DNA of 64,000 nucleotides. Origin: Litchfieldia alkalitelluris (GTDB lineage: Bacteria; Bacillota; Bacilli; Bacillales; Salisediminibacteriaceae). Shown piece after piece: positions 1 through 64,000 of this stretch (the stretch's first letter is position 1; every line of letters starts with the position of its first letter). The notes below the pieces were generated by a model, which was not told where the DNA came from, ran no database searches, and saw nothing but the letters and a program-made list of their open reading frames with translations. The stretch is from NCBI RefSeq assembly GCF_002153425.1, contig NZ_KZ119600.1, positions 3,027,920 through 3,091,919 on the forward strand. The letters run 5' to 3'. The translations under genes and the position numbers were made by a program.

Positions 1-48
1 CGCTTTTATGATGTCTTCAATTTGGATCTTTTTTTCAGTCATATTCAT
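1..48 (-). CDS. N-terminus of an unidentified gene, cut by the window edge
   Basis: Only the first 16 codons are inside the window (MNMTEKKIQIEDIIKA). The ATG at 46-48 is preceded by an AGGAAGGG Shine-Dalgarno sequence 9 bases upstream, so this is a real translation start and not a chance frame. It is transcribed leftward, divergently from the DUF1540 gene at 247. Too little sequence is visible to name a family. Confidence 0.6.
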   Translation of the reverse strand, partial: MNMTEKKIQIEDIIKA

Positions 49-139
49 GCTTCAAAACCCTTCCTACTGTTTCTGCCTTTAGCGTATTAGATATATACTA
101 TCATAATCATAATATTTTAAAAATAAAAAATAATCCTAT

Positions 140-168
140 TTACTTAATTTTTGTTAAAAATTAAGTAA
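140..168. promoter_or_regulatory. Perfect inverted repeat in a divergent promoter region
   Basis: TTACTTAATTTTT (140-152) and AAAAATTAAGTAA (156-168) form a perfect 13-bp inverted repeat around a 3-base centre. It lies between two divergently transcribed genes, where no terminator is expected. This fits an operator for a dimeric regulator, but no regulator is identified. An AT-rich hairpin without function remains possible. Confidence 0.45.
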
Positions 169-246
169 TGTTACTTATACAAGGGAAATTTTTATAGGAT
201 AAATGGTGTTAAATTAGTTTATCCTTTAATTATGGGGGTGATTTTC

Positions 247-402
247 ATGGCAGTAGATGTACTATGTGAAGTTAACAACTGTAAGTTTTGGGCAGATGGA
301 AATAAGTGTGCTGCTGACCGCATCTATGTAGTGAGTCATACTGGGAAAAAAGCCAAAAAGCAGGAAGAAACAGACTGCAAAACCTTTGATCCAGGGCTAT
401 AG
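247..402 (+). CDS. DUF1540 domain protein, 51 aa
   Basis: This short protein has the DUF1540 pattern of four spaced cysteines: C8 and C13 near the start, C21 in 'GNKCAAD', and C45 in 'ETDCKTF'. The arrangement suggests a small metal-binding fold. DUF1540 proteins are common in spore-forming Firmicutes and have no settled function. The ATG follows a strong GGGGGTGATTTTC ribosome-binding site. Its probable terminator is the dispersed repeat immediately downstream (460-596). Confidence 0.85.
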   Translation: MAVDVLCEVNNCKFWADGNKCAADRIYVVSHTGKKAKKQEETDCKTFDPGL

Positions 403-459
403 ATAGTAAGCGAAATCCCATTGGTCATCGACCACAAGATTAATTTTTTATTCTAATAG

Positions 460-596
460 AGACTGGGACAGAAGTATTTTAACATATGAGAAATTTGAAC
501 ATTCGCTTTTAGAGGAAAAGAAATTTCGTCTATTTCCTGTATTATAGTGAATCGTTCGCACCTCTCGTTAAAAAACTTTAGTTATGTCCCAGCCTC
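460..596. repeat. Dispersed repeat family R1, copy A
   Basis: This intergenic element is bounded by the inverted ends GACTGGGACA and TGTCCCAGCC, with inner text shared with copies at 15958, 32885 and 57811 (for example 'ttatgagaaactcgaacat' variants). The ends can pair to form a long stem, so it can serve as a transcription terminator between the convergent DUF1540 and DUF438 genes. It has no open frame or transposase. Confidence 0.75.
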
Positions 597-606
597 TTCC
601 TTCATT

Positions 607-1842
607 TTATGACATCAATCTCTTTTCACCTGTAACACCTTGCAGTGGTTTAATATCTTGCTTCATTTCTAATGTTCCCCTATAGGCTCCTTGTTCATCA
701 CGGACAGCGAAATAGCGAATAAATACAAACTTCTCCTTAAATTGTATCCAGAAGTCTTCCATGTCCTTCCTGCCTGATTTAAAATCCTCAAGAAGTTCAT
801 CCACGATATGTGCACTCTTTGGTGGATGACAGTTCTGGACAGAACGACCTATCACTGACTTTGTACGGTGAAAAATGGGATCCTTCCCATGTGAGAAAAA
901 TCTTACGATATCATTCTCATCGATATACGTAATATCTATTGGAAGATGACTCATCATCAATTCCATTTGTTTAACAGATAGTAAACCTGTTTCCATTTTA
1001 ATCATACCATCTTGTAGGAACGCATTTCCTTCTGTTAATGATTCTCTTTTAGGCTGCCATGGTTTCGGAGGTTCGATGAATGTATATCCAATAACATCAC
1101 CCTCCCGCTCAATTTTCATCCACTCGTCTTCTGTTAAATGATCTAAAGACATTGGGAAAAGAATATTTTCTTCTTTAAAAATCATTTCACTCACTTCATC
1201 AATAATGTACTGAATATCTTGAATGAAAGTTTCTTGATTCCATGAATCCTCTTTAATAGTTTTCAAAGCTCCTTTAATAGCTCCACGAATCCTATCATCC
1301 ACCCCCCACATTACTTTGGTAGGGCCAAAAATCCCGTATTTCTCTAAATAAGGAAATAGCAAATTTTCTTTTCTACTGTAGTGCAAATCAATATCTAGAA
1401 GACTTTTTAAATCATTCTCTATTTTTAATACGTTATCATCTGATGCATTTTTGATAAATTGCTCTAAATGGAGGCTCAATTTAAAATTAACTAGTCGATC
1501 AATTTCTTTGTTTTCTTGAATAAATGTATGAACTGGATGTCCTGGTTCTTCTGTTTTATCTTCTATACCATGAATTTCCTCAATGGATCCTTTAAATACT
1601 TCTGTATGGACTGAACATAATCGTTGGACTTCAGATACAGGTATACCCTCTTCTTCCATTAAAGCTTGTTCCATTTTAGATATTTCACTGACACTAATGT
1701 CCCCTACGGCTTCTTCAAACTTTGCTTTTACCTCTTCAACAGGCTTACCATCATGGAGCTCTTTCATAATTACTTTTAACATTTCCTGACGTTCTGAACT
1801 TTCCAATTTGTTTTTCTCACGATTATTGATCACTTCGCTCAT
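607..1842 (-). CDS. DUF438 / hemerythrin HHE / PAS domain protein, 411 aa
   Basis: The protein has an N-terminal DUF438 region (about residues 18-85), a hemerythrin-like helical region with two 'RKENLLFP' / 'KEENILFP' type segments (about 105-235), and a C-terminal PAS domain (about 295-400, 'DITYIDENDIVRFFSHG'). Hemerythrin domains bind a di-iron centre, so a role in sensing or binding O2 or NO is plausible; this is inferred from the family. The ATG is preceded by GAGAGGGG 10 bases upstream. An Fnr-type box lies at 1950-1965 with a -10 like sequence at the spacing expected for activation, pointing to induction at low oxygen. Confidence 0.88.
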   Translation of the reverse strand: MSEVINNREKNKLESSERQEMLKVIMKELHDGKPVEEVKAKFEEAVGDISVSEISKMEQALMEEEGIPVSEVQRLCSVHTEVFKGSIEEIHGIEDKTEEPGHPVHTFIQENKEIDRLVNFKLSLHLEQFIKNASDDNVLKIENDLKSLLDIDLHYSRKENLLFPYLEKYGIFGPTKVMWGVDDRIRGAIKGALKTIKEDSWNQETFIQDIQYIIDEVSEMIFKEENILFPMSLDHLTEDEWMKIEREGDVIGYTFIEPPKPWQPKRESLTEGNAFLQDGMIKMETGLLSVKQMELMMSHLPIDITYIDENDIVRFFSHGKDPIFHRTKSVIGRSVQNCHPPKSAHIVDELLEDFKSGRKDMEDFWIQFKEKFVFIRYFAVRDEQGAYRGTLEMKQDIKPLQGVTGEKRLMS

Positions 1843-1949
1843 GACTTATATACCCCTCTCTATATCACATATGGAATGTTTATTAGAACTTGATTCCGTA
1901 ATTAAGAATGTTTCTCATTCTCATTTTATAGATTGGGGATATTACCAGC

Positions 1950-1965
1950 AGTGACTTAGGTCACA
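1950..1965 (-). promoter_or_regulatory. Fnr-type box upstream of the DUF438 gene
   Basis: AGTGACTTAGGTCACA matches the CRP/Fnr pattern NGTGA-N6-TCACA. On the minus strand a TATAAAAT sequence occupies 1923-1930. If it is the -10, transcription starts near 1916-1918 and the box is centred about 40 to 41.5 bases upstream. This is the standard spacing for Fnr activation in Bacillus. Confidence 0.7.
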
Positions 1966-2116
1966 TTAATGGTCTACATGGTAGACTAATCACTTCACTT
2001 CTATAGAAGTTCCTTAATCTTTTTATACAACACTTAACCGTTCTTTCTTGTCTGATATGTATTTTTGCTATATGATGTATTTTTACTAGTTACATAGATT
2101 AAGGAGAATTCTGATT

Positions 2117-2734
2117 ATGCATTGGGAATTACTAAATATTATAGGAACAATTGCTTTTGCCATGAGTGGTTTAATAGTCGCTCTAGAAGAAAAATATGAT
2201 TTAATGGGGGTCTATGTTTTAGGCTTTGCAGCAGCTTTTGGAGGTGGAGCAGTGAGAAACTTGCTCCTCGGTATTCCAGTATCAGCATTATGGGAGCAAG
2301 GACCACTCTTTATCATTGCATTTATCGTTATGACGATTGCTTTCTTTACACCCCGTTTATGGCATCACTATTGGAAAAAATGGGGTTTCTTTTTTGATGC
2401 TATTGGTTTATCTGCCTTTGCTATCCAAGGTGCTTTATTTGCAGTTGATATGGGCCACCCAACTAGTGCTGTAATTGCAGCAGCTGTTCTTACTGGGACA
2501 GGCGGAGGGATTATCCGTGATGTTCTTGCAGGTAGAAAGCCACTGGTATTAAGGAAGGAAATTTATATTGTATGGGCTGTTTTTGGTGGATTCTTTATTG
2601 GTATAGGACTTGTCAATTCTAGTTGGTCCCTAATCTTGTTATTTATTAGCATTATTCTTTTAAGGATGCTTTCTGTCAATTACAATTGGAAGCTTCCTGT
2701 TCATATTTCTCATGATAAATCTGCTTCATTATAA
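2117..2734 (+). CDS. TRIC-family (UPF0126) membrane protein, 205 aa
   Basis: This is a complete member of the UPF0126 family, now classed with prokaryotic TRIC trimeric cation channels. It has two halves, each of three membrane helices with a glycine-rich turn: 'AAFGGGAVRNLLLG' near residue 50 and 'TGTGGGIIRDVLAG' near residue 135. These repeated GGG-(A/I)-(V/I)-R motifs are the family signature. It probably forms a potassium-conducting channel in the cytoplasmic membrane. The start has AAGGAGAA 10 bases upstream. A hairpin ending at 2790 serves as its terminator. Confidence 0.88.
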   Translation: MHWELLNIIGTIAFAMSGLIVALEEKYDLMGVYVLGFAAAFGGGAVRNLLLGIPVSALWEQGPLFIIAFIVMTIAFFTPRLWHHYWKKWGFFFDAIGLSAFAIQGALFAVDMGHPTSAVIAAAVLTGTGGGIIRDVLAGRKPLVLRKEIYIVWAVFGGFFIGIGLVNSSWSLILLFISIILLRMLSVNYNWKLPVHISHDKSASL

Positions 2735-2759
2735 ATTTGTATTATCTACATGAAAATTA

Positions 2760-2794
2760 CCCTCCTAACTCATAATATTTTTTAGGAGGGTTTG
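2760..2794 (+). terminator. Hairpin that ends the TRIC gene and contains the vanW-gene ribosome-binding site
   Basis: CCCTCCTAA (2760-2768) pairs perfectly with TTAGGAGGG (2782-2790) and is followed by TTTGTTTT. The right arm holds the only Shine-Dalgarno sequence (AGGAGGG) for the TTG start at 2797. The same structure can therefore terminate transcription and mask translation initiation. Confidence 0.7.
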
Positions 2795-2796
2795 TT

Positions 2797-3711
2797 TTGA
2801 AAAATATACTATTAATTCTTTCATTATTTGCTGTTCCACTTCAACACGACAATTTAATCCTTATGCACGATGAACAAATATTGGCAAGTGTAAACAAAGC
2901 TGCCTATTATTCCCCAATTTTTGGTGACATCCAGATAGACGATTCTGCTTTTGAGCAACTAAGTCTAAAGATATCTGAACAAGTTTATAAAGAACCAGTC
3001 AATGCATTCATTAATGATTATGAACAGATTGAGCCAGGTAAAACTGGTCATATACTCGATGAACAAACTTTTAAGAAGGAATTTCAAGCGTATTTCTATG
3101 AAGGTAAGCCCGTACAGATGACTATACCCACAATCCCTATCCATCCGAAAGTAGATAGTGAATTACTAGCAAACATTATGGTCAAAAAAATGAGTGACTA
3201 CATAACTTACTTTAATAAAAATAATTACGAACGATCACACAACATCACCCTTGCTGCTGAGGCAATTAACAACACTGTAGTTTTTCCTAATGAAACTTTT
3301 TCGTTCAATGAAACTGTAGGTGAAAGAACCCTTGAAAAAGGCTACCTACCTGCACCAGTCATTGTAAAAGGGGAACTGTTTGATGGAATTGGTGGTGGAA
3401 TATGTCAAGTCTCCTCCACTTTATTTAATGCTGTAGATCGTGCAGGGGTGGAAATGGTTCAAAGATATTCTCATAGTAGACGAGTACCATACGTCCCACC
3501 TGGAAGAGATGCAACCGTTAGCTGGTACGGACCCGACTTCACTTTCAAAAATATTCACAATCAACCCATATTAATTAGGGCAAAGGTTGCTGCTGGCAGG
3601 GTCTTTATCCAAGTTTTCTCATCTGACGTGGTGAACTTTGAACCTAGATTTGTTCCAGGTGCACCTAGTAAACTTCCTGAAGAAGTAAGAATTGATGTTC
3701 TAGGCGATTAA
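2797..3711 (+). CDS. VanW family protein, 304 aa
   Basis: The product has a hydrophobic N-terminus (residues 1-16, likely export signal), a variable region, and a VanW domain (about 140-275). The domain carries the typical 'NNTVVFPNETFSFNETVG' and 'GGGICQVSSTLFNA' segments. VanW proteins are associated with the cell envelope of Gram-positive bacteria and with some vancomycin-resistance clusters; the biochemical activity is unknown. It is similar in length to B. subtilis YoaR. Translation begins at a TTG whose ribosome-binding site sits in a hairpin arm. No resistance genes surround it. Confidence 0.88.
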   Translation: MKNILLILSLFAVPLQHDNLILMHDEQILASVNKAAYYSPIFGDIQIDDSAFEQLSLKISEQVYKEPVNAFINDYEQIEPGKTGHILDEQTFKKEFQAYFYEGKPVQMTIPTIPIHPKVDSELLANIMVKKMSDYITYFNKNNYERSHNITLAAEAINNTVVFPNETFSFNETVGERTLEKGYLPAPVIVKGELFDGIGGGICQVSSTLFNAVDRAGVEMVQRYSHSRRVPYVPPGRDATVSWYGPDFTFKNIHNQPILIRAKVAAGRVFIQVFSSDVVNFEPRFVPGAPSKLPEEVRIDVLGD

Positions 3712-3836
3712 ACTATCTATAAACTATAAAATAATCGTATTAAATAATTCATATAATGGTAACAATTGAGACCACTATAGAATAAGTTTTTTATTTAAAA
3801 TAATATCTATACGATTTATTTTCTAGGAGTGATAAG

Positions 3837-3971
3837 ATGGAGTCATTACATGACAATATGTTAATACAAGCTTATTTAGACGCTAAAGAGTTTCAATTAT
3901 CTCCTGAATTTATAGAAATTATTAAAAGTGAAATTCATAAACGAAACCTCCACCACGTTTTTGAAATTTAA
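3837..3971 (+). CDS. sda: Sda, checkpoint inhibitor of sporulation kinase, 44 aa
   Basis: The 44-residue product matches the B. subtilis Sda pattern closely: LxDxxLIxxYxxAxEfxLxxxFIEiIxxEIxxRxL. Sda is a helical hairpin that binds the dimerisation domain of the sporulation kinase KinA and stops phosphate flow to Spo0A when DNA replication is disturbed. The ATG is preceded by CTAGGAGTGATAAG. In B. subtilis the gene is controlled by DnaA; I see no TTATCCACA box in the 125 bases upstream. A strong hairpin terminator follows at 3991-4044. Confidence 0.88.
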   Translation: MESLHDNMLIQAYLDAKEFQLSPEFIEIIKSEIHKRNLHHVFEI

Positions 3972-3990
3972 TTAACTTATTATGAATAAC

Positions 3991-4048
3991 ATGAGGCTCT
4001 CCCCAATGGTCATTTGAAATATGATTTATGAGGGAGAGCCTCATTTAA
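3991..4048 (+). terminator. Rho-independent terminator after sda
   Basis: ATGAGGCTCTCCC (3991-4003) is perfectly complementary to GGGAGAGCCTCAT (4032-4044) with a 28-base loop, followed by TTAATTATTTT. Confidence 0.75.
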
Positions 4049-4173
4049 TTATTTTGATAGAAGTGCAAGTACTCCTTATTCTTTTTACTTTTAATACTTT
4101 TGTATAATAGGAAATTTGAATAAAAGAAAGTATGATAAAAATGATTGGCATAATCAATACGGAGGTGGTAAAA

Positions 4174-4773
4174 ATGAGCGAGCATATTGAAGTTGAAGAC
4201 AATGAGGAAGTTGTTGAGAATCCTGAGAAGAAAAGCACAGTCAGCTACTTTCAATATTTTATTGATTCACTAAAAAAGCCTGACAACATATTAGGCAACG
4301 AAGAAAAAGGACTACAGACTTATGGATTAATCAACCTTGGAGTACTAATTGGACTAATTATTCTGAGTAACTTTTTTTATAGAATAAAGCTATTTAGTAG
4401 CGTTAGTTGGCTAGATGTAGGCTTTACTACAAGCTTAACTATTGGTATTGCCTATGCCATACCAATAGGTGCTATTCTTTATATAATGAGCTGGTATGCT
4501 AATAATCATGGTAACAAACTAAATATTTCCTATTTTTTTGAAAAGTTAGGGGCTGCCATGTCCTTGCCTATTGCACTGATGATAATATCTATTCCAATAA
4601 CTTTAATTACAATAAACCCTGGCACATGGATTCGGTCACTAGGTATTACATTTATATACATTGCTGTTTTTTGGATTAGTTATAAGTTTGCGAGTAAAGA
4701 TAATATTAAAGTTGCTACTATATTTTTTGCCGGTTTTTATTTAACCTACAGAATAATAAATTTTATTTTCTAA
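4174..4773 (+). CDS. Uncharacterised multi-spanning membrane protein, 199 aa
   Basis: An acidic cytoplasmic N-terminus (residues 1-20, rich in E/D) is followed by a 'YFIDSLKKPDNIL' segment and about five hydrophobic helices from residue 50 to the end. The layout resembles YIP1-like or similar small bacterial membrane proteins, but I do not recognise a family with confidence. The ATG at 4174 follows GGAGGTGG by 5 bases, which is far better than the ATG at 4132, so the shorter form is preferred. Confidence 0.75.
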   Translation: MSEHIEVEDNEEVVENPEKKSTVSYFQYFIDSLKKPDNILGNEEKGLQTYGLINLGVLIGLIILSNFFYRIKLFSSVSWLDVGFTTSLTIGIAYAIPIGAILYIMSWYANNHGNKLNISYFFEKLGAAMSLPIALMIISIPITLITINPGTWIRSLGITFIYIAVFWISYKFASKDNIKVATIFFAGFYLTYRIINFIF

Positions 4774-4784
4774 ATAAAAGTCAT

Positions 4785-4829
4785 TGGGAGGGAGACAGTG
4801 TCAAAAATAAGCTGCCTCTCCTCTCAATA
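4785..4829. terminator. Convergent terminator between the membrane gene and patB
   Basis: GGGAGGGAGACAG and CTGCCTCTCCTCTC pair imperfectly between two convergent genes, with T/A-rich flanks on both sides. Confidence 0.55.
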
Positions 4830-4849
4830 TCTCCTATCAATAAAACAAA

Positions 4850-6031
4850 TTATTTTCTAAACTCCTTAATTGCTTTTTCAATTCTTTGAAGTGCTTCCTC
4901 CAAAGTCGCCCTTCTACACGCCATATTCATGCGAATAAACCCTGCCCCTTCTTCACCGAATTCGAAACCATTATTCACTGCTACTTTCGCTTTTTTTAAT
5001 AAGAAATGGAATAATTCCTCTTGATTTAACCCTAAGACTCTGCAATCAATCCAAACAAGATAAGTCCCTTGAGAGTTGACTAACTTCAGTTCCGGTATGT
5101 TTTTCGATAAATACTCTCTTAAATAATGAATATTTCCTTCAATGTAATTAAGACACTGTTCTAACCATGCCTCACCAATTTCATAAGCTGATTTAGCTGC
5201 TTCTAGAGAGATGGGGTTAGCCATTGCTTGATAGTTCTCTTCAAGCTTCTTCTGAAAAGTAGCTCTCATTTCTTCATCTTCAATTATTGTAAAGGACGTA
5301 TTAAGACCTGCCATGTTAAATGATTTACTTGGAGAAAAACATAAGACTGATTTCTTACTCATTGTATCTGACACTTTCGAGAAAACTGTATGTTGATGAT
5401 CCCGCAAAATAAGATCTGCATGAATTTCATCAGAAACAACCAATAACCTATATTTATCAACGATCTCTCCTAATCTTTGAAGCTCATCGAGAGACCATAC
5501 TCTACCAACCGGGTTGTGAGGGTTACATAATAACAGCATTTTTGCATCTGTTTCTTCGATTTTTTTAACAAGATCATCAAAGTCCATTTCATATTTTCCA
5601 TTTTTAAATTGAAGTGGATTTGTCACTAGCTCTCGACTAGTATTAGCTACAACTTTAGAGAATGGGCCATAAACTGGAGTTTGGATTATTACCCGATCTC
5701 CAGGATTAGTAAAAGCTTGAATAGATGCTTGAACAGCAGGCATGACACCAGGGCTGAAACAAACTGATTCTTGATTCACTTGCATCTGATGCCTTTTCGA
5801 AATCCACAGAGCAACTACTTCTTTAACCTCTTCTGTCAACATCGTGTATCCAAAAATACCTTCGTCCACACGTGCCTTCACCCTATCAATTATTTCAGGT
5901 GGTAGCTTGAAGTCCATTTCTGCTACCCAAAGCGGTATGATATCCTCTTCTTCGAAATGCTCGTTAGCCATTGACCATTTTGCAGTGTTTTTATATGTTG
6001 AGTGGTGTTCTTCATCAAAATTATAAGCCAT
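4850..6031 (-). CDS. patB: PatB/MalY-type PLP aminotransferase (cystathionine beta-lyase), 393 aa
   Basis: This is a fold-type I PLP enzyme of full length. 'SPSKSFNMAGLN' contains the cofactor lysine (about K236), 'CNPHNPVGR' (about 169-177) holds the substrate/PLP-binding asparagine, and 'SDEIHADL' the aspartate near 201. The sequence follows PatB/MalY, which cleave cystathionine to homocysteine, pyruvate and ammonia and also act as C-S lyases. The N-terminal 'IPLWVAEMDFKLP' is typical of that subgroup and separates it from general class I aminotransferases. It is flanked by terminators and is probably monocistronic. Confidence 0.88.
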   Translation of the reverse strand: MAYNFDEEHHSTYKNTAKWSMANEHFEEEDIIPLWVAEMDFKLPPEIIDRVKARVDEGIFGYTMLTEEVKEVVALWISKRHQMQVNQESVCFSPGVMPAVQASIQAFTNPGDRVIIQTPVYGPFSKVVANTSRELVTNPLQFKNGKYEMDFDDLVKKIEETDAKMLLLCNPHNPVGRVWSLDELQRLGEIVDKYRLLVVSDEIHADLILRDHQHTVFSKVSDTMSKKSVLCFSPSKSFNMAGLNTSFTIIEDEEMRATFQKKLEENYQAMANPISLEAAKSAYEIGEAWLEQCLNYIEGNIHYLREYLSKNIPELKLVNSQGTYLVWIDCRVLGLNQEELFHFLLKKAKVAVNNGFEFGEEGAGFIRMNMACRRATLEEALQRIEKAIKEFRK

Positions 6032-6130
6032 ATTAAAGTCACTCCTGATTATTTTTTTGTAAACTTGAAATTAGCATTAATGTAATTGTACTCTTTACAA
6101 GCTACTTGCTTTCCACAGGCGAAATAAAAT

Positions 6131-6176
6131 AAAAAGAGTGGCCCTGTTTTGATCATTCATGAAGGGCTCACTCTTT
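6131..6176 (-). terminator. Terminator of the ypjP-like gene
   Basis: AAAGAGTG-G-CCCT and AAGGG-CT-CACTCTTT form an imperfect stem directly after the stop codon of the leftward gene, with T/A tracts outside. Confidence 0.65.
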
Positions 6177-6177
6177 C

Positions 6178-6792
6178 TTATGACATCCATTTTGGTGGAG
6201 TGTTTTTATCCCAGTAAACATCTCCAAGTTGATAATGCTCCTCAAAACCATCCTTTTCTAAATGGTAGTGAAAATTAAACCAATATCCATCCTTAGGTTT
6301 GTTATCACGTCTTACATGGAACATAGCAACATCTTTTTTAGCTTTATGATCATATAGGTTAAAAATTCTCTCCCCATACCCATTCGTTACTTGCTCTGTG
6401 ATCTCGTAATAAGTAAATTCTTCCTCTCCTGCATCTTGAAGAATCATTTTCAAAACTTCTTCCATGTTTGGAAGAATAGTAGTTGTAATATCCGTTTCCA
6501 CTTGTTTCAAAATTTTTGGACCTAGTTTATTCAAAGTTCTATCTTTTGCCTGTTCTGTAATCATACTTACTATATAATCACTATTTGTGTAATGCTCACT
6601 ATCTTCTATAGATGATTCCGTATCCTCCTCAAAAATGGAAGGATTCTGATCTTCAATAGTACCATCTAATTCTTTATTCGTTTCTATCTCATTGGAATTC
6701 GCATTTGCTTCTAAATAAGTAGGGGGAATAAACATCCCTAACGTCATAAATGTAATTAAAATTACGGATATTTTTTGAAACCAAAGCTTCAT
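6178..6792 (-). CDS. ypjP: YpjP-like secreted protein, 204 aa
   Basis: Residues 1-30 form a signal peptide or membrane anchor ('KISVILITFMTLGMFIPP'). An acidic linker (about 33-70) and a conserved C-terminal region with 'HVRRDNKPKDGYWFNFHYH' follow. Length and the N-terminal and C-terminal patterns fit B. subtilis YpjP (about 200 aa), whose function is unknown. It is probably exported and membrane-tethered. It has its own terminator. Confidence 0.75.
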   Translation of the reverse strand: MKLWFQKISVILITFMTLGMFIPPTYLEANANSNEIETNKELDGTIEDQNPSIFEEDTESSIEDSEHYTNSDYIVSMITEQAKDRTLNKLGPKILKQVETDITTTILPNMEEVLKMILQDAGEEEFTYYEITEQVTNGYGERIFNLYDHKAKKDVAMFHVRRDNKPKDGYWFNFHYHLEKDGFEEHYQLGDVYWDKNTPPKWMS

Positions 6793-6941
6793 CTATAAAA
6801 CCCCTCGTTTCTTTGCCTATACTTTATTTTACCATCTCCAATATAAAAGTCTAGGAATCTATTTAAATAAATTTGTGTAAAATTATATGATTTCTACCCA
6901 GTAAAAACATAAATGATACTTTCTCAGCGGCTCAGGTTAGC

Positions 6942-7691
6942 TCATGGGAGAAGCAGTCTAATTCCACCCATTGCTGCTAGTATAAGGACAATAATGTTAA
7001 AGTGTTTTTGTGAAATGAGTGGCACCAGTTTTATACCAATAAAGGTTCCAATTAGAATAATAGGGACTAGCCAAAGGTTCAAAGTAAGTGTCTCCAAAGT
7101 AATCAGCCCTAATTGACTATACAGTGGAACTTTAATTAAATTGACTGAGAGGAAAAACCATGCTCCCGTCCCGATGAATGAGTTCTTTGGTAATCCAATC
7201 GCTAACAGAAAAATAGCCATTATTGGCCCTGCTGCATTCCCTATCATGGTAGTAAAACCTGCTAATGTTCCCATCACAATAATTAATGTTTTAGAATGAG
7301 GGAGTTTATTCCAAGCAGTTCCGAAACGTTCCTTGCAAAATTGTACAATAATTAAGGTTAAAATAATTAATCCTAGTATAACCTCAATAGGCCTACTTGC
7401 TTCAATTGCGAAAAGCAAAATATACCCAGCAGTAATTCCACCTAATACCCACGGAACTAAATACAATAAAGTTTTCCAATTAACACTTCGACGATAATAG
7501 GTAACAGCTATCAAATCAGCCGTAATTAACATTGGCAAAACGATCCCGATAGATTCTCGCGCTGGAAATACCGTTGCCATTGCAGCAACAACTAGTATTC
7601 CTAAAGTAGGTATTCCTGTTTTTGATATACCAATTAAGATAGCGCAAAAAAGTACAATAAGTATATTTAAAGTAGATAAATCAAAAAGCAT
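6942..7691 (-). CDS. TSUP (TauE/SafE) family permease, 249 aa
   Basis: About eight hydrophobic helices are arranged in two halves. The N-terminal 'GISKTGIPTLGILVVAAMATVFP' and the central 'GFTTMIGNAAGPIMAIFLLAIGLPKNSFIGTGAW' are the family signatures. TSUP proteins export sulfite or sulfoacetate or import related small anions; the substrate cannot be read from sequence. The ATG at 7689-7691 is chosen because AGGGAGAG lies 5 bases upstream. A longer frame reaching 7739 would overlap the terminator hairpin at 7714-7757. Confidence 0.88.
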   Translation of the reverse strand: MLFDLSTLNILIVLFCAILIGISKTGIPTLGILVVAAMATVFPARESIGIVLPMLITADLIAVTYYRRSVNWKTLLYLVPWVLGGITAGYILLFAIEASRPIEVILGLIILTLIIVQFCKERFGTAWNKLPHSKTLIIVMGTLAGFTTMIGNAAGPIMAIFLLAIGLPKNSFIGTGAWFFLSVNLIKVPLYSQLGLITLETLTLNLWLVPIILIGTFIGIKLVPLISQKHFNIIVLILAAMGGIRLLLP

Positions 7692-7713
7692 CGTCTCTCT
7701 CCCTAAAAAGTAA

Positions 7714-7757
7714 AAAAGGCTGGACAAAAGGAAGCACATTAGTTTGTCTCAGCCTAC
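7714..7757 (-). terminator. Terminator resembling a deleted R1 repeat
   Basis: AGGCTGGACAAA (7717-7728) pairs with TTTGTCTCAGCCT (7743-7755), downstream of the bactofilin gene. The sequence resembles the outer ends of repeat family R1 with the inside removed. Confidence 0.6.
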
Positions 7758-7769
7758 CACTTTATATTA

Positions 7770-8195
7770 TCAACTTGTTTTTTCGTCGTCTAATGCCTTT
7801 TCCACGTTTGAAATTTGTTTCACTGAATCTTGTTGTTTCATTACACTTTCCCCTTGGAAGTGCCCATTTTCTTCGATAATAATCGTTTTCATCACAGCAG
7901 AACCTACTAAAGAACCTGTTGCTAAGATTTGGATCTTATCTTCTGCCTCGACAGCACCATGAACTTTTCCTGCTATGAAGACATTTCTAGCTTTTAAACT
8001 GTTTTCAACATAACCGTCTTTTCCTATAGTGACATCACCAGAACAGATTACTTCACCAAATATTTTCCCGTCGATGCGTATACTTGATTCCACATTCACT
8101 TTACCTTCAATTTTCGTCTCTTCCCCAATAACCGTGGAAATTTCACTTAACTGCTTTTCATTCTTCTTGTTTGAAAACATAGCACGTACCAGCAC
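7770..8195 (-). CDS. Bactofilin (polymer-forming cytoskeletal protein), about 141 aa
   Basis: The sequence shows the repeating short beta-strand rhythm of bactofilins: 'TKIEGKVNVESSIRIDGKIFGEVICSGDVTIGKDGYVENSLKA' as successive hydrophobic-G turns. Bactofilins self-assemble into filaments that position cell-wall enzymes. It lies just 3' of a membrane-anchored M23 peptidase, a pairing found in many bacteria. The start is uncertain: GTG at 8195 has AGGAGGT 12 bases upstream, while ATG at 8180 has no ribosome-binding site of its own. The C-terminal 30 residues are charged and probably disordered. Confidence 0.85.
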   Translation of the reverse strand: MLVRAMFSNKKNEKQLSEISTVIGEETKIEGKVNVESSIRIDGKIFGEVICSGDVTIGKDGYVENSLKARNVFIAGKVHGAVEAEDKIQILATGSLVGSAVMKTIIIEENGHFQGESVMKQQDSVKQISNVEKALDDEKTS

Positions 8196-8224
8196 TGCTG
8201 GTAGTCCACCTCCTGTATTCAAAA

Positions 8225-9178
8225 TTAGTCTTCAGTATCCCGTTCATGAAAGGTCATATATAGATAAGGATCAATTTGCTCCCCATTTCGGAAGATTTCA
8301 TAGTGTAAGTGAACGCCAGTACTTCTGCCAGTAGTTCCCATACCACCGATTTCATCTCCCTTTCTTACTTGATCTCCTACTTCAACGTAGATCTCATTTA
8401 AATGTGCATAAAGAGTTTCATAAGTATCGCTGTGTTTTACAATGACTGTAAGGCCATACCCTCCATTATTTCCAGCATGGACTACGGTACCATCTGCAGC
8501 TGTATAAATAGGTGTATTTAACGGAGCGGCAATATCTGTACCTGAATGAAACCTTGTCCACGCCGTAAAAGGATCACGTCGGTTTCCGTAATGAGAAGTA
8601 ATCCTTCCCTCAGCAGCAGGAAATAGTGTTGGTGTAGTTCGAAGTTTTTCTTCATATTCTGTTATTCTATTTACTGTTTCTTCAAAGCTTTCAATTAGTT
8701 TAGGTAACTCGTTTTTCATTTCCCTCAAACCTGTTATATTGCCTTCATTCAAAGAACCATGATTTTCTGGAAATACTTTACCACCGCTAGGTAAATCTTC
8801 ATATTCTTCCAAATCAGATGGCATTTCAAGTTCAAGATCATTTAGTCGAGATTCAAACACCTTAAACTCTTCAATCGTATTCTGAACTGCAAGGGCCTCT
8901 TCCTGTAAGCTTTCATATTCTTGTCTAATATCGGCAATTTCCTTATTCTTCTGGCCGATTCTATCTTCCTTTTCTTCTATAGTCTCAAAAAGTAGGTCTT
9001 TTTCTTGATTTAAGTAGTTTATATGTAATATTAATCCAGCTATTAAGAATGGTAATAGGATAATGAGTGCAAATATATAATGTACGAATCTCTTTGAAAC
9101 CGATATGCGTTTTATTGAATCGTGAGGTCCAGAAGATAAAATAATGTTCCATCTTTTTAAATGATTTTTTTTACTCAC
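8225..9178 (-). CDS. Membrane-anchored M23 (LytM-type) peptidase with coiled coil, 317 aa
   Basis: One transmembrane helix (about residues 26-48) precedes a coiled coil (about 55-170) and a C-terminal M23 domain (about 185-310). Metal and catalytic motifs are present: 'RFHSGTDIAAP' (H and D ligands) and 'GVHLHYEI' (HxH). The domain should cleave peptidoglycan cross-bridges outside the membrane, or act as a recruiter if inactive. The GTG at 9178 is chosen because GAGGA lies 8 bases upstream; a TTG at 9208 has its AGGAGG only 3 bases away. It is followed directly by bactofilin, so they form an operon. Confidence 0.85.
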   Translation of the reverse strand: MSKKNHLKRWNIILSSGPHDSIKRISVSKRFVHYIFALIILLPFLIAGLILHINYLNQEKDLLFETIEEKEDRIGQKNKEIADIRQEYESLQEEALAVQNTIEEFKVFESRLNDLELEMPSDLEEYEDLPSGGKVFPENHGSLNEGNITGLREMKNELPKLIESFEETVNRITEYEEKLRTTPTLFPAAEGRITSHYGNRRDPFTAWTRFHSGTDIAAPLNTPIYTAADGTVVHAGNNGGYGLTVIVKHSDTYETLYAHLNEIYVEVGDQVRKGDEIGGMGTTGRSTGVHLHYEIFRNGEQIDPYLYMTFHERDTED

Positions 9179-9354
9179 TGGTATATGTCCTCGACCTATA
9201 GGGATCAAGGTCCTCCTTTCTACAAAATAAGTAACACACCTCTATTATTCTATCATTTATTAGGTTGTGATTTGCAAGTAAAAACTAGAATAAAAACTAG
9301 ACTTGTCCCTTTTAGTCGCTTTTAGCATACTCATGCCTGTTTTATTCACAAAAA

Positions 9355-9392
9355 AATAGAGCTACTTGATAATAAAAGTCGCTCTATTCCCT
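9355..9392 (-). terminator. Terminator of the MoxR/DUF58/transglutaminase operon
   Basis: AATAGAGC-T-ACTT and AAGT-C-GCTCTATT form a stem downstream of the last gene of the operon, with T-rich sequence on the leftward side. Confidence 0.65.
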
Positions 9393-9456
9393 CTTCCAAT
9401 TTTTGTTACTCTGTTATACTTTAAAGTTAAATACTATCTATATCCTCTTACAGATG

Positions 9457-11766
9457 CTATTTTTTAAGTAATTTCTTCAATATGTCTAACTTTTCCTTAA
9501 AAGCTTCTTCATCCCTTTTATTTAAGGATACATCACTATACTTCGCACTTTCAAACATTATTAAAACATCTTTCAGTAGCTTAGATATGTTATTATCCTT
9601 ATTTATTTTTGTCCAATCATGGAAGGCTTCCTTTAATGTTTGATTATCATAATACTTATACCCATGCCGTTTTGCATAGGAAAGGAACTTTTCCATTCTA
9701 AAAACGATATGTTGATTATAAGTATCTGGATTTTTTCTCCTCCAAATAAAAAGTCGTAACAATCCTTTTCTTCTAAGCAAAATGAAAGTAGTTAATATAA
9801 TTAAAACACCTATTAAACCAGTAATCATAATTCTAGCTACTATTAGTAGATTTTCACTTATATTAAAGCCATCCTCTGTTCCACCTTCCTGTACCTCCCT
9901 ATCTGCATCTCTATTCTCCGATTGGTTATCTCCATCATCTAAATAAATACTAGGGATAGAAAAAGCAGGAGTAGGTTCAAACGGAATCCAGCCATAGCCT
10001 TCAAAATAAACCTCAACCCAGGAATGAGCATTAGAGTTCCTAACTTCATAAACCCCATAGTCCCCTGGAGCTATATCCATATAAAGATAATCTTCCTCCC
10101 TTCTTGATCCTTGTGTGAACCCTTTGACCCACCTTGTTGGTATATCTAGTGTCCTCGTCATAACAACCATAGCCGTGGAAAAATAATCACAATAACCCTC
10201 TTTGACTTCAAATAAAAACCGCTCCACAAAATCAACACTTTCACTGTTATCCTCATCTGGCTCAGTTGTATATTCAAAATTCTCTCGTAGGTACGTCTCA
10301 ATTGCCTTAACTTTATCGTAATCATTATCAGCATCTTCTACAACTTGCTCCACTAACTCTATTATTCTCGGTGATAATTCTGGTAGCTGTAAATATTTAT
10401 CCCAATACTCTTCATGTTCAAATAAGTTATTTACTTCACGTAGCTTTTCTTCTTCTATCACAGGTACTTTAGAATAAATTGTAAAGTTTTTCGGAAAACT
10501 TCCAGGTGCCCCTACAAAATGCATTTCCTCAACATTTGGGAGCCAGAGAAAAGGTGATTCGTTATCAGCTTCACTTATTTCAGAGTACGGAAAATTGATA
10601 AGTTCCAAAACAGCATTGTCATGAGTATTCAAATTATCTTCTCTGTCCATGTCATTTAAAGATAAGGATTGGATAGCATAAGCTCCTAATATAACTTGAC
10701 TTGAATAGGGAGAGTTTTCTGGAATGGAAAAGGTTTGACTAATATTTTTTGTTTTAAGCAAGGAATTGTCTATTGGTCTACTTTCGTTTTCTAACGTTGA
10801 CACACCTTCTTCCTCTACAGAAAAAAAATTATATGCACTATAATGATAGTCAGGGTCTACTCCTTCCCACCCATTTCCCGTATAATGATAACGAACCTCT
10901 CCACGGTAATACGTAGGATCGGCTGTATCAACAGTCATGACCAGTGATTGATCAAAACGGAAGCCTCCTCCTAATTCACTATCGTCTCTCCCGTATCCTG
11001 AAACCTTCTCACCACTGTCAATCCCCAGTTCTCCTAATTGTTCAGGGAGTCTTATAGACGTTTCCTCCCCTTGATAATTCTTCCATGCTGTATAGGGATC
11101 TGTTAATAATGGGCGGATTGTGTCTGGTGTAAAAACGGTTACAATTAAAACCGCTGTGAAAAAGATGGTAATGGGTAGAATCACCGTTCCTGGATAATCC
11201 TTTAAATGATCATACCCTTCTGGACTTTTTTTCTTAAGCATAATAAAGTGATGGACAACTAGTAATGATAAACTAGCGCATATCATGATAACAATATGAG
11301 TTGTTAATTCATGACCACCATAGGTATCAACGGTTGTTAAGAATACTGTAGCTATTAACATGGTAATCATAGCTCTGTATTTGTGTTGGAACCAATAAAT
11401 AAAAAATTCATAAATGAGCCATGTCCCCGTAGCAAACCAAATGTATGGAAATAAAATTGCCCCATCTAATATAAATGTCCAAAGAGACTCTCCAAGACCC
11501 CTCCAATAAAACGGGTCAGGCAACACTAATCTCCATTCAAGAAAATAACCCATAAATAAGAGAATAAATAAAGCTTGAACACACCTACGATAGAAAGGCT
11601 TCAACTGCAGAAACATATCAGTGATACAAATGACAATCAACGTTGTAAGAATGATTTGTTCTGTTACTGACAGCCAATAGTCAGTGAGCCAAATATAAAA
11701 CGAATATAGGAACACCCCTGTTAAAAATATGACACTACGCTCCAGCCAGTCCTTTTGTTGTTTCAA
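9457..11766 (-). CDS. yebA: Transglutaminase-like membrane protein (YebA/TgpA type), 769 aa
   Basis: Six or more N-terminal membrane helices (residues 1-225) lead to an extracytoplasmic region with a transglutaminase-core domain (about 470-610). It includes 'VKEGYCDYFSTAMVVMTRTLDIPTRWVKGF' (catalytic Cys), 'NSNAHSWVEVYFEGYGWIPFEPTP' (His and Asp), and a further membrane helix near 640. A DUF4129-like cytoplasmic tail follows. The family acts with MoxR ATPases and DUF58 proteins; the substrate is unknown. Its start overlaps the stop of the DUF58 gene by 4 bases (ATGA), showing translational coupling. Confidence 0.88.
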   Translation of the reverse strand: MKQQKDWLERSVIFLTGVFLYSFYIWLTDYWLSVTEQIILTTLIVICITDMFLQLKPFYRRCVQALFILLFMGYFLEWRLVLPDPFYWRGLGESLWTFILDGAILFPYIWFATGTWLIYEFFIYWFQHKYRAMITMLIATVFLTTVDTYGGHELTTHIVIMICASLSLLVVHHFIMLKKKSPEGYDHLKDYPGTVILPITIFFTAVLIVTVFTPDTIRPLLTDPYTAWKNYQGEETSIRLPEQLGELGIDSGEKVSGYGRDDSELGGGFRFDQSLVMTVDTADPTYYRGEVRYHYTGNGWEGVDPDYHYSAYNFFSVEEEGVSTLENESRPIDNSLLKTKNISQTFSIPENSPYSSQVILGAYAIQSLSLNDMDREDNLNTHDNAVLELINFPYSEISEADNESPFLWLPNVEEMHFVGAPGSFPKNFTIYSKVPVIEEEKLREVNNLFEHEEYWDKYLQLPELSPRIIELVEQVVEDADNDYDKVKAIETYLRENFEYTTEPDEDNSESVDFVERFLFEVKEGYCDYFSTAMVVMTRTLDIPTRWVKGFTQGSRREEDYLYMDIAPGDYGVYEVRNSNAHSWVEVYFEGYGWIPFEPTPAFSIPSIYLDDGDNQSENRDADREVQEGGTEDGFNISENLLIVARIMITGLIGVLIILTTFILLRRKGLLRLFIWRRKNPDTYNQHIVFRMEKFLSYAKRHGYKYYDNQTLKEAFHDWTKINKDNNISKLLKDVLIMFESAKYSDVSLNKRDEEAFKEKLDILKKLLKK

Positions 11767-13010
11767 CGTGTCATACCCCTTTCTAACACAACAGGTAATT
11801 GTCCTAATGATTCAATATAGGAAAGATCAATACTTTCACTTTGTAAGAGCTGCTCCCATCTATCCAATTCCCACTTTGTTTTACCACCAATTAATAGATG
11901 GAATGTTTTCATTCCTCGTTTTTTTAACCATTTAAACCGCTGAAATAATTGATCACTTGTAAGAGGTGAGATGACAACAATACTTCCCCTGAAATTGTTC
12001 AAGCCATCATGAAGTAAAACATCATCTACCGTTCGTTCACCATTACATTCCACATGTAATAATCGATCTTCTATTTTCCTTACATAGGCCATTCCAGACT
12101 TAGGCTCCATATATTGATAATTTATTCCTGCAAAAAGGGAGCCTATTGGAATTTTCTCCTTCATTACATATTGAATAATTGATGCTGTAATAGAGACGGC
12201 TAATTCAAATTGCCCTCTATTGTGATATGCTCCCTTGTATTGATCGAGAACAATCAGCACTTTTGGAACGGATTCTTTAATGAATTCTTTGGACTTCCAT
12301 GTACCAGTTCTTGCCGTAGCATTCCAATGTATTCGAGAAAGACGGTCTCCCATTCTATATTCTCTTACTCCATCAACCTCCTGAGTCTCTCTTTGATTGT
12401 GATGGAAGACATGTTGAATGGCAGCCTTCTTATTTGAGTTTATATAAGACCATTCTTTTATCCGTATCGTTTTCGGAAAGACTTTGAAAGAAAAGGGAAG
12501 ATGAATGGTCTTGTTATGCTCAAAAAAATTTAACAGGTCTACTGTAGAGCATTCAGTAGTTGTATAGGAGTATACCCCCCGCTCTAGGTCAGGGATCGTA
12601 TAGTTAATTTCACCGTTTCTGTAAAAATCAGGCACGAAGGAGGATTCACGAACAATTTCCCCCAAACGATTATGTGAAAAATGTTCTTTAATAAATACGT
12701 ATGGAATGGGCCAAAAACCTGGTAGTTTAAAGGCAACCACCATTTGAAAAGAATCACCAGCTTCAAGACGTCCCTCTCTTTTTCTGTAAGATACTGATCT
12801 TTTCCCAATAATTTCTTTAATTCCACTCCATCTTGTCAATAGCAGCAAATAAGTAGAGATTATCGTCATAATTACAAACATGACAAGAGCTAATTTTCCT
12901 CCTGCGAACAATAGGAAAAGAAGGCTACTTAGCCAAGTTATAATTACCCCAATGAAAACTGGAAGTTGATTTTCTGGCAACCATCGATCTTTTATCTGCT
13001 GAAACATCAT
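11763..13010 (-). CDS. yeaD: DUF58 domain protein (YeaD type), 415 aa
   Basis: Two N-terminal membrane helices (about 17-60) precede a beta-rich region and the DUF58 domain (about 195-310) with its signature 'YRMGDRLSRIHWNATARTGTWKSKEF'. DUF58 proteins belong to MoxR-centred modules, in which the ATPase is thought to act as a chaperone on von Willebrand-like partners. It is the second gene of the operon, 1 base from the MoxR gene and overlapping the transglutaminase gene. Confidence 0.88.
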   Translation of the reverse strand: MMFQQIKDRWLPENQLPVFIGVIITWLSSLLFLLFAGGKLALVMFVIMTIISTYLLLLTRWSGIKEIIGKRSVSYRKREGRLEAGDSFQMVVAFKLPGFWPIPYVFIKEHFSHNRLGEIVRESSFVPDFYRNGEINYTIPDLERGVYSYTTTECSTVDLLNFFEHNKTIHLPFSFKVFPKTIRIKEWSYINSNKKAAIQHVFHHNQRETQEVDGVREYRMGDRLSRIHWNATARTGTWKSKEFIKESVPKVLIVLDQYKGAYHNRGQFELAVSITASIIQYVMKEKIPIGSLFAGINYQYMEPKSGMAYVRKIEDRLLHVECNGERTVDDVLLHDGLNNFRGSIVVISPLTSDQLFQRFKWLKKRGMKTFHLLIGGKTKWELDRWEQLLQSESIDLSYIESLGQLPVVLERGMTR

Positions 13011-13011
13011 A

Positions 13012-13965
13012 TCATTTCTCCATCCTCACAGGAGCCTTCGTATCGTCGATAATCATTTGACATATTGACTCAACAGTTTCCCCTGAGATTTGTGATTCAG
13101 GGTGAAGGATGATTCTGTGATTAAATACATAAGGCAGTATAAATTTCACGTCATCTGGTGTAACAAAATTCCTTCCTTCATAAAAGGCTAGTGATTTTAT
13201 CCCATTCATCAAAGCCAAGGTTCCCCTTGGACTTACACCTAAAAAAATATGTTCATGATTTCTAGTTCGATTTGCTAGATTGATAATATAATTAACAATA
13301 CTCTTCGAAACGAAAACTTCCTTTACTTCCTGTTGTATCTTAATTAAGGTTTTCACATCAGTAATTATTTCTACATCTTCCAATGGATCTTTTATTTGAT
13401 TAATCAAAAGATCCTCCTCTTCACCTTTTGATGGGTAGTCCATATGAAACTTCATCATAAAACGATCCAATTGGGCTTCTGGAAGTAAGTAAGTCCCTTC
13501 AAACTCGATGGGATTTTGTGTAGCTAATACAAAAAATGGTTCAGAAATCTGGTGTATTTCACCATCTACTGTAACCTGCTTTTCCTCCATTGCCTCCAAC
13601 AACGCCGATTGTGTTTTAGTGGAAGCACGATTGATTTCATCAACAAGTAGAAAATTTGTTAAAACTGGGCCAGGACGAAAAACAAACTCTTCATTTTTAG
13701 GATGGTAAATGGTAAAACCTGTTATATCTGTTGGCAATAAATCTGGATTACACTGAATCCTTCTATATGTACTTTCGATTGATTTTGCAAGGGCCTTAAT
13801 AAGCATCGTCTTTCCAGTACCAGGTACCCCTTCCAATAATACATGTCCACCAGATAGTAAAGCCGTTATCAGTAATTTAATCTCAGTATTCTTACCAACA
13901 ATTGCACGTGAAATATTATTCTCTAACTGCTCAAATAAACCAGTGTATTCATTAGTCACCATCAT
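13012..13965 (-). CDS. yeaC: MoxR family AAA+ ATPase (YeaC type), 317 aa
   Basis: Walker A 'GVPGTGKTM' (about 48-56), Walker B 'LLVDEINRAS' (about 108-117) and the sensor region 'VLATQNPIEFEGTYLLPEAQLDRFM' identify a MoxR-group AAA+ ATPase. The downstream DUF58 and transglutaminase genes are its usual partners, so it probably remodels this envelope-associated complex. Two adjacent ATGs (13965 and 13962) follow GAGAGG; either may be used. Confidence 0.88.
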   Translation of the reverse strand: MMVTNEYTGLFEQLENNISRAIVGKNTEIKLLITALLSGGHVLLEGVPGTGKTMLIKALAKSIESTYRRIQCNPDLLPTDITGFTIYHPKNEEFVFRPGPVLTNFLLVDEINRASTKTQSALLEAMEEKQVTVDGEIHQISEPFFVLATQNPIEFEGTYLLPEAQLDRFMMKFHMDYPSKGEEEDLLINQIKDPLEDVEIITDVKTLIKIQQEVKEVFVSKSIVNYIINLANRTRNHEHIFLGVSPRGTLALMNGIKSLAFYEGRNFVTPDDVKFILPYVFNHRIILHPESQISGETVESICQMIIDDTKAPVRMEK

Positions 13966-14137
13966 CAGTCCTCTCGATATCATTCGTGTTATATTTCTTC
14001 TATTAAATCCTATGATATCCTTGTTAATTTTATATGAATCTTAACATTTCATTTGTGTTAAATAGAAATGCGCAATCGTGCAGTCTGTAGCGAGTTCAAT
14101 ACAATTTTTATCTTTTCAAAATAGTGTTTCAAAAAAA

Positions 14138-14168
14138 TAGAGAGACTGCCAGATAGACAGTCTCTATA
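14138..14168 (-). terminator. Terminator after the SPOCS-like gene
   Basis: AGAGACTG and CAGTCTCT form an 8-bp stem with a 9-base loop, with A/T tracts on both sides, 35 bases beyond the stop codon. Confidence 0.7.
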
Positions 14169-14201
14169 TATTAAATGTCCAAATTTCGAAACGTCATTGT
14201 C

Positions 14202-15038
14202 TTACCTTCTTTTCCTAGAAGCTACATCTATTTGCTGCTTTTGCAAAATCTTTATTCTTAGCTCAACTACCATCTTCTCTTCCATTGTTCTGAACGTACC
14301 TTCTTCAAAAGGTGCTTCAATTTCTTTTCCACCTTTAGAAATGACTCTTCCCATCTTCCTATCGAGAGACTCGTCATATTCAATAAAACGACTTGAGATT
14401 AATTGACATTTTGGTAGTTCATTAAATTCTTCCCCACTAATCTGGTCAAACTCTGAGAGATCAGCCGACAGCAGATCATCTTTTGAAGAAAAACCATCAG
14501 GAAGTGGCGATTTCGTAAAGAACGTAAATTCACTGTCTTGTGGGTGTGTTGAAAATATTGGTTTATTCTCATACTTTACTTCTACTACTTTTTCAAAGGG
14601 AACATCAATTGTTAATGAACGAATATCTGATACAACTTGTTTTTTTGATCCTTCCACTGGTGTAGCATATTGGATATTTTTTCTAATAAAACCTTTTAAA
14701 AATAGTTTTTTAGTTGGAAGCAATAGTCTACATTGCGTAACTTTAATGTTTTTCTTAATGTCTTTGATCTCTAATACGGGATCAGGAAAGTTAATTTTTG
14801 TTGTTAAGTCTATTTGAACATTCTCTTCTCCTAACACTACAGGAACTTTTACATGAGTGTCTTCATGATGGACTTTAGGTTTTGTGACTGGTTTCTTTAA
14901 TGGTTTTTTAATAATCTCCTTTTCTATTTTCTCAGCTTTTGGTCGTTTCTTGCCCACTTTTCCTGCAAAAAATGGTGGTGGCGGAACACTTTTTCTTTTG
15001 TGCTTATCAAAGCAATGGTCACGCTTATACTTTGACAT
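14202..15038 (-). CDS. SPOCS-like (DUF3794-type, BC_2427 family) spore-associated protein, 278 aa
   Basis: A basic, lysine/proline-rich N-terminus (residues 1-60) is followed by a beta-rich domain (about 70-150). The segment 'VLEIKDIKKNIKVTQCRLLLPTKKLFLKGFIRKNIQYATP' is the signature of SPOCS-like proteins of Bacillus spores. A charged C-terminal region of unknown role follows. SPOCS domains occur in SipL/SafA-type coat morphogenesis proteins; location in the spore coat or exosporium is inferred. The start has GGAGGATATC upstream. It is probably expressed in the mother cell late in sporulation. Confidence 0.72.
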   Translation of the reverse strand: MSKYKRDHCFDKHKRKSVPPPPFFAGKVGKKRPKAEKIEKEIIKKPLKKPVTKPKVHHEDTHVKVPVVLGEENVQIDLTTKINFPDPVLEIKDIKKNIKVTQCRLLLPTKKLFLKGFIRKNIQYATPVEGSKKQVVSDIRSLTIDVPFEKVVEVKYENKPIFSTHPQDSEFTFFTKSPLPDGFSSKDDLLSADLSEFDQISGEEFNELPKCQLISSRFIEYDESLDRKMGRVISKGGKEIEAPFEEGTFRTMEEKMVVELRIKILQKQQIDVASRKRR

Positions 15039-15282
15039 GATATCCTCCTTTCAACTATTAATAAATTTATTTAGTTTTGTTAGTATTCTATGAGACAACC
15101 GCTACATTGATTGGACAATCCTACTAATTCAATCGCCAATTTTTTCAGAGTTGGCATAGGGTTAGGACCTATAGACATTGTCCAAACTTTGTAACATTTT
15201 TCTACTATAAATGAATTTTTCCTACTTATAATAATAGTGGGAAGATCAATAATTTCTATACTAATGGAGATGAAATGAAATC

Positions 15283-15456
15283 ATGTATATGGGACAACCA
15301 CATAGCCATCATGGAGAAAGAATAAGCCACCCTCAAGGTAATACAGGATTGATTGATTACAATAAAAATCCATTTATTGTTATTTGGGAAGTAACTAGGG
15401 CGTGTGAACTTAAATGTCTTCACTGCAGAGCAGATGCGCAAACAAAGCCTTCATAA
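15283..15456 (+). pseudogene. Truncated radical SAM/SPASM gene, first 57 codons only
   Basis: The reading frame encodes a recognisable radical-SAM N-terminus ending in 'RACELKCLHCRADAQTKPS' and then a stop. The three cysteines of CxxxCxxC are intact. The head ('MYMGQPHSHHGERI', 'NPFIVIWEVTRACELKCLHCRA') resembles the TIGR04053-type radical SAM/SPASM proteins of Bacillus, which are about 370 residues long. The barrel, the SAM-binding segments and the SPASM domain are all absent. No remnant of the remaining gene is visible before the next gene at 15569. A deletion left this stub. Confidence 0.75.
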
Positions 15457-15568
15457 AGTTCCACATACTGCTAGTGCCTATTTTTTCGATTCACAATCAT
15501 TCATCTAAACATATCCAACCCTCCTTTCATAACATGTTAGTAACCCTCAGAAGAAAGGGGGTGTTTTC

Positions 15569-15673
15569 ATGACTTACGGTTACCATCACGGCGGATTTGC
15601 AGGAGGATTTGCCTTGGTACTAGTGCTGTTCATCCTACTTGTTATCATAGGAGCAGCAGTATGGGCTTGGTAA
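15569..15673 (+). CDS. YjcZ-family sporulation micro-protein, 34 aa
   Basis: The product is MTYGYHHGGFAG... followed by a single hydrophobic helix ending in 'IIGAAVWAW'. This is the YjcZ/YjcZ-like pattern of tiny sporulation membrane proteins. AAGGGGGTG lies upstream of the ATG. It is a close paralogue of the gene at 15788. Confidence 0.85.
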   Translation: MTYGYHHGGFAGGFALVLVLFILLVIIGAAVWAW

Positions 15674-15787
15674 TAACAACTCCAAAGGGCACCTTTCTTC
15701 AGGTGTCCTTATCTCATTTAAGAATCACAATTAACCATTTCTTTTCATAAAGTATAATGTACCTTCTTAAGAAAGGGGGATTAAATC

Positions 15788-15892
15788 ATGACTTACTTTG
15801 GCCATACTGGCGGTTTCGCAGGTGGTTTCGCATTAGTGTTAGTCCTATTTATCCTGCTCGTAATTATCGGAGCAGCAGTTTGGGCTTACTAA
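15788..15892 (+). CDS. YjcZ-family sporulation micro-protein, second copy, 34 aa
   Basis: It has the same length as the upstream copy and an almost identical helix (FAGGFALVLVLFILLVIIGA), differing mainly in residues 4-7 and the last residue. A separate AAGGGGGATT ribosome-binding site is present. The tandem arrangement points to local duplication. Confidence 0.85.
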   Translation: MTYFGHTGGFAGGFALVLVLFILLVIIGAAVWAY

Positions 15893-15913
15893 TCCAGTCC
15901 CCTCAATGAGAAA

Positions 15914-15928
15914 AGCTCCAACGCCTAT
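15914..15928. repeat. Remnant of dispersed repeat family R2 (reverse orientation)
   Basis: AGCTCCAACGCCTAT is the reverse complement of the right end of the full R2 copy at 48735-48885 (ATAGGCGTTGGAGCT). It directly precedes R1 copy B. Confidence 0.5.
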
Positions 15929-15957
15929 GGGAACGAGTATTCTTATCATTTTAAATA

Positions 15958-16080
15958 AGGCTGGGACAAAAGTGTTCTAACTTATGAGAAACTCGAACAT
16001 TTCGCTTCGGAAATATACTACGCTATTGTTAATAATGTTCGTATTTTCAGTTAAACACTCTAGTAATGTCCCAGCCTCTT
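15958..16080. repeat. Dispersed repeat family R1, copy B
   Basis: It begins AGGCTGGGACAAA and ends TGTCCCAGCCT, with inner text nearly identical to copy C at 32885 (both contain 'atactacgctattgttaat' and 'gttcgtattttcagttaa'). It lies after the tandem YjcZ genes and can act as their terminator. Confidence 0.8.
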
Positions 16081-16216
16081 CAAAATTTTTAAAAAATATG
16101 CAATCTTAGGTATACTCCCGTAGCTTTTTTTCCATTATATTGGTATAATTCAATTTAAGGTAAAGCGAGTGGGGTTTTGATTTAAAAGATCCTATCTTCT
16201 AAAGGAGGGCTTACTA

Positions 16217-16423
16217 ATGATTATAGAAGAGCCCCATGAAGTGATGAAAGACCGCCTCCATGCTGTAGACATTTACTTATTAAATCAGGATCATGCAAAG
16301 TTGTTTGTTGTGGAAGGCGATGGACACGTGATCATCACGGACGAGGCAAATAAGAATTTCTTTATTATTCCAGAAAACATGATGGAGGATGCCGTTGGTT
16401 TGGGTTATACAATTGTTAAATAA
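16217..16423 (+). CDS. Uncharacterised small protein, 68 aa
   Basis: A strong ribosome-binding site (AAAGGAGGGCTTACT) and a clean frame support translation. The sequence mixes short hydrophobic beta-like stretches ('AKLFVVEGDGHVIITDE', 'FFIIPENMM') with charged residues and has no signal or membrane segment. I do not recognise a family. Confidence 0.65.
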   Translation: MIIEEPHEVMKDRLHAVDIYLLNQDHAKLFVVEGDGHVIITDEANKNFFIIPENMMEDAVGLGYTIVK

Positions 16424-16444
16424 TCACAAGTTTTATTTCGGTTG

Positions 16445-16468
16445 TATATGTGAAATATTTCACATATA
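16445..16468. promoter_or_regulatory. 24-bp perfect palindrome containing a consensus Fnr box
   Basis: The palindrome is centred at 16456/16457, and its core TGTGAAATATTTCACA (16449-16464) is a perfect TGTGA-N6-TCACA site. It lies between two convergent genes, not in an obvious promoter, 29 bases before a terminator hairpin. Confidence 0.55.
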
Positions 16469-16492
16469 TAACTTATTAACCCCCTCGACTAT

Positions 16493-16529
16493 AAAAATGG
16501 TATCTCCAATGAGATACCATTTTTATTTG
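16493..16529. terminator. Bidirectional terminator
   Basis: AAAAATGGTATCTC and GAGATACCATTTTT form a perfect 14-bp stem with a CAAT loop between the convergent 68-aa gene and the DUF1906 gene. Confidence 0.85.
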
Positions 16530-16540
16530 ATACCTAATAC

Positions 16541-17197
16541 TTAATATAATGATTCAAATAACCGCTGTTGTACTAATATTGTATCAATCGGACATTCTTC
16601 AGCATCTCTCCCATACTGCCAAGCCCAAACATTAGCTTCACAATTTGGAACTGCAGGGCTATAGGTGGGAAAATCTCTTTTAGTGCTTATACCTGACTCA
16701 GGTTCAGCACTCCAAAGGACAGTTTTTGAAAATACATCACGATTTCTTACAACAGCTTCACAATAGGCTTCATTAAAAGGTCCCTCTATTGGGTCAAAAT
16801 AAATACCTGGTCGATAATCGCTATTAATCATTCGTTCTACCCAACCTAGAATCCAATCTGGGTCCACATCAAAAAAACGTTCCACATTCGCAAATATGAA
16901 AACACCCTTTGGTACACCTAACCTTTTTGCATTAAATAATGCGTTCTGTGCTGCTACTTTTCCAGCTTTTGCGCCTATTGCTTCTGTAAAATTATTATAT
17001 ATAGGTAAGATTTTCACCCCTTTACCTTTTAGGAAGTTTATTTCCTCTTTCGTCAACCCATCGCTAACATTTGGAATTGTATTTAAGTACCTCCCCCAGA
17101 CGTCCGGTTGTCCAAAGTTATTTACGACACAATCATATAACTGTTGGTCAACCGCTGCCGCGGAGTCGACACCCCATATGACTTTTGGCATAGCCAT
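16541..17197 (-). CDS. DUF1906 (Rv2525c-like, glycoside-hydrolase-like) protein, 218 aa
   Basis: The whole length fits one TIM-barrel-like DUF1906 domain: 'VIWGVDSAAAVDQQLYDCV' at the start, 'WGRYLN', 'LPIYNNF', 'PGIYFDP' and 'VWAWQYGRD' further on. The aspartate in 'GVDSA' is the usual first active-site acidic residue. No signal peptide is visible, so it acts inside the cell or spore, or is released by lysis. In Bacillus such proteins are often spore or phage-lysin related. The substrate is unknown. Confidence 0.85.
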   Translation of the reverse strand: MAMPKVIWGVDSAAAVDQQLYDCVVNNFGQPDVWGRYLNTIPNVSDGLTKEEINFLKGKGVKILPIYNNFTEAIGAKAGKVAAQNALFNAKRLGVPKGVFIFANVERFFDVDPDWILGWVERMINSDYRPGIYFDPIEGPFNEAYCEAVVRNRDVFSKTVLWSAEPESGISTKRDFPTYSPAVPNCEANVWAWQYGRDAEECPIDTILVQQRLFESLY

Positions 17198-17278
17198 CCC
17201 CTCCTTCGCATATTAGTATATGTCTGATATAGCAGGAAGAGTGAATAGCATTTCACTGAAAATTTAAACGAAAAAAGA

Positions 17279-17315
17279 AGTGCCCAACTGTTTCATAGTT
17301 GGCTACACTTCTAAT
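17279..17315 (-). terminator. Terminator of the 117-aa membrane gene
   Basis: AGAAGTG-C-CCAACT and AGTTGG-CT-ACACTTCT form a strong, slightly bulged stem just after the stop codon. Confidence 0.7.
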
Positions 17316-17321
17316 CCATCA

Positions 17322-17675
17322 TTAATACTCATCTTTAAACTTTTTTCTTGCATATACACGATGGATGATTGCGTTAATGAGAAATACTAATGTAATAACA
17401 GCAAAATATGCGTTCCATGATATGACATAATAAAAACTATAGTTTCTTAAGTTTTCAATATGTAAATTAGACGGATCCACAAATGGAAGAATTAATTGAT
17501 AAATCCCAGTTGCAATTAGAAAGCTAAAAAGTACTTGACCAATTATATAAAAAGTCCCAATCCATTTTTTCATTCTGAACCGATCAATGATGATATAAAA
17601 TAAATATCCAACACTAGCCATAATTAATAATATTAAAAAGACTAATGATATAATTAAAGTAGCTTCATTAATCAA
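17322..17675 (-). CDS. Uncharacterised membrane protein, 117 aa
   Basis: Three hydrophobic helices are evident (about residues 6-29, 40-63 and 84-106), separated by short charged loops and ending in a basic tail ('YARKKFKDEY'). No family is recognised. It has its own terminator and is not obviously in an operon with doxX upstream. Confidence 0.65.
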   Translation of the reverse strand: MINEATLIISLVFLILLIMASVGYLFYIIIDRFRMKKWIGTFYIIGQVLFSFLIATGIYQLILPFVDPSNLHIENLRNYSFYYVISWNAYFAVITLVFLINAIIHRVYARKKFKDEY

Positions 17676-17847
17676 ATGTAATCCTCCCTTCTTAATTCTT
17701 CACCCCATGATAAAAACAATTATTTCCATTACAAGTCTATTATATTATATCTGAATACTTGTTGAAATAACTTATTTAAATATAACTTTCTGTTCTTTCT
17801 ATAGCACAAACAATAAGATATCTCATTTAAAGGGATAAAAAAAGTGT

Positions 17848-17874
17848 CCCGATTATGGAACACTCTTTGTCTAT
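17848..17874 (-). terminator. Terminator of the DoxX gene
   Basis: AAAGTGTCCC and GGAACACTCTTT can pair around a short loop immediately after the doxX stop, with an A/T run outside. The stem is imperfect. Confidence 0.5.
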
Positions 17875-17881
17875 TAATAAA

Positions 17882-18388
17882 TTATGCTGCAGTAGTTTCA
17901 GCAGTATCTACTGTTTTAGCCTTGAAGATCTTCGCACGAAGGTAAGGAATGACGTAGTAATCTCCACCAATACGTCCTGCATTATATCCTGCTGCTAAGA
18001 TGAAGATAGTTAATAAAATCATCCAAGGATTAGAAGATACTGTTCCAGCAAACATGAATGCAAAGTTCATCATAATTCCAAAGAATGCTGCAGCTGTTGT
18101 TAAGACACCTACTAATAATCCAAGGCCAACTAATAGCTCTCCCCAAGCGACCATAAAGCTAAATACGCCTGCGTTTGGTAATGCGAATGTTTCAATAAAA
18201 GCATGATATGTTGGATATTGACCTGCAACTGCTTCGTTTGCAACGACGCCATGTAAATAACCTTCTGCACTAAATCCTCCTGTTACTTTCCCCCAACCTG
18301 CTGTCATCCAAGACCATCCAAGATACACACGTAAGATTGTTAAAATACCCGCAGCGATTTTGTTATTTCTTAAAAATTCCATAAACAT
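17882..18388 (-). CDS. DoxX family membrane protein, 168 aa
   Basis: Four hydrophobic helices and the DoxX patterns 'RVYLGWSWMTAGWGKV' near the start and 'FSFMVAWGELLVGLGLLVGVLTTAAAFFG' (about 77-106) are present. DoxX proteins are poorly defined quinone-linked or redox-stress membrane proteins, and in Bacillus several are induced by thiol or quinone stress. The gene is divergent from the MFS exporter, with several palindromes between them. Confidence 0.82.
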   Translation of the reverse strand: MFMEFLRNNKIAAGILTILRVYLGWSWMTAGWGKVTGGFSAEGYLHGVVANEAVAGQYPTYHAFIETFALPNAGVFSFMVAWGELLVGLGLLVGVLTTAAAFFGIMMNFAFMFAGTVSSNPWMILLTIFILAAGYNAGRIGGDYYVIPYLRAKIFKAKTVDTAETTAA

Positions 18389-18732
18389 AATTAATTCCTC
18401 CTAAAATAATTTATAATTTCAATGTCAAAGGCAACAACGATAATGAAATAAACTTTCTTTTGAGTAACAACCCATTTTTCAAAACATATTTGTTATTTAG
18501 TGATCACTAACTCTCTCTTACACTTACAGTATATAATGAAAATAAGCCATTGGAGCGGTTCACCTGTGAACATATCGTTGCAAATCAGTGACGAAAACGT
18601 GACAAAAATCACACCTTGAATTTTAGTACTTTTCTTCTTCGTTGACAGATGTAAAATTTCTTGTTTAAGATAGATAGGGATATTTCTATTCCCGAAATAT
18701 TTTCCTCTAATTAAATGAAAGAAGGTTTACGC
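18389..18732. promoter_or_regulatory. Divergent promoter region with three symmetric sites
   Basis: The 344-base gap between doxX and the MFS gene holds TTAGTGATCACTAA (18497-18510, perfect palindrome), GTTCACCTGTGAAC (18558-18571, 6-bp arms) and the Fnr-type box CGTGACAAAAATCACA (18598-18613). A sigma-A promoter for the MFS gene is visible: TTGACA (18642-18647), 18 bases, TAAGAT (18666-18671). The Fnr-type box is then centred about 71 bases upstream of the expected start. Confidence 0.6.
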
Positions 18733-20118
18733 ATGGATACAACAAATCAAGAGATAAATGCCTCCCAAAAGAATAAGTTAACCCTTCTTCTTTGCATCAT
18801 TTTAACTTTTACAGTCATGAATGGAACAATGTTTAATGTGGCCATTCCTGATATTGCAGAGGAGTTCCAACTTCTTCCGTCACAGGTGAGCTGGGTAATG
18901 ACAGGGTATATATTAGTATTTGCCATTGGATCATTAATGTATGGGAAACTAGCTGATATTTATCCAATTAAGACACTTCTAACAATAGGAATTATATTGT
19001 TTGCCAGTGGAGCCACACTTGGATTTATTTCTCCAAACTATTCCACATTACTTGCAGCAAGAATATTACAGGCAATGGGAGGAGCAACCATCCCAGCATT
19101 ATCCTTTATCATACCAGCTCGTTTCATGCCTAATGAGCGTGGGAGAGTTTTTGGAATTGTAGCTTCTACGGTTGCGTTTGCTTCAGGAGTAGGGCCTATT
19201 GCTGGTGGTTTAGTCGGAGGAGCCTTTAATTGGAGATTTTTGTTTATCTTTTCCATGATTTCCATTATTGCAATTCCGTTTCTAAGAAAATGGCTTCCAG
19301 ATGAAGAGATTCGCCCTGGAAAAGTGGATATTATTGGAGCTATTATCATTGCTATTGCTATTTCCAGTACACTTATGTTTATTACAACACTAAGCATAAT
19401 TCCTTTAGTTGTAGCCATTCTTTCCTTTGGATTATATACGTGGAGAGCCTTCACACATGATCAACCTTTTATTCAACCTGATATGTTGAAAAACAAGTAT
19501 TACTCTACCACTATTCTGACTAGTTTTCTCGGTACAGTATGTATGTTTGGAATGATATTTGTTATACCAATCATGGCAAGGGATCTCTATTCACTGAGCA
19601 CCGTTCAGATAGGCTTTCTGCTTTTCCCAGGTGCCATGGCAGCAGGGATCATTGGTCAATACGGTGGCAAACTTATTGATAAACACGGGAGTTATCCAAT
19701 TTTGCGGGTAGCATTTTTGTTAGTAATCATAGGAAGCTTCCTTATTTCAACATTTATCGGTTTACCAGCTTGGGTAATTGCAGCATCAATTTTAATTCAA
19801 TATATGGCTTTTCCATTAATTCAAAGCTCTACAGCGAACCTACTTACTGTCATTATTCCAAAAGAAAGAACTGGAGTTGGCATCGGTTTATTCAATTTAG
19901 TAAACTTCCTTGCAGGTGCTATAGCTAGTGCAATATTTGGTTCCATTTTAGACTTAGAGAATACTTCCATACAGCTAAACCCACTTGGTCAGAATGGGCC
20001 AAATATCATTTATTCAAACTTGTTTATTGGGTTAACTGTGTTATCAGTCATTGCTGTAACCATATTTTCATTAGTCTATAAAAACAACAAAGAAGTAAAA
20101 GCAGCTAGAAATAATTAA
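18733..20118 (+). CDS. MFS drug exporter, DHA2-like, 461 aa
   Basis: Fourteen-helix MFS transporter pattern: 'MNGTMFNVAIPDIAEEFQLLPSQVSWVMTGYILVFAIGSLMYGKLADIYP' (helix 1, motif D and motif A region) and 'PIAGGLVGGAFNWRFLF' (motif C). It should export hydrophobic compounds using the proton gradient; the substrate is unknown. The ATG at 18733 is preferred because GAAGG lies 7 bases upstream; the ATG at 18715 has no ribosome-binding site. It is possibly controlled by the Fnr-type box upstream. Confidence 0.85.
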   Translation: MDTTNQEINASQKNKLTLLLCIILTFTVMNGTMFNVAIPDIAEEFQLLPSQVSWVMTGYILVFAIGSLMYGKLADIYPIKTLLTIGIILFASGATLGFISPNYSTLLAARILQAMGGATIPALSFIIPARFMPNERGRVFGIVASTVAFASGVGPIAGGLVGGAFNWRFLFIFSMISIIAIPFLRKWLPDEEIRPGKVDIIGAIIIAIAISSTLMFITTLSIIPLVVAILSFGLYTWRAFTHDQPFIQPDMLKNKYYSTTILTSFLGTVCMFGMIFVIPIMARDLYSLSTVQIGFLLFPGAMAAGIIGQYGGKLIDKHGSYPILRVAFLLVIIGSFLISTFIGLPAWVIAASILIQYMAFPLIQSSTANLLTVIIPKERTGVGIGLFNLVNFLAGAIASAIFGSILDLENTSIQLNPLGQNGPNIIYSNLFIGLTVLSVIAVTIFSLVYKNNKEVKAARNN

Positions 20119-20151
20119 CTAAAACGAATGTTTATTTAAGATCCTAATAAG

Positions 20152-20185
20152 AAAAGCCGGGCATTAAACCGCCCGGCTTTTGTTG
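20152..20185 (+). terminator. Strong terminator of the MFS gene
   Basis: AAAAGCCGGGC and GCCCGGCTTTT form an 11-bp perfect stem with an 8-base loop, followed by TGTTGTTCTT. Confidence 0.85.
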
Positions 20186-20244
20186 TTCTTGGTCCTGATC
20201 ATAACCTATAAAGATAACGGGCTCTTGAAACTCTTACCGTATTT

Positions 20245-20893
20245 ACTCAAATTGCTTCGCCTAGTCAGTTCAGTCTCCATTTTGAAAAAAATGAAGACTC
20301 AAATTGCTTCGCCTCCTCATTTCAGTCCCCATTTTGAAAAAATGAAGACTCAAATCGCTTCCCTTCCTCATTTCAGTCTCCATTTTGAGAAAATGAAGAC
20401 TCAAATTGCTTCGTCTCCACATTTCAGTCTCCATTTTGAGAAAATGAAGACTCAAATCGCTTTGCTTCCTCATTTCAGTCCCCATTCTGAAAAAATGAAG
20501 ACTCAAATCGCTTCGCTACTCCAGTTCAATCTTCATTTTGAGAAAATGAAGACTCAAATTGCTTCGCTACTCCAGTTCAGTCTTCATTCTGAGAAAATGA
20601 AGACTCAAATCGCTTCCCTTCCTCAGTTCAGTCTTCATTTTGAGAAAATGAAGACTCAAATTGCTTCGCCTCCACATTTCAGTCTCCATTTTGAGAAAAT
20701 GAAGACTCAAATCGCTTTGCTTCCTCATTTCAGTCCCCATTCTGAAAAAATGAAGACTCAAATCGCTTCGCTACTCCAGTTCATTCTTCATTTTGAGAAA
20801 ATGAAGACTCAAATCGCTTTGCTTCCTCATTTCAGTCCCCATTCTGAAAAAATGAAGACTCAAATCGCTTCGCTACTCCAGTTCATTCTTGAA
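20245..20893. repeat. Tandem 51-bp minisatellite, about 12.7 units
   Basis: Units begin ATGAAGACTCAAAT at 20291, 20342, 20393 and every 51 bases on; the first partial unit starts at 20245 and the last is cut near 20893. Because 51 is a multiple of three, several frames stay open across the array, producing a long artefactual frame without a ribosome-binding site. Within each unit AATGAAGACTCAAAT is nearly repeated in inverse as the complement of ATTTCAGTCCCCATT, so each unit can fold. The array ends inside the 3' end of the DUF2294 gene. Confidence 0.9.
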
Positions 20894-21239
20894 AAGGGTC
20901 CGATAACCTGAATACAATTATTCTTTCTCCTGTACTTGTACTTAGATCTGTATGAAAACATTTTACCTTATATCCCGTAATGGAATGTATTAATTTATTT
21001 AGATTTGAAACATCCGTCTCAACCAAATCACACCGTGTCTTTTTTACTGTAGATTTACCTTCTTTCGTCTGGCATAGGGCATATTCAGCAGGAGTTAATA
21101 CTCCTTGAAGCGTCACAATAATCATGTCCCTTAAAATATCTGTTTTAACTGAAACAGATCCCCTTCCAAGATAATCCTTTTCCCACTGTGTTAGGGCTTT
21201 ACTTATTTCAGCTTCTATTGATCCTTTAGTCCGTTTCAT
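20883..21239 (-). CDS. DUF2294 domain protein, 118 aa
   Basis: The sequence ('EAEISKALTQWEKDYLGRGSVSVKTDILRDMIIVTLQGVLTPAE') matches the DUF2294 family, small alpha/beta proteins found near formate dehydrogenase and anion-transport genes in Bacillaceae. The function is unknown. ATG at 21239 is chosen since GGAGGGG lies 6 bases upstream. The last residues (QE) and the stop codon fall at the edge of the 51-bp repeat array, so the native C-terminus may have been replaced by repeat sequence. Confidence 0.78.
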   Translation of the reverse strand: MKRTKGSIEAEISKALTQWEKDYLGRGSVSVKTDILRDMIIVTLQGVLTPAEYALCQTKEGKSTVKKTRCDLVETDVSNLNKLIHSITGYKVKCFHTDLSTSTGERIIVFRLSDPFQE

Positions 21240-21352
21240 CCTATGCCCCTCCAATTTAAATACGTACCACTTTAAGGTTTTGGATACTGCTATGAAAAAA
21301 TTCTATCGACAATTAATATAGAAGTCAACGTAGGATCATATTTTCACTGTTA

Positions 21353-22564
21353 TTATGCAGATTGTTCTTTTGGTACAATATATACTGTCTCTTCCTTTTT
21401 AGCTATAGGGGTTGATATTAACTTAGCCAAAATCATTGCAATAAAGCATAGTAATGACGAAATAATAAACGCTTGAGTAAACGAAATAAAGTTAATAATA
21501 AAAGGCCCTACAAAAGCTGATATTCCATACGCCTGATAAAGCAGACTATAGTTACCACCAATATTTCTAGTCCCATAAAAATCTGCTGTAACTGAAGGAA
21601 AGAGTGCGAGAAAGCCACCGAAACAAAAGCCGATAATCGATACTATAGTGATAAATAGTAGGTAATTTATCGATCCAAACGCCATATAAAGCATAACCAA
21701 TCCAGTTAAACCATAGATCACCATCAACGTATTCATTCTTCCAATCCGATCTGATACTTTCCCTAATACAATTCGCCCACCTGCATTAAATAATGCAATT
21801 ACAGTTACTGCATTTGCTGCTTTTGTCATATCTAATTTTGCAATCTCTACACCAATATCCACTGCGTAGCTTATCACTAATAACCCCGTCATTGATCCGA
21901 ATAAGAACATGATCCATAATAAATAAAATTGATAACTTGCCAACATTTCTCTTGTTGAATATTGCTTTGGTTTTATAAAATCACCGTTTTCCTCCAGTTG
22001 ATTTTCTTCGGTTACAGGTGGGTTCTTCAAAAGCTGCGCCCCCGCAACTACAAATAATAAGTATATTAAGCCGACCCAGAAAAAGGACGAGGAAACACCT
22101 ACACCTTCAATCAATCTAGTAATGATGGGCTGAAATATTAAGCCTCCTAGACCAAAACCCGCCACTGCAATTCCACTAATTAACCCTCTCTTATCTGGGA
22201 ACCATTTCACACAGGCTGACAATGGACATACATAAGCCATACCTATTCCTATTCCACCGACAACTCCATAATATAAGTACAATTCAATTATGGTTGTTGC
22301 TTGACTTGCTAACATTAATCCAATTCCTAAGAACACACCACCGAGAGTAGCTACCAACCTTGGACCAATCCTATCCTGTAACCTACCTGCAAATATTGTT
22401 ATAAATGCAAAGACAGCAATTGTAATGGAAAAAGTAATGACAACTTCTTCCCTTAGCCATCCAAAGGCCTCCATTAATGGTTGATTGAACAAGCTCCAAG
22501 CATATACTGCCCCAAGATTTATTTGAATAATTACTGCACCAAGTACGACAAACCAACGATTCAT
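21353..22564 (-). CDS. OFA-family MFS transporter (oxalate/formate or lactate type), 403 aa
   Basis: Twelve hydrophobic helices with the OFA-type N-terminus 'VLGAVIIQINLGAVYAWSLFNQPL' and the loop 'GRLQDRIGPR' (MFS motif A). The second-half motif is 'GKVSDRIGRMNTL'. Family members exchange oxalate/formate or take up lactate or related monocarboxylates. The neighbouring DUF2294 gene supports a formate- or monocarboxylate-linked role, but this is inference. Confidence 0.85.
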   Translation of the reverse strand: MNRWFVVLGAVIIQINLGAVYAWSLFNQPLMEAFGWLREEVVITFSITIAVFAFITIFAGRLQDRIGPRLVATLGGVFLGIGLMLASQATTIIELYLYYGVVGGIGIGMAYVCPLSACVKWFPDKRGLISGIAVAGFGLGGLIFQPIITRLIEGVGVSSSFFWVGLIYLLFVVAGAQLLKNPPVTEENQLEENGDFIKPKQYSTREMLASYQFYLLWIMFLFGSMTGLLVISYAVDIGVEIAKLDMTKAANAVTVIALFNAGGRIVLGKVSDRIGRMNTLMVIYGLTGLVMLYMAFGSINYLLFITIVSIIGFCFGGFLALFPSVTADFYGTRNIGGNYSLLYQAYGISAFVGPFIINFISFTQAFIISSLLCFIAMILAKLISTPIAKKEETVYIVPKEQSA

Positions 22565-22588
22565 TCCCTTCTACCCCCATCTCCATAA

Positions 22589-22624
22589 AAAAAGACCGAC
22601 GCAGATTAAATAATCACGTCGGTC
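22589..22624 (-). terminator. Hairpin upstream of the OFA transporter
   Basis: AGACCGACG and CGTCGGTCT form a 9-bp perfect stem with U-rich tails in both directions (strongest leftward). It separates the 85-aa gene's transcript from the transporter gene. Confidence 0.7.
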
Positions 22625-22819
22625 TCTTATTTACTCACAAAAATGTGTTTAAATGAAGCAACCATTTCATATATTTGAAGATTAAAATAGAACATACTTA
22701 GTAAAAATGAGTTCCTCCAACCCCTGTTAATAACATTGGTGAAAGCTCTCCATACTATTTTTTAAATTATAATCGACTTAAAACGATACTGTCAACTAGG
22801 CATTTAGTATTTTACAACA

Positions 22820-23077
22820 CTAAATAATCTCATCGACGTAATGTCCTTTTCCTGATAACTTGTTTTCATATATTCTTCCTAGTTGCATTTCCTTCATTTT
22901 ATTTACTTGTTCAAATTCTAATTCCAAATTCCCTTTCGAATTTGGAAGCCCTTTTAATGAATCATTAAAAACAATGGGGTGCAATGGTGGTGTAGAAAAG
23001 CTTTTTTTGTTTTCTAAATGATGTCTATATCCATAAATCATCGTCTGCTCATCTCTAACTGGTGGAATGTAACCCAT
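22820..23077 (-). CDS. Uncharacterised small protein, 85 aa
   Basis: The ATG has GGAGGGAC 4 bases upstream, and the frame is clean. The N-terminus 'MGYIPPVRDEQTMIYGYRHHLENKK' is rich in tyrosine and charged residues; the rest is hydrophilic with a short helix-forming segment 'FEQVNKMKEMQLGRIYENKL'. There is no membrane segment. It is next to a basic Cys/Gly micro-protein and the ligase cluster; a spore role is possible but unproven. Confidence 0.65.
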   Translation of the reverse strand: MGYIPPVRDEQTMIYGYRHHLENKKSFSTPPLHPIVFNDSLKGLPNSKGNLELEFEQVNKMKEMQLGRIYENKLSGKGHYVDEII

Positions 23078-23186
23078 ATAAGTCCCTCCATTCTACAAGA
23101 AAAGACAGAATTTTTAAAATATTGACCTCATTATAATTATATCCTAATTTCATTATGAAATAAATCATATTTAACTATTATTGTGC

Positions 23187-23312
23187 TTACCGATTTTTTA
23201 TTCTTTTCCTTCCTCCACATCCGCAACCACCGGTTTTTTTCACATGACCTCCATCGCTTTTTCTTACACGTCGTTTAACTGGTACATATACTTTCGGACT
23301 TCTTTTTTTCAT
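23187..23312 (-). CDS. Basic Gly/Cys micro-protein, 41 aa
   Basis: The product MKKRSPKVYVPVKRRVRKSD... ends with 'KKTGGCGCGGRKRIKNR'. It is very basic (about 40% K/R) with a CGC motif. GGGGGAGG lies 9 bases before the ATG, a strong sign of translation. Similar small basic proteins occur in spore coats and nucleoid-binding sets. It lies just upstream of the ligase cluster in map order but downstream in transcription (same strand as ddl). Confidence 0.65.
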   Translation of the reverse strand: MKKRSPKVYVPVKRRVRKSDGGHVKKTGGCGCGGRKRIKNR

Positions 23313-23375
23313 TAGACTAAACCTCCCCCATTTCTGTGCTATATAACAATATATGAGCAATGTAAATGATTGGCA

Positions 23376-24458
23376 CTAAACAGAATGCCTACTTGCTCCC
23401 CTCTCAATTGCTAACCTAATTAAATCATCTATAAGATCCTTATAACATCTTCCACTAGCCTCCCATAGTTTTGGATACATACTTTGCTTTGTAAATCCTG
23501 GTAGGGTGTTTATTTCATTTATGATTAAATCGTTATCTTTTGTTAAGAAAAAGTCTATCCTTGCCAATCCTTCACACTGTATAGCCTCAAATGCTTTTAT
23601 TGCTGTCAGCTTCATTTTTTTAACTACCGTATCCTCTAGTACTGCTGGAACAATTAATTGGCTGTCTTTTTCATCTATATATTTAGCTTCATAAGAATAA
23701 AATGAAGAATTGGTCATTACTTCACCAGGTAAAGAAGAGATTGGATAATTATTTCCTAACACTGCACATTCAATTTCTCGTCCATCTATTGCTTCCTCTA
23801 CAATAATTTTATTGTCATAACTAAACGCTGCCTCAATTCCTAGATGAAACTCGTCTTCAGATTCAACTTTGCTAACACCTACAGAAGATCCTTGATTGGC
23901 TGGTTTTATAAACACTGGTAATCCTAATTGTTTTTTTATTTTCTTAAAATGGATATTATTTTCCTCATTCTTTGTAAAGGTAGTATAATTGGCTACTTTT
24001 AACCCTGCATGCAGTAATATTCGTTTTGTAAAATCTTTATCCATACATATTGCTGAGGCCAATACAGAGGAACCTACAAAGGGCATGTTGGTTATACGGA
24101 ATAGTCCTTGCATACTCCCATCTTCTCCTCTCCCTCCATGAAGTAGAGGAAATATAACATCAATCTTTCCCAGAACCTTTCCACTAGGCAACTCTATAAA
24201 TGGATAAATATGATTGCCTGGAATTAATGCAATCCTCTTGTCCGATTTTACTAACTCGATTGAATTTGGGTCATGGCTATTTTTTATACATGAATCCAAA
24301 TTATCATAAAGGTACCATTTCCCTTCTTTATCAACACCAATTAAAACAACGTCGTATTTTCTTTTATCAATAGAATGAACAATACTCTTCACTGATTGCA
24401 AGGAAACTTGATGTTCTGTTGAGTTCCCCCCAAAGAGTATAGCCACTTTTTTCTTCAA
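23376..24458 (-). CDS. ddl: D-alanine--D-alanine ligase (Ddl family), 360 aa
   Basis: This is a complete ATP-grasp ligase: 'LFGGNSTEHQVSL' (substrate loop), 'LLHGGRGEDGSMQGLF', 'PANQGSSVGVSKV' (serine of the catalytic triad), 'YSYEAKYID' (tyrosine typical of D-Ala specificity), and the metal-binding 'EINTLPGFT'. The expected reaction joins two D-alanines with ATP through an acyl-phosphate. A TTG start at 24458 is chosen because AGGAGGTG lies 7 bases upstream; a GTG at 24467 is inside that site. It follows a truncated MurF-like gene, mimicking the normal ddl-murF pair but next to spore-type ATP-grasp genes, so it may be a specialised paralogue. Confidence 0.9.
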   Translation of the reverse strand: MKKKVAILFGGNSTEHQVSLQSVKSIVHSIDKRKYDVVLIGVDKEGKWYLYDNLDSCIKNSHDPNSIELVKSDKRIALIPGNHIYPFIELPSGKVLGKIDVIFPLLHGGRGEDGSMQGLFRITNMPFVGSSVLASAICMDKDFTKRILLHAGLKVANYTTFTKNEENNIHFKKIKKQLGLPVFIKPANQGSSVGVSKVESEDEFHLGIEAAFSYDNKIIVEEAIDGREIECAVLGNNYPISSLPGEVMTNSSFYSYEAKYIDEKDSQLIVPAVLEDTVVKKMKLTAIKAFEAIQCEGLARIDFFLTKDNDLIINEINTLPGFTKQSMYPKLWEASGRCYKDLIDDLIRLAIERGASRHSV

Positions 24459-24525
24459 AAAAAACACCTCCTGAAATACAACATTACAGTTACAGTAGAT
24501 TTTCTGAGCATGTCTTCATAATGAC

Positions 24526-25644
24526 TCATTTTCTTTTTTGATTACGGAGACTATAATTTGCAATATATTCAGATGTTTCTTTCATATACATGCGATGAGA
24601 TCCTTTCACTAAGATGACTATATTTGGTGTAATATGATATTTTAACAATCGGTGTAATGAAGAACGGTTTTTAAATGAATGGATATTCCTTCTAGGAAAA
24701 CCAGATGCAATTGCTCCCTTTTTTATCCCTTCTGCTTTTTCACCTAATGTAAATATCCTATGAACGCCTTTATTTGCTAAATATTTACCGACTTCAGAAT
24801 GTCCTTTCTTAGTGTAGCTTCCTAGCTCAAGCATGCTTCCTATTACTGCAATTTTTTGCTTTCCTATACCTAGGTTTACGAGTACATCAGTTGCCGCTTT
24901 TACTGATTGTGGATTTGCGTTAAAAGTATCATCTATTAATGTAGAATTTTCTGGTAGATTAATGACTCTCAACCTACGACTCGGAGGTTTAAAATTTTTT
25001 AAACCTCTTCTAATTTCATGTGGAGAAAAACCTAGCTTTCGGGCTATTGCAACTGCAAATAATGCATTAATTACATTGTGTTCACCAAATGTGGGAATAA
25101 AAAAACTTTCTAATCTATTATTCAAGTAGACTTGAAAACTCATACCATTTCTCTCATATTTAATATTTCTTCCTTGATAATGTGCTTTATTTTTTATTCC
25201 GACTGTAACAAGATAACCTTTAAATAAGTGAGTTGTTAATAATTTTGAATTTGGATCATCGTTATTTAAAAGCAATATTCCCTTTGGATTCATATATTTA
25301 ATCATCGCAGATTTTTTTTTAGCTGTTGCACTTATACTATTTCCAAGCCTCCCATAATGAGCAGTACCTACGTTAGTAATCACTCCAATTGTTGGCTTTA
25401 TATGATTAAAGTGATATTTGCCGGCAGCCCTGCCTAAACCCATCTCTAAAATAACTGCTTTATGATATGGTCTAATTTTATTGACCATCTCCTTTGTATG
25501 CTTAGGCAGATTCCTATTTCCTGGTGTTTTCATTATTTTAGTCCACTTCGTTTTGAGAATAGAATTGATAAACGCTGTGGTAGTAGATTTCCCAGCGCTC
25601 CCCGTCACTCCGATGACAGGAATTCTCTGTTTATTCCTTGCCAT
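24526..25644 (-). CDS. MurF-like Mur ligase lacking the N-terminal UDP-binding domain, 372 aa
   Basis: The protein begins almost directly with the P-loop 'IGVTGSAGKSTTT' (residues 11-23). It contains the MurF central and C-terminal domains: 'VITNVGTAHYGRLG' (about 88-101), 'GEHNVINALFAVAIARKLG' (about 186-204), 'IDDTFNANPQSV' (about 236-247) and 'IGSMLELGSYTKKGHSEVG' (about 267-285). Ordinary MurF has about 80 further N-terminal residues that bind the UDP-MurNAc moiety and is about 450 residues long. AGGAGAGCTT precedes the start, so this is not a sequencing truncation. It probably ligates D-Ala-D-Ala or a similar peptide to a non-UDP acceptor. Confidence 0.85.
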   Translation of the reverse strand: MARNKQRIPVIGVTGSAGKSTTTAFINSILKTKWTKIMKTPGNRNLPKHTKEMVNKIRPYHKAVILEMGLGRAAGKYHFNHIKPTIGVITNVGTAHYGRLGNSISATAKKKSAMIKYMNPKGILLLNNDDPNSKLLTTHLFKGYLVTVGIKNKAHYQGRNIKYERNGMSFQVYLNNRLESFFIPTFGEHNVINALFAVAIARKLGFSPHEIRRGLKNFKPPSRRLRVINLPENSTLIDDTFNANPQSVKAATDVLVNLGIGKQKIAVIGSMLELGSYTKKGHSEVGKYLANKGVHRIFTLGEKAEGIKKGAIASGFPRRNIHSFKNRSSLHRLLKYHITPNIVILVKGSHRMYMKETSEYIANYSLRNQKRK

Positions 25645-25885
25645 AAGCTCTCCTCCTTATAAAACTTTCACTCCCATTTACGTGTATTTCATATTATTTT
25701 TGTAAGAAAAGCTTGTGCAACAAATTGCCTATTTTCTCCAAAAAAGGCTGATTACATATCTTTTTAATAGACATATGAATGAAAAAATACAATTGTTGCT
25801 TCTATTGTGAACAGTAATCCAAACGGAAGTATACTCGTCTTCATAGATTGGATAAACGAGTCGAAATTAGGAGGGCTATCATAAA
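25645..25885. promoter_or_regulatory. Divergent intergenic region of the ligase cluster
   Basis: This 241-base, AT-rich gap separates the leftward MurF-like/Ddl pair from the rightward ATP-grasp genes and must hold both promoters. I do not see an unambiguous sigma-A promoter pair. A sporulation sigma factor is plausible, but I cannot call its -35 and -10 securely. Confidence 0.35.
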
Positions 25886-27232
25886 ATGAAGATAGAGTGG
25901 TTACAAACTTCAAAGAAGAATACGCTCTTTTTATCCGAACAAACAAGAAAAAACTATAATCTAAAAAAAGATAAAGTTACGCTTCATTATGGAGCATGGA
26001 AAAGGAGAATGTTTATTAAAACTAAAAATGACTTATCTAGAGGAACATTTGGAATTCCTAAGGGGTTATTTGATCATTACACTGTACCTTCAGACTTACA
26101 GTACCAAGTAATGAAGAAGGGAAATTCTATTTTTATTGGTCCAATCATTGCTTTTGTCCCAAAATTAAGTACTATAAAGAAACTGAAAACAAAGGATTTA
26201 AAAAAATTTAATAAAAGAATGACAAAATATCATGAAATTAAAGGTCTGGTTTTTATTTGTGGTTCAAACGATATTAACATAAAAAACCAATCAATTTCGG
26301 GCTACTACTACAATCCAAATGTAAAGAGTAAAGAATCCAGTTGGGTTTATGGGACTTTCCCTTATCCAAGTGCGGTATACACCAGAACACACTTGAAGAA
26401 AAAAGTTAAAAAAGAGCTTGTTAGAAAGATTGGTACTTCTATTTTTAATGATATTTTCAATAAATGGACATTTAGAAATATTGTCCACTCCAATAAAGAA
26501 ACTAGAAAATTCTTACCACATACTGAGCAATTTACGGATGTTGGACAAGTAAAGAGATTGTTGAAAAGGTATAACACTATTTATCTGAAACCACGCTATG
26601 GCTCATTAGGTAAAGGCATTGTCATGATTCGAAGAAGGAAAAGGTCCTACGTATTGATGGACCCCTATAGAAAAAAAAGATCTTTTAGTAATTGGTCTCA
26701 ACTTCATGATTTTTTAAAAAAGTTTTTGACAAAAAATTATATAATCCAACAAGGAGTCCCAACAAAATATCAAAAACGTAACGTTGATTTTCGTATTTAT
26801 ATGCAAAAAGACAAAAATAGAGAATGGCAAGTACAAGGGTTAGTTGCGAGAGTGGCAAAAAAAGGTAGTGTAATCACAAATAGCCACCATCGATATAAAG
26901 CCTTATATGGACATGAACTAATAAAAAAGATGTTTTCATTAAGTCAAGAAGAAACAAATAAAGTTATCACAGAAATAAATAACGCATCTATCAAAGTTTG
27001 TAAAGTAATTGATAAGAGTGACAAAAAAATTGGGGATGTTGCACTCGATTTAATCATAGATAAAAACCTAAAGATTTGGTTTCTTGAATTAAACCTCAGA
27101 TACCAACATACCACATTCAACAACAACCAATTCCCAGATATATACAAAAAGATCATGCCAGTGCCACTTGAATACGCAAAAACCCTTTCTGGCTTTGATG
27201 AAAATAAAAATGATCGAACGATATTTGAATAG
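25886..27232 (+). CDS. YheC/YheD-type ATP-grasp protein, 448 aa
   Basis: An N-terminal domain (about 1-190) of the YheC/YheD type with 'WVYGTFPYPSAVYTR' and 'FNKWTFRNIV' precedes an ATP-grasp domain (about 210-435). Motifs there are 'IYLKPRYGSLGKGIVMI', 'VDFRIYMQKD' and 'GDVALDLIIDKNLKIWFLELNLR' (magnesium-binding E-x-N). B. subtilis YheC and YheD are spore-coat associated and of unknown reaction; the fold predicts carboxylate-amine ligation with ATP. GGAGGGC lies 9 bases before the ATG. It is divergent from the MurF-like gene and followed by an acylphosphatase. Confidence 0.85.
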   Translation: MKIEWLQTSKKNTLFLSEQTRKNYNLKKDKVTLHYGAWKRRMFIKTKNDLSRGTFGIPKGLFDHYTVPSDLQYQVMKKGNSIFIGPIIAFVPKLSTIKKLKTKDLKKFNKRMTKYHEIKGLVFICGSNDINIKNQSISGYYYNPNVKSKESSWVYGTFPYPSAVYTRTHLKKKVKKELVRKIGTSIFNDIFNKWTFRNIVHSNKETRKFLPHTEQFTDVGQVKRLLKRYNTIYLKPRYGSLGKGIVMIRRRKRSYVLMDPYRKKRSFSNWSQLHDFLKKFLTKNYIIQQGVPTKYQKRNVDFRIYMQKDKNREWQVQGLVARVAKKGSVITNSHHRYKALYGHELIKKMFSLSQEETNKVITEINNASIKVCKVIDKSDKKIGDVALDLIIDKNLKIWFLELNLRYQHTTFNNNQFPDIYKKIMPVPLEYAKTLSGFDENKNDRTIFE

Positions 27233-27288
27233 GATGTATCTATAATATCCATGTTGTTTACTATACCCTTAACGAAAGGAAGAAATAT

Positions 27289-27570
27289 ATGGAGACAAAA
27301 CGGTTTATTGTTTACGGTAAAGTTCAAGGAGTTGGATTCAGAAAATTTACTAGAAAACATGCCCGCTTAAATAATATTGTAGGCTGGGTCAGAAACAATC
27401 CTGATGGAACTGTAGAAATTCTAGGAAGGGGCTCGGCTTCTAATATGCACAATTTTATCGAAAAAATTAAAAATGGACCAAAAAAAGCTATTATCAAGGA
27501 TCTGAAATTCATTTCTCACACTAGTAAAACAAGTTTAAAAGAATTTATAATTCTTTATAATTCCAAATAA
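27289..27570 (+). CDS. Acylphosphatase, 93 aa
   Basis: The family signature 'VYGKVQGVGFRKFT' (catalytic arginine in GFR) and 'GWVRNNPDGTVEI' (catalytic asparagine) are intact and the length is normal. Acylphosphatases hydrolyse carboxyl-phosphates. ATP-grasp and Mur ligases both proceed through such intermediates, so placement between ATP-grasp genes may be functional, for example hydrolysing stray acyl-phosphate. It lies 56 bases after the first ATP-grasp gene and is followed by a hairpin at 27588-27624. Confidence 0.9.
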   Translation: METKRFIVYGKVQGVGFRKFTRKHARLNNIVGWVRNNPDGTVEILGRGSASNMHNFIEKIKNGPKKAIIKDLKFISHTSKTSLKEFIILYNSK

Positions 27571-27587
27571 AATCTATTAAATTTAAT

Positions 27588-27630
27588 GAGGCACTTATTT
27601 GAGCTGAATGGTGAAAAGTGTCTCTTCTTA
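27588..27630 (+). terminator. Hairpin after the acylphosphatase gene
   Basis: GAGGCACTT and AAGTGTCTC pair with one mismatch around a 19-base loop, followed by TTCTT. Confidence 0.45.
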
Positions 27631-27750
27631 AGGTGCTTTTCTGTTATTCATTCAAATGCTGTTGTAATTGTCTATACGCTCTAAGTCATGCATTCATATA
27701 CTAATTTTGAAATAGGGATATCAAAACTACAAACAAAAAAGGTGATACTA

Positions 27751-28905
27751 ATGGAGGAAAACACAAAAGAGCAAACTACAATTATTGGCGTTTTTTTGCC
27801 TAGTAATAGTATAAACAAAATAGAAAAAAATAAAGGGAGTTTACTTTGGAGGGAAATGGTGGAAGCAAATAAAAATTGGCAAACAACCCTTTATTTTTTT
27901 TGCGAGAAAGATATTGATTATAATACTAAGGAGATTAACGGGATCTATTTTGATACCCACCTAAACAAATGGACAAGAAACCAGTTTCCATATCCCAATA
28001 TACTGTACCGCAGAGTAAGTACTTTAAATCAAGAGAAGTGTCAAAAGTTTTTGAAGCAGATAGAAGAAAGGAATATAATGATTATTAATTATGATAGAAT
28101 TTTTAACAAATGGGACCTTCATCAGCAGTGTTCAAACAGCTCATTTTTCTCTAAATACTTGCCAGAGACCATTGATTACGAAAATAGGAAAAGTCTCTTG
28201 ACGATGCTCAATAAATATAAAGAACTATATTTAAAGAAATACTGTAGTGGGCAAGGAAAAGATGTATTGAAGGTGATCAAGTTCTCTCCGAGCCATTATG
28301 AATGCCAATACTTCAGAACAAGATTAAGAATTAAAACATTTCGAAGTTTTTCATCACTAGTGAACTATGTAGAAAGTTTTTTTCAGAATAAAGAATTTAT
28401 TATACAAGAAGCCATTCGTTTTCAAACATATAACGGACGGCCATTTGACATCAGAGCGGAATTACAACGGGATATTAATAATCAAATTAATATAACGGGC
28501 ATTACAGTACGGGCTGGCAAAAAAAAATCACCTGTTACAACACATGGGAATAGTTACAAGTTAGAATCCTTCTTTATAAAGAAATTACACTATACAAAGA
28601 AAGAATTTATTCAATTAGAACAGGAAATGAATACATTCTTAAAAGATGTATATAAAAATATTGAGAAGATTTATGGATCTTGCGGAGAATTAGGAATTGA
28701 CTTCGGAATTGATCAGGATCACAAACTATGGTTTATTGAAACGAACGCGCAAACGAAAAAAGTGTCATTACGTAAGGCTTATGGAAGTGGAAAAGTACGA
28801 GAAACTTACAACCACTTGCTTGGTTATGCAAAATTACTAACAGATAAGCCTGAATTATTTAACGAAGGAAATATGGTATCTTTAAATTCACAAAATGTTT
28901 CCTAA
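27751..28905 (+). CDS. YheC/YheD-type ATP-grasp protein, 384 aa
   Basis: N-terminal 'NGIYFDTHLNKWTRNQFPYPNILYRRVS' and 'INYDRIFNKWDLHQ' motifs precede an ATP-grasp domain: 'LYLKKYCSGQGKDVLKV', 'PFDIRAELQRD', 'GELGIDFGIDQDHKLWFIETNAQ' (E-x-N). It closely resembles the gene at 28931 in the C-terminal half ('KVSLRKAYG' versus 'KVSLKKAFG'), so these two are paralogues. ATG at 27751 is used because AAAGGTGAT lies 4 bases upstream; an upstream ATG at 27688 has no ribosome-binding site. A spore coat location is inferred from the family. Confidence 0.83.
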   Translation: MEENTKEQTTIIGVFLPSNSINKIEKNKGSLLWREMVEANKNWQTTLYFFCEKDIDYNTKEINGIYFDTHLNKWTRNQFPYPNILYRRVSTLNQEKCQKFLKQIEERNIMIINYDRIFNKWDLHQQCSNSSFFSKYLPETIDYENRKSLLTMLNKYKELYLKKYCSGQGKDVLKVIKFSPSHYECQYFRTRLRIKTFRSFSSLVNYVESFFQNKEFIIQEAIRFQTYNGRPFDIRAELQRDINNQINITGITVRAGKKKSPVTTHGNSYKLESFFIKKLHYTKKEFIQLEQEMNTFLKDVYKNIEKIYGSCGELGIDFGIDQDHKLWFIETNAQTKKVSLRKAYGSGKVRETYNHLLGYAKLLTDKPELFNEGNMVSLNSQNVS

Positions 28906-28910
28906 TAGGA

Positions 28911-28950
28911 AAAGGCGGATTAATTTTTGATTAAATTAATCCGCCTTTAT
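28911..28950. terminator. Bidirectional terminator overlapping an ATP-grasp 3' end
   Basis: AAAGGCGGATTAATTT (28911-28926) and AAATTAATCCGCCTTT (28933-28948) form a 16-bp perfect stem with a 6-base loop. The right arm contains the last codons and stop of the leftward gene, so the structure is part of its coding end. Confidence 0.85.
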
Positions 28951-30043
28951 TATTTGCAATATATTTAGCATACTCTAAAAGTGCGACGTATGACATTCTC
29001 ATTCCATCATCACCGAATGCCTTTTTAAGAGATACTTTTGCTGACATGGAATTGCACTCTATATACCATATATCCCCTTCTTGGTCTATTCCAAAATCTA
29101 TCCCTATTTCACCACATTTACCGTATATACTTTCAATTGATTTGTACGTTGTCTCTAAAAATTCCTTAACTTTCTTTTCTAATAAAGAAAATTCCTGTTC
29201 ATCGTATTTCATCAATGTCTTGAAAAAGTAATCATAAGGATAACTAAATGCATGTGTTGTAATTGGAGAACTCTCGCTTCCTGCACGAGCACTAATAGCA
29301 ATAATTTCAATATTTCCTTTCCCGTTTCTCTGGACCTCCGCACGAAAATCAACTAACCTATTACCATAAGAAAGTAAATCAATTCCTGGCTGCATTAATA
29401 TTTCATCAGTATAGAAATAATCATCTACTTTATTAAAAAGTTCCTTATACGTTCTAACATTTTTTCTTACAAGTTTTTTTGAATAATAACTATACTCAAA
29501 CTTGTTAGAATTTATTTTTTTCACACGCATTATTTGCTTTCCACGAGCACTTTTATAAGCTTTTAGATAAACTGTTGTGTAATTTTTTAACATCTTTTTT
29601 ATTCCAACTTTTGAATTGTAGCGTTTTGTAACTGGTAAATAGGGGGTCATGTCTTCCAATTGACTTAACCCTTGATAAACCTTCCATTTATTAAAGCTAT
29701 TTTCATAATTCAATCGTTTCACTTTATGGTCCTTAAGCAACTTTTTTAGCCTAGAATATTTAGGTTTATTTAAACTAGCTGTTCGTCTATATATAACATG
29801 TGGGATTGGGAACTTTTTTTCTCCCCACCTACCAGTTTTATGATTATAAAAGACTCCTGTAATGTTTTTATTTATAAAATCAACCTTCTTTAAAGTAAAA
29901 AAGTATACTTGTATATCCACCTTCTTTAATGCACCAACTAGTGTTTGTTTTGAGAGTTTGTTTTGTTTTAGTTTTCTTAAATGTCTTGAATTAGTAAGAA
30001 TACCTAAATACGTATTTTCCGAAGCTACCATGTCATTATTCAT
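28931..30043 (-). CDS. YheC/YheD-type ATP-grasp protein, 370 aa
   Basis: The family N-terminal motifs 'NKNITGVFYNHKTGRWGEKKFPIPHVIYRR' and 'LNYENSFNKWKVYQ' are present, then ATP-grasp segments 'VYLKAYKSARGKQIMRV', 'VDFRAEVQRNG' and 'GEIGIDFGIDQEGDIWYIECNS'. It is convergent with its paralogue at 27751 and shares a terminator with it. All catalytic-type residues (E-x-N, basic phosphate-binding lysines) are retained, so it should be active. The start has GGAAGG close upstream. Confidence 0.83.
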   Translation of the reverse strand: MNNDMVASENTYLGILTNSRHLRKLKQNKLSKQTLVGALKKVDIQVYFFTLKKVDFINKNITGVFYNHKTGRWGEKKFPIPHVIYRRTASLNKPKYSRLKKLLKDHKVKRLNYENSFNKWKVYQGLSQLEDMTPYLPVTKRYNSKVGIKKMLKNYTTVYLKAYKSARGKQIMRVKKINSNKFEYSYYSKKLVRKNVRTYKELFNKVDDYFYTDEILMQPGIDLLSYGNRLVDFRAEVQRNGKGNIEIIAISARAGSESSPITTHAFSYPYDYFFKTLMKYDEQEFSLLEKKVKEFLETTYKSIESIYGKCGEIGIDFGIDQEGDIWYIECNSMSAKVSLKKAFGDDGMRMSYVALLEYAKYIANNKGGLI

Positions 30044-30196
30044 CTACCTTCCGTCTATTTTACTCAAAAGAAAATACTGGAAAACAGTTATAATTACTTC
30101 AATATCGTATTCAGTTGATTATCTATCTGTGAAAAGTATGCAGTAAATAGACATTACTATTGGTGACATAAGGTAAAGAATACCTTTGAAGCATGA

Positions 30197-30238
30197 AAAA
30201 CACTAATGCCCTATTAAGGAAACATTAGTGTTTTAACT
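30197..30238 (-). terminator. Terminator after the coiled-coil gene
   Basis: AAAACACTAATG and CATTAGTGTTTT form a 12-bp perfect stem, with an A-rich left side that gives U-rich RNA in the leftward direction. Confidence 0.8.
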
Positions 30239-30242
30239 ATTT

Positions 30243-30683
30243 TTAATTTTTCTTATATTTTCTTTGCTGTGCTTCCTTTTGAACATTCCGCGTAAACCAG
30301 TCAACTCCTTCATTATCTATTGTTGAATCCTCACTACTTAATACTTCACTATTGTTATCACTATGTTTATTATTTTCCTTAAGACTTTCTAACTCTTCAT
30401 TCAATGCATCTCTCATTTTATTTACTTCATCAAGCTTTTCTATTAATTCTGCATTTTCCTTTTCTTTCCTGTCCTTCTCTTCATGTACCTCTTTAAAGCT
30501 CCTTTCTAACAATTTGTTCCTACTCTCTAAAACTTGATTTTTTTCTTTGAGTTCCTCTAATAATTGATAATGATAATTATTCTGGTAATCAGCGATTTTT
30601 TGACGACATTTAGATAATTCCGATTGTAGGTGGATCACCTTCTGTTGTAACTGTGTAGTTGTAAGTGATTTTTTTCTTTGCAC
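30243..30683 (-). CDS. Coiled-coil protein, probably spore-coat associated, 146 aa
   Basis: Residues 10-105 form a long coiled coil rich in E, K, L and Q; the C-terminus is acidic and ends 'VDWFTRNVQKEAQQRKYKKN'. The segment 'LQQKVIHLQSELSKCRQKIADYQ' resembles the N-terminus of the protein at 31729 ('LNQKVLHYRSELEKYKRQI'), suggesting a shared oligomerisation domain. The GTG start has GGAGGGG 6 bases upstream. It is divergent from a coat morphogenetic gene. No known family is assigned. Confidence 0.65.
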   Translation of the reverse strand: MQRKKSLTTTQLQQKVIHLQSELSKCRQKIADYQNNYHYQLLEELKEKNQVLESRNKLLERSFKEVHEEKDRKEKENAELIEKLDEVNKMRDALNEELESLKENNKHSDNNSEVLSSEDSTIDNEGVDWFTRNVQKEAQQRKYKKN

Positions 30684-30865
30684 TCATTTCCCCTCCCTGA
30701 AATAGATTAGATGATACTGTGACCGACACTATTATATGTTCCTTTTTGCCCAAAGTTGCTAACCTGAGCCCAACAATTGAAAAACAAAGTACAAATATTA
30801 CACTTTTTCATATGATGAAGTAGTCCCGATAAAAGAATATTATTAATGAAAGGATGAATACAATA

Positions 30866-31546
30866 ATGTCCAAATTAGAACGTCTTTGTGTAAGGGTTCC
30901 AAAAGTATACGATTGGGTCACGCGTCAAGTAGATAGAGAGCGTCAATTTGATAGTCTTGATAGGTTAGCCTTTGTATGTAACGATATTGAAGAAAACGAT
31001 GAAGTTGATCCATGTGAATTCTTAAATGATGATGAAGATTTTATCGTAAATATAATTCCTACTGACGAAGATGGAGATGAAATTGACGCGTCCGAAATTG
31101 ATTGTCGAGAAGTAGGTCCTAGACAAGACATTTTTGTAGAAGAACTAGGAGTAGAGCTACAACTCGTTAAGTTGAAACTAGAAGGATTCTATGTAGTCGA
31201 ATTGAGAAACGAAGTAACTAATGAAGTTGTATGTGTGTCTAGCCCGATACCATTCTGTATCCCACAAAAGTTTTTATTATGTGCGCCTGAAGGAACTGAA
31301 ATTAACTGTCATATCTTTGATTTCTTTGGAAATGGTGTACTTTGCTGCAGCAACGGTGAATTTGTCGAGTTAGCCGTAACAAAAACATTTTGTCTCTCAG
31401 TCCAAGCAGAGGCAGATGTAAAAGTAGAAATAGAAGGACGTCTTTGCAAACCTCGTGAGGATATGATAGAGCCTATATTCGAGGAGAAATGTCCAAAAAT
31501 CACGTTCCCACCACAATGTCCAGAAATCTTTCCTCCTAAACACTAA
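30866..31546 (+). CDS. Spore coat morphogenetic protein (BMQ_0737 type), 226 aa
   Basis: The N-terminus 'LERLCVRVPKVYDWVTRQVD' is the signature of a group of Bacillus spore-coat or exosporium proteins. The rest is acidic with nine or more cysteines ('CNDIE', 'DPCEF', 'IDCREV', 'FCIPQKFLLCAPEGTEINCHIF', 'LCCSNGEF'), consistent with disulfide cross-linked coat assembly. ATG at 30866 follows AAAGGATG by about 9 bases and is better than the ATG at 30854. A strong terminator follows. Confidence 0.8.
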   Translation: MSKLERLCVRVPKVYDWVTRQVDRERQFDSLDRLAFVCNDIEENDEVDPCEFLNDDEDFIVNIIPTDEDGDEIDASEIDCREVGPRQDIFVEELGVELQLVKLKLEGFYVVELRNEVTNEVVCVSSPIPFCIPQKFLLCAPEGTEINCHIFDFFGNGVLCCSNGEFVELAVTKTFCLSVQAEADVKVEIEGRLCKPREDMIEPIFEEKCPKITFPPQCPEIFPPKH

Positions 31547-31561
31547 GCTACGGGACTACAA

Positions 31562-31600
31562 AAATCAGATTGATGTTTTCATCAATCTGATTTTTTGTTT
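31562..31600 (+). terminator. Terminator after the coat gene
   Basis: ATCAGATTGATG and CATCAATCTGAT form a 12-bp perfect stem with a TTTT loop followed by TTTTTGTTTTT. Confidence 0.9.
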
Positions 31601-31728
31601 TTATATCCTTCTCAACACTGAGGATGGAAGCATAAATAATTACCAATTATAATCAAAATCTTATACTTACCCCCATATTATATGCATACATATTTGGTAT
31701 AGCTATTCTAAAAGGGAGGGCAAAATAA

Positions 31729-32400
31729 ATGTCAAACAAATATCAAAAGATAATAAAAAATAAAGATGATAAAATAACACAACTTAATCAAAAAGTACTA
31801 CATTATCGTTCAGAGCTAGAAAAGTATAAAAGACAAATTATTAACCTCGCAAAACAGGGAAAACAATTAGAACCGGAAGAGACACTCGAAGAAAAAAGAG
31901 AAGATTTGTTTAAAGAGGAATTCGAAAAAAATGTATTACCCGTACAATCTTATTTTTCCTACTCATCGTTTTTCGAAGGTTCTGTAGAAGAGGAGAACAG
32001 AGTTGACATATTTGGAAATTTTGTTTTTCAAAACATATCTGATCAAGTGTTTATTGAGCCTGTTATTTGCTTTCGAGTAAAACCAATAGGCAAAGTAAAT
32101 TTTGGGGGTAAAATTAGTGCAAAGCAGCCACTAACAGATGATTATTTAATTGAAGAAAATGAGGAATGGACTTATTCACAAAAAAATTGGAGAGAAACAG
32201 TGAATGGAAAAGGAGAGCATTGGATAAAGCCACTCCATTTTCAAGAATTGAAGCCCTTTGAGACTAGGAAGTTCTCAAACTTTAACATTTCAGTTGAACA
32301 TTCACCTGAATACTCTCATTACTTAATAGAAGGTTTCTTTTATGCTCGTAATTACAAAAAGGGTATTCCAGCAGTAAATTCTATATCCTTATATCTTTAA
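31729..32400 (+). CDS. Coiled-coil plus beta-domain protein, probably spore coat, 223 aa
   Basis: An N-terminal coiled coil (about residues 8-70) precedes a beta-rich C-terminal domain (about 75-223), with alternating 'GNFVFQNISDQVFIEPVICFRVKP' and 'RKFSNFNISVEHSPEYSHYLIEGFFYARNY'. The latter resembles immunoglobulin-like folds that bind partners. AAGGGAGGG lies before the ATG. Together with the genes at 30243 and 30866 it forms a probable coat subcluster; the function is not known. Confidence 0.65.
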   Translation: MSNKYQKIIKNKDDKITQLNQKVLHYRSELEKYKRQIINLAKQGKQLEPEETLEEKREDLFKEEFEKNVLPVQSYFSYSSFFEGSVEEENRVDIFGNFVFQNISDQVFIEPVICFRVKPIGKVNFGGKISAKQPLTDDYLIEENEEWTYSQKNWRETVNGKGEHWIKPLHFQELKPFETRKFSNFNISVEHSPEYSHYLIEGFFYARNYKKGIPAVNSISLYL

Positions 32401-32432
32401 AAAAAATGCCCACTGCTTAGGTATTTTTTGCA

Positions 32433-32786
32433 TCATAATAGCCATTTCACAATGATTGACTCAATAATAGCAGCTAATCCTGCTGCTGCAAGAATAATGA
32501 TGATAACGGAAAAAACATTAGGCACCAAAACATATCCAATCCATAAAATAATACTTGACCATATCCCCATACACCAATGACAAGTTATCAATTCACCTAA
32601 CCATTTTCTCCAACCTTTTTCGTTAATCACAATTACAGTTTCTTCATTTCCATCTTCATCCACTTCCTGTTCATAGACAACAATTACTTTTCTAAAAAAT
32701 TCTGTAATGCTGTCATATACGAAAAGATGGGTTAACCTAGCAACTGCTAAAGAGAATACTACAAAATGAAACATTCCAAATGTCAT
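32433..32786 (-). CDS. yjcA: YjcA-like DUF1360 membrane protein, 117 aa
   Basis: Three hydrophobic helices and the DUF1360 motif 'LITCHWCMGIWSSI' are present. B. subtilis yjcA lies in the same neighbourhood (after fabI and coat genes) and is a sporulation gene of unknown role. ATG at 32786 is chosen because GGGGAG lies 9 bases upstream and the length then matches YjcA. A longer frame to 32936 would run into the R1 repeat and is rejected. Confidence 0.78.
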   Translation of the reverse strand: MTFGMFHFVVFSLAVARLTHLFVYDSITEFFRKVIVVYEQEVDEDGNEETVIVINEKGWRKWLGELITCHWCMGIWSSIILWIGYVLVPNVFSVIIIILAAAGLAAIIESIIVKWLL

Positions 32787-32884
32787 ATAATGCATCTCCC
32801 CAATTAAGTCATTTACTCTTTCCATATATTCATATGAACAAAGAGAAGTATTGGGGAATATAATTTGAAATGTCTCAATAAAAA

Positions 32885-33005
32885 GAGCCTGGGCCATAAG
32901 TGTTTTAACATATGAATAATCCGAACATTGCTTCAAAAATATACTACGCTATTGTTAATATTGTTCGTATTTTCAGTTAAACACTTAGATATGTCCCAGG
33001 CTTTT
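32885..33005. repeat. Dispersed repeat family R1, copy C
   Basis: It is bounded by AGCCTGGGCCAT and ATGTCCCAGGCT, with inner text nearly identical to copy B. It lies downstream of fabI and can act as its terminator. Confidence 0.78.
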
Positions 33006-33021
33006 TATCACTATTACAATT

Positions 33022-33801
33022 TTACATTAATCCAATTGTATTGTACCCACCATCCACATGTAATAATTCACCAGTGATACCACTTGCTAAATCACTCATT
33101 AAGAATAAAGCTGTGTTCCCCACTTCTTCTTGTGTGACAGTTCGTTTTAATGGTGCCTTTTCTTCCATTTCCTTTAAAACTTCGTTAAAGCCACCAATCC
33201 CTTTTGCCGCAAGTGTTCGAATTGGCCCTGCGGAAATAGCATTTACTCGAATGTTCTCTTTTCCAAGATCATTTGCCAAGTATTTTACACTTGCATCTAA
33301 TGATGCCTTCGCAACACCCATGACATTATAATTCTTCACTACCTGCTCACCACCGAGATACGTCAACGTGACGATACTTGCCCCTTCAGTCATTAATGGA
33401 CGTGCCGCTTTAACAACAGCAGTAAGGGAATATGCACTAATATTTTGTGCCAATAAAAATCCGTCGCGCGTTGTGTTTAAATATTCTCCAACAATTTCAT
33501 CCCTATTTGCAAAGGCGATACAATGGGCAATCCCGTGAACCTGCCCAACTTCTTCCCCAATTTGTTTAAAGGCAGATTCAATATCTTCATCATTGGAAAC
33601 ATCACAAGGTAAAATGAGAGAATCCTTCCTCTCTAATGTATCAGCTAATTCCTTCACGTTTCTTTCAAAACGTTCACCTGCGTATGTAAATACTAATCTT
33701 GCACCTGCCTTAGAGAGAGATTCTGCTATCCCCCAAGCGATACTTCTTTTATTTGCTACGCCCATAATTACATAGGTCCGGTTTGATAAATCAATTTTCA
33801 T
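33022..33801 (-). CDS. fabI: FabI, enoyl-ACP reductase (NADH), 259 aa
   Basis: This is a short-chain dehydrogenase fold with the FabI nucleotide motif 'GVANKRSIAWGIAESLSKAGA' and the catalytic Y-x6-K in 'YNVMGVAKASLD'. It reduces enoyl-ACP in the last step of each fatty-acid elongation cycle. This window also holds fabF at the right edge. Position next to yjcA and prpE matches B. subtilis. It is monocistronic here. Confidence 0.95.
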   Translation of the reverse strand: MKIDLSNRTYVIMGVANKRSIAWGIAESLSKAGARLVFTYAGERFERNVKELADTLERKDSLILPCDVSNDEDIESAFKQIGEEVGQVHGIAHCIAFANRDEIVGEYLNTTRDGFLLAQNISAYSLTAVVKAARPLMTEGASIVTLTYLGGEQVVKNYNVMGVAKASLDASVKYLANDLGKENIRVNAISAGPIRTLAAKGIGGFNEVLKEMEEKAPLKRTVTQEEVGNTALFLMSDLASGITGELLHVDGGYNTIGLM

Positions 33802-33978
33802 GCTTAAAACCTCCCAATATCATATCAGTTGTTATTAGTACCTAGTGCTAATTTTAACTAGTTATATGTATTTAGTCAATGCTAGTTAACAATTCCATTA
33901 GAGAATTATTAAGAATTTCCAATTTTTTCGTGATGTTATATATTATATTTTAGGAAGACTATGCTTAGGGGGGATATG

Positions 33979-34719
33979 ATGTACGATATAATTGGAGATA
34001 TACATGGTTGCTTTCAAGAAATGAACGAGCTATTAGATAAATTAGGATACGAGCTTAATGACGGAGGTTTATCACATCCAGAGGGGCGTAAACCTGTCTT
34101 TCTTGGAGACTTAACAGATAGGGGACCTAACTCCATTGCTGTAATATATGCCGTTTGTCGTTGGGTGAAGGAAAGTAATGCACTATATTGTCCGGGAAAT
34201 CATTGTGATAAACTATACCGTTATTTTCTTGGAAGGAACGTTGTAATTAGCCACGGACTTGAAACTACTGTAGCAGAATTAGAGGTACTAAACAGTAAAG
34301 AATTTAATCATATTTCATCACTTTTTAAGAATTTATACGAATCATCACCTCTATATTTAATGCTAGATCATAATAACCTCGTTGTAACCCATGCTGGAAT
34401 TCGACCCAACGATATTGGTAAAACTAATAAGAGTGTAAAGACATTCGTTTTATATGGTGACATTACTGGTGAAAAGCACCCTGATGGGAAACCTGTACGT
34501 AGGGATTGGCCGAATAAGTATGACTATTCGGCAACAGTTGTTTATGGACATAGTCCTGTGAAAGAGCCACGAAAGGTTAAAAATACGATCAATATAGACA
34601 CAGGGTGTGTCTTTGGTAATCAGTTAACAGCCTACCGTTGGCCAGAGAAAACTTTTGTATCCACGCCCTCTCACCAAGCCTTTGTAGAAGAAAAATTCCG
34701 CCCATTCGATCCATACTAG
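33979..34719 (+). CDS. prpE: PrpE, bis(5'-nucleosyl)-tetraphosphatase, 246 aa
   Basis: Metallophosphatase motifs are complete: 'GDIHGCF' (about 6-12), '[12 protein letters not shown]' (about 43-54), 'CPGNHCDKL' (about 76-84), 'VTHAGI' and 'GHSPV'. PrpE hydrolyses Ap4A asymmetrically and, in B. subtilis, affects spore germination. The ATG at 33979 follows GGGGGG by 5 bases; an adjacent ATG at 33976 is possible. The terminator hairpin overlaps its 3' coding end. Confidence 0.9.
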
Positions 34720-34742
34720 CATGTTCAAATGGGCGGAATTTG
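34690..34742 (+). terminator. Terminator formed partly inside the prpE coding end
   Basis: AAATTCCGCCCATT (34692-34705) lies in the last codons of prpE and pairs with AATGGGCGGAATTT (34728-34741), which is followed by GTTT. The loop contains the stop codon. Confidence 0.7.
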
Positions 34743-34786
34743 TTTAAAGTTTATTGTCATTTTTATCAGCATTGTCCCTCTAGCCT

Positions 34787-35698
34787 CTAGCTATTACATT
34801 GTGCAATATAACCCAACATATCAGTAGGAAGATTAGTTTCAAACGTAAAATACCTTTCGACAATTGGATGATAAATATCTAGCCTAGAAGCATGTAGCCC
34901 TTGACGGGAAAGGCCTTCCCTTATCCCCCCATATAGTGTGTCTGCTATCAGGGGGTGCCCTAAATGGCTCATGTGGACACGTATTTGATGCGTCCGACCT
35001 GTCTCTAATGTTAACTCCACTAGAGACGTATTATGATATACATTTATGATTTGAAAATGGGTTACTGCCCTTTGACCGTCTGGTCGTACTACTCGTTCTA
35101 TAATACTCCCATCCTTCCTCCCTATAGGAGAATCAATTGTTCCAGATTCAACTGTCAACTGCCCATGAACAAGGGCTCTATAAGTTCGCTTAATTTCCCC
35201 TTTATTTTGCATTCGGACAAATTGATCGTGGGCATATCTGTGCTTAGCAATCATCAATAAACCAGAAGTATCTTTATCCAAACGATTAATTGCATGAAAG
35301 GTTGATGGTATTCCACACTGCTGGTAGTAAAACAAAACCGCACCTGCTAATGAATGTTCGTTATGAATAGATGGTACGGTTGGTAAATGCGGTGGTTTAT
35401 TAACAATTAGAAGATGATTATCTTCATGAACTATGTCTAAATGTAGATAAAATGGCTGTATCACACCACTTACATTCTCTGCTGGGAAAGTAATTTTTAC
35501 GATATCACCCTTTTTTAATAGATGCCTCACAGTAACTGGGGCATCATTCACCTCAATATTCCCACCGCCATACTTTATGTCTGCAAGAGTTTTTCTTGAA
35601 AGTTGTTTCCTAGCTCTTAAAAATTCCCTAAGAACTAATCCCTCCTCTGAATTAGATACAGTCCAGGTCATTGTCAGCAGTTTGTTTAGTGGTTTCAT
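34787..35698 (-). CDS. yjbO: RluD-family pseudouridine synthase (YjbO), 303 aa
   Basis: An N-terminal S4-like RNA-binding region (about 15-80) precedes the catalytic domain with '[19 protein letters not shown]' (catalytic aspartate) and '[27 protein letters not shown]'. It isomerises uridine in 23S rRNA or tRNA. The start overlaps the nadF stop by ATGA, showing translational coupling. Gene order matches B. subtilis yjbM-yjbN-yjbO. Confidence 0.9.
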
Positions 35699-36489
35699 TC
35701 GGTAATAAAGGACTCCTTCACCCTTTTCCAGAATGGGAACGGACGGAATCTGGCAAAACGTATTTTTTCCTCTGCAACTCTACATTGAATAGATTCTACA
35801 TTTTGCTGTAATAAAGTTAAATGATCAAGTGTTACCTGAAAATCAACAGAACTAACAGGCTTTAGCAAACATGTATGGTGCTGAGGTAAAACTAAGGGCG
35901 AACCTATGGTCCTATATACACGATTATTTATAGATGCCATCTCAGCTAATTGAAGGCAAGGAATAGATGGGTGTACAATCGCTCCACCTAGAGCTTTATT
36001 ATAAGCTGTACTTCCGGAGGGTGTAGAAATACACAATCCATCACCCCTAAAGGTTTCAAACAAATTCCCTTTAATTTCAACGTCCATCACTAAAGAACCT
36101 TCCATACTCCTAACCGAACATTCATTTAAGGCTAAGAACCTTTCAGACTGCCTTTCACCATGATGCCTAATTATGACTTCTAACAGGGGGTATTCCACTA
36201 CTTTAAACGGTGTTTCCGCAATATGTATGACAAGTTTTTCCACTTCTTCTGGCTGCCAGTCTGCATAAAAACCAAGATGTCCTGTATGTACTCCAACGAA
36301 AGAAGTATCTGAAAGCCTATGAGTATATTGATGGTATGCTTCTAATAACGTTCCATCTCCACCAACAGATATGACAACATCTGGCTCTTCGCTATTGTAC
36401 GTTAATTGAAATTCCTCTAAATAGCGTTTTATTTTATTTGAAATTTTATTTGAATCAGCGTCACCACGGGAAAATACAGTAAAATTCAT
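35695..36489 (-). CDS. nadF: NAD kinase, 264 aa
   Basis: The '[13 protein letters not shown]' motif (about 41-53) and 'LNECSV' plus '[17 protein letters not shown]' (about 160-176) define the ATP-NAD kinase family. It phosphorylates NAD to NADP and is essential. It is the middle gene of a relQ-nadF-yjbO operon. Confidence 0.95.
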
Positions 36490-36510
36490 TTTAGTTTCCT
36501 TTCCAAAGCA

Positions 36511-37149
36511 TTAAGTATCTCTACGCATAGAATTTTGTGTTCTAGAAATGATTTGTTGTGCATCTTGTACCTCACCACGGATTTGAGACATCTCTTCATC
36601 TAATCTGAATGCTGCCTCTGCAGCCCTTTCTAACCGTTGCTCAATTTCCTTTGGTATCTTCCCCTCATATTTATACTGCAAGGAATGCTCAATTGTAGCC
36701 CAAAAGTTCATAGCGAGTGTACGAATTTGTAATTCAACAAGGATATCCTTTTCCCCACCTTCAATCATTTGCACAGGGTACCTTAAAACACAATGATAGG
36801 AGCGATAGCCACTTCTCTTTTTATTTTTAATATAATTACGTTCTTCCACTATTTCAAAATCAGTTCGCGCCCGTACTAGCTCTAGTACTGTGTGAATATC
36901 ACCTACAAACTGACACATCACTCTCACTCCAGCTAAGTCCTGCATTTTCTCCTCTAGCTCATTCAATGGAATATTTTTCCGCTTTGCTTTTTGTAAAATA
37001 CTTGAAACAGGTTTTACTCTTCCTGTTACAAATTCTATTGGTGTATGCTTTGAAGATAGCTGATATTGTTCCCTGATGCCCCTCAACTTAATTTTCAACT
37101 CATCAACCGCTTGTTTATATGGGGACAGCATTGTATCCCAATCTATCAT
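36511..37149 (-). CDS. relQ: Small alarmone synthetase RelQ (YjbM/SasB), 212 aa
   Basis: A synthetase-only (p)ppGpp enzyme: 'GRVKPVSSILQKAKRKN' (ATP-binding), 'DLAGVRVMCQFVGDI', 'YIKNKKRSGYRSYHCVLRYP' (G-loop) and 'ELQIRTLAMNFWATIEHSLQYKY'. There is no HD hydrolase domain. Start 37149 gives 212 residues, equal to B. subtilis YjbM, and GGTGAT precedes it. It heads the relQ-nadF-yjbO operon. Confidence 0.93.
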   Translation of the reverse strand: MIDWDTMLSPYKQAVDELKIKLRGIREQYQLSSKHTPIEFVTGRVKPVSSILQKAKRKNIPLNELEEKMQDLAGVRVMCQFVGDIHTVLELVRARTDFEIVEERNYIKNKKRSGYRSYHCVLRYPVQMIEGGEKDILVELQIRTLAMNFWATIEHSLQYKYEGKIPKEIEQRLERAAEAAFRLDEEMSQIRGEVQDAQQIISRTQNSMRRDT

Positions 37150-37252
37150 GGTTATCACCGCCAAGCTATAATAAAAGTGCCATCTGCTTTGTTTACACAA
37201 GGTACCGTAATCTCACCATATGCGACTTTACAAACGAGACTAATTGAGCAGT

Positions 37253-37633
37253 TTAATTAAAAACATCCTCCACTGCTTGCACCATTGAATCACCGTAATT
37301 ACTATTCCCACGGATATTTTCTATTAGTGCATGTAGTTCACTCCAAAAATCTTCTAGTTCAAATTCAATCACATGATCTTCATTTACGAATGATACCCAC
37401 ATGGCGTTTGTTTCACGTCTTATTCTTTCTAATGTACCCCACACTGTTTTTGTAAAGCGTAGATGGGAATAGCCTTCTGGATGATCTAAAATATAAACAA
37501 ACTCATGCCTCTCTGAATCAACTAAAATTTGGCTCGTAGGCTCTAAGCCTTCGACTTCATTCATATTTGTATATTTTACTAGTGCATAATTTACATTGTC
37601 TCTTATTTCTATGTCTTCTACAATCCACTGCAT
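37253..37633 (-). CDS. yjbL: UPF0738 family protein (YjbL), 126 aa
   Basis: The sequence and position (between yjbK and yjbM homologues) match B. subtilis YjbL, UPF0738. It is a small acidic cytosolic protein with repeated beta strands ('HEFVYILDHPEGYSHLRF'). No function is known. It lies upstream of relQ on the same strand, with a 100-base gap. Confidence 0.85.
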   Translation of the reverse strand: MQWIVEDIEIRDNVNYALVKYTNMNEVEGLEPTSQILVDSERHEFVYILDHPEGYSHLRFTKTVWGTLERIRRETNAMWVSFVNEDHVIEFELEDFWSELHALIENIRGNSNYGDSMVQAVEDVFN

Positions 37634-37832
37634 TCAAGAATCCTCCATCATATAATTTACGTTTAGTGTATCATATTAAGCTAATTTTACCATTAAAACC
37701 TAAACGATTGGTACATCTAACCAATTGTATTATAAGCGAGATATATGGGGTGTTCAAACATTTTCTTCTTATTGTAAATGCCCCGATCATATGGAATAAT
37801 ATAAGCTATGAATATATGGTGTAGGTGATATC

Positions 37833-38417
37833 ATGCAACAAGAAGTAGAAATCGAATTTAAAAATCTATTAACCGAATCAGAATTTTACCAACTAAAGAC
37901 CGAGTTTTCAATTGATCAAAAGGATTTTAAGAACCAAATCAATTATTATTTTGAGACACCTAATATGGAGTTAAAAAAACATTCTAGTGCACTACGAATT
38001 AGAAAAAAAGGGAATAATTTTGTACTTACATTAAAAGAGCCCCATCCTGATGGTTTATTAGAGACACATCAAAAATGCTCTGAAGAAGAAACTCTAACAG
38101 CAATAAACAATGGTGCCCTCCCAAGTGGAGATGTTGTTCTTCAAATTGAAAAGTTACTAAACAAAAGTAGCTTAACATTTAAATTTTTAGGTGAACTACA
38201 AACGGAGCGTGCTGAAGTCTCTCTGGAACAAGGGCTGCTCGTATTAGACAAAAGTAGTTATCTTGATGTTTCAGATTTTGAACTAGAATTTGAGTGTGGA
38301 GAGAGGAAAGCAGGGGAACAATTCTTTCATGAGCTACTAAGAAAATTTGATATTCCATTAAGAAAAACACCAAACAAGATAAAAAGATTTTATGATAGAA
38401 AAATGAATCTCCTATAA
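37833..38417 (+). CDS. yjbK: CYTH domain protein (YjbK), 194 aa
   Basis: The N-terminal '[18 protein letters not shown]' carries the ExExK signature of CYTH proteins. The beta-barrel '[19 protein letters not shown]' and C-terminal 'KIKRFYDRK' complete it. CYTH enzymes act on triphosphates (inorganic or thiamine triphosphate) with divalent metal. It is divergent from yjbL. The ATG is preceded by GTGTAGGTGATATC. Confidence 0.88.
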
Positions 38418-38440
38418 AACGAAATAATGGAGGAAACTTG

Positions 38441-39061
38441 ATGAAAACGATTTGGACAAGTGATTATTATCAATGGCAAATACTCCGCTCATGGGGAGAA
38501 AAGCAGTCTGGAAGGCTCTCTTCACCATCATTACAAGTTGACAGTCCCTTCCAAAGCCTATTATATAAGAAACTTGAGCTTACACTTAATCAGCCCCTTC
38601 AGAACAAAAGTGTACAAAGTTCCGTACCTAGCTCTTCTGACTTAAAAAGTATCAGTCATCGTGATGAGGCATTCATGCCATATATTAAAGAAGCTTCTGA
38701 AAAATATGGAGTGGACCAACGATTAATATATGCTGTCATTCAGCACGAATCTGGCTTCAGGCCTCATGCTGTCAGTCACGCAGGAGCTAGGGGGTTAATG
38801 CAGCTCATGCCACAAACAGCTAGGGGACTAGGAGTAACAGATAGTTTTGACCCAAGACAAAATATAGAGGGTGGAACAAAATATTTAAGATCTATGCTAG
38901 ATAGATATAATGGCGACACTTCCCTAGCATTGGCAGCTTACAATGCAGGACCTGGGAACGTGGATAAATATGGTGGAATCCCGCCATTTAAAGAGACAAG
39001 AAATTATGTACCAAAAGTCTTGAAGACATTTAACGAGTTAGCTAATACGGCATCTATATAA
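38441..39061 (+). CDS. cwlQ: Lytic transglycosylase (YjbJ/CwlQ), 206 aa
   Basis: A C-terminal SLT domain (about 75-200) holds '[35 protein letters not shown]' (catalytic glutamate) and '[17 protein letters not shown]'. B. subtilis CwlQ is bifunctional (muramidase and lytic transglycosylase). No classic signal peptide is visible; the N-terminal 70 residues are polar. ATG at 38441 follows GGAGGAAACTTG. It is 23 bases from yjbK and probably co-transcribed. Confidence 0.88.
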
Positions 39062-39400
39062 CTTTTACAAGTTTAAGATAACCACAAGCGCCTCTGGTCA
39101 CAAGGGCACAAACGAAGAGCCCCGCAGTGAATTGGTCTTGAAACTAGAATAAATATTTATCTAAATAAACATCGCCATTGGCGGTGTTTATTAATTTTTT
39201 TGTACTTAATACGACATTAATTGCATAAAATTACCATTACCACTGTGCATAACTTGTATCGATAATTCACATTTGTTGATGACAGGCAAGATGCTTGCTA
39301 CAATAAGCATAACTTATAGAATATAAATGATAAAACTTCAGAAGATATTAAAAGAATTATAAATAAGTGCTTATTCTCTTTAAAACAAAAGGAGCATTGT
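39062..39400. other. Intergenic region with a degenerate R2 repeat and a terminator
   Basis: A degenerate R2-like segment lies at 39086-39150 ('aagcgcctctggtcac'). AATAAACA-T-CGCCA and TGGCG-G-TGTTTATT (39163-39196) form a terminator stem for cwlQ. The rest is AT-rich and should carry the promoter of the haemoglobin gene; no Fnr box is visible there. Confidence 0.6.
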
Positions 39401-39784
39401 ATGAATGACGAAAATAAACAGACACCTTTCGACATGATTGGTGAGGAGACACTTAGTGAACTAGTGGATCGGTTTTATGAACTTGTGTCAGACGACCCAA
39501 ACCTTTCCCCAATATTTCCGGACGACCTAACTGAAACTGCGCGTAAGCAAAAACAATTTTTAACACAGTTTCTTGGGGGGCCTTCCTTATATTCTAGGGA
39601 ACATGGACATCCAATGCTTAGGGCAAGACATATGCCTTTTCCGATCACACCTACAAGGGCAGAATCATGGTTGAATTGTATGAAGTCAGCCTTAGATGAA
39701 ACAGATGTTGATTTAGCGGTAAAAGAGTATATCTTTGAACGCTTGACCTATACAGCAAAACACATGATTAACACAAATGAATGA
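39401..39784 (+). CDS. yjbI: Truncated haemoglobin (YjbI, group II), 127 aa
   Basis: Full-length 2/2 globin: 'MIGEETLSELVDRFYELVSDDPNL' (helices A-B), 'FLTQFLGGPSLYSREHGHPMLRARHMPFPI' containing the proximal histidine, and a C-terminal helix. It binds haem and O2; in B. subtilis it is linked with YjbH and may protect against oxidative stress. CAAAAGGAGCATTGT precedes the ATG. It lies 35 bases before spxH. Confidence 0.93.
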   Translation: MNDENKQTPFDMIGEETLSELVDRFYELVSDDPNLSPIFPDDLTETARKQKQFLTQFLGGPSLYSREHGHPMLRARHMPFPITPTRAESWLNCMKSALDETDVDLAVKEYIFERLTYTAKHMINTNE

Positions 39785-39819
39785 CAACAAAAGCACTTTT
39801 AAGCAAGGAGGGATGGCCC

Positions 39820-40740
39820 ATGTCACGAAAGGAAGAGACATTTGTATGCGATGATGAATTAGGACTATGCTGTCCTGAAGAACCATCTTCCTTTTATCTA
39901 CCTGAAAGAGGAAAGAAGCCAATTGAAATTTATATCTTTATTGATCCATTATGTCCTGAGTGCTGGGCTTTGGAACCAATTATTAAAAAGTTACAAATGG
40001 AATATTCACCATATTTCACTTTAAAAACTTTTTTAGGAAATGAATTAAAATCACTTAATCAACCATGTGGTTCAAAAAATGGTTCACAATTAAAACAATT
40101 AGCTAAAACTTACAACGAAACTGCTAAAAGAACTGGAATGCCTTGCGATGGTGATGTGTGGACTGATAATACATTCACACCTTATAACGCTATTATTGGG
40201 GTAAAGGCTGCAGAGCTACAAGGGAAAGCGATTGGATTTAAATATCTTCGTAGGTTACGAGAAGCATTGTTCTTACACAAAAGGAACATAGCTTCTAATG
40301 AGGTTTTAATTGACTGCTCCAAAGAAGTAGAAGGTATGGATATTGAAGAATTCAAGAAAGATATCCATTCTCAAAGCGCAACAAAAGCTTTTCAGTCTGA
40401 TGTAAAAACAACGAAAGAAATGGGTGTTACTTCAGTTCCTACATTAGTATTTTTTAATGACGATGTAGAAGAACCTGGGCTAAAAGTTACAGGATTATAC
40501 GATTATCACGTTTATGTTAACATCATGGAAGATATGTTAGATAAGGAAATGGAGAAGTGTCCTCCACTACCTCTTGAAGCGTTTTTGAAGTTTTATTCTC
40601 TAGTAGCAGCTAAAGAAATTAGTGTAGTATTCGATTGGACGCTTGAAGAAGTGGAAAAACAGATGAAGAAATTACAAATTAAGAATGTAGTAAAAAAGGT
40701 TCCAGTAAAAAATGGGACGCTTTGGCAATATATTGAATAA
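39820..40740 (+). CDS. spxH: SpxH (YjbH), ClpXP adaptor for Spx, 306 aa
   Basis: A DsbA/FrnE-like thioredoxin fold with 'IDPLCPECWALEPIIKKL' (CxxC, about 38-41) and 'TSVPTLVFF'. The N-terminal His/Cys-rich zinc region seen in B. subtilis is reduced here to 'FVCDDELGLCCPEEP'. SpxH delivers Spx to the ClpXP protease; spx itself is in this window at 49021. ATG at 39820 follows AAGGAGGG; a start at 39781 would overlap the globin gene. Confidence 0.9.
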   Translation: MSRKEETFVCDDELGLCCPEEPSSFYLPERGKKPIEIYIFIDPLCPECWALEPIIKKLQMEYSPYFTLKTFLGNELKSLNQPCGSKNGSQLKQLAKTYNETAKRTGMPCDGDVWTDNTFTPYNAIIGVKAAELQGKAIGFKYLRRLREALFLHKRNIASNEVLIDCSKEVEGMDIEEFKKDIHSQSATKAFQSDVKTTKEMGVTSVPTLVFFNDDVEEPGLKVTGLYDYHVYVNIMEDMLDKEMEKCPPLPLEAFLKFYSLVAAKEISVVFDWTLEEVEKQMKKLQIKNVVKKVPVKNGTLWQYIE

Positions 40741-40848
40741 TTTCGCCTGATAGGAAGGCTGTCCGTAAAGCATTAACTTTTGGGCGGCTTTTTTTACTGG
40801 CAATCCATTTAAAGAGGTGCAAGAACGCTATAGACTAGACATTAAAAA

Positions 40849-41632
40849 GAGCAATAGTGAGAATCTCGCGTGAGATTGACTGCTTATCGAACGCGAAAAT
40901 GAACAAAAGTGGGAAACTCGCGTGAGATACCTAGCTTATCGAACGCGAAAATCAACAAAAGCAAGAAACTCCCGTGAGATACCTAGCTTATCGAACGCGA
41001 AAATCAACAAAAGCAAGAATCTCCCGTGAGATAGAGCGCTAATCGAACGCGAAAATCAACAAAAGCAAGAAACTCGCGTGAGATACAAAGCTAATCGAAC
41101 GCGAAAATCAACAAAAGTGAGAATCTCACGTGAGATAGAGCGCTAATCGAACGCGAAAATCAACAAAAACAAGAAACTCGCGTGAGATACAAAGCTAATC
41201 GAACGCGAAAATCAACAAAAGTGAGAATCTCACGTGAGATAGAGCGCTAATCGAACGCGAAAATGAGCAAAAGTGAGAATCTCGCGTGAGATACCTAGCT
41301 AATCGAACGTGAAAATCAACAAAAGCAAGAATCTCGCGTGAGATACCTAGCTTATCGAACGTGAAAATCAACAAAAGCAAGAATCTCGCGTGAGATACAA
41401 AGCTAATCGAACGCGAAAATCAACAAAAGTGAGAATCTCACGTGAGATAGAGCGCTAATCGAACGCGAAAATCAACAAAAACAAGAAACTCGCGTGAGAT
41501 ACAAAGCTAATCGAACGCGAAAATCAACAAAAGTGAGAATCTCACGTGAGATAGAGCGCTAATCGAACGCGAAAATGAGCAAAAGTGAGAATCTCACGTG
41601 AGATAGGCCCCTAATCGAACACGAAAGAGTAT
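40849..41632. repeat. Tandem 52-bp minisatellite, about 15 units
   Basis: Units carry 'cgaacgcgaaaatcaacaaa' spaced every 52 bases and, in most, the palindrome TCTCACGTGAGA or its CTCGCGTGAG variant. Units alternate between types following 'agagcgct' and 'acaaagct', forming a 104-bp higher-order period. A block of about 211 bases starting near 41073 recurs without change 312 bases (six units) later. There is no spacer diversity and no cas gene. Confidence 0.9.
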
Positions 41633-41760
41633 TTTATAATAAACAATGAAAAAAACCAGGTGGGGTAACCTGATTTTCTCAAGAAAACATTGTCATATTA
41701 TTTATATAAGGGATTCGTCCAGGGGTTATGACGACCTTCACATAAGCTAAGGGGGAGTTA

Positions 41761-41776
41761 TGTGATTCCCTTCACA
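41761..41776. promoter_or_regulatory. Fnr-type box, perfect consensus
   Basis: TGTGATTCCCTTCACA matches TGTGA-N6-TCACA. It lies 56 bases (centre to centre) before a second box at 41817, upstream of a small membrane protein gene. Confidence 0.65.
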
Positions 41777-41816
41777 ACTATAATTTATCAAAATTAACGT
41801 TAGAACACAATATACT

Positions 41817-41832
41817 CGTGAATAAATTCACA
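41817..41832. promoter_or_regulatory. Fnr-type box, second site
   Basis: CGTGAATAAATTCACA matches NGTGA-N6-TCACA. It is the nearer of two tandem sites to the 62-aa gene (start 41928). No -10 at the ideal distance is clear. Confidence 0.6.
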
Positions 41833-41927
41833 GTTTTGACACACAGCTACTTCTTGTCCTAATTCATAAAATGAATGCATATAGTTGATTATAACCTTTT
41901 ATTTTATTGAATGAGGAGGAAAAATCA

Positions 41928-42116
41928 ATGCTGTTTTTTCTCATCACTACGGGCATTGCAATCATCATTTGTTTTTTACTTATGATACTAAGTCTTTTGA
42001 ATATTTTCCCAAAAATAATAGCCATTCCTTTACTTTTCTGCACAATTACCTTGTTTGTTCACTTACTTAATGAACGCCATCGGTTTAAAGGCTTTAAGTC
42101 ACGTACCTTGAGATAG
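41928..42116 (+). CDS. Small two-helix membrane protein, 62 aa
   Basis: Two membrane helices (about residues 2-24 and 28-46) are followed by a short basic tail ('NERHRFKGFKSRTLR'). GAGGAGG lies 8 bases before the ATG. Two Fnr-type boxes lie within 170 bases upstream, so an oxygen- or NO-linked role is suggested. No family is recognised. Confidence 0.65.
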   Translation: MLFFLITTGIAIIICFLLMILSLLNIFPKIIAIPLLFCTITLFVHLLNERHRFKGFKSRTLR

Positions 42117-42148
42117 ATAAATAGAAAATAATCCGATTTAATAAACGT

Positions 42149-42192
42149 AAATGGGAGTATACTCTGCACCATTGGCAGCTGTATACTCCCTT
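42149..42192. terminator. Bidirectional terminator
   Basis: GGGAGTATAC and GTATACTCCC form a 10-bp perfect stem between the convergent small membrane gene and pepF. Confidence 0.8.
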
Positions 42193-42197
42193 ATTAT

Positions 42198-44009
42198 TTA
42201 CTCTTCAAAAAGTAATGATTCGAGCTCTTCTAGTGTTTCTTCAAAGACAGATAGTGCTTGCTTTATTGGTTCTGGAGAAGTCATGTCGACACCCGCTTTT
42301 TTCAGAACATTAATTGGGTAATCTGAGCTTCCAGCTTTTAAGAAATCTATATACCTCTCGACTGCTGGCTCCCCTTCATCTAAAATTTGCTTTGCCAACG
42401 CCGTAGCTGCACTGTAACCAGTAGCGTACTGATAAACGTAAAAATTATAGTAGAAATGAGGAATCCTTGCCCACTCTAATGCAATTTCCTCATCCACTAC
42501 GATATCATCTCCAAAGTACTTTTTATTTAAATCATAATAAAGCTCGCTTAAGTGATCAGCTGTCAATGGCTCTCCAGCTGCTGCTTTTTCATGAATAAGC
42601 TGTTCAAACTCTGCAAACATCGTTTGACGGAAAACAGTACCTCGGAAGCCTTCGAGAAAGTGGTTTAATAAATACAATCTTCTCTGCTTATCCTCTGTTG
42701 TTTTTAACATGTAATCATTCAACAAAGCTTCATTACAAGTCGATGCAACTTCTGCAACGAATATGGAATAATTTGCATATGGGTATGGTTGTGTTTCACG
42801 CGTATAATAACTATGAACAGAATGCCCAAATTCATGTGCTAGAGTAAAGAGGTTATTTACATTATCCTGCCAATTCATTAAAATATATGGTCTAGTTCCA
42901 TACGCACCAGATGAATAGGCTCCGCTTCTCTTACCTACATTTTCCTCCACATCTACCCAACGATTATCAAATCCCTCTTGAATAATGGATACATACTCAC
43001 TTCCAAGTGGCTTCACACCTTTTTTCACAAGCTCCTTTGCTTCATCGTATTTTATTTTCATATCAACTTCTTTTACTAGAGGAGTATAAAGATCATACAT
43101 ATGAAGTTCGTCTACCCCAAGTACTCGTTTACGTAATTTAACGTATTTGTGAAGTAAGTGCAAGTGATCGTTAACAGTAGATACTAATTGATCATACACC
43201 ACTTCTGGAATATGATTTTTACTTAATGCTGCTTGACGAGCAGAATCATAGTTCCTTACATTTGCATTAAATATATTCTTCTTAACATTTCCACTAAGTG
43301 TGCTGGAAAAAGTATTTTTATACTTACCATACGTTTCATAAACAGCTTTAAAAGCATCTCTGCGAACAGTTACATCGTCACTCTCTAGGAAACGGATGTA
43401 ACGGCCATGGGTAATTTCGACGTCATTTCCTTCTTCATCCTTCACTTCAGGAAACTTCATATCTGCATTATTTAACATGCCGAAAGTATTAGCAGAGTTT
43501 TCCGTTACCTCACTAGCTTGTGCTAGTAATGATTCTTCTTTTTCACTTAATACGTGTGGACGTTGATGATTCAGTTGTTCTAAAGCATGTTTATATAATT
43601 GAAGTTCAGGATACTCAGTTAAGAATTGTTTAATTTTCTCTTCAGGCACTGCCAAAAGTTCTGGAGTAATAAATGATGCGGCATTTGTAACCTGTGAAAC
43701 AAGCTGGCTAGCCCTGTCATTGAAACCTTGATAAAAGGAGTTTGTTGTGTCCTGGTCATACCTCATATGACTATATGTATAAAGCTTACTTAGTTTTTTA
43801 GATATTTCATTTTGATATTGTAATGCTTCATACAATTTTTCTCCTGAAGAACCTAATTTACCGCGAAACTCCGTCAGTTTTGGGAACATCTCCTTCACTT
43901 CTGAAAATTCCTTTTCCCAATCATCATCTGTAGCATAAATATCTTCTAAATCCCATGTTAATTCTTTTGGTATTTCATCTCTTTTTGGTAATTTTGTTGT
44001 TCCTGCCAT
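42198..44009 (-). CDS. pepF: Oligoendopeptidase F, 603 aa
   Basis: An M3-family metallopeptidase with 'TLAHEFGHSVHSYYTRE' (HExxH zinc site, about 385) and a downstream glutamate. It cleaves peptides of about 7-17 residues in the cytosol. ATG at 44009 follows GGAGGTG; the longer frame to 44042 lacks a site. Order pepF-coiA matches B. subtilis. Confidence 0.93.
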   Translation of the reverse strand: MAGTTKLPKRDEIPKELTWDLEDIYATDDDWEKEFSEVKEMFPKLTEFRGKLGSSGEKLYEALQYQNEISKKLSKLYTYSHMRYDQDTTNSFYQGFNDRASQLVSQVTNAASFITPELLAVPEEKIKQFLTEYPELQLYKHALEQLNHQRPHVLSEKEESLLAQASEVTENSANTFGMLNNADMKFPEVKDEEGNDVEITHGRYIRFLESDDVTVRRDAFKAVYETYGKYKNTFSSTLSGNVKKNIFNANVRNYDSARQAALSKNHIPEVVYDQLVSTVNDHLHLLHKYVKLRKRVLGVDELHMYDLYTPLVKEVDMKIKYDEAKELVKKGVKPLGSEYVSIIQEGFDNRWVDVEENVGKRSGAYSSGAYGTRPYILMNWQDNVNNLFTLAHEFGHSVHSYYTRETQPYPYANYSIFVAEVASTCNEALLNDYMLKTTEDKQRRLYLLNHFLEGFRGTVFRQTMFAEFEQLIHEKAAAGEPLTADHLSELYYDLNKKYFGDDIVVDEEIALEWARIPHFYYNFYVYQYATGYSAATALAKQILDEGEPAVERYIDFLKAGSSDYPINVLKKAGVDMTSPEPIKQALSVFEETLEELESLLFEE

Positions 44010-44066
44010 ACTGGCACCTCCACATTTAATATAACAACCCATCTATAATAATTTCTCTTTTACATT

Positions 44067-45308
44067 TTAAACTCCTTTAATAACTTTTCGAAAACCTAAA
44101 TAATTTTCCCTCCACTCCTCTTTTATTTTTTTCTGTACATAGACATCATCCATACATAGTGTATCCAACTGTTTATTAATATTTATATGATTTCTTATAT
44201 AATATACACCTGCAAAATGCTTTTCCAGTACATGAAATTTGCACAAAATATCAAAGTACTCCTCTAATGCATGTCGTAGCATACTTTTTGGGTGCAATGG
44301 AAACGGGCGATATTGCATACACTTCAACTGTAAAAACATTTTATTTGTTAATGTGGAGAGACTTACGGAAGTGTTCAATTCAGAGGGATTAATGATAGTT
44401 AGGATAATCCACGATTGCCACCATTGGGGATGAGTTTGAAAGTATAAGTTACTTCTAAGTGGCAAACAAGCAAGGGCTGGAAAGTAATTGAGATTAACAT
44501 GATATTGTTGAAATAGATTATGCAACGTCCACTCTGTCTTAGATAGTCTCATATATCCCCTTAGTCGTTTCTTTTTAGTATTTGATAACCATCTGGAAAA
44601 GCAAAGATCGTCATAGAATGATAAAGCAGGTGAGAAAGAAGCATCATCTTGGAGAAGTTCAACTGGTGGTACTGAAAGTGACATAGTTTTGGGAATCGCC
44701 ATGGTTTTTTGAGGGCTAAGAGAGAAGAAGTCAGTGAGTTGAAGCCATAATTGTTTTTCAATATCTAAGTATAAAGCCACAGGGTTGGGCTTGAAACGTA
44801 TGAGTATTTGATTAAGCTGTGAGGATGAAAATTCATAATATTGCTGACGAAGTTGTGATGTTAAGCCAATCCAGATCTGCTCATATCCAAGGTCTTCATA
44901 CCCCTTTCGCCTTCGGAGGTAATCCTCATTAGATAAGGTAGATCTTTGTATTTCAAAAATAAAAGGTTCCTTATTCATTCGTACAAAGATATCTGCCCGC
45001 TGGTTAATCTCGGGTATGAAGAATTCTAGTTTTGGATCATATCCATGGCTAGATAACCAGTTAAATATCATATGTTTGGCCATACCGTGTTCTTTCGTTT
45101 CCCCTCCACTACTAGCTAGGCTACACTGACTATGTGGTAAGTGTGCAAAATGCCAAGCTTGATAATTTCCTAGCTTTAAAGTTACTTTTTCCTTACACTT
45201 TGGACAATAAAATACAGTTGCTTTCCTTTCTTGGAGCAAGTCATCACGATTCCACACCTCTCCAAAAAGATTAATAATTGTACCGTCTTTTTTTTCAGCA
45301 ACAAACAT
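44067..45308 (-). CDS. coiA: CoiA, competence-associated protein, 413 aa
   Basis: The N-terminal region has 'YCPKCKEKVTLKLGNYQAWHFAH' (zinc-like CxxC and the 'WHFAH' motif) and a nuclease-like core (about 95-165, 'ELEFFIPEINQRADIFVRMNKEPFIFEIQRS') with the D/E-x-Q-x pattern of PD-(D/E)xK folds. CoiA promotes recombination of incoming DNA during transformation. The rest is divergent, as usual. Position before mecA is conserved. Confidence 0.88.
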   Translation of the reverse strand: MFVAEKKDGTIINLFGEVWNRDDLLQERKATVFYCPKCKEKVTLKLGNYQAWHFAHLPHSQCSLASSGGETKEHGMAKHMIFNWLSSHGYDPKLEFFIPEINQRADIFVRMNKEPFIFEIQRSTLSNEDYLRRRKGYEDLGYEQIWIGLTSQLRQQYYEFSSSQLNQILIRFKPNPVALYLDIEKQLWLQLTDFFSLSPQKTMAIPKTMSLSVPPVELLQDDASFSPALSFYDDLCFSRWLSNTKKKRLRGYMRLSKTEWTLHNLFQQYHVNLNYFPALACLPLRSNLYFQTHPQWWQSWIILTIINPSELNTSVSLSTLTNKMFLQLKCMQYRPFPLHPKSMLRHALEEYFDILCKFHVLEKHFAGVYYIRNHININKQLDTLCMDDVYVQKKIKEEWRENYLGFRKVIKGV

Positions 45309-45362
45309 ATTAACACATCTCCTCTATTCAATTTTTGATTAGCTTGGGATTATTTTGTGTGA

Positions 45363-45397
45363 AAGAGGCTGTTACATGAAACAACCTCTTTAGTTTT
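45363..45397 (-). terminator. Terminator of the cls gene
   Basis: AGAGGCTGTT and AACAACCTCTTT form an imperfect stem after the stop codon, with T/A tracts. Confidence 0.6.
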
Positions 45398-45403
45398 TTG
45401 GTG

Positions 45404-46915
45404 CTATAAAAGGGGGGATAAAAGTCTTGAAGTAGATTCAATAAGTTTTTGAGTATATGACCTTTTCTTAAACGCCTCTTGTCTTATAATTGTTGAGTGC
45501 TCCATATCGTAAATGAAGTCACTTACTAGTTTTTCAACGCTTCTCGTCTGGTACAAAAATGCATTCACTTCAAAATTCAGATGGAAACTTCTCATATCCA
45601 TATTAGCGGTTCCAATGGAGGCAATTTCATGATCTACAATAATAATCTTACCATGCATAAAGCCACGGTGGTATTCGTATATTTTTGCTCCAGCATCTAG
45701 AAGCTCTGGGAAGTAAGATCGTGAAGCATAAAATACAATTCTCTTATCTGGTCTACTTGGAACAAGAATTCGAACATCTACTCCACTGAGTGTCGCGATT
45801 TTTATTGCAGAGAGTATATCCTCATCAGGGATAAAGTATGGGGATGCGATCCATATAGACCGTTTTGCAGAAGTAATCATTGTAAAGAATAGCTTCTTTA
45901 GTACCTCCCATCTCGTATCAGGTCCACTTGCAATCATTTGAACCCCACCCGTATCCATTGATTCTGGGAGATTTGGGGATAAATACTTTTGATGGAAGGC
46001 GTTTTCGTTAGTAACGTAATACCAGTCTCTTAAAAAAATGAGTTGTAAGCTTCGAACTGCTTCTCCCTGTACAAGTAGATGTGTATCTCTCCAATGACCG
46101 AAATAACGGTCTTTCCCCAAATATTCATCCCCTATATTTAACCCACCTATGAATGCATACTTTGTATCTACTACGATAATTTTTCTATGGTTTCTGTAAT
46201 TAATTTTATTGTTAAATATTGGTATTTTGACTGGGGAGAAGGCTGCTAGTTCAACACCTGATTCACCTAGCTCTTTAATATATGATTTACCGAGCTTCCA
46301 GCATCCAACGGCGTCATATAAAAATCGTACTTTGACACCTTCCTTTGCTTTATCGATTAAAATATTTTTTATTTCGTTACCTAACTCGTCATCACGTACA
46401 ATGTAATACTCCATATGAATATGGTCCTTAGCTTCTTTTAAAGCTTGTTTAATATATGTAAAGGTTTCTTTACCGTCTGTAAGTACTTTCGTATCCGTCT
46501 GAAAAGATATAGGATTATTCGCTAATTTATGGGCAAGTCTAAATAGCTTTTGTTGATGATCAGGCATCTCACTAATCTTCCATTCATCTACTGGCCTACT
46601 GCCCTCGATTTGTTGAAAGGCCCGCTCGTCCTCAATAGCCTTCTTACTAAATAATCGTCTTTTTCTGTAATTTTGTCCAAACATTAAATAGAAGAAAAAG
46701 CCAACGATTGGAAACGTCCCCAATACCATAAGCCAAGTAACAGTCTTTGTTGGATTTCTATTTTCAAAGAAAATAACAATGGCTATGAAAAAAGCAGATA
46801 GGGAGAAAATAATACTTATACCACCTACAAACCAATTTTCATAAAACTCATTTGTTAAATATAAAATAGATCCAAAAATAGCAATGAAAACAATAACTTG
46901 TAAACGTTTTAACAT
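45404..46915 (-). CDS. cls: Cardiolipin synthase, 503 aa
   Basis: Two N-terminal membrane helices (about 5-25 and 34-55, 70-80) precede two phospholipase D (HxKx4D) motifs: 'YRNHRKIIVVDTKYAFIGGLN' (about 230) and 'FMHGKIIIVDHEIASIGTANMD' (about 420). It condenses two phosphatidylglycerols to cardiolipin. Placement between mecA and coiA is seen in many Bacillaceae. It is probably constitutive. Confidence 0.93.
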   Translation of the reverse strand: MLKRLQVIVFIAIFGSILYLTNEFYENWFVGGISIIFSLSAFFIAIVIFFENRNPTKTVTWLMVLGTFPIVGFFFYLMFGQNYRKRRLFSKKAIEDERAFQQIEGSRPVDEWKISEMPDHQQKLFRLAHKLANNPISFQTDTKVLTDGKETFTYIKQALKEAKDHIHMEYYIVRDDELGNEIKNILIDKAKEGVKVRFLYDAVGCWKLGKSYIKELGESGVELAAFSPVKIPIFNNKINYRNHRKIIVVDTKYAFIGGLNIGDEYLGKDRYFGHWRDTHLLVQGEAVRSLQLIFLRDWYYVTNENAFHQKYLSPNLPESMDTGGVQMIASGPDTRWEVLKKLFFTMITSAKRSIWIASPYFIPDEDILSAIKIATLSGVDVRILVPSRPDKRIVFYASRSYFPELLDAGAKIYEYHRGFMHGKIIIVDHEIASIGTANMDMRSFHLNFEVNAFLYQTRSVEKLVSDFIYDMEHSTIIRQEAFKKRSYTQKLIESTSRLLSPLL

Positions 46916-47042
46916 AAGGTGTCTCCTTTATCATTCACCTAAGATTAACGACTATATATAAGGTATATAACCAAAACTAAAAACTGTCAAATTATTATGT
47001 GTTTTAGTTTTACTAGCTCGATAATACTGCGGTCATAAAAAA

Positions 47043-47073
47043 TAAAAGCCGGTGATATCACCGGCTTTTATTA
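47043..47073 (-). terminator. Terminator of mecA
   Basis: AAAAGCCGGTGA and TCACCGGCTTTT form a 12-bp perfect stem with a 2-base loop, directly overlapping the mecA stop. Confidence 0.9.
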
Positions 47074-47727
47074 AGCAAACTTCTCTCGAATGCCTTTTAA
47101 TGCATTACTTCCAATTATCTCAGTACCATACTCATTTATGCGATGAATAGTAATATCAGATTCAAAGCCGAACTCAAGCATACGGCTTAACATATTATCC
47201 TGTTCCTCATCACTAAATGTTTCGTCTAATGTAACATAAATATAGTAATTCCCTTCAAAACTATGGAGGCTTGTAACAACATCATCCTGAAAACTATGAC
47301 TTAAGGAGATAACATCTTCAAAATCCTTAAAGCCAATGACAACACTCAATGAGTGATCCTTAACAAGGTCTTCTCCCTTATTTTTAGAAAATTGGCTGTC
47401 TAGCATATCAACGATATTATTGTCCACAGGCATCTCTTCCTTATCATCTTCATCCATAGGAATTTCAAGCTTCATATTACCGTCACTCATCTGCCCACGA
47501 GTTACAATGATCTCTAAACCTTTATCTAAAGCATGTACTTGAACCCATAGTGGTCCAGACATTTCAAAATTTTCTTTATCATTTGCTTCGCTCATCATTT
47601 CAAAGAATAATTCTTCACCGCGTTCTCGATTATACCAAATTTCGTCTTTTTCGAAACCGCGACGCTCCATATCATGATACGTAATATAAAACTTAATCGT
47701 AGTATCATTAATTCTTTCAATTTCCAT
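47071..47727 (-). CDS. mecA: MecA, ClpC adaptor protein, 218 aa
   Basis: The N-terminal domain 'MEIERINDTTIKFYITYHDMERRGFEKDEIWYNRERGEELFF' and the C-terminal domain ('FSDEEQDNMLSRMLEFG') flank an acidic linker. MecA targets ComK and other substrates to ClpCP and is a natural partner of Spx/competence control nearby. AAAGGATG precedes the ATG. Full length for the family. Confidence 0.95.
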   Translation of the reverse strand: MEIERINDTTIKFYITYHDMERRGFEKDEIWYNRERGEELFFEMMSEANDKENFEMSGPLWVQVHALDKGLEIIVTRGQMSDGNMKLEIPMDEDDKEEMPVDNNIVDMLDSQFSKNKGEDLVKDHSLSVVIGFKDFEDVISLSHSFQDDVVTSLHSFEGNYYIYVTLDETFSDEEQDNMLSRMLEFGFESDITIHRINEYGTEIIGSNALKGIREKFA

Positions 47728-48039
47728 TTGTTCTCATCCTTTCTTATTAAGTAATTAGTTATTGAGAACAATCTCGTTTCTCCATAGTATAACAAACAAG
47801 TACTTACGTAACTACCAAATGCTTTATTTTATTTTAGACGATTCCAGTAAGAAATGAAATAGTAATGCTCATCAATTTCTGGGATCCACCTCACTTGCAA
47901 ATAATTTTAAATATATCATGCCATGAGTTGTTCTTAAAACTTGATAGCTTGTATATATATATAAAAGATTCCTTAGCTTTCATGAATCACTTTTAATTGT
48001 ATTCTTAATTTTATTGGATTAGTAGGGGGGAATCAACTA

Positions 48040-48732
48040 TTGAGCTCAGAATTTATAATATCACTTTTGACGATAATCGGAATCGACATAATCCTTGGTG
48101 GAGATAACGCTATTGTCGTAGCCCTTGCATGTAGAAAACTCCCACCACACTTAAGGAATAAGGCAATTGTAGCAGGTATTCTTCTTGCCATCGTTGCTAG
48201 GGCTGTATTAACCATTATAGCAGTTCAACTGCTCGCAATCCCATATTTAATGGGAATTGGCGGAATTTTACTCTTATGGATAGCTTTCCGGTTATTAACG
48301 AATACAGAGGAAGAGCACTCTATCACTGGAGAAGCAAAAATTAGTGATGCTATCAAAACAATCGTTGTAGCGGACGTAGTAATGGGATTTGATAATGTTA
48401 TCGCAGTCGCTGGAGCTTCTCAAGGAAATATTGTCCTTGTATTTTTAGGGCTAATCATTTCCATTCCTATCATCATCTGGGGGAGTAAGATCATCTTATA
48501 TTTGATGAACAAATTCTCATTTATCATTTATATTGGTGCTGGAATACTTGTTTATACAGCTGGAAAAATGATCACGCATGAAGAATCTGTAAAGGAAATG
48601 CTTAATCAAATTGGAGTAAACGTCTCACTCTTTACCTTATTATTAGTTATCTTAGTAATTTTAGGTGGTTGGATTTTTAATCAAATAAAGGGGATACAAT
48701 GGTTCCACTCCAGAAATGGACGAACCAATTAA
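48040..48732 (+). CDS. yjbE: TerC-family membrane protein (YjbE), 230 aa
   Basis: Seven membrane helices with 'IGIDIILGGDNAIVVALACRKLP' (first D-N pair) and 'VVADVVMGFDNVIAVAGAS' (second), the TerC signature. In B. subtilis TerC proteins are implicated in manganese export and metalation of exported proteins. Unlike the exchanger at 53375, no yybP-ykoY element is seen here. TTG start with AGGGGGG upstream. Confidence 0.9.
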   Translation: MSSEFIISLLTIIGIDIILGGDNAIVVALACRKLPPHLRNKAIVAGILLAIVARAVLTIIAVQLLAIPYLMGIGGILLLWIAFRLLTNTEEEHSITGEAKISDAIKTIVVADVVMGFDNVIAVAGASQGNIVLVFLGLIISIPIIIWGSKIILYLMNKFSFIIYIGAGILVYTAGKMITHEESVKEMLNQIGVNVSLFTLLLVILVILGGWIFNQIKGIQWFHSRNGRTN

Positions 48733-48734
48733 GA

Positions 48735-48885
48735 AAAGTGCAAACGCCTTGGTCATCGGCCGCAAAAACTGGACTGAACCGAGTGAGATAAAGGAAACAC
48801 AGCGAACGGAGTGAGTTGATGTTGACTTATCGTAGACGAGGTGAGGGAAGTTTCTTAGGCCGATAGGCGTTGGAGCTAGACATAG
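48735..48885. repeat. Dispersed repeat family R2, full copy
   Basis: The element begins 'agtgcaaacgccttggtcat' and ends 'ggcgttggagctagac'. The inner ends (AACGCCT / AGGCGTT and TCGGCC / GGCCGA) are complementary, so it can fold. Such intergenic elements are common in Bacillaceae genomes. It lies after the TerC gene. Confidence 0.75.
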
Positions 48886-48920
48886 TTTCGAAGAAACTAC
48901 TTATTATTGAATGACTACAT

Positions 48921-48957
48921 AGAAAAGCGCAAACGCCTTGGTCATCGGCCGCAAAAT
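48921..48957. repeat. Partial copy of repeat family R2
   Basis: This repeats the first 37 bases of the full R2 copy ('gcaaacgccttggtcatcgg') 180 bases later, without the right half. It lies just before the spx terminator. Confidence 0.7.
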
Positions 48958-48982
48958 GAAGGCTTAAACTTTCTTTCCACTT

Positions 48983-49020
48983 AACAAAAGGTCTTCTGCA
49001 AATGCAGAAGACCTTTTGTT
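48983..49020 (-). terminator. Terminator of spx
   Basis: ACAAAAGGTCTTCTGC and GCAGAAGACCTTTTGT form a 16-bp perfect stem with an AAAT loop. Confidence 0.92.
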
Positions 49021-49422
49021 TTACTCGTTTACTAGCTTTTTTGCTGCTTCTTGTAATTGGAACGTCCTTACTCTTCTAGGTAAGAAACGGCGAATCTCAG
49101 CTTCGTTATATCCAACTTGTATACGTTTCTCATCCATAATAATAGGGCGTCTTAATAATCCAGGGTGATCACTAATTAATTTAAAGAGATCTTGTAATGG
49201 CATCGAATCTAACTCAACATCTAATTCTTGAAAAACCTTTGACCTCGTTGAAATAATCTCATCTGTCCCATCTTCTGTCATTCGTACAACCTCTTTTACC
49301 TCATCTACTGATAAAGGTTCAGAAAATAAGTTTCTTTCAACGAATTCAATATTGTTTTCTTGCAGCCAAGCTTTAGCCTTACGACATGAAGTACAACTCG
49401 GAGATGTAAAAAGCGTTACCAT
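49021..49422 (-). CDS. spx: Spx, thiol-stress transcription regulator, 133 aa
   Basis: An ArsC-like fold with the redox switch '[10 protein letters not shown]' (C10 and C13). Length, N-terminus '[20 protein letters not shown]' and C-terminus agree with Spx. It binds the alpha subunit of RNA polymerase under disulfide stress; its degradation needs SpxH, encoded at 39820. ATG at 49422 follows AAGGAGA by 9 bases; an upstream start would add nine residues absent from Spx. Confidence 0.95.
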
Positions 49423-49854
49423 GAACCAATTCTCCTTTCTTTTATACAAACGTTTATGTTTAGTTACAGTAATATGAATACGATTTATAATACAATTTTT
49501 ATTATACTATAATCATTATAATTTGGATAGAGTAAATTATAAATTCATTATACAAAATTTATGTATATATCTTTGAACATTTTTCTATACCCTTTATTTT
49601 GATAGATTAAACTACATATTTCAAAAAAATTCTAAAAGTAATTATACATGATGGAATAAGAAATTTTCATGAATCATATAGGTATTTGTACCTTCCATTT
49701 ACTTTCCAAATAAAATTTTAATGATGATACTTCATGGATCATATTTAATTAATCTTGTATATTAATTATAAAACAGGTTAAAAAATGAGTAAATACTTAT
49801 TATCAATTAAAACTTATAATTATCATTAAAGATAAGTATGGGCTAACAATACCG
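49423..49854. other. AT-rich intergenic region upstream of spx
   Basis: About 430 bases of very AT-rich DNA precede spx. Spx is controlled by several promoters and repressors in B. subtilis, so this length is reasonable. I see no gene, structured RNA or clear operator in it. Confidence 0.4.
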
Positions 49855-49899
49855 TAAAAAAGCTGCATTGCTCTGTATCTGCAATACAGCTTTTTTACT
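49855..49899 (-). terminator. Terminator of the 42-aa gene
   Basis: AAAAAAGCTG-C-ATTGC and GCAAT-AC-AGCTTTTTT form a bulged stem two bases beyond the stop codon at 49901. Confidence 0.75.
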
Positions 49900-49900
49900 T

Positions 49901-50029
49901 TTATGCAATTGTCTTGGACTGGGAGACTGGTTGACGCTTTGGTACTTTATTCACTTCGTCCCATTTTCGTTTTAAAAGGTCTTTCCACAGTTCTTTTTTT
50001 AATTTTTTCCTCTTAGTACTTCCTTTCAT
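49901..50029 (-). CDS. Basic small protein, 42 aa
   Basis: The product MKGSTKRKKLKKELWKDLLK... is strongly basic in its first half and has AAAGGAG 10 bases before the ATG and a terminator right after the stop. These features support a real gene. It lies downstream of yjbC on the same strand. No family is recognised. Confidence 0.65.
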   Translation of the reverse strand: MKGSTKRKKLKKELWKDLLKRKWDEVNKVPKRQPVSQSKTIA

Positions 50030-50082
50030 ACAAAACACGCTCCTTTCAGTGTTTTGATAAAAATGATGATGCAGGATTGGAA

Positions 50083-50640
50083 TTAAGGTGATGTTTGATC
50101 CCTTTCTTCAAAGGTAAGAACCTTCTCTACATCTTCATAACATTGACCATAGAACTCCTGGTCTCTATACGTATGAATATTCTCATACGTGTGCTTCATT
50201 TTCTCATATATACTCGCTTCAGATTCATTTGTTGGAGACCAATATAATATCTCCAATTCATTAATCTCTCCAGTTGCTAATGATCTTCTGCGGTAACCAA
50301 TTGATTCTGCATGCTTAAATCCTTCTCGCTTGTAAAACCGTTGTCTTTTTTGAGTATCTGTATCTGTATAATCAATTGGCTCAACTTCTAATATAATCGG
50401 TTTCCCTTTCTTTTTAAGGTTATTTAACAACTTTTTACCGAGTCCTTGTCCTCGTGCTTCTTTAGATACAAACAGATAATCAATAAATATAAAATCTTCC
50501 ATCTCTACATACATCAAAACATGTAGGGGACTTTCATCCTTCTTATACTCCTTAATTTCTTTTAACAACTGTTCCATATGCTCTTTTGACTTCATTTCCT
50601 CAATAGGGAAATACTGATTTAATTTTTCGTACCAATTCAT
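50083..50640 (-). CDS. yjbC: GNAT-family acetyltransferase (YjbC), 185 aa
   Basis: The acetyl-CoA binding segment 'LFVSKEARGQGLGKKLLNNLKKKGKPIILEVEP' (R/Q-x-x-G-x-G/A) is intact, and the order yjbC-spx is as in B. subtilis. The substrate is unknown; in B. subtilis yjbC and spx can be co-transcribed from stress promoters. ATG at 50640 is used. Confidence 0.87.
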   Translation of the reverse strand: MNWYEKLNQYFPIEEMKSKEHMEQLLKEIKEYKKDESPLHVLMYVEMEDFIFIDYLFVSKEARGQGLGKKLLNNLKKKGKPIILEVEPIDYTDTDTQKRQRFYKREGFKHAESIGYRRRSLATGEINELEILYWSPTNESEASIYEKMKHTYENIHTYRDQEFYGQCYEDVEKVLTFEERDQTSP

Positions 50641-50901
50641 CAATAAACTCCACCTTCTAGGACATTAATCATCTTGTTATTATTTTTCCTTCAACCATTA
50701 ACCACTTCTATTTATAGTATATGCGAATAATAATAAATGATAAACTTTCCTAGAGCCTGTTTTATCCATTAATGAAACGGTGTAGTGTTATTGACTTAAG
50801 TTAGCATAGATAAACAAAGAATCCCTTAAACATACTCGTTATACAGCTTACATAGCCTATTTCAAAAAAACGACTGGATTACAGGGCCCAGTCGTCGTTG
50901 T

Positions 50902-52110
50902 CTACTCTAATAAGTAATTTACTCCCTCAGTATAGCTGTTTCCTGCATTCCAAAGGAGGAATTCGTATATTTCATTCTCATAAAGTGCCCTAATTTGTGC
51001 TTCTACTTCATTAACACCATATACTTTGTAGTTCCCAGCACCTAAATAACTTGCAGTGAAATCCTGAATCCAAGGTCTTGAAGTTGGTGGATCGTCTAAT
51101 GCACCTAAAACTTCATTTTCTACCTTTGCGTAGGCGTCAACTAATTCATAAGGATGTAGATCAGGTTTATCAATTCCGAAATATGGTGTCCAGTGACTCG
51201 GGTAAATCATTGAAGATATGACATCCACGTTTTCAGAAATACGAGTAAAGTTTTGCCCAATGCCAGGTGCCTCAGAAATGGTAGCAGCATAACCAAAAAT
51301 ATCAACGGAAACATCAACACCATAAGGCTGAAGTCTTTCCCGAGCATAAGCAACAAAGTCAGTTACTGCGTCCACTCGTTTTTGGACATTATCTTCTCCG
51401 TCTGTATATTTCCCTACTTCATAATCTAAAATTTCATCTCTACGCTCAAAACCTTCTGGGAACCGGACATAGTCAAATTGAATCTCCTGGAATCCCATTT
51501 GGGCAGCTTTTTCTGCAATTTGGATATTATATTCCCAAACTTCTTCAAGGAATGGATTTACAAATGCTTCTCCACGACGGTTTACCCAAACCTCTCCATT
51601 TTCCTTAAAGGATAACTCAGGCCTTTCCTTTGCTAACACAGAGTCCTTAAATACAACTACCCTTGCAATAGGGTATATTTCATTTTCTTCTAACGTTCTC
51701 ATCATTTCTTCAGGGTCTTTAATCATTCTTTGCGATACATCATAAAAAGGTGAGTCTTCATCAGGTCGAAATGTTAAGTATCCATGATCGTCCTTCACGT
51801 CAATTACCATAGCATTTAACGCTGTTGTGTTTACTAACTCTAATAAAGTTTCAAATCGAGCTCCACCAGCTGAGTGCCCTGTTACAAATATCCCTCTCAC
51901 TGCATCTGGATACTCAAAAGTATAACCAGAATTAAATGTATAGCGAGCAATCTCCTCAGGCCAGTCTTTTTCCATTAATTGAACATCTTTCAATACGTGG
52001 AAGCTTGCAAGTAATTGCTCTTCCCCTTCAGCGTGCGACTTGTCAGTAGCCATAAAAGTTACGATTAATAATGCAAATAAAAAACTAATGAATTGTTTAC
52101 CCTTCCCCAC
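50902..52110 (-). CDS. Secreted glycoside-hydrolase-like protein (DUF4015), 402 aa
   Basis: A signal peptide (about 1-28, ending near 'SHA') precedes a DUF4015 TIM-barrel: 'VRGIFVTGHSAGGARFETLLELVNTTALNAMVIDVKDDHGYLTF', 'GFQEIQFDYVRFPEG' (aspartate typical of the active site) and 'VISSMIYPSHW'. The substrate is probably an extracellular or wall polysaccharide. A GTG at 52110 with AAGGTG 8 bases upstream is preferred to the GTG at 52119. Confidence 0.85.
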   Translation of the reverse strand: MGKGKQFISFLFALLIVTFMATDKSHAEGEEQLLASFHVLKDVQLMEKDWPEEIARYTFNSGYTFEYPDAVRGIFVTGHSAGGARFETLLELVNTTALNAMVIDVKDDHGYLTFRPDEDSPFYDVSQRMIKDPEEMMRTLEENEIYPIARVVVFKDSVLAKERPELSFKENGEVWVNRRGEAFVNPFLEEVWEYNIQIAEKAAQMGFQEIQFDYVRFPEGFERRDEILDYEVGKYTDGEDNVQKRVDAVTDFVAYARERLQPYGVDVSVDIFGYAATISEAPGIGQNFTRISENVDVISSMIYPSHWTPYFGIDKPDLHPYELVDAYAKVENEVLGALDDPPTSRPWIQDFTASYLGAGNYKVYGVNEVEAQIRALYENEIYEFLLWNAGNSYTEGVNYLLE

Positions 52111-52393
52111 AGCGTTCACACCTTTTCTTTTCTGTATTTCTTAAGTTGTTGACTTATTCACCGACAAACATCAAAAATGAATAAATATATATGTTTGTAT
52201 CAATTATACAATGATATGGACGAATAACCAATCAAGAATTGAGAAGTTTTTTTCTTTTTTTCCTTTGTTTTTTTGTAAACTATTTACTTTTTTTGTTCTC
52301 CTTCTTTCAGCAAGGAAAACCTCTTTTTCTTTAACATGGCTTAAATTTTTCTAAGCATGTATTCCTTTTCTTCACAGAAATCACGCCTCAAAC

Positions 52394-52422
52394 TTGACAT
52401 AAGGTATATATGTATATACAAT
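52394..52422 (+). promoter_or_regulatory. Sigma-A promoter with an operator-like palindrome in the spacer
   Basis: TTGACA (52394-52399), 17 bases, TACAAT (52417-52422). The spacer contains GTATATA-TG-TATATAC (52404-52419), an inverted repeat with 7-bp arms that overlaps the -10. Such placement is typical of repressor sites. The downstream gene begins at 52577. Confidence 0.6.
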
Positions 52423-52576
52423 ATTGAACAATATACTTTTTTAAATATCTTTTTTTAAAGGATAAGATTGATTGTAGGTAAGAGGGGAATTCACGGTAAC
52501 CTTTTATTTCAAAACACACAATTTTATAGCATGATGCATATACCCTAGTGATAAATAAGAGAAAGGAGATATGATG

Positions 52577-53140
52577 ATGGATCGGATCACTTTAGTCGAT
52601 ATATTTGAACACCCTATTACACAAAAGTATGTCAAACGAGCAGGACTTTCCCACGCAATCTCCACTGCATTTTATGCTTACGATTATGCAGTTGAATATA
52701 ATGTGAACCCTGACTTAGCTGTAAAGGCAGCATTTCTGCATGATATTGGTCACTATACTTGGTACGAAAACGGAAAGTGGAATTACACTCTTTATAAAGA
52801 AAATGATATCCATGCAATTAAAGGGGCGGAACGTGCACATAAACTGCTAGTAAGGTTAGGGGAAAATCCAGTACACGCAAAAAAAATTGCACTAGCCATA
52901 CTTCTTCACACAGATTCTTATTTACCTGGTGGACAGCTAGAGTTAGAACCCCTCCAAAAAGTAGTAGCATTAGCAGATAGTGCAGATGAAGAGCCTGGTG
53001 GCTTACACCATTATAAAAAAATGTCAGATATCACAGCCATAAAGAAGCTTAAGGAGCTCGACCACAAAATTGAGCATAATGAAACTTCTAATCACTCATT
53101 TCAAAAAAATGTCACTACTCCTCAACGTAGATTATCTTGA
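52577..53140 (+). CDS. HD-domain phosphohydrolase, 187 aa
   Basis: 'KAAFLHDIGHYTWYENGKW' carries the HD metal site, and 'HTDSYLPGG' with 'VVALADSADE' supplies further ligands of the HD superfamily. The substrate (nucleotide or phosphodiester) is unknown. Three consecutive ATGs follow AAAGGAGAT; the third gives the best spacing. It precedes the yybP-ykoY element but is a separate unit. Confidence 0.8.
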   Translation: MDRITLVDIFEHPITQKYVKRAGLSHAISTAFYAYDYAVEYNVNPDLAVKAAFLHDIGHYTWYENGKWNYTLYKENDIHAIKGAERAHKLLVRLGENPVHAKKIALAILLHTDSYLPGGQLELEPLQKVVALADSADEEPGGLHHYKKMSDITAIKKLKELDHKIEHNETSNHSFQKNVTTPQRRLS

Positions 53141-53190
53141 CGTATTTTTATTAAGGTGATAGATTAATAGTATTAAATCACTGGAATACC

Positions 53191-53350
53191 TCATAAAAAG
53201 GGGAGTAGCGACCACTGGTTAATGAATCGTCAATTCAGCGTTAACATTACGCTCGGTTCATTAAGCTTTGCTTAATTAAAGCAGAGTACGCAAGACCTTT
53301 TTATGAAATGCCTCATAGAGGGGGGCATTTCATAAAGGGGTCTATTTTTG
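53191..53350 (+). promoter_or_regulatory. yybP-ykoY (manganese) riboswitch with terminator switch
   Basis: The aptamer shows the conserved 'AAGGGGAGTAGC' 5' strand and the 3' 'GAGTACGCAAGACC' strand. P1 is formed by TCATAAAAAGG (53191-53201) and CCTTTTTATGA (53296-53306). The latter is also the left arm of a terminator with ATGAAATGCC (53303-53312) and GGCATTTCAT (53324-53333), followed by GGGGTCTATTTTTGT. Binding of Mn2+ should favour P1 and prevent termination, switching the exchanger gene on. Confidence 0.88.
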
Positions 53351-53374
53351 TGGTAAAAAAGGAGCAAATACTTT

Positions 53375-54385
53375 ATGATGTATCTCATCTTTTTTGCAGC
53401 AGCAACCATCACAGTACTATGTGCTATCAAATTATCTGTTTATGCAGATGTGTTAAGTGAAAGAACGTCTCTCGGAGGAATGATGGTAGGTACATTACTT
53501 TTAGCTGGTGCTACATCACTACCAGAGGTAACAACAAGCGCTACAGCAGTTTTTGTTAATAATCCAGATATTGCGATCAGTAATGTATTAGGAAGTAATC
53601 TATTTAATTTAGTGATCCTTGCAATACTTGATGTTATTTACAGAAAAAAAGCAATGATGACCCAAATATACCAAGAACACCTTCATACTGGACTTGTAAG
53701 CTTAGGATTAACATCAATGGTATTAGTTGCTTTATTCATTAATACTGACATAGCCTTTTTAGGAATTGGCATTGAATCTTATCTTTTGATCATTTTTTAT
53801 CTTTTTAGCTTAAAACTAATGGAAAATCCAGAGAATACTCTTACAAAAGTTGAGATTGCAGCTACGGATGAAGTTCAAGAAATAGATAATAAATATCAAA
53901 CTAAATCTATTTCAGTAAAACATGCTATAGTTGGATTTATTATAGCGGCAGTTATTATTTTCATATCTGGTTCTCTTTTAACCATATCAGGAGATATGAT
54001 TGCAACCTCCACAGGTTTAAGCTCTAGTTTTGTTGGAAGTATATTTATTGCAGGTGCAACCTCCTTACCTGAAGTCGTAACAGTAATAGTGGCTATACAA
54101 CTTTTAAATTATAATCTTGCAGTTGGGAATATTTTAGGAAGCAATATATTTAATTTACTGATTCTATCGTTTACGGACATTCTATATCGAGATGGAAGTA
54201 TCCTTTCTGCTGCAAGTCCTGTAACGATCGTGATTGCCGCAGCAGTAATCATGTTGAATATTATTTTTATTGGAAGTATCCTCTACTGGCAAACAAAAAA
54301 GAAGCCAACTAAAGGCTATATTTTACCATCTGTAATCATCATCATTCTATATTTAGCAGCGAGTTATATGATATTTATATCATAA
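53375..54385 (+). CDS. CaCA-family cation exchanger, probable Mn2+/Ca2+ exporter, 336 aa
   Basis: Two inverted halves carry the alpha-repeats 'GATSLPEVTTSATAVF...SNVLGSNLFNL' (about 45-85) and 'GATSLPEVVTVIVAIQ...GNILGSNIFNLL' (about 228-265), with about ten membrane helices. CaCA proteins exchange Na+ or H+ for Ca2+; members behind yybP-ykoY riboswitches are thought to expel Mn2+. The riboswitch at 53191 makes a manganese role likely. AAGGAG lies 11 bases before the ATG. Confidence 0.88.
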   Translation: MMYLIFFAAATITVLCAIKLSVYADVLSERTSLGGMMVGTLLLAGATSLPEVTTSATAVFVNNPDIAISNVLGSNLFNLVILAILDVIYRKKAMMTQIYQEHLHTGLVSLGLTSMVLVALFINTDIAFLGIGIESYLLIIFYLFSLKLMENPENTLTKVEIAATDEVQEIDNKYQTKSISVKHAIVGFIIAAVIIFISGSLLTISGDMIATSTGLSSSFVGSIFIAGATSLPEVVTVIVAIQLLNYNLAVGNILGSNIFNLLILSFTDILYRDGSILSAASPVTIVIAAAVIMLNIIFIGSILYWQTKKKPTKGYILPSVIIIILYLAASYMIFIS

Positions 54386-54407
54386 AGATTATTTGGTCAA
54401 AAATTTA

Positions 54408-54455
54408 GGGCAGGCCTGTAAGGGGACTCCCCCCTTATATATGCCTGCCCAATCT
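54408..54455. terminator. Bidirectional terminator after the exchanger
   Basis: GGGCAGGC (54408-54415) and GCCTGCCC (54443-54450) pair perfectly, and inner AAGGGG / CCCCTT adds a second stem. It sits between convergent genes. Confidence 0.8.
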
Positions 54456-54467
54456 TATTCAATTCCC

Positions 54468-55028
54468 TTAATTCATTTGAAAATAGTCATCATTTTCTAG
54501 TTTCTCCATTGGTATAATCCCATGGATTCGAGAGTATATAAGGCCTGATTCATCGATCAAAACATTGGTAGGTATTCCAAAAATTTGATAGAGATCTTTT
54601 ACCTCCCCATCGGAATCAATTAAAACGAGAACTTCTTTGAATGGAATATTCTCAACGTAATGTTCAATATCTCCTCTGTTTCTCTCGTCTTTAGCGAGAT
54701 TTACACCTACTATTTGTACATCATCTAACATACCTTTATTTTTTGCCCACTCCAACTGCTCCCATTGCTCCGAGCATACTTCACACCATGTTGTGAAAAA
54801 AAATAAAATAGTTTTACCTTCATGTATATTTTCTAAACTAACTTGTTCACCTGATAAAGCTTGAAGTGAAAAGTTTGGAGCTTTATCTCCAGGTTTTAAC
54901 CCTTCCTCTACTTCAGTCACAGAACGCTGACTAATTGCTAGCTCATGTTCTGACTGCATGTAGAATGCCCCTGCAAAAAATAATATAAAAAACATAATGC
55001 CTAATTGCATTTTACCTTTAATAGACAT
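54468..55028 (-). CDS. Membrane-anchored thioredoxin-like protein (TlpA/ResA type), 186 aa
   Basis: An N-terminal helix (about 8-25) anchors a thioredoxin fold with the active site 'FFTTWCEVCSEQW' (CEVC). It probably reduces disulfides outside the membrane, for example in cytochrome c maturation or sporulation. ATG at 55028 is used since GGGGGG lies 6 bases upstream. No cytochrome biogenesis genes are next to it. Confidence 0.85.
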   Translation of the reverse strand: MSIKGKMQLGIMFFILFFAGAFYMQSEHELAISQRSVTEVEEGLKPGDKAPNFSLQALSGEQVSLENIHEGKTILFFFTTWCEVCSEQWEQLEWAKNKGMLDDVQIVGVNLAKDERNRGDIEHYVENIPFKEVLVLIDSDGEVKDLYQIFGIPTNVLIDESGLIYSRIHGIIPMEKLENDDYFQMN

Positions 55029-55093
55029 GGACATCCCCCCTCATACAATCTATGAATAGCTATGTCAGGGAATGACCATTATTAATTATAATC

Positions 55094-56239
55094 CTAATCT
55101 TTTTTATCAGATGATTTATCAATTAATACAGAGAGTGCCCCATCACCAGTCACATTAGCTGCCGTACCGAAGCTGTCTTGAGCCATATAAAGGGCAATCA
55201 TTAACCCAATGGCAACCTCTGTAAAACCAAGCATGGAGGTTAAAATCCCTAACGCAGCCATGATCGCTCCACCAGGAACACCAGGAGCAGCTATCATAAT
55301 AACACCTAACATTAAAATAACAGGGATCATTTCTATGATGTTTGGAGGTGTTAGACCGCTTTGAATAGTCATAACAGCAATCGCACAAGTAACAATGGTA
55401 ATAACACTACCTGATAAATGGATTGTAGCAAATAATGGAATACTAAAGTTTGCTACTTCTTCACGAACTTTATTTTCCTTAGCTTGTTTCAATGTTACAG
55501 GTATAGTTGCAGCACTGCTCATTGTTCCAATGGCCGTAAAGTAGGCAGGAAGCATCGTTTTAAGTAAAACAAATGGGTTTCTTCCAGACACTACCCCTGC
55601 TACGATATATTGAATGATGAGCCACACCCAGTGAGTTAATATTGCAACTAGTAAAACAATCCCAAAGACCCTTAGTGTATCAAAAACAGTTCCTTCTGAA
55701 GCAAGCTGGGCAAAAATACCAGCAATATAAAATGGTAAGAACGGTATAATTATTTTTTTAATAACTAACTCCACAATTGCCCGTCCTTCATCAAATACAT
55801 TAATTAATACTTTACTCTGTAGCTTTGCCATACTTATCCCGAAAACAAACGCTAATACTAAGGCAGTAATAACACCCATTAATGGCGCTATCTCAAATGA
55901 AAAGTATCCTTCTAATGCTGTTCCCTCCCCCGGCGCTGTCCCGTCTGGAGATATAAACGGTATAACTGTAACAGCAACAAAAAATGCTAGGACACCTGCT
56001 AAAAAAGTCGATACATAAGCACTACCAACAGTTAGCCCAACTAATTTACCTGATTGTTTACCGAGCTTTGACACACCTGCTGCAATAAAGAACAAAATGA
56101 TTAGTGGAATCATAAAATTAATAAATTGCCCAAAAACGTCTTTTACCGTAATTAATATTCTTGTCAATACTTCTACATTTAATAGACCAATAATAATACC
56201 TACAATAATACCAGTAACTAGCTTTAAGATGAGTTTCAT
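55094..56239 (-). CDS. DAACS-family dicarboxylate/amino acid:cation symporter, 381 aa
   Basis: The signature near the C-terminus 'LYMAQDSFGTAANVTGDGALSVLIDK' and the serine-rich 'GTMSSAATIPVTLKQAKE' (about 236-253) define the glutamate/C4-dicarboxylate symporter family. Eight helices plus re-entrant loops are likely. It is slightly shorter than usual (400-430). The substrate may be glutamate, aspartate or succinate-type acids. Confidence 0.88.
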   Translation of the reverse strand: MKLILKLVTGIIVGIIIGLLNVEVLTRILITVKDVFGQFINFMIPLIILFFIAAGVSKLGKQSGKLVGLTVGSAYVSTFLAGVLAFFVAVTVIPFISPDGTAPGEGTALEGYFSFEIAPLMGVITALVLAFVFGISMAKLQSKVLINVFDEGRAIVELVIKKIIIPFLPFYIAGIFAQLASEGTVFDTLRVFGIVLLVAILTHWVWLIIQYIVAGVVSGRNPFVLLKTMLPAYFTAIGTMSSAATIPVTLKQAKENKVREEVANFSIPLFATIHLSGSVITIVTCAIAVMTIQSGLTPPNIIEMIPVILMLGVIMIAAPGVPGGAIMAALGILTSMLGFTEVAIGLMIALYMAQDSFGTAANVTGDGALSVLIDKSSDKKD

Positions 56240-56456
56240 AATCTTACCCTCCTTTGGTTGTTTTTATATAAAGGACATTTGTCCATAATATATAAATATA
56301 ATCATGCTATTAAATGATAATATTCACAAGAGGTTTTTGTTATGTTGTAATATTAAAATTATTCAGACACAAATATTTTCGCCGTCCGTGGTGAAATTTT
56401 TAATTTTATGGATGTCTACCCTAAAAATATTATTTATAAATTTTGGAAAATCTCAT

Positions 56457-56485
56457 TTGCATTAAGGAGATAAAGGGATTATAAT
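56457..56485 (+). promoter_or_regulatory. trpS: Sigma-A promoter of the trpS leader
   Basis: TTGCAT (56457-56462), exactly 17 bases, TATAAT (56480-56485). The predicted start near 56492 matches the 5' end of the T-box leader. Confidence 0.8.
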
Positions 56486-56491
56486 GATAAA

Positions 56492-56782
56492 AAATCAAAT
56501 TATTACTTTGGCGAGGATAAAGAGTAGTACTTCTCCTGTCACACTTTCAGAGAGTCTGTAATTGGTGGAAACAGATAGTGTAGCGAGAAGGAATGGACTT
56601 TTGAGCCATCGGGCTGAACAAACGATCTGTTTTCAGTAGGCCTCGACGTCTATCAAACGTTATCTTGATTACCCCATCCTATTCATTAGTGTGGGAATTA
56701 GAGTGATTTCTTTTTTGAAATAAACAGGGTGGCAACGCGGTCCATTCGTCCCTAAAACAGGTGACGAGTGGGCTTTTTTATA
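56492..56782 (+). promoter_or_regulatory. trpS: T-box riboswitch (tryptophan) upstream of trpS
   Basis: The T-box sequence AGGGTGGCAACGCGG is at 56727-56741, and the Stem I region contains the AGTAGTAC loop and GTCTGTAATTGGTGG. A TGG specifier lies at 56594-56596 within GGAATGGACTTTTGAGCC. The terminator is formed by GTCCATTCGTCCC and GGTGACGAGTGGGC, followed by TTTTTT. Uncharged tRNA-Trp should prevent termination and raise trpS expression. Confidence 0.93.
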
Positions 56783-56815
56783 TGCAAAAATAAGGAAGAT
56801 AGAAAGGATGTTTAA

Positions 56816-57805
<990 letters not shown>

Positions 57806-57810
57806 GAAAT

Positions 57811-57852
57811 AGGCTGGGACAAAAGTCTTTAACTTACTTATGTCCCAGCCTA
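57811..57852 (+). repeat. Dispersed repeat family R1, internally deleted copy D; trpS terminator
   Basis: AGGCTGGGACAAAAG and CTTATGTCCCAGCCT are kept while the inner 80 bases present in other copies are missing. It forms a strong hairpin right after trpS, between convergent genes. Confidence 0.75.
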
Positions 57853-57935
57853 GTTTTAACAAAAGTTTGAATTTGTATCCCGATGTCCAATTAATTCATT
57901 GACTTGAGCCTAAATGCCCAAAATTGATTCCTACA

Positions 57936-58691
57936 TTATCGAATCTTTTTAGCCGTATCATCTTGCTGTAATTCCCAAATCTTTTCAAAAAATGGTTGGC
58001 CTTTAATCATTGTATAACAGTATTCTTCATGTTTTTTGGACCAACCGTCCTTAATATCTTCAAACAAGCCATTCCAAGCTTCTTCAAAATCCATCGTTTG
58101 GATCTCAAGGTACTTATCTGGTGCCCATTCAGTATACCAGTAACGGATCTCTGCTACTTCTGCCTCTTGATACAATTGATCAACAGCCATAAAAAGAAGT
58201 TGTTTCAATTGTCTTTCTTTCCGAATAAGACCCTTCATTAAATTAGGATCAGGAGATAAAATATGATATTGTTTTTCACAATCTAAGTAATCCATATAAT
58301 ACTCGTGTGGATGCTCGTTTGCGACTAATTCCAGTAGTTGTTGTTCCTGTCTAGGAACTAGTCTACTTTTTCTCACTGGTGTATGATATCCGATTGTATC
58401 CACAACAAGAGTTCGTTTACCATCAGTTGCTAGGAAACAGTATTCTAGCTCTACTCTTTGACTTTTTCGACGAATATAGCTTTGTTTATAAACATCTGCT
58501 AGTAATTCTTCAGGTAATTCCTGAAGTGTATTCTCAATATAGTCAAATAGATTTTCATGTATTTTTACAACGGCAACCTGATCTAACAATTCAATTCTGT
58601 CTTCTTTTTTCCATTCAAAAAATTCGCACACATTATAACCATTTTCTTCCCCTTCAAACCAATTTACCCATACGTCCCGCATATGGAGCAT
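57936..58691 (-). CDS. yjbA: YjbA-like protein (UPF0736), 251 aa
   Basis: The product and its position between trpS and yjaZ match B. subtilis YjbA (249 aa, UPF0736), of unknown function. It starts '[27 protein letters not shown]', a family hallmark. It is soluble and acidic. Confidence 0.88.
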
Positions 58692-58780
58692 AGTTTAAAA
58701 CCCCCTTACACGTTGCTTTTTAACAACAGTATGGGCAGTAGAAAACCAGTTTATTCCACGAATACTATTTTTCTTTTAAA

Positions 58781-59011
58781 TCAATTCTTTTTAAATGGCA
58801 AATAGATCATTCCCCATATTAAAATAATCCCAAGGAGAAAGAGGTAGAACTCTACTCGACTACTTAAAAAAATAATATAATCAATGACAGAGTAGCCTAC
58901 AGTTAATAGGTTCAAATACGCAACAATACTTATTCCACCAGCAACTGCAAGCCCAAATCCTATAAATAATATAAAAAAACGGAATAACAAGAGTCCCACC
59001 CCCTTGTCCAT
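58781..59011 (-). CDS. Small membrane protein, 76 aa
   Basis: Two hydrophobic helices (about residues 8-34 and 50-72). 'MDKGVGLLLFRFFILFIGFGLAVAGGISI' and a C-terminal 'YLPFKKN' give a K-in orientation. AGGGGGTGGG precedes the ATG region. Small proteins of this kind lie between yjaZ and yjbA homologues in Bacillaceae; its role is unknown. Confidence 0.7.
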   Translation of the reverse strand: MDKGVGLLLFRFFILFIGFGLAVAGGISIVAYLNLLTVGYSVIDYIIFLSSRVEFYLFLLGIILIWGMIYLPFKKN

Positions 59012-59118
59012 GAAAGAACTATTTATTTTACCTTATGACAACTAATCATAAAAAAAGAACAACCATTTAGTATAAAACTTATTTTTCATTGTCCTATTAC
59101 GTGGGTAATCATTAATTC

Positions 59119-59970
59119 TTATTTATGGAAAACTGAACCCTGATATATTTCTTCCGATGATAGTTGTAACAAATCATAAGGAAGGAGCGTTTTGTTTTTT
59201 TCCATAAATGACTCCACCATTTTTAGGCCAATGTTATATCCAATCCATTTCGGCAATCCAAATTTCCCACCATACATATATGAGAATTGATTGCTTCTGC
59301 CAGTAATGAAGCGCTTATTCTTAATGGTACGAATCCACCATTCATTCAATACCTTATCACTGTATAAATTAGTCCACGGTGCATAATAATCGTGTCCGTT
59401 TCTAGCCGAAGCCTCCCACTCTGCAAGGCCCTCCATTATAAGGGAGTCTAAAAGAGTAACTGATTCTTCATCTTTCTGATGAAAATAAAGCCAACAAACA
59501 TGATGATATTCATGGGTGAACAATGCTTGAAGTTCTTTTAGAGAGATATCTTTATGAAAAAACAGAGCTATTCCATCGTTAAAAGATACGCCATTTTTCC
59601 CATTCATTTCTTCCATTAATGATCCATTACATATATTAATTGGAAACAAAAAAACATCAACATCAGGTCCTTTATATAACTTTCTTAGTCCCCCATATTC
59701 CTTGTCTAAGAACGAAAACTTTGAGGCTTTTAGTTCCTCTACCCAATCACTCCATTTCACTTTAAATCCTTCAATAGGCAACATTCCTTGGGAATATAAG
59801 AAACTGATCATTTCGTCTGGATTCCATTTAGAGAATAAACTCATTTTAGAACTGGTATAAGGTATTCCCCTACCGGTTTTATTCATTAACAGATTTATAT
59901 ACTCTTCTATATTAATAAGCGGCAACCAAGATCCCTCCTTTATATTTCTCGGTTCTCCAATTACTTCCAC
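59119..59970 (-). CDS. yjaZ: DUF2268 zinc-protease-like protein (YjaZ), 283 aa
   Basis: The metal motif 'LFTHEYHHVCWL' (HExxH variant, about 150-165) and downstream 'IMEGLAEWEA' are the gluzincin pattern of DUF2268. B. subtilis YjaZ is of the same length and map position. A secretory signal is not evident. It is divergent from fnr across 93 bases that contain an Fnr-type box. Confidence 0.86.
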   Translation of the reverse strand: MEVIGEPRNIKEGSWLPLINIEEYINLLMNKTGRGIPYTSSKMSLFSKWNPDEMISFLYSQGMLPIEGFKVKWSDWVEELKASKFSFLDKEYGGLRKLYKGPDVDVFLFPINICNGSLMEEMNGKNGVSFNDGIALFFHKDISLKELQALFTHEYHHVCWLYFHQKDEESVTLLDSLIMEGLAEWEASARNGHDYYAPWTNLYSDKVLNEWWIRTIKNKRFITGRSNQFSYMYGGKFGLPKWIGYNIGLKMVESFMEKNKTLLPYDLLQLSSEEIYQGSVFHK

Positions 59971-59981
59971 AAGTTTTGAGG

Positions 59982-59997
59982 AGTGATTTTGCTCACA
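59982..59997 (+). promoter_or_regulatory. fnr: Fnr-type box upstream of fnr
   Basis: AGTGATTTTGCTCACA matches NGTGA-N6-TCACA, 67 bases before the fnr start codon. A TATGAT sequence at 60014-60019 could be the -10; the box would then be centred about 37 bases upstream of the start, slightly closer than the ideal 41.5. Autoregulation is suggested. Confidence 0.6.
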
Positions 59998-60063
59998 ATT
60001 GTAACCTTTATATTATGATATGCTTAAGTGTAGCAATGGGATTATGCTTAAGGGGGGATTAAA

Positions 60064-60777
60064 ATGGGGAAAACATTAGCTGAGAAAGTTACATTTTTTA
60101 AACAGCTCTCAAAGGATAATCAAAAAAGTTTACTTTTGCACGGTACTGAGATTCAAGTGAGAGCAGGGCATACTCTGTTTTATGAAGGTGAAGAAGCGAA
60201 GTATATCTATTTAATTCGTAGAGGTCAAGTTCGTTTAAGTAAAATGACAATGGATGATAAAAAGTTCTTCTTACATTTAAAACAAGATGATGATATTGTA
60301 GGTGAATTCAGCTTGTTTAACGATATGAATGTAAGCATGACTGCTGATATCATAGTAGATTCAACACTTGTACGCTTTGATATTAAAGAATTGGAAGCTC
60401 TATTCACGCAGAATGGTGAGATTGCAGTAGCATTTATAAAACTTTTTGCTAGAAATACACAGGCAACGCAAGCTAAGTTTTCAGACTTGCTTTTATATGG
60501 GAAAACTGGTGCGTTCTATTCTATTCTCATAAGATTTGCTAACTCGTACGGGGTAAACCGCAAAGAAGGTATACTAATAGATATGAAATTGACTAACCAA
60601 GACTTAGCACATTTTATTGGAACAAGTCGAGAAACAGTGAACAGGATGCTGAATGATTTAAAAAGAGAGCAAATTGTGAAGGTACAAAGAGGCCATATAA
60701 TTATCATGGATATTCAATATTTAAAAAGACATCTGCATTGTGGCAAATGTCCCCTTGAAATATGTACCATTTCTTAA
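60064..60777 (+). CDS. fnr: Fnr, oxygen-sensing [4Fe-4S] regulator of the B. subtilis type, 237 aa
   Basis: An N-terminal cyclic-nucleotide-binding fold, a dimer helix and a C-terminal HTH ('TNQDLAHFIGTSRETVNRMLNDLKREQ', about 177-203). The C-terminus has 'HCGKCPLEIC', giving C226, C229 and C234 with the spacing of B. subtilis C227/C230/C235, and residue 141 is aspartate, the fourth cluster ligand known in B. subtilis. It should activate genes when oxygen is low. AAGGGGGGATTAAA precedes the ATG. Confidence 0.93.
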   Translation: MGKTLAEKVTFFKQLSKDNQKSLLLHGTEIQVRAGHTLFYEGEEAKYIYLIRRGQVRLSKMTMDDKKFFLHLKQDDDIVGEFSLFNDMNVSMTADIIVDSTLVRFDIKELEALFTQNGEIAVAFIKLFARNTQATQAKFSDLLLYGKTGAFYSILIRFANSYGVNRKEGILIDMKLTNQDLAHFIGTSRETVNRMLNDLKREQIVKVQRGHIIIMDIQYLKRHLHCGKCPLEICTIS

Positions 60778-61403
60778 GTTAATTTATGTTTATTAGCATA
60801 AATTGCAGCCTGCGTCCGATCTTCAAGCTCAAGTTTTGCCAGGATATGACTAACATGAGTCTTCACTGTTTTGATTCCAATAAAAAGGGTGCTTGCTATT
60901 TCCTTATTCGTCTTTCCTTGACCTATTAGTGCCAGTACTTCTTTTTCGCGATTTGTTAATTCATCATGCTTCGGTTTTGTATGCATTTGTTGAAACATTT
61001 TTTGTGTTACTTGTCCTTGGAAAGTAGGCTCTCCTACTTTGGCTTTTCTGATAGCATTAACGATTTCATTAGCGTTTGATGTTTTTAATAAATAACTAAA
61101 GGCCCCCGCTTCCATTACAGGAAATAACATTTCATCGTCCAGGTAACTTGTTAGTACTATAATTTTCGCCTGGTTTTTTTCTTTAGTTAAGATTTTTGTT
61201 GCTTCAATACCATCCATGCCACTCATTAACAAGTCCATTAATATAACATCTGGTTGATACTTCTCTGCTTTTTCGATAGCTTCTTTCCCATCTCTCGCTT
61301 CCCCAACGACTTCTATATCATCTTCCACACTTAAATATGTCACAAGTCCCATTCTGACCATATCGTGATCATCAACTACTAATACCCTAATTTGATTATT
61401 CAT
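60774..61403 (-). CDS. liaR: LiaR, response regulator, 209 aa
   Basis: A receiver domain (about 1-120) with acidic pair D11/D12 and phospho-acceptor D57 ('DVILMDLLM'), and a NarL-type HTH (about 143-195, 'LTNREKEVLALIGQGKTNKEIASTL'). It overlaps the liaS stop by 8 bases. LiaR controls cell-envelope stress genes. It is convergent with fnr, overlapping its last codons by 4 bases. Confidence 0.92.
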   Translation of the reverse strand: MNNQIRVLVVDDHDMVRMGLVTYLSVEDDIEVVGEARDGKEAIEKAEKYQPDVILMDLLMSGMDGIEATKILTKEKNQAKIIVLTSYLDDEMLFPVMEAGAFSYLLKTSNANEIVNAIRKAKVGEPTFQGQVTQKMFQQMHTKPKHDELTNREKEVLALIGQGKTNKEIASTLFIGIKTVKTHVSHILAKLELEDRTQAAIYANKHKLT

Positions 61404-62571
61404 CTACCTCCGCCTCCCCACTTTTTTCAGAGTTTACTATAGGAATTCGTATTTCCAGCTTCGTCCCTTTATTAGGGTAAGATAAAATGGAGAAGTGACC
61501 CCCAAGCTCTACAATCCTTTCCTTCATTGAACGTAAACCATAACTCACGTTTTGTTTACTCTTGAGCTCCTCCATATCAAAGCCTACACCGTCATCTTCT
61601 AAGACCAATAAGAGACGATCACCTTTATTACTATATGAAAAATGTATTTTTTCTGGATTTCCGTGTCTTAAGGAATTTGATATTCCTTCTTGAAGGACTC
61701 GAAATAGTTGTTCTTCTACTCCAGGATCAAGAGGTGGGAAATGCTGAAGTTCCCAAACTACATCTAAATTTGGATGCTTTATCTTTAATTCGTTAAAAAG
61801 AGTGTCCATGGCCTGATTGAGACCTTTTCCATCTAACGTTACAGGTCGCAAATGCATAATTAAAGCACGAAGTTCTTGTTGAGAATGGTGAACCATTTTT
61901 TCAATTTGTTGAAATAATGGCTTAACCTTTTCAGGTTTTTTATCCAATAGTCTTGGCATTGCACCAAGGGACATGGATACTGCAAACAGCTCCTGACTTA
62001 CAGCATCGTGTAAATCCCTTGCTAGTTTTCTTCTTTCCTCGAGGCTTGCAGCCCTCTCTGCCTCTGAGATAAGCTGTGCATTTTCATTTAATACTCGTCG
62101 CATAGAGACTATTTGCTGCTCCACATCATCGGTTAGGGCATTAAGCTGCTCAGATAGTTTGCCAAGCTCATCCCCTCTTTGTATACTTTCTATTTTACGG
62201 AGTGACCCCATTTGGAATTGCTTAATTTGATGAATGAGTTGAGTAATCGTCCTTTTTAACGAAGCACCATAGGAGTACGTAAAAAACCAGGCTGTCCCTA
62301 AATAAATAATGGCGATACTTAATAGAATTAATCCATAAATCACTGGTTGTGTGTTTAATTCACTTGAGATATATGGAGAACTTATATTGTCAGCAAAAAA
62401 AGAGTACATAATAAATAAAAGTATGATAGTGATTGTAAAAGCAATTACCGTTATCTTCACTTGCAGTCCCAACAATTCCCATAATATACCCTTTAAACCC
62501 CTGTTTCTTTTTTCACTTCCTTGTTTTATATCCTTCTTTTGATTCGATACATGATGGGATGTGTTAACCAA
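61396..62571 (-). CDS. liaS: LiaS, sensor histidine kinase, 391 aa
   Basis: Two membrane helices (about 37-59 and 77-98) frame a short outer loop, then HAMP (about 99-150). The HisKA_3 box 'RDLHDAVSQELFAVSMSLGA' contains H188, followed by a C-terminal ATPase. This is the NarX/DesK-type LiaS fold. TTG start at 62571 follows GGAGGTG by 8 bases and overlaps the liaF stop. Confidence 0.92.
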   Translation of the reverse strand: MVNTSHHVSNQKKDIKQGSEKRNRGLKGILWELLGLQVKITVIAFTITIILLFIMYSFFADNISSPYISSELNTQPVIYGLILLSIAIIYLGTAWFFTYSYGASLKRTITQLIHQIKQFQMGSLRKIESIQRGDELGKLSEQLNALTDDVEQQIVSMRRVLNENAQLISEAERAASLEERRKLARDLHDAVSQELFAVSMSLGAMPRLLDKKPEKVKPLFQQIEKMVHHSQQELRALIMHLRPVTLDGKGLNQAMDTLFNELKIKHPNLDVVWELQHFPPLDPGVEEQLFRVLQEGISNSLRHGNPEKIHFSYSNKGDRLLLVLEDDGVGFDMEELKSKQNVSYGLRSMKERIVELGGHFSILSYPNKGTKLEIRIPIVNSEKSGEAEVDE

Positions 62572-63415
62572 CAGTCAACACCTCCACATCTCCAATATTT
62601 AAATTGACATACATAATAACTTTTTTATCTGCTTCATAAAAGTTAGGACTTGTATATGTTGCACTTCGACTTGTTCCAGAATAAGTATCATCAAATAGAG
62701 TCACTTCTCCAATTCGAACATCTGCAACTGCCTTAATCGCCATATCTTTAGGCACTAAAATTTCTACAGAGCCGACCCAACTACGTATATCAATGACATT
62801 CTCACCATCTTTTAATATCGCTTTCGTAAGATCAATTTCAACGCTTCCTACCCCCATTGATATATCGGCACCATCTACCTCAAAAGGAGTTCGACCTAAT
62901 TGAATTTCCCCAACAACAGTATGGTGTTTTGTATTTGCTTTTCTTTTCTTCTTAATTTTTATTTTTTTCTCCTGCTTTTTATCATCGTACTTATTGTCAT
63001 CATCGTCAAAATCATCCTTCTTCCCCTTATCGCCCATGTCCAGATGAATGACGACGTCTCCGTTTCGATCAAAGATCACCTTAAAACCTATATATATGAG
63101 GAGGATTGGCCAAGTCCAGCTCCACAAATCTCCAAAGCCAAATGAAAACCAACCTGCATTATTTCCTAATAATACTACTCCGATAGCAGTTAATAATATC
63201 CCAAAAACAACCTTACCTACGTGGAGTTTATCCCTTTTCAAGTTTTGGAAAAAGTAAATGATCCCCTCGAAGAGAACTTTTAGTCCAATTAGAATAATTA
63301 AAACTGGCCAAAAAGTTGAAAAAATACTACTTGCATTGGTTTCTATAAACCCAGTATTAGATAAGAAAAATATAATTCCTACAGCTAATATTAAAATTCC
63401 AAATACTTTTTTCAT
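62564..63415 (-). CDS. liaF: LiaF, negative regulator of the Lia system, 283 aa
   Basis: Four N-terminal membrane helices (residues 1-110), a charged linker (about 130-165, D/K-rich) and a C-terminal beta-helix domain ('GEIQLGRTPFEVDGADISMGVGSVEIDLTKAIL...GSVEILVP'), the family's DUF2154-like region. LiaF keeps LiaS inactive until the envelope is damaged. Operon liaF-liaS-liaR; no liaI/liaH is in the window. Confidence 0.92.
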   Translation of the reverse strand: MKKVFGILILAVGIIFFLSNTGFIETNASSIFSTFWPVLIILIGLKVLFEGIIYFFQNLKRDKLHVGKVVFGILLTAIGVVLLGNNAGWFSFGFGDLWSWTWPILLIYIGFKVIFDRNGDVVIHLDMGDKGKKDDFDDDDNKYDDKKQEKKIKIKKKRKANTKHHTVVGEIQLGRTPFEVDGADISMGVGSVEIDLTKAILKDGENVIDIRSWVGSVEILVPKDMAIKAVADVRIGEVTLFDDTYSGTSRSATYTSPNFYEADKKVIMYVNLNIGDVEVLTVG

Positions 63416-63703
63416 CGTCAGTAGCCCCTTTTCATGAAGGATGTTTTAGACATCCTCCTATCATTGTATCCTTAACCAGCTTGTACGCCAATAATAAATT
63501 CTTTGTGTAAACAAGAAAAAGGTAATATTTATAAAATCCTGTCCTCTGAATCAATCATAAAGGGAAAACACTTCTATTTGTACCTTCGATAGACTGTTCT
63601 CTCCTCCGTCTCAAGACTGATTTTTTGGCTACCGTTAAAATAGACATGATGATATTATTGAACTCGCTATAGGCTAACAACTTTCCGCGGGCGTTACTCT
63701 AAT
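63416..63703. other. Intergenic region between liaF and the fabF terminator
   Basis: About 290 bases contain the liaFSR promoter region. An inverted repeat AGGATGT / ACATCCT lies at about 63438-63456. I see no gene or structured RNA, and no clear LiaR box. Confidence 0.4.
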
Positions 63704-63710
63704 AAAATGA

Positions 63711-63745
63711 AAGAGCGTCCAAAATAGCTTCGGATGCTCTTATAG
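63711..63745 (-). terminator. Terminator of fabF
   Basis: AAGAGCGTCC (63711-63720) and GGATGCTCTT (63732-63741) form a stem with one mismatch, followed leftward by TCATTTTATT. Confidence 0.75.
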
Positions 63746-63748
63746 TTC

Positions 63749-64000
63749 TTATTGATATTTTTTAAAGACTAAAGCAACATTGTGGCCACCGAAGCCTAAT
63801 GAGTTACTCATTACAGCATGAACGTCCTGTTTTCTTGCTTTATTTGGAACATAATCCAAATCACATTCAGGGTCTGGCGTTTCTAAGTTCATTGTTGGTG
63901 GAATAATCCCTTCTTGAATGGCCTTTACGGAAAAGATCGCTTCAACAGCACCGGCTGCACCTAATAGATGTCCAGTCATCGACTTCGTAGAACTGATAGC
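63749..64000 (-). CDS. fabF: FabF, 3-oxoacyl-ACP synthase II, C-terminal part (83 aa)
   Basis: The gene runs off the right edge. The visible end has '[20 protein letters not shown]' (catalytic lysine and histidine of KAS II) and '[14 protein letters not shown]'. FabF condenses malonyl-ACP with acyl-ACP. Order fabF to yjaZ is as in B. subtilis, but here fnr and liaFSR lie between them. Confidence 0.95.

Follow-up and report, generated by a model that had tools for sequence, protein, structure and literature searches.

A headless MurF-like ligase encoded beside a D-alanine–D-alanine ligase and YheC/YheD-type ATP-grasp proteins in Litchfieldia alkalitelluris

PgsB/CapB and MurT are Mur-like ligases without a UDP-binding head, and the YheCD family of ATP-grasp proteins is said to originate from a 2009 amidoligase survey. 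PMC9262961 describes cyanophycin synthetase CphA1 as one protein that combines an ATP-grasp and a Mur-like domain, one of them responsible for chain extension and the other for additions to side chains. PMC7911427 lists YheD of Bacillus subtilis among the coat proteins of the spore, its role being yet to be established. YheD makes a shell around the spore, and the yheC and yheD genes of B. subtilis are under sigma-E/SpoIIID control. A partnership between YheC/YheD and a Mur ligase was not found in the open-access papers searched.

A 64,000-nucleotide stretch of Litchfieldia alkalitelluris, a bacterium related to Bacillus, was analysed (hereafter, the window). It encodes ATP-grasp and Mur-like ligases as separate genes, in contrast to the single CphA1 protein, with the following features.

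23376..24467, minus strand: ddl, DdlA-type D-alanine–D-alanine ligase (NF002525, 515 bits against a cut-off of 457; PDB relatives)
24526..25644, minus strand: mur, headless MurF-like ligase with the central ATPase and C-terminal domains only (Pfam/NCBIfam, alignments, tree, AlphaFold/Foldseek)
25690..25717, minus strand: sigma-K-like site upstream of mur, CACAAGC-N12-AATAATATG, with A in place of C as the first −10 base (alignment, 9/9 clade loci)
25823..25850, plus strand: sigma-K-like site before AG1, AC-N17-CATAGATTG (promoter scan)
25886..27232, plus strand: AG1, YheC/YheD-type ATP-grasp (PF14398, 217 bits)
27289..27570, plus strand: acylphosphatase, 56 bp behind AG1 (PF00708, 88 bits)
27676..27703, plus strand: sigma-K-like site before the corrected AG2 start, AC-N17-CATATACTA (promoter scan)
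27751..28905, plus strand: AG2, YheC/YheD-type ATP-grasp, start moved from 27688 (PF14398, 227 bits)
28911..28948, no strand: 16-pair hairpin with a T-rich flank, candidate shared terminator of AG2 and AG3 (terminator scan)
28931..30043, minus strand: AG3, YheC/YheD-type ATP-grasp, convergent with AG2 (PF14398, 225 bits)
Upstream of AG3: relaxed sigma-K-like site, AC-N17-AATACGATA (promoter scan)
30243..30683, minus strand: small gene (relatives beside a coat gene in loci L134 and L051)
30756-30730: sigma-K-like site of the small gene (promoter scan)
30791..30817, plus strand: sigma-K-like site upstream of the BMQ_0737-family gene, AC-N16-CATATGATG (promoter scan)
30854..31546, plus strand: BMQ_0737-family morphogenetic spore-coat protein (NF052457, 195 bits against a cut-off of 71)
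31729..32400, plus strand: coat-gene neighbour (relatives in L051, L134 and L177)

The sequence-only reading had placed here a Mur ligase lacking the MurF N-terminal domain, a full Ddl, three YheC/YheD ATP-grasps, an acylphosphatase and neighbouring coat genes; its gene calls and coordinates hold, with the exception of the AG2 start, and the coat gene is of the BMQ_0737 family.

The mur product consists solely of PF08245 and PF02875, beginning at residue 13, with the P-loop at residue 15. The open frame (376 aa) extends just four codons beyond the called gene and so leaves no room upstream for a hidden head. The canonical MurF of the same genome carries PF01225, whereas mur lacks this N-terminal UDP-MurNAc-tripeptide binding domain and scores 247.4 bits on the murF model TIGR01143, below the cut-off of 288.6. 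The protein shares further features with MurF: the P-loop, E67, H96, K111 and the DD-x-(Y/F)NANP-type motif are conserved in alignments, the ten best Foldseek matches of its AlphaFold model (pLDDT 88.7) are all MurF, and MurF is the best PDB match by both sequence and fold. In a midpoint-rooted tree, the headless Mur proteins form a clade separate from MurF, with two MurF-labelled rows (L171 and L174) sitting in the MurF-like clade. Membership in the described headless or fused families was rejected for cyanophycin synthetase (TIGR02068, 65 against 850 bits), PgsB/CapB (TIGR04012, 34.3 against 222.7 bits) and MurT (NF052464, 42.5 against 800 bits). Compared with CphA1, the Mur part is nearer to MurF, the ATP-grasp belongs to YheCD, and dipeptide makers take the place of arginine. 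Decay into a pseudogene, which the sequence-only reading had named as refuting, was rejected: the gene contains no stops, and dN/dS against Evansella vedderi is 0.12 for mur, 0.13 for ddl, 0.15 for AG2 and 0.24 for AG3, figures that are rough because dS exceeds 1. Replacement of MurF was likewise rejected, since housekeeping ddl and murF genes, whose absence had been part of another refuting condition, are present at C1:828306 and C1:829505.

The adjacent Ddl contains both its N- and C-terminal domains (PF01820 and PF07478). Its gene starts 58 bp behind mur, and the two are probably co-transcribed. AG1–AG3 belong to the same Pfam family as B. subtilis YheC/YheD, scoring 217–227 bits against the PF14398 cut-off of 26.8; residues 1 to ~187 of AG1 matched no Pfam family. 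D338, E351 and N353 are invariant in an alignment of 12 YheCD sequences and represent the Mg-binding D..E.N residues. Among the matches listed, the AG2/YheCD fold is nearest to ArgX/LysX and RimK, at 13–16% identity, with TTLL11 and TTLL6 lower; CphA is absent among the 50 listed matches of the VIA list for YheCD, an absence that carries no weight. Foldseek taken alone places Ddl-type enzymes at the top, and the YheCD profile gave no match to PDB sequences. The AG2 start most likely lies at 27751, not 27688: this is where the L047 orthologue begins and where the ribosome-binding site lies, a sigma-K-like site is directly upstream, and residues 1–27 of the model called from 27688 have pLDDT below 50. 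The shared AG2/AG3 terminator proposed earlier is plausible given the hairpin between the convergent gene ends, but the scan as a whole found 4 terminators against 3.5 in shuffled sequences, which is no excess.

Relatives of the headless gene occur in many families of the order; membership of the headless clade was set at >400 bits (scores leave a gap from 412 to 321). Among 37 Bacillales headless genes, a count that includes the truncated second Mur of L048, 16 encode a YheCD domain in the same protein, 13 more have YheCD within 5 kb, and 8 have neither. Both domain orders occur, and the fusions therefore arose independently; ATP-grasp followed by Mur is also the order of CphA1. Since Mur and YheCD are fused in relatives, they belong together, and we take the fusions as a sign of joint function. 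The co-occurrence that the sequence-only reading proposed to search for is borne out: by genome, YheCD is fused or within 5 kb in 24/29 Bacillales carriers against 0.6 expected, and 5/29 are without it. Canonical murF differs in this regard, with YheCD linkage in 0/8 control regions; these are the regions, out of 20, with an adjacent ddl, the other 12 being termed headed MurF-like for want of one, with a tree or best-match check on some. Unlinked cases comprise L049 and L050, where a mur-ddl pair has no YheCD within 10 kb; L052, L133, L135, L196 and L197, where mur has neither YheCD nor ddl; and L192, whose Mur forms one protein with a different ATP-grasp, weakly matching LAL_C2, and whose genome lacks YheCD. 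None of the 12 headless genes from outside Bacillales has a YheCD in the examined stretch. Two further headless proteins (L198 and L054:7307-8407) fall outside the clade. The genome-contig search lists 80 of 109 loci, of which 64, at 22–33% identity, lie outside the closer analysis.

The enzyme beside the headless Mur that would supply a dipeptide is a Ddl at 6 loci and an L-amino-acid ligase (LAL) at 16, and no locus has both. The exchange is accompanied by a change in the Mur itself: the Ddl-linked group retains the MurF-type NANP motif, whereas the LAL-linked group carries VHSHP after the DD pair. L051 is an exception that combines a LAL with NANP, and the coupling between motif and donor maker is thus imperfect. 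An Asp/Glu racemase recurs at 5 headless-Mur loci; the window cluster contains none, and the two PF01177 genes of its genome that exceed the cut-off lie elsewhere. NlpC/P60 genes occur in the examined stretch at 17/34 Bacillales loci. At two loci of Syntrophomonas, a gene of the BacA (undecaprenyl-diphosphatase) family adjoins the headless Mur, and pyruvyl-transferase-type and UDP-glucose-dehydrogenase-type polysaccharide genes flank the cluster of L047. Two ABC-transporter genes (PF00664/PF00005) follow the cluster in L176, as do transporter look-alike ORFs in L183–L185 of the same genus. In L059, a gammaproteobacterial MAG, a lasso-peptide-like cluster contains headless Murs as a tandem of three.

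The sigma-K promoter consensus is AC-N16/17-CATANNNTA. Sites resembling it precede mur, AG1, AG2, AG3 and two coat-side genes in the window, whereas B. subtilis yheC/yheD are governed by sigma-E/SpoIIID. Such a site precedes mur at 9/9 loci of the window mur's clade (9/10 with the truncated second Mur of L048). The pattern was relaxed after the sequences had been seen (last base A/G, first −10 base A/C), and the unrelaxed form was scanned too. The motif is enriched in scans of mechanically called ORFs, the relaxed comparison excluding MurF/MurF-like, NlpC and Ddl genes on both sides and also covering 70 bases within each gene. Outside the clade the signal is weak: the relaxed pattern occurs at 4/27 headless genes in other Bacillales loci and 2/12 outside Bacillales, and in L175–L197 it occurs at 4/36 YheCD genes against 19/295 other genes (p 0.23). 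A sigma-E motif scan found no enrichment, and a sigma-70 scan gave 36 sites against 37.8 in shuffles. SpoIVA is present in 23/23 headless-Mur carriers of the sample but also in 382/397 genomes, and its co-occurrence is therefore uninformative on sporulation. On the coat side, the gene at 31729..32400, here called CotO, matched no Pfam/NCBIfam family and lacks the relaxed pattern. Unlike MurF, the headless Mur has BMQ_0737 and CotZ-like coat genes recurring at some of its loci. A CotZ-like gene, assigned by our own profile (Pfam, applied to 4 of 12, placed 3 over the cut-off and L182 just under), lies within 200 bp of the fusion gene at 6 loci (L176 and L181–L185) and is absent from the examined stretch at 22/34 Bacillales loci, the window among them. 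The sigma-K-like promoters and recurring coat genes give the earlier proposal of a sporulation role independent support at the level of sequence, with the promoter signal fading outside the clade; expression of the cluster during sporulation is probable.

On balance, we consider it somewhat more probable than not that the cluster represents a variant of a peptide-ligase system of the spore surface in Bacillales, acting in the late mother cell. In this system, Ddl would synthesise D-Ala-D-Ala, and the headless MurF would activate a carboxylate with ATP and couple the dipeptide onto it. Because the head is missing throughout the clade, the acceptor is likely not UDP-MurNAc-tripeptide, as had been suggested. 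The D-Ala-D-Ala donor of the sequence-only reading is plausible here because a true Ddl is adjacent and NANP is kept; it appears quite probable in the window clade, and it would not extend to the 16 loci with a LAL. The YheCD ATP-grasps would make or extend an acidic (Asp/Glu) peptide, its residues probably of the D form at loci with a racemase, and this peptide would be free or attached to a coat or crust protein; that this product serves as the acceptor of the headless MurF is reasonably probable. Mur and YheCD would then alternate along one chain, like the two domains of cyanophycin synthetase. The most specific version, in which spores carry a cyanophycin-like non-ribosomal peptide with an acidic, partly D backbone made by YheCD and D-Ala-D-Ala grafts added by the headless MurF, is tentative and rather unlikely.

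The fold of YheCD, near the carrier-protein ligases ArgX/LysX and RimK with the TTLL enzymes lower in the list, also accords with protein tagging, in which YheCD adds residues to coat or crust proteins, as RimK and TTL do, and the headless MurF caps side chains or the end with a dipeptide, so that no free polymer is formed. The CotZ-like genes next to fusions favour this scheme, but they are missing from most loci and no protein substrate common to the loci was found; we regard it as possible, at low probability. Because it overlaps the spore-surface explanation, the probabilities given to all explanations add up to more than one. The closeness of mur to MurF, the adjacent Ddl, the NANP motif of the Ddl-linked group, the BacA-family gene and the NlpC/P60 genes would fit an action on peptidoglycan, namely restoration of D-Ala-D-Ala on lipid-linked or polymerised tripeptide stems of the cortex or germ-cell wall, comparable to MurT/GatD on lipid II. 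This is improbable, given that NANP is lost in the LAL-linked group, that YheCD fusion makes scant sense for a murein precursor, that housekeeping murF and ddl exist, and that the neighbours are coat, not cortex, genes.

Pathways to dipeptide-type metabolites typically contain LAL, ATP-grasp and Mur-like enzymes. A soluble metabolite or antibiotic of this kind, with the coat genes as chance neighbours, would agree with the transporter genes of L176, the look-alike ORFs of L183–L185 and the tandem Murs of L059, but the sigma-K-like promoters and the recurrence of coat genes make it very unlikely. The same promoters argue against a vegetative, teichuronopeptide-like envelope polymer of haloalkaliphiles, as does the spread of gene relatives across many families; the named Bacillales carriers (Evansella, Salipaludibacillus, Alteribacillus, Halalkalibacter and Texcoconibacillus) are halo- or alkaliphiles and the L047 cluster is flanked by polysaccharide-type genes, and still this origin seems equally remote. 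The spore-surface system remains our preferred explanation: fusions, the Ddl/LAL swap and sigma-K-like promoters point to a chemistry, a peptide bearing grafted dipeptides, and to a place and time to look, the outer coat or crust in the late mother cell. If its most specific version were correct, the spore surface would expose D-Ala-D-Ala that is not part of peptidoglycan, the graft would vary by clade as Ddl- or LAL-made, and YheC/YheD would gain a function. The preferred explanation would also imply that two enzymes of peptidoglycan synthesis, MurF and Ddl, were co-opted for a second, non-murein product.

A phage-defence identity of the cluster was rejected, 0/6 of its proteins matching PADLOC at E up to 1e-5. 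Among phage records, 18 contain a match, at 28–33% identity.

The cluster is a real and conserved peptide-ligase system, apparently new to the literature, in which a headless MurF-like ligase is linked to YheC/YheD-type (YheCD, PF14398) ATP-grasps. This core idea of the sequence-only reading stands, but the composition is more modular than that reading proposed. The dipeptide maker beside the Mur may be a Ddl or an L-amino-acid ligase (LAL). The genes concerned in the window (C1:3027920–3091919 of the 4.88 Mb genome) are the following.

23376–24467, minus strand: ddl, D-Ala-D-Ala ligase
24526–25644, minus strand: mur, headless MurF-like ligase
25886–27232, plus strand: AG1, YheCD ATP-grasp
27289–27570, plus strand: acylphosphatase
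27751–28905, plus strand: AG2, YheCD ATP-grasp (start corrected from 27688)
28931–30043, minus strand: AG3, YheCD ATP-grasp
30243–30683, minus strand: gene flanking the coat gene
30854–31546, plus strand: coat gene, BMQ_0737 family
31729–32400, plus strand: gene flanking the coat gene

The mur and ddl genes diverge from AG1 and an acylphosphatase gene, which are followed by AG2; AG3 is convergent with AG2, and a 16-pair hairpin separates their ends. As the sequence-only reading had it, family scans matched only Mur_ligase_M and Mur_ligase_C in mur, and a full Ddl, three YheCD ATP-grasps, and one acylphosphatase in the remaining genes. The open frame of mur comprises just 376 codons, and therefore leaves no room upstream for an encoded head. 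Decay to a pseudogene, which that reading had considered, is not observed: dN/dS against Evansella vedderi is 0.12–0.24 for mur, ddl, AG2, and AG3 (rough values, as dS exceeds 1), which favours selection. A second, canonical pair, ddl (C1:828306) and murF (C1:829505), adjoins elsewhere in the genome, which holds eight YheCD genes, three of them in the cluster. The acylphosphatase is present at four loci (the window, L047 of E. vedderi, L048 of Salipaludibacillus, and L134). The window also contains two tandem arrays, at 20245–20874 (51 bp period, 12 copies) and 40852–41626 (52 bp, 15 copies), 86–88% alike; similar-looking repeat ORFs occur at L140 and L143 of the same genome. L143:6971–9118 (C1:221971–224118) encodes a protein of 715 aa in which a Ddl-like ATP-grasp is combined with an M20 peptidase domain.

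The headless Murs form a separate family. When 397 genomes of the order were screened with a profile built from 21 of them, 23 genomes gave strong hits above 400 bits and the remainder reached at most 322 bits, leaving a clear gap. In a 104-row tree, 49 headless proteins form one group (support 100/99), set apart from canonical MurF (24 rows, 100/100). Beside it lies a group of 30 headed MurF-like proteins, whose head was missed by the Pfam N-terminal Mur model in all four proteins scanned. The AlphaFold model of mur (pLDDT 88.7) has MurF as its best structural match. The head was lost more than once, since two headless proteins lie elsewhere in the tree: L198 groups with canonical MurF, and L054:7307–8407 sits on a long branch. 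The L198 protein (9204–10271), which matches this genome's MurF at 46% and lacks YheCD throughout its 20 kb, represents an independent loss of the head. Losses also occur, as a second headless Mur in Salipaludibacillus (L048:12831–13751, G033) is broken, with stops inside the full-length match. Relatives at 44–49% identity were found in Syntrophomonadaceae MAGs, one other Bacillota MAG, and one Gammaproteobacteria MAG, with no YheCD nearby in the contig stretches examined. The Gammaproteobacteria MAG carries three headless Murs in tandem (L059:7857–14813), preceded by asparagine-synthase and PqqD-like genes; the third Mur has a fused AMP-binding domain. This arrangement resembles a lasso-peptide-type cluster in which the Murs would do the tailoring. 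In Syntrophomonas, a BacA-family (undecaprenyl-diphosphatase) gene adjoins the headless Mur (L054:9983–11891 and L055:2545–4507), with a relaxed sigma-K-like pattern upstream of both Murs.

The predicted co-occurrence with YheC/YheD is borne out in Bacillales, where 29 of 37 headless genes (34 loci) are fused to YheCD (16) or lie within 5 kb of it (13), and eight show neither. Fusions occur in both domain orders, YheCD-Mur mostly at 720–750 aa and Mur-YheCD at about 800 aa; the latter cluster with the window's clade (100/93) and directly follow an Asp/Glu racemase in both cases. Per genome, 24 of 29 carriers have a YheCD neighbour, versus 0.57 expected by chance under random placement, and YheCD is present in 28/29 carriers versus 18/29 hand-chosen non-carriers. 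Among 20 further MurF loci, all eight with an adjoining ddl lack YheCD in their 20-kb stretch, and all 12 without one have YheCD within 195 bp, although these are not independent because 11 come from one genus. These 12 loci (L202, L203, L205–L212, L216, and L217) are assigned to the headed MurF-like family; the system is therefore wider than the headless branch. Linked peptide ligases often work in succession, according to a general statement in PMC4431377; no link between YheC/YheD and Mur ligases was found in the open-access passages searched, among them those of PMC3533761, PMC9262961, and PMC2922099.

The headless gene has a Ddl gene at most 400 bp away at six loci and a LAL gene at 16, and no locus has both; PF18603 was matched in the LALs scanned. 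The motif after the DD pair reads DDTFNANPQS in the Ddl-linked group versus DDTVHSHP in the LAL-linked group, the canonical MurF counterpart being NDAYNASP. A passage in PMC11915815 states that the Mur ligase C-terminal domain binds the added amino acid. The link between motif and dipeptide maker is imperfect because Halalkalibacter okhensis (L051), placed inside the Ddl clade, has a LAL neighbour yet keeps NANP. Racemases lie near five Mur genes (L047, L134, L175, L177, and L181); in E. vedderi (L047:7598–8620), an Asp/Glu racemase and an acylphosphatase share one frame encoding a 340-aa protein.

A sporulation role of the system is likely, judging from promoter patterns and neighbouring genes. 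The pattern AC-N16/17-[AC]ATANNNT[AG] is a relaxed form of the sigma-K consensus. It lies upstream of mur at 9/9 loci of the window's clade, where 1000 Markov shuffles gave 0.27 on average and never more than 3, and upstream of 0/8 canonical murF genes. Among window genes of at least 80 codons, only mur, AG1, AG2, AG3, the gene at 30243, and the coat gene carry it at their start; it was not found at the start of the gene at 31729. The strict form has 14 matches in the 64 kb, of which three lie at most 150 bp ahead of a gene, namely AG1, the gene at 30243, and the coat gene. Over 29 loci, it marks 21/146 cluster genes versus 3/337 others. The unrelaxed consensus precedes 8/117 ligase genes versus 2/322 others (p = 6e-4), and 11 scrambled control motifs gave no signal. 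PMC517825 presents a sigma-K consensus as a logo. Outside the window's clade, the pattern is weak (4/27 headless genes; 2/12 outside Bacillales). YheCD genes carry it in 5/23 cases versus 10/171 other genes at loci of the window's clade (p = 0.02), and in 4/36 versus 19/295 at the remaining loci (p = 0.23).

Coat genes, invoked by the sequence-only reading, recur as neighbours at some loci: in the window, L051, L134, and L177, BMQ_0737-related genes are no more than 5.3 kb away, and CotZ-like genes occur at 12/34 Bacillales loci. NlpC/P60 genes occur at 17/34. In passages on B. subtilis, yheC and yheD are sigma-E genes stimulated by SpoIIID, CotZ is a crust morphogenetic protein (PMC7439481), and the spore is surrounded by a YheD shell (PMC7911427). 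Priestia megaterium plasmids pBM600 and pBM300 (L220, L221, and L222) carry a divergent LAL-YheCD pair with no Mur match. In one study, strains without pBM600 had no exosporium and pBM600 was absent from all exosporium-less strains, with a role of pBM500 not excluded there; its passages on pBM600 and the exosporium do not name the LAL-YheCD genes (PMC4674009). Two genes for ABC transporters (L176:8822–12302) come after a YheCD-Mur fusion and a CotZ-like gene, with look-alikes in L183–L185. The fabI close to the coat genes of the window shares 83% identity with a fabI fragment beside a YheCD-Mur cluster (L195:19557–20000), a hint that the two clusters may share a genomic site.
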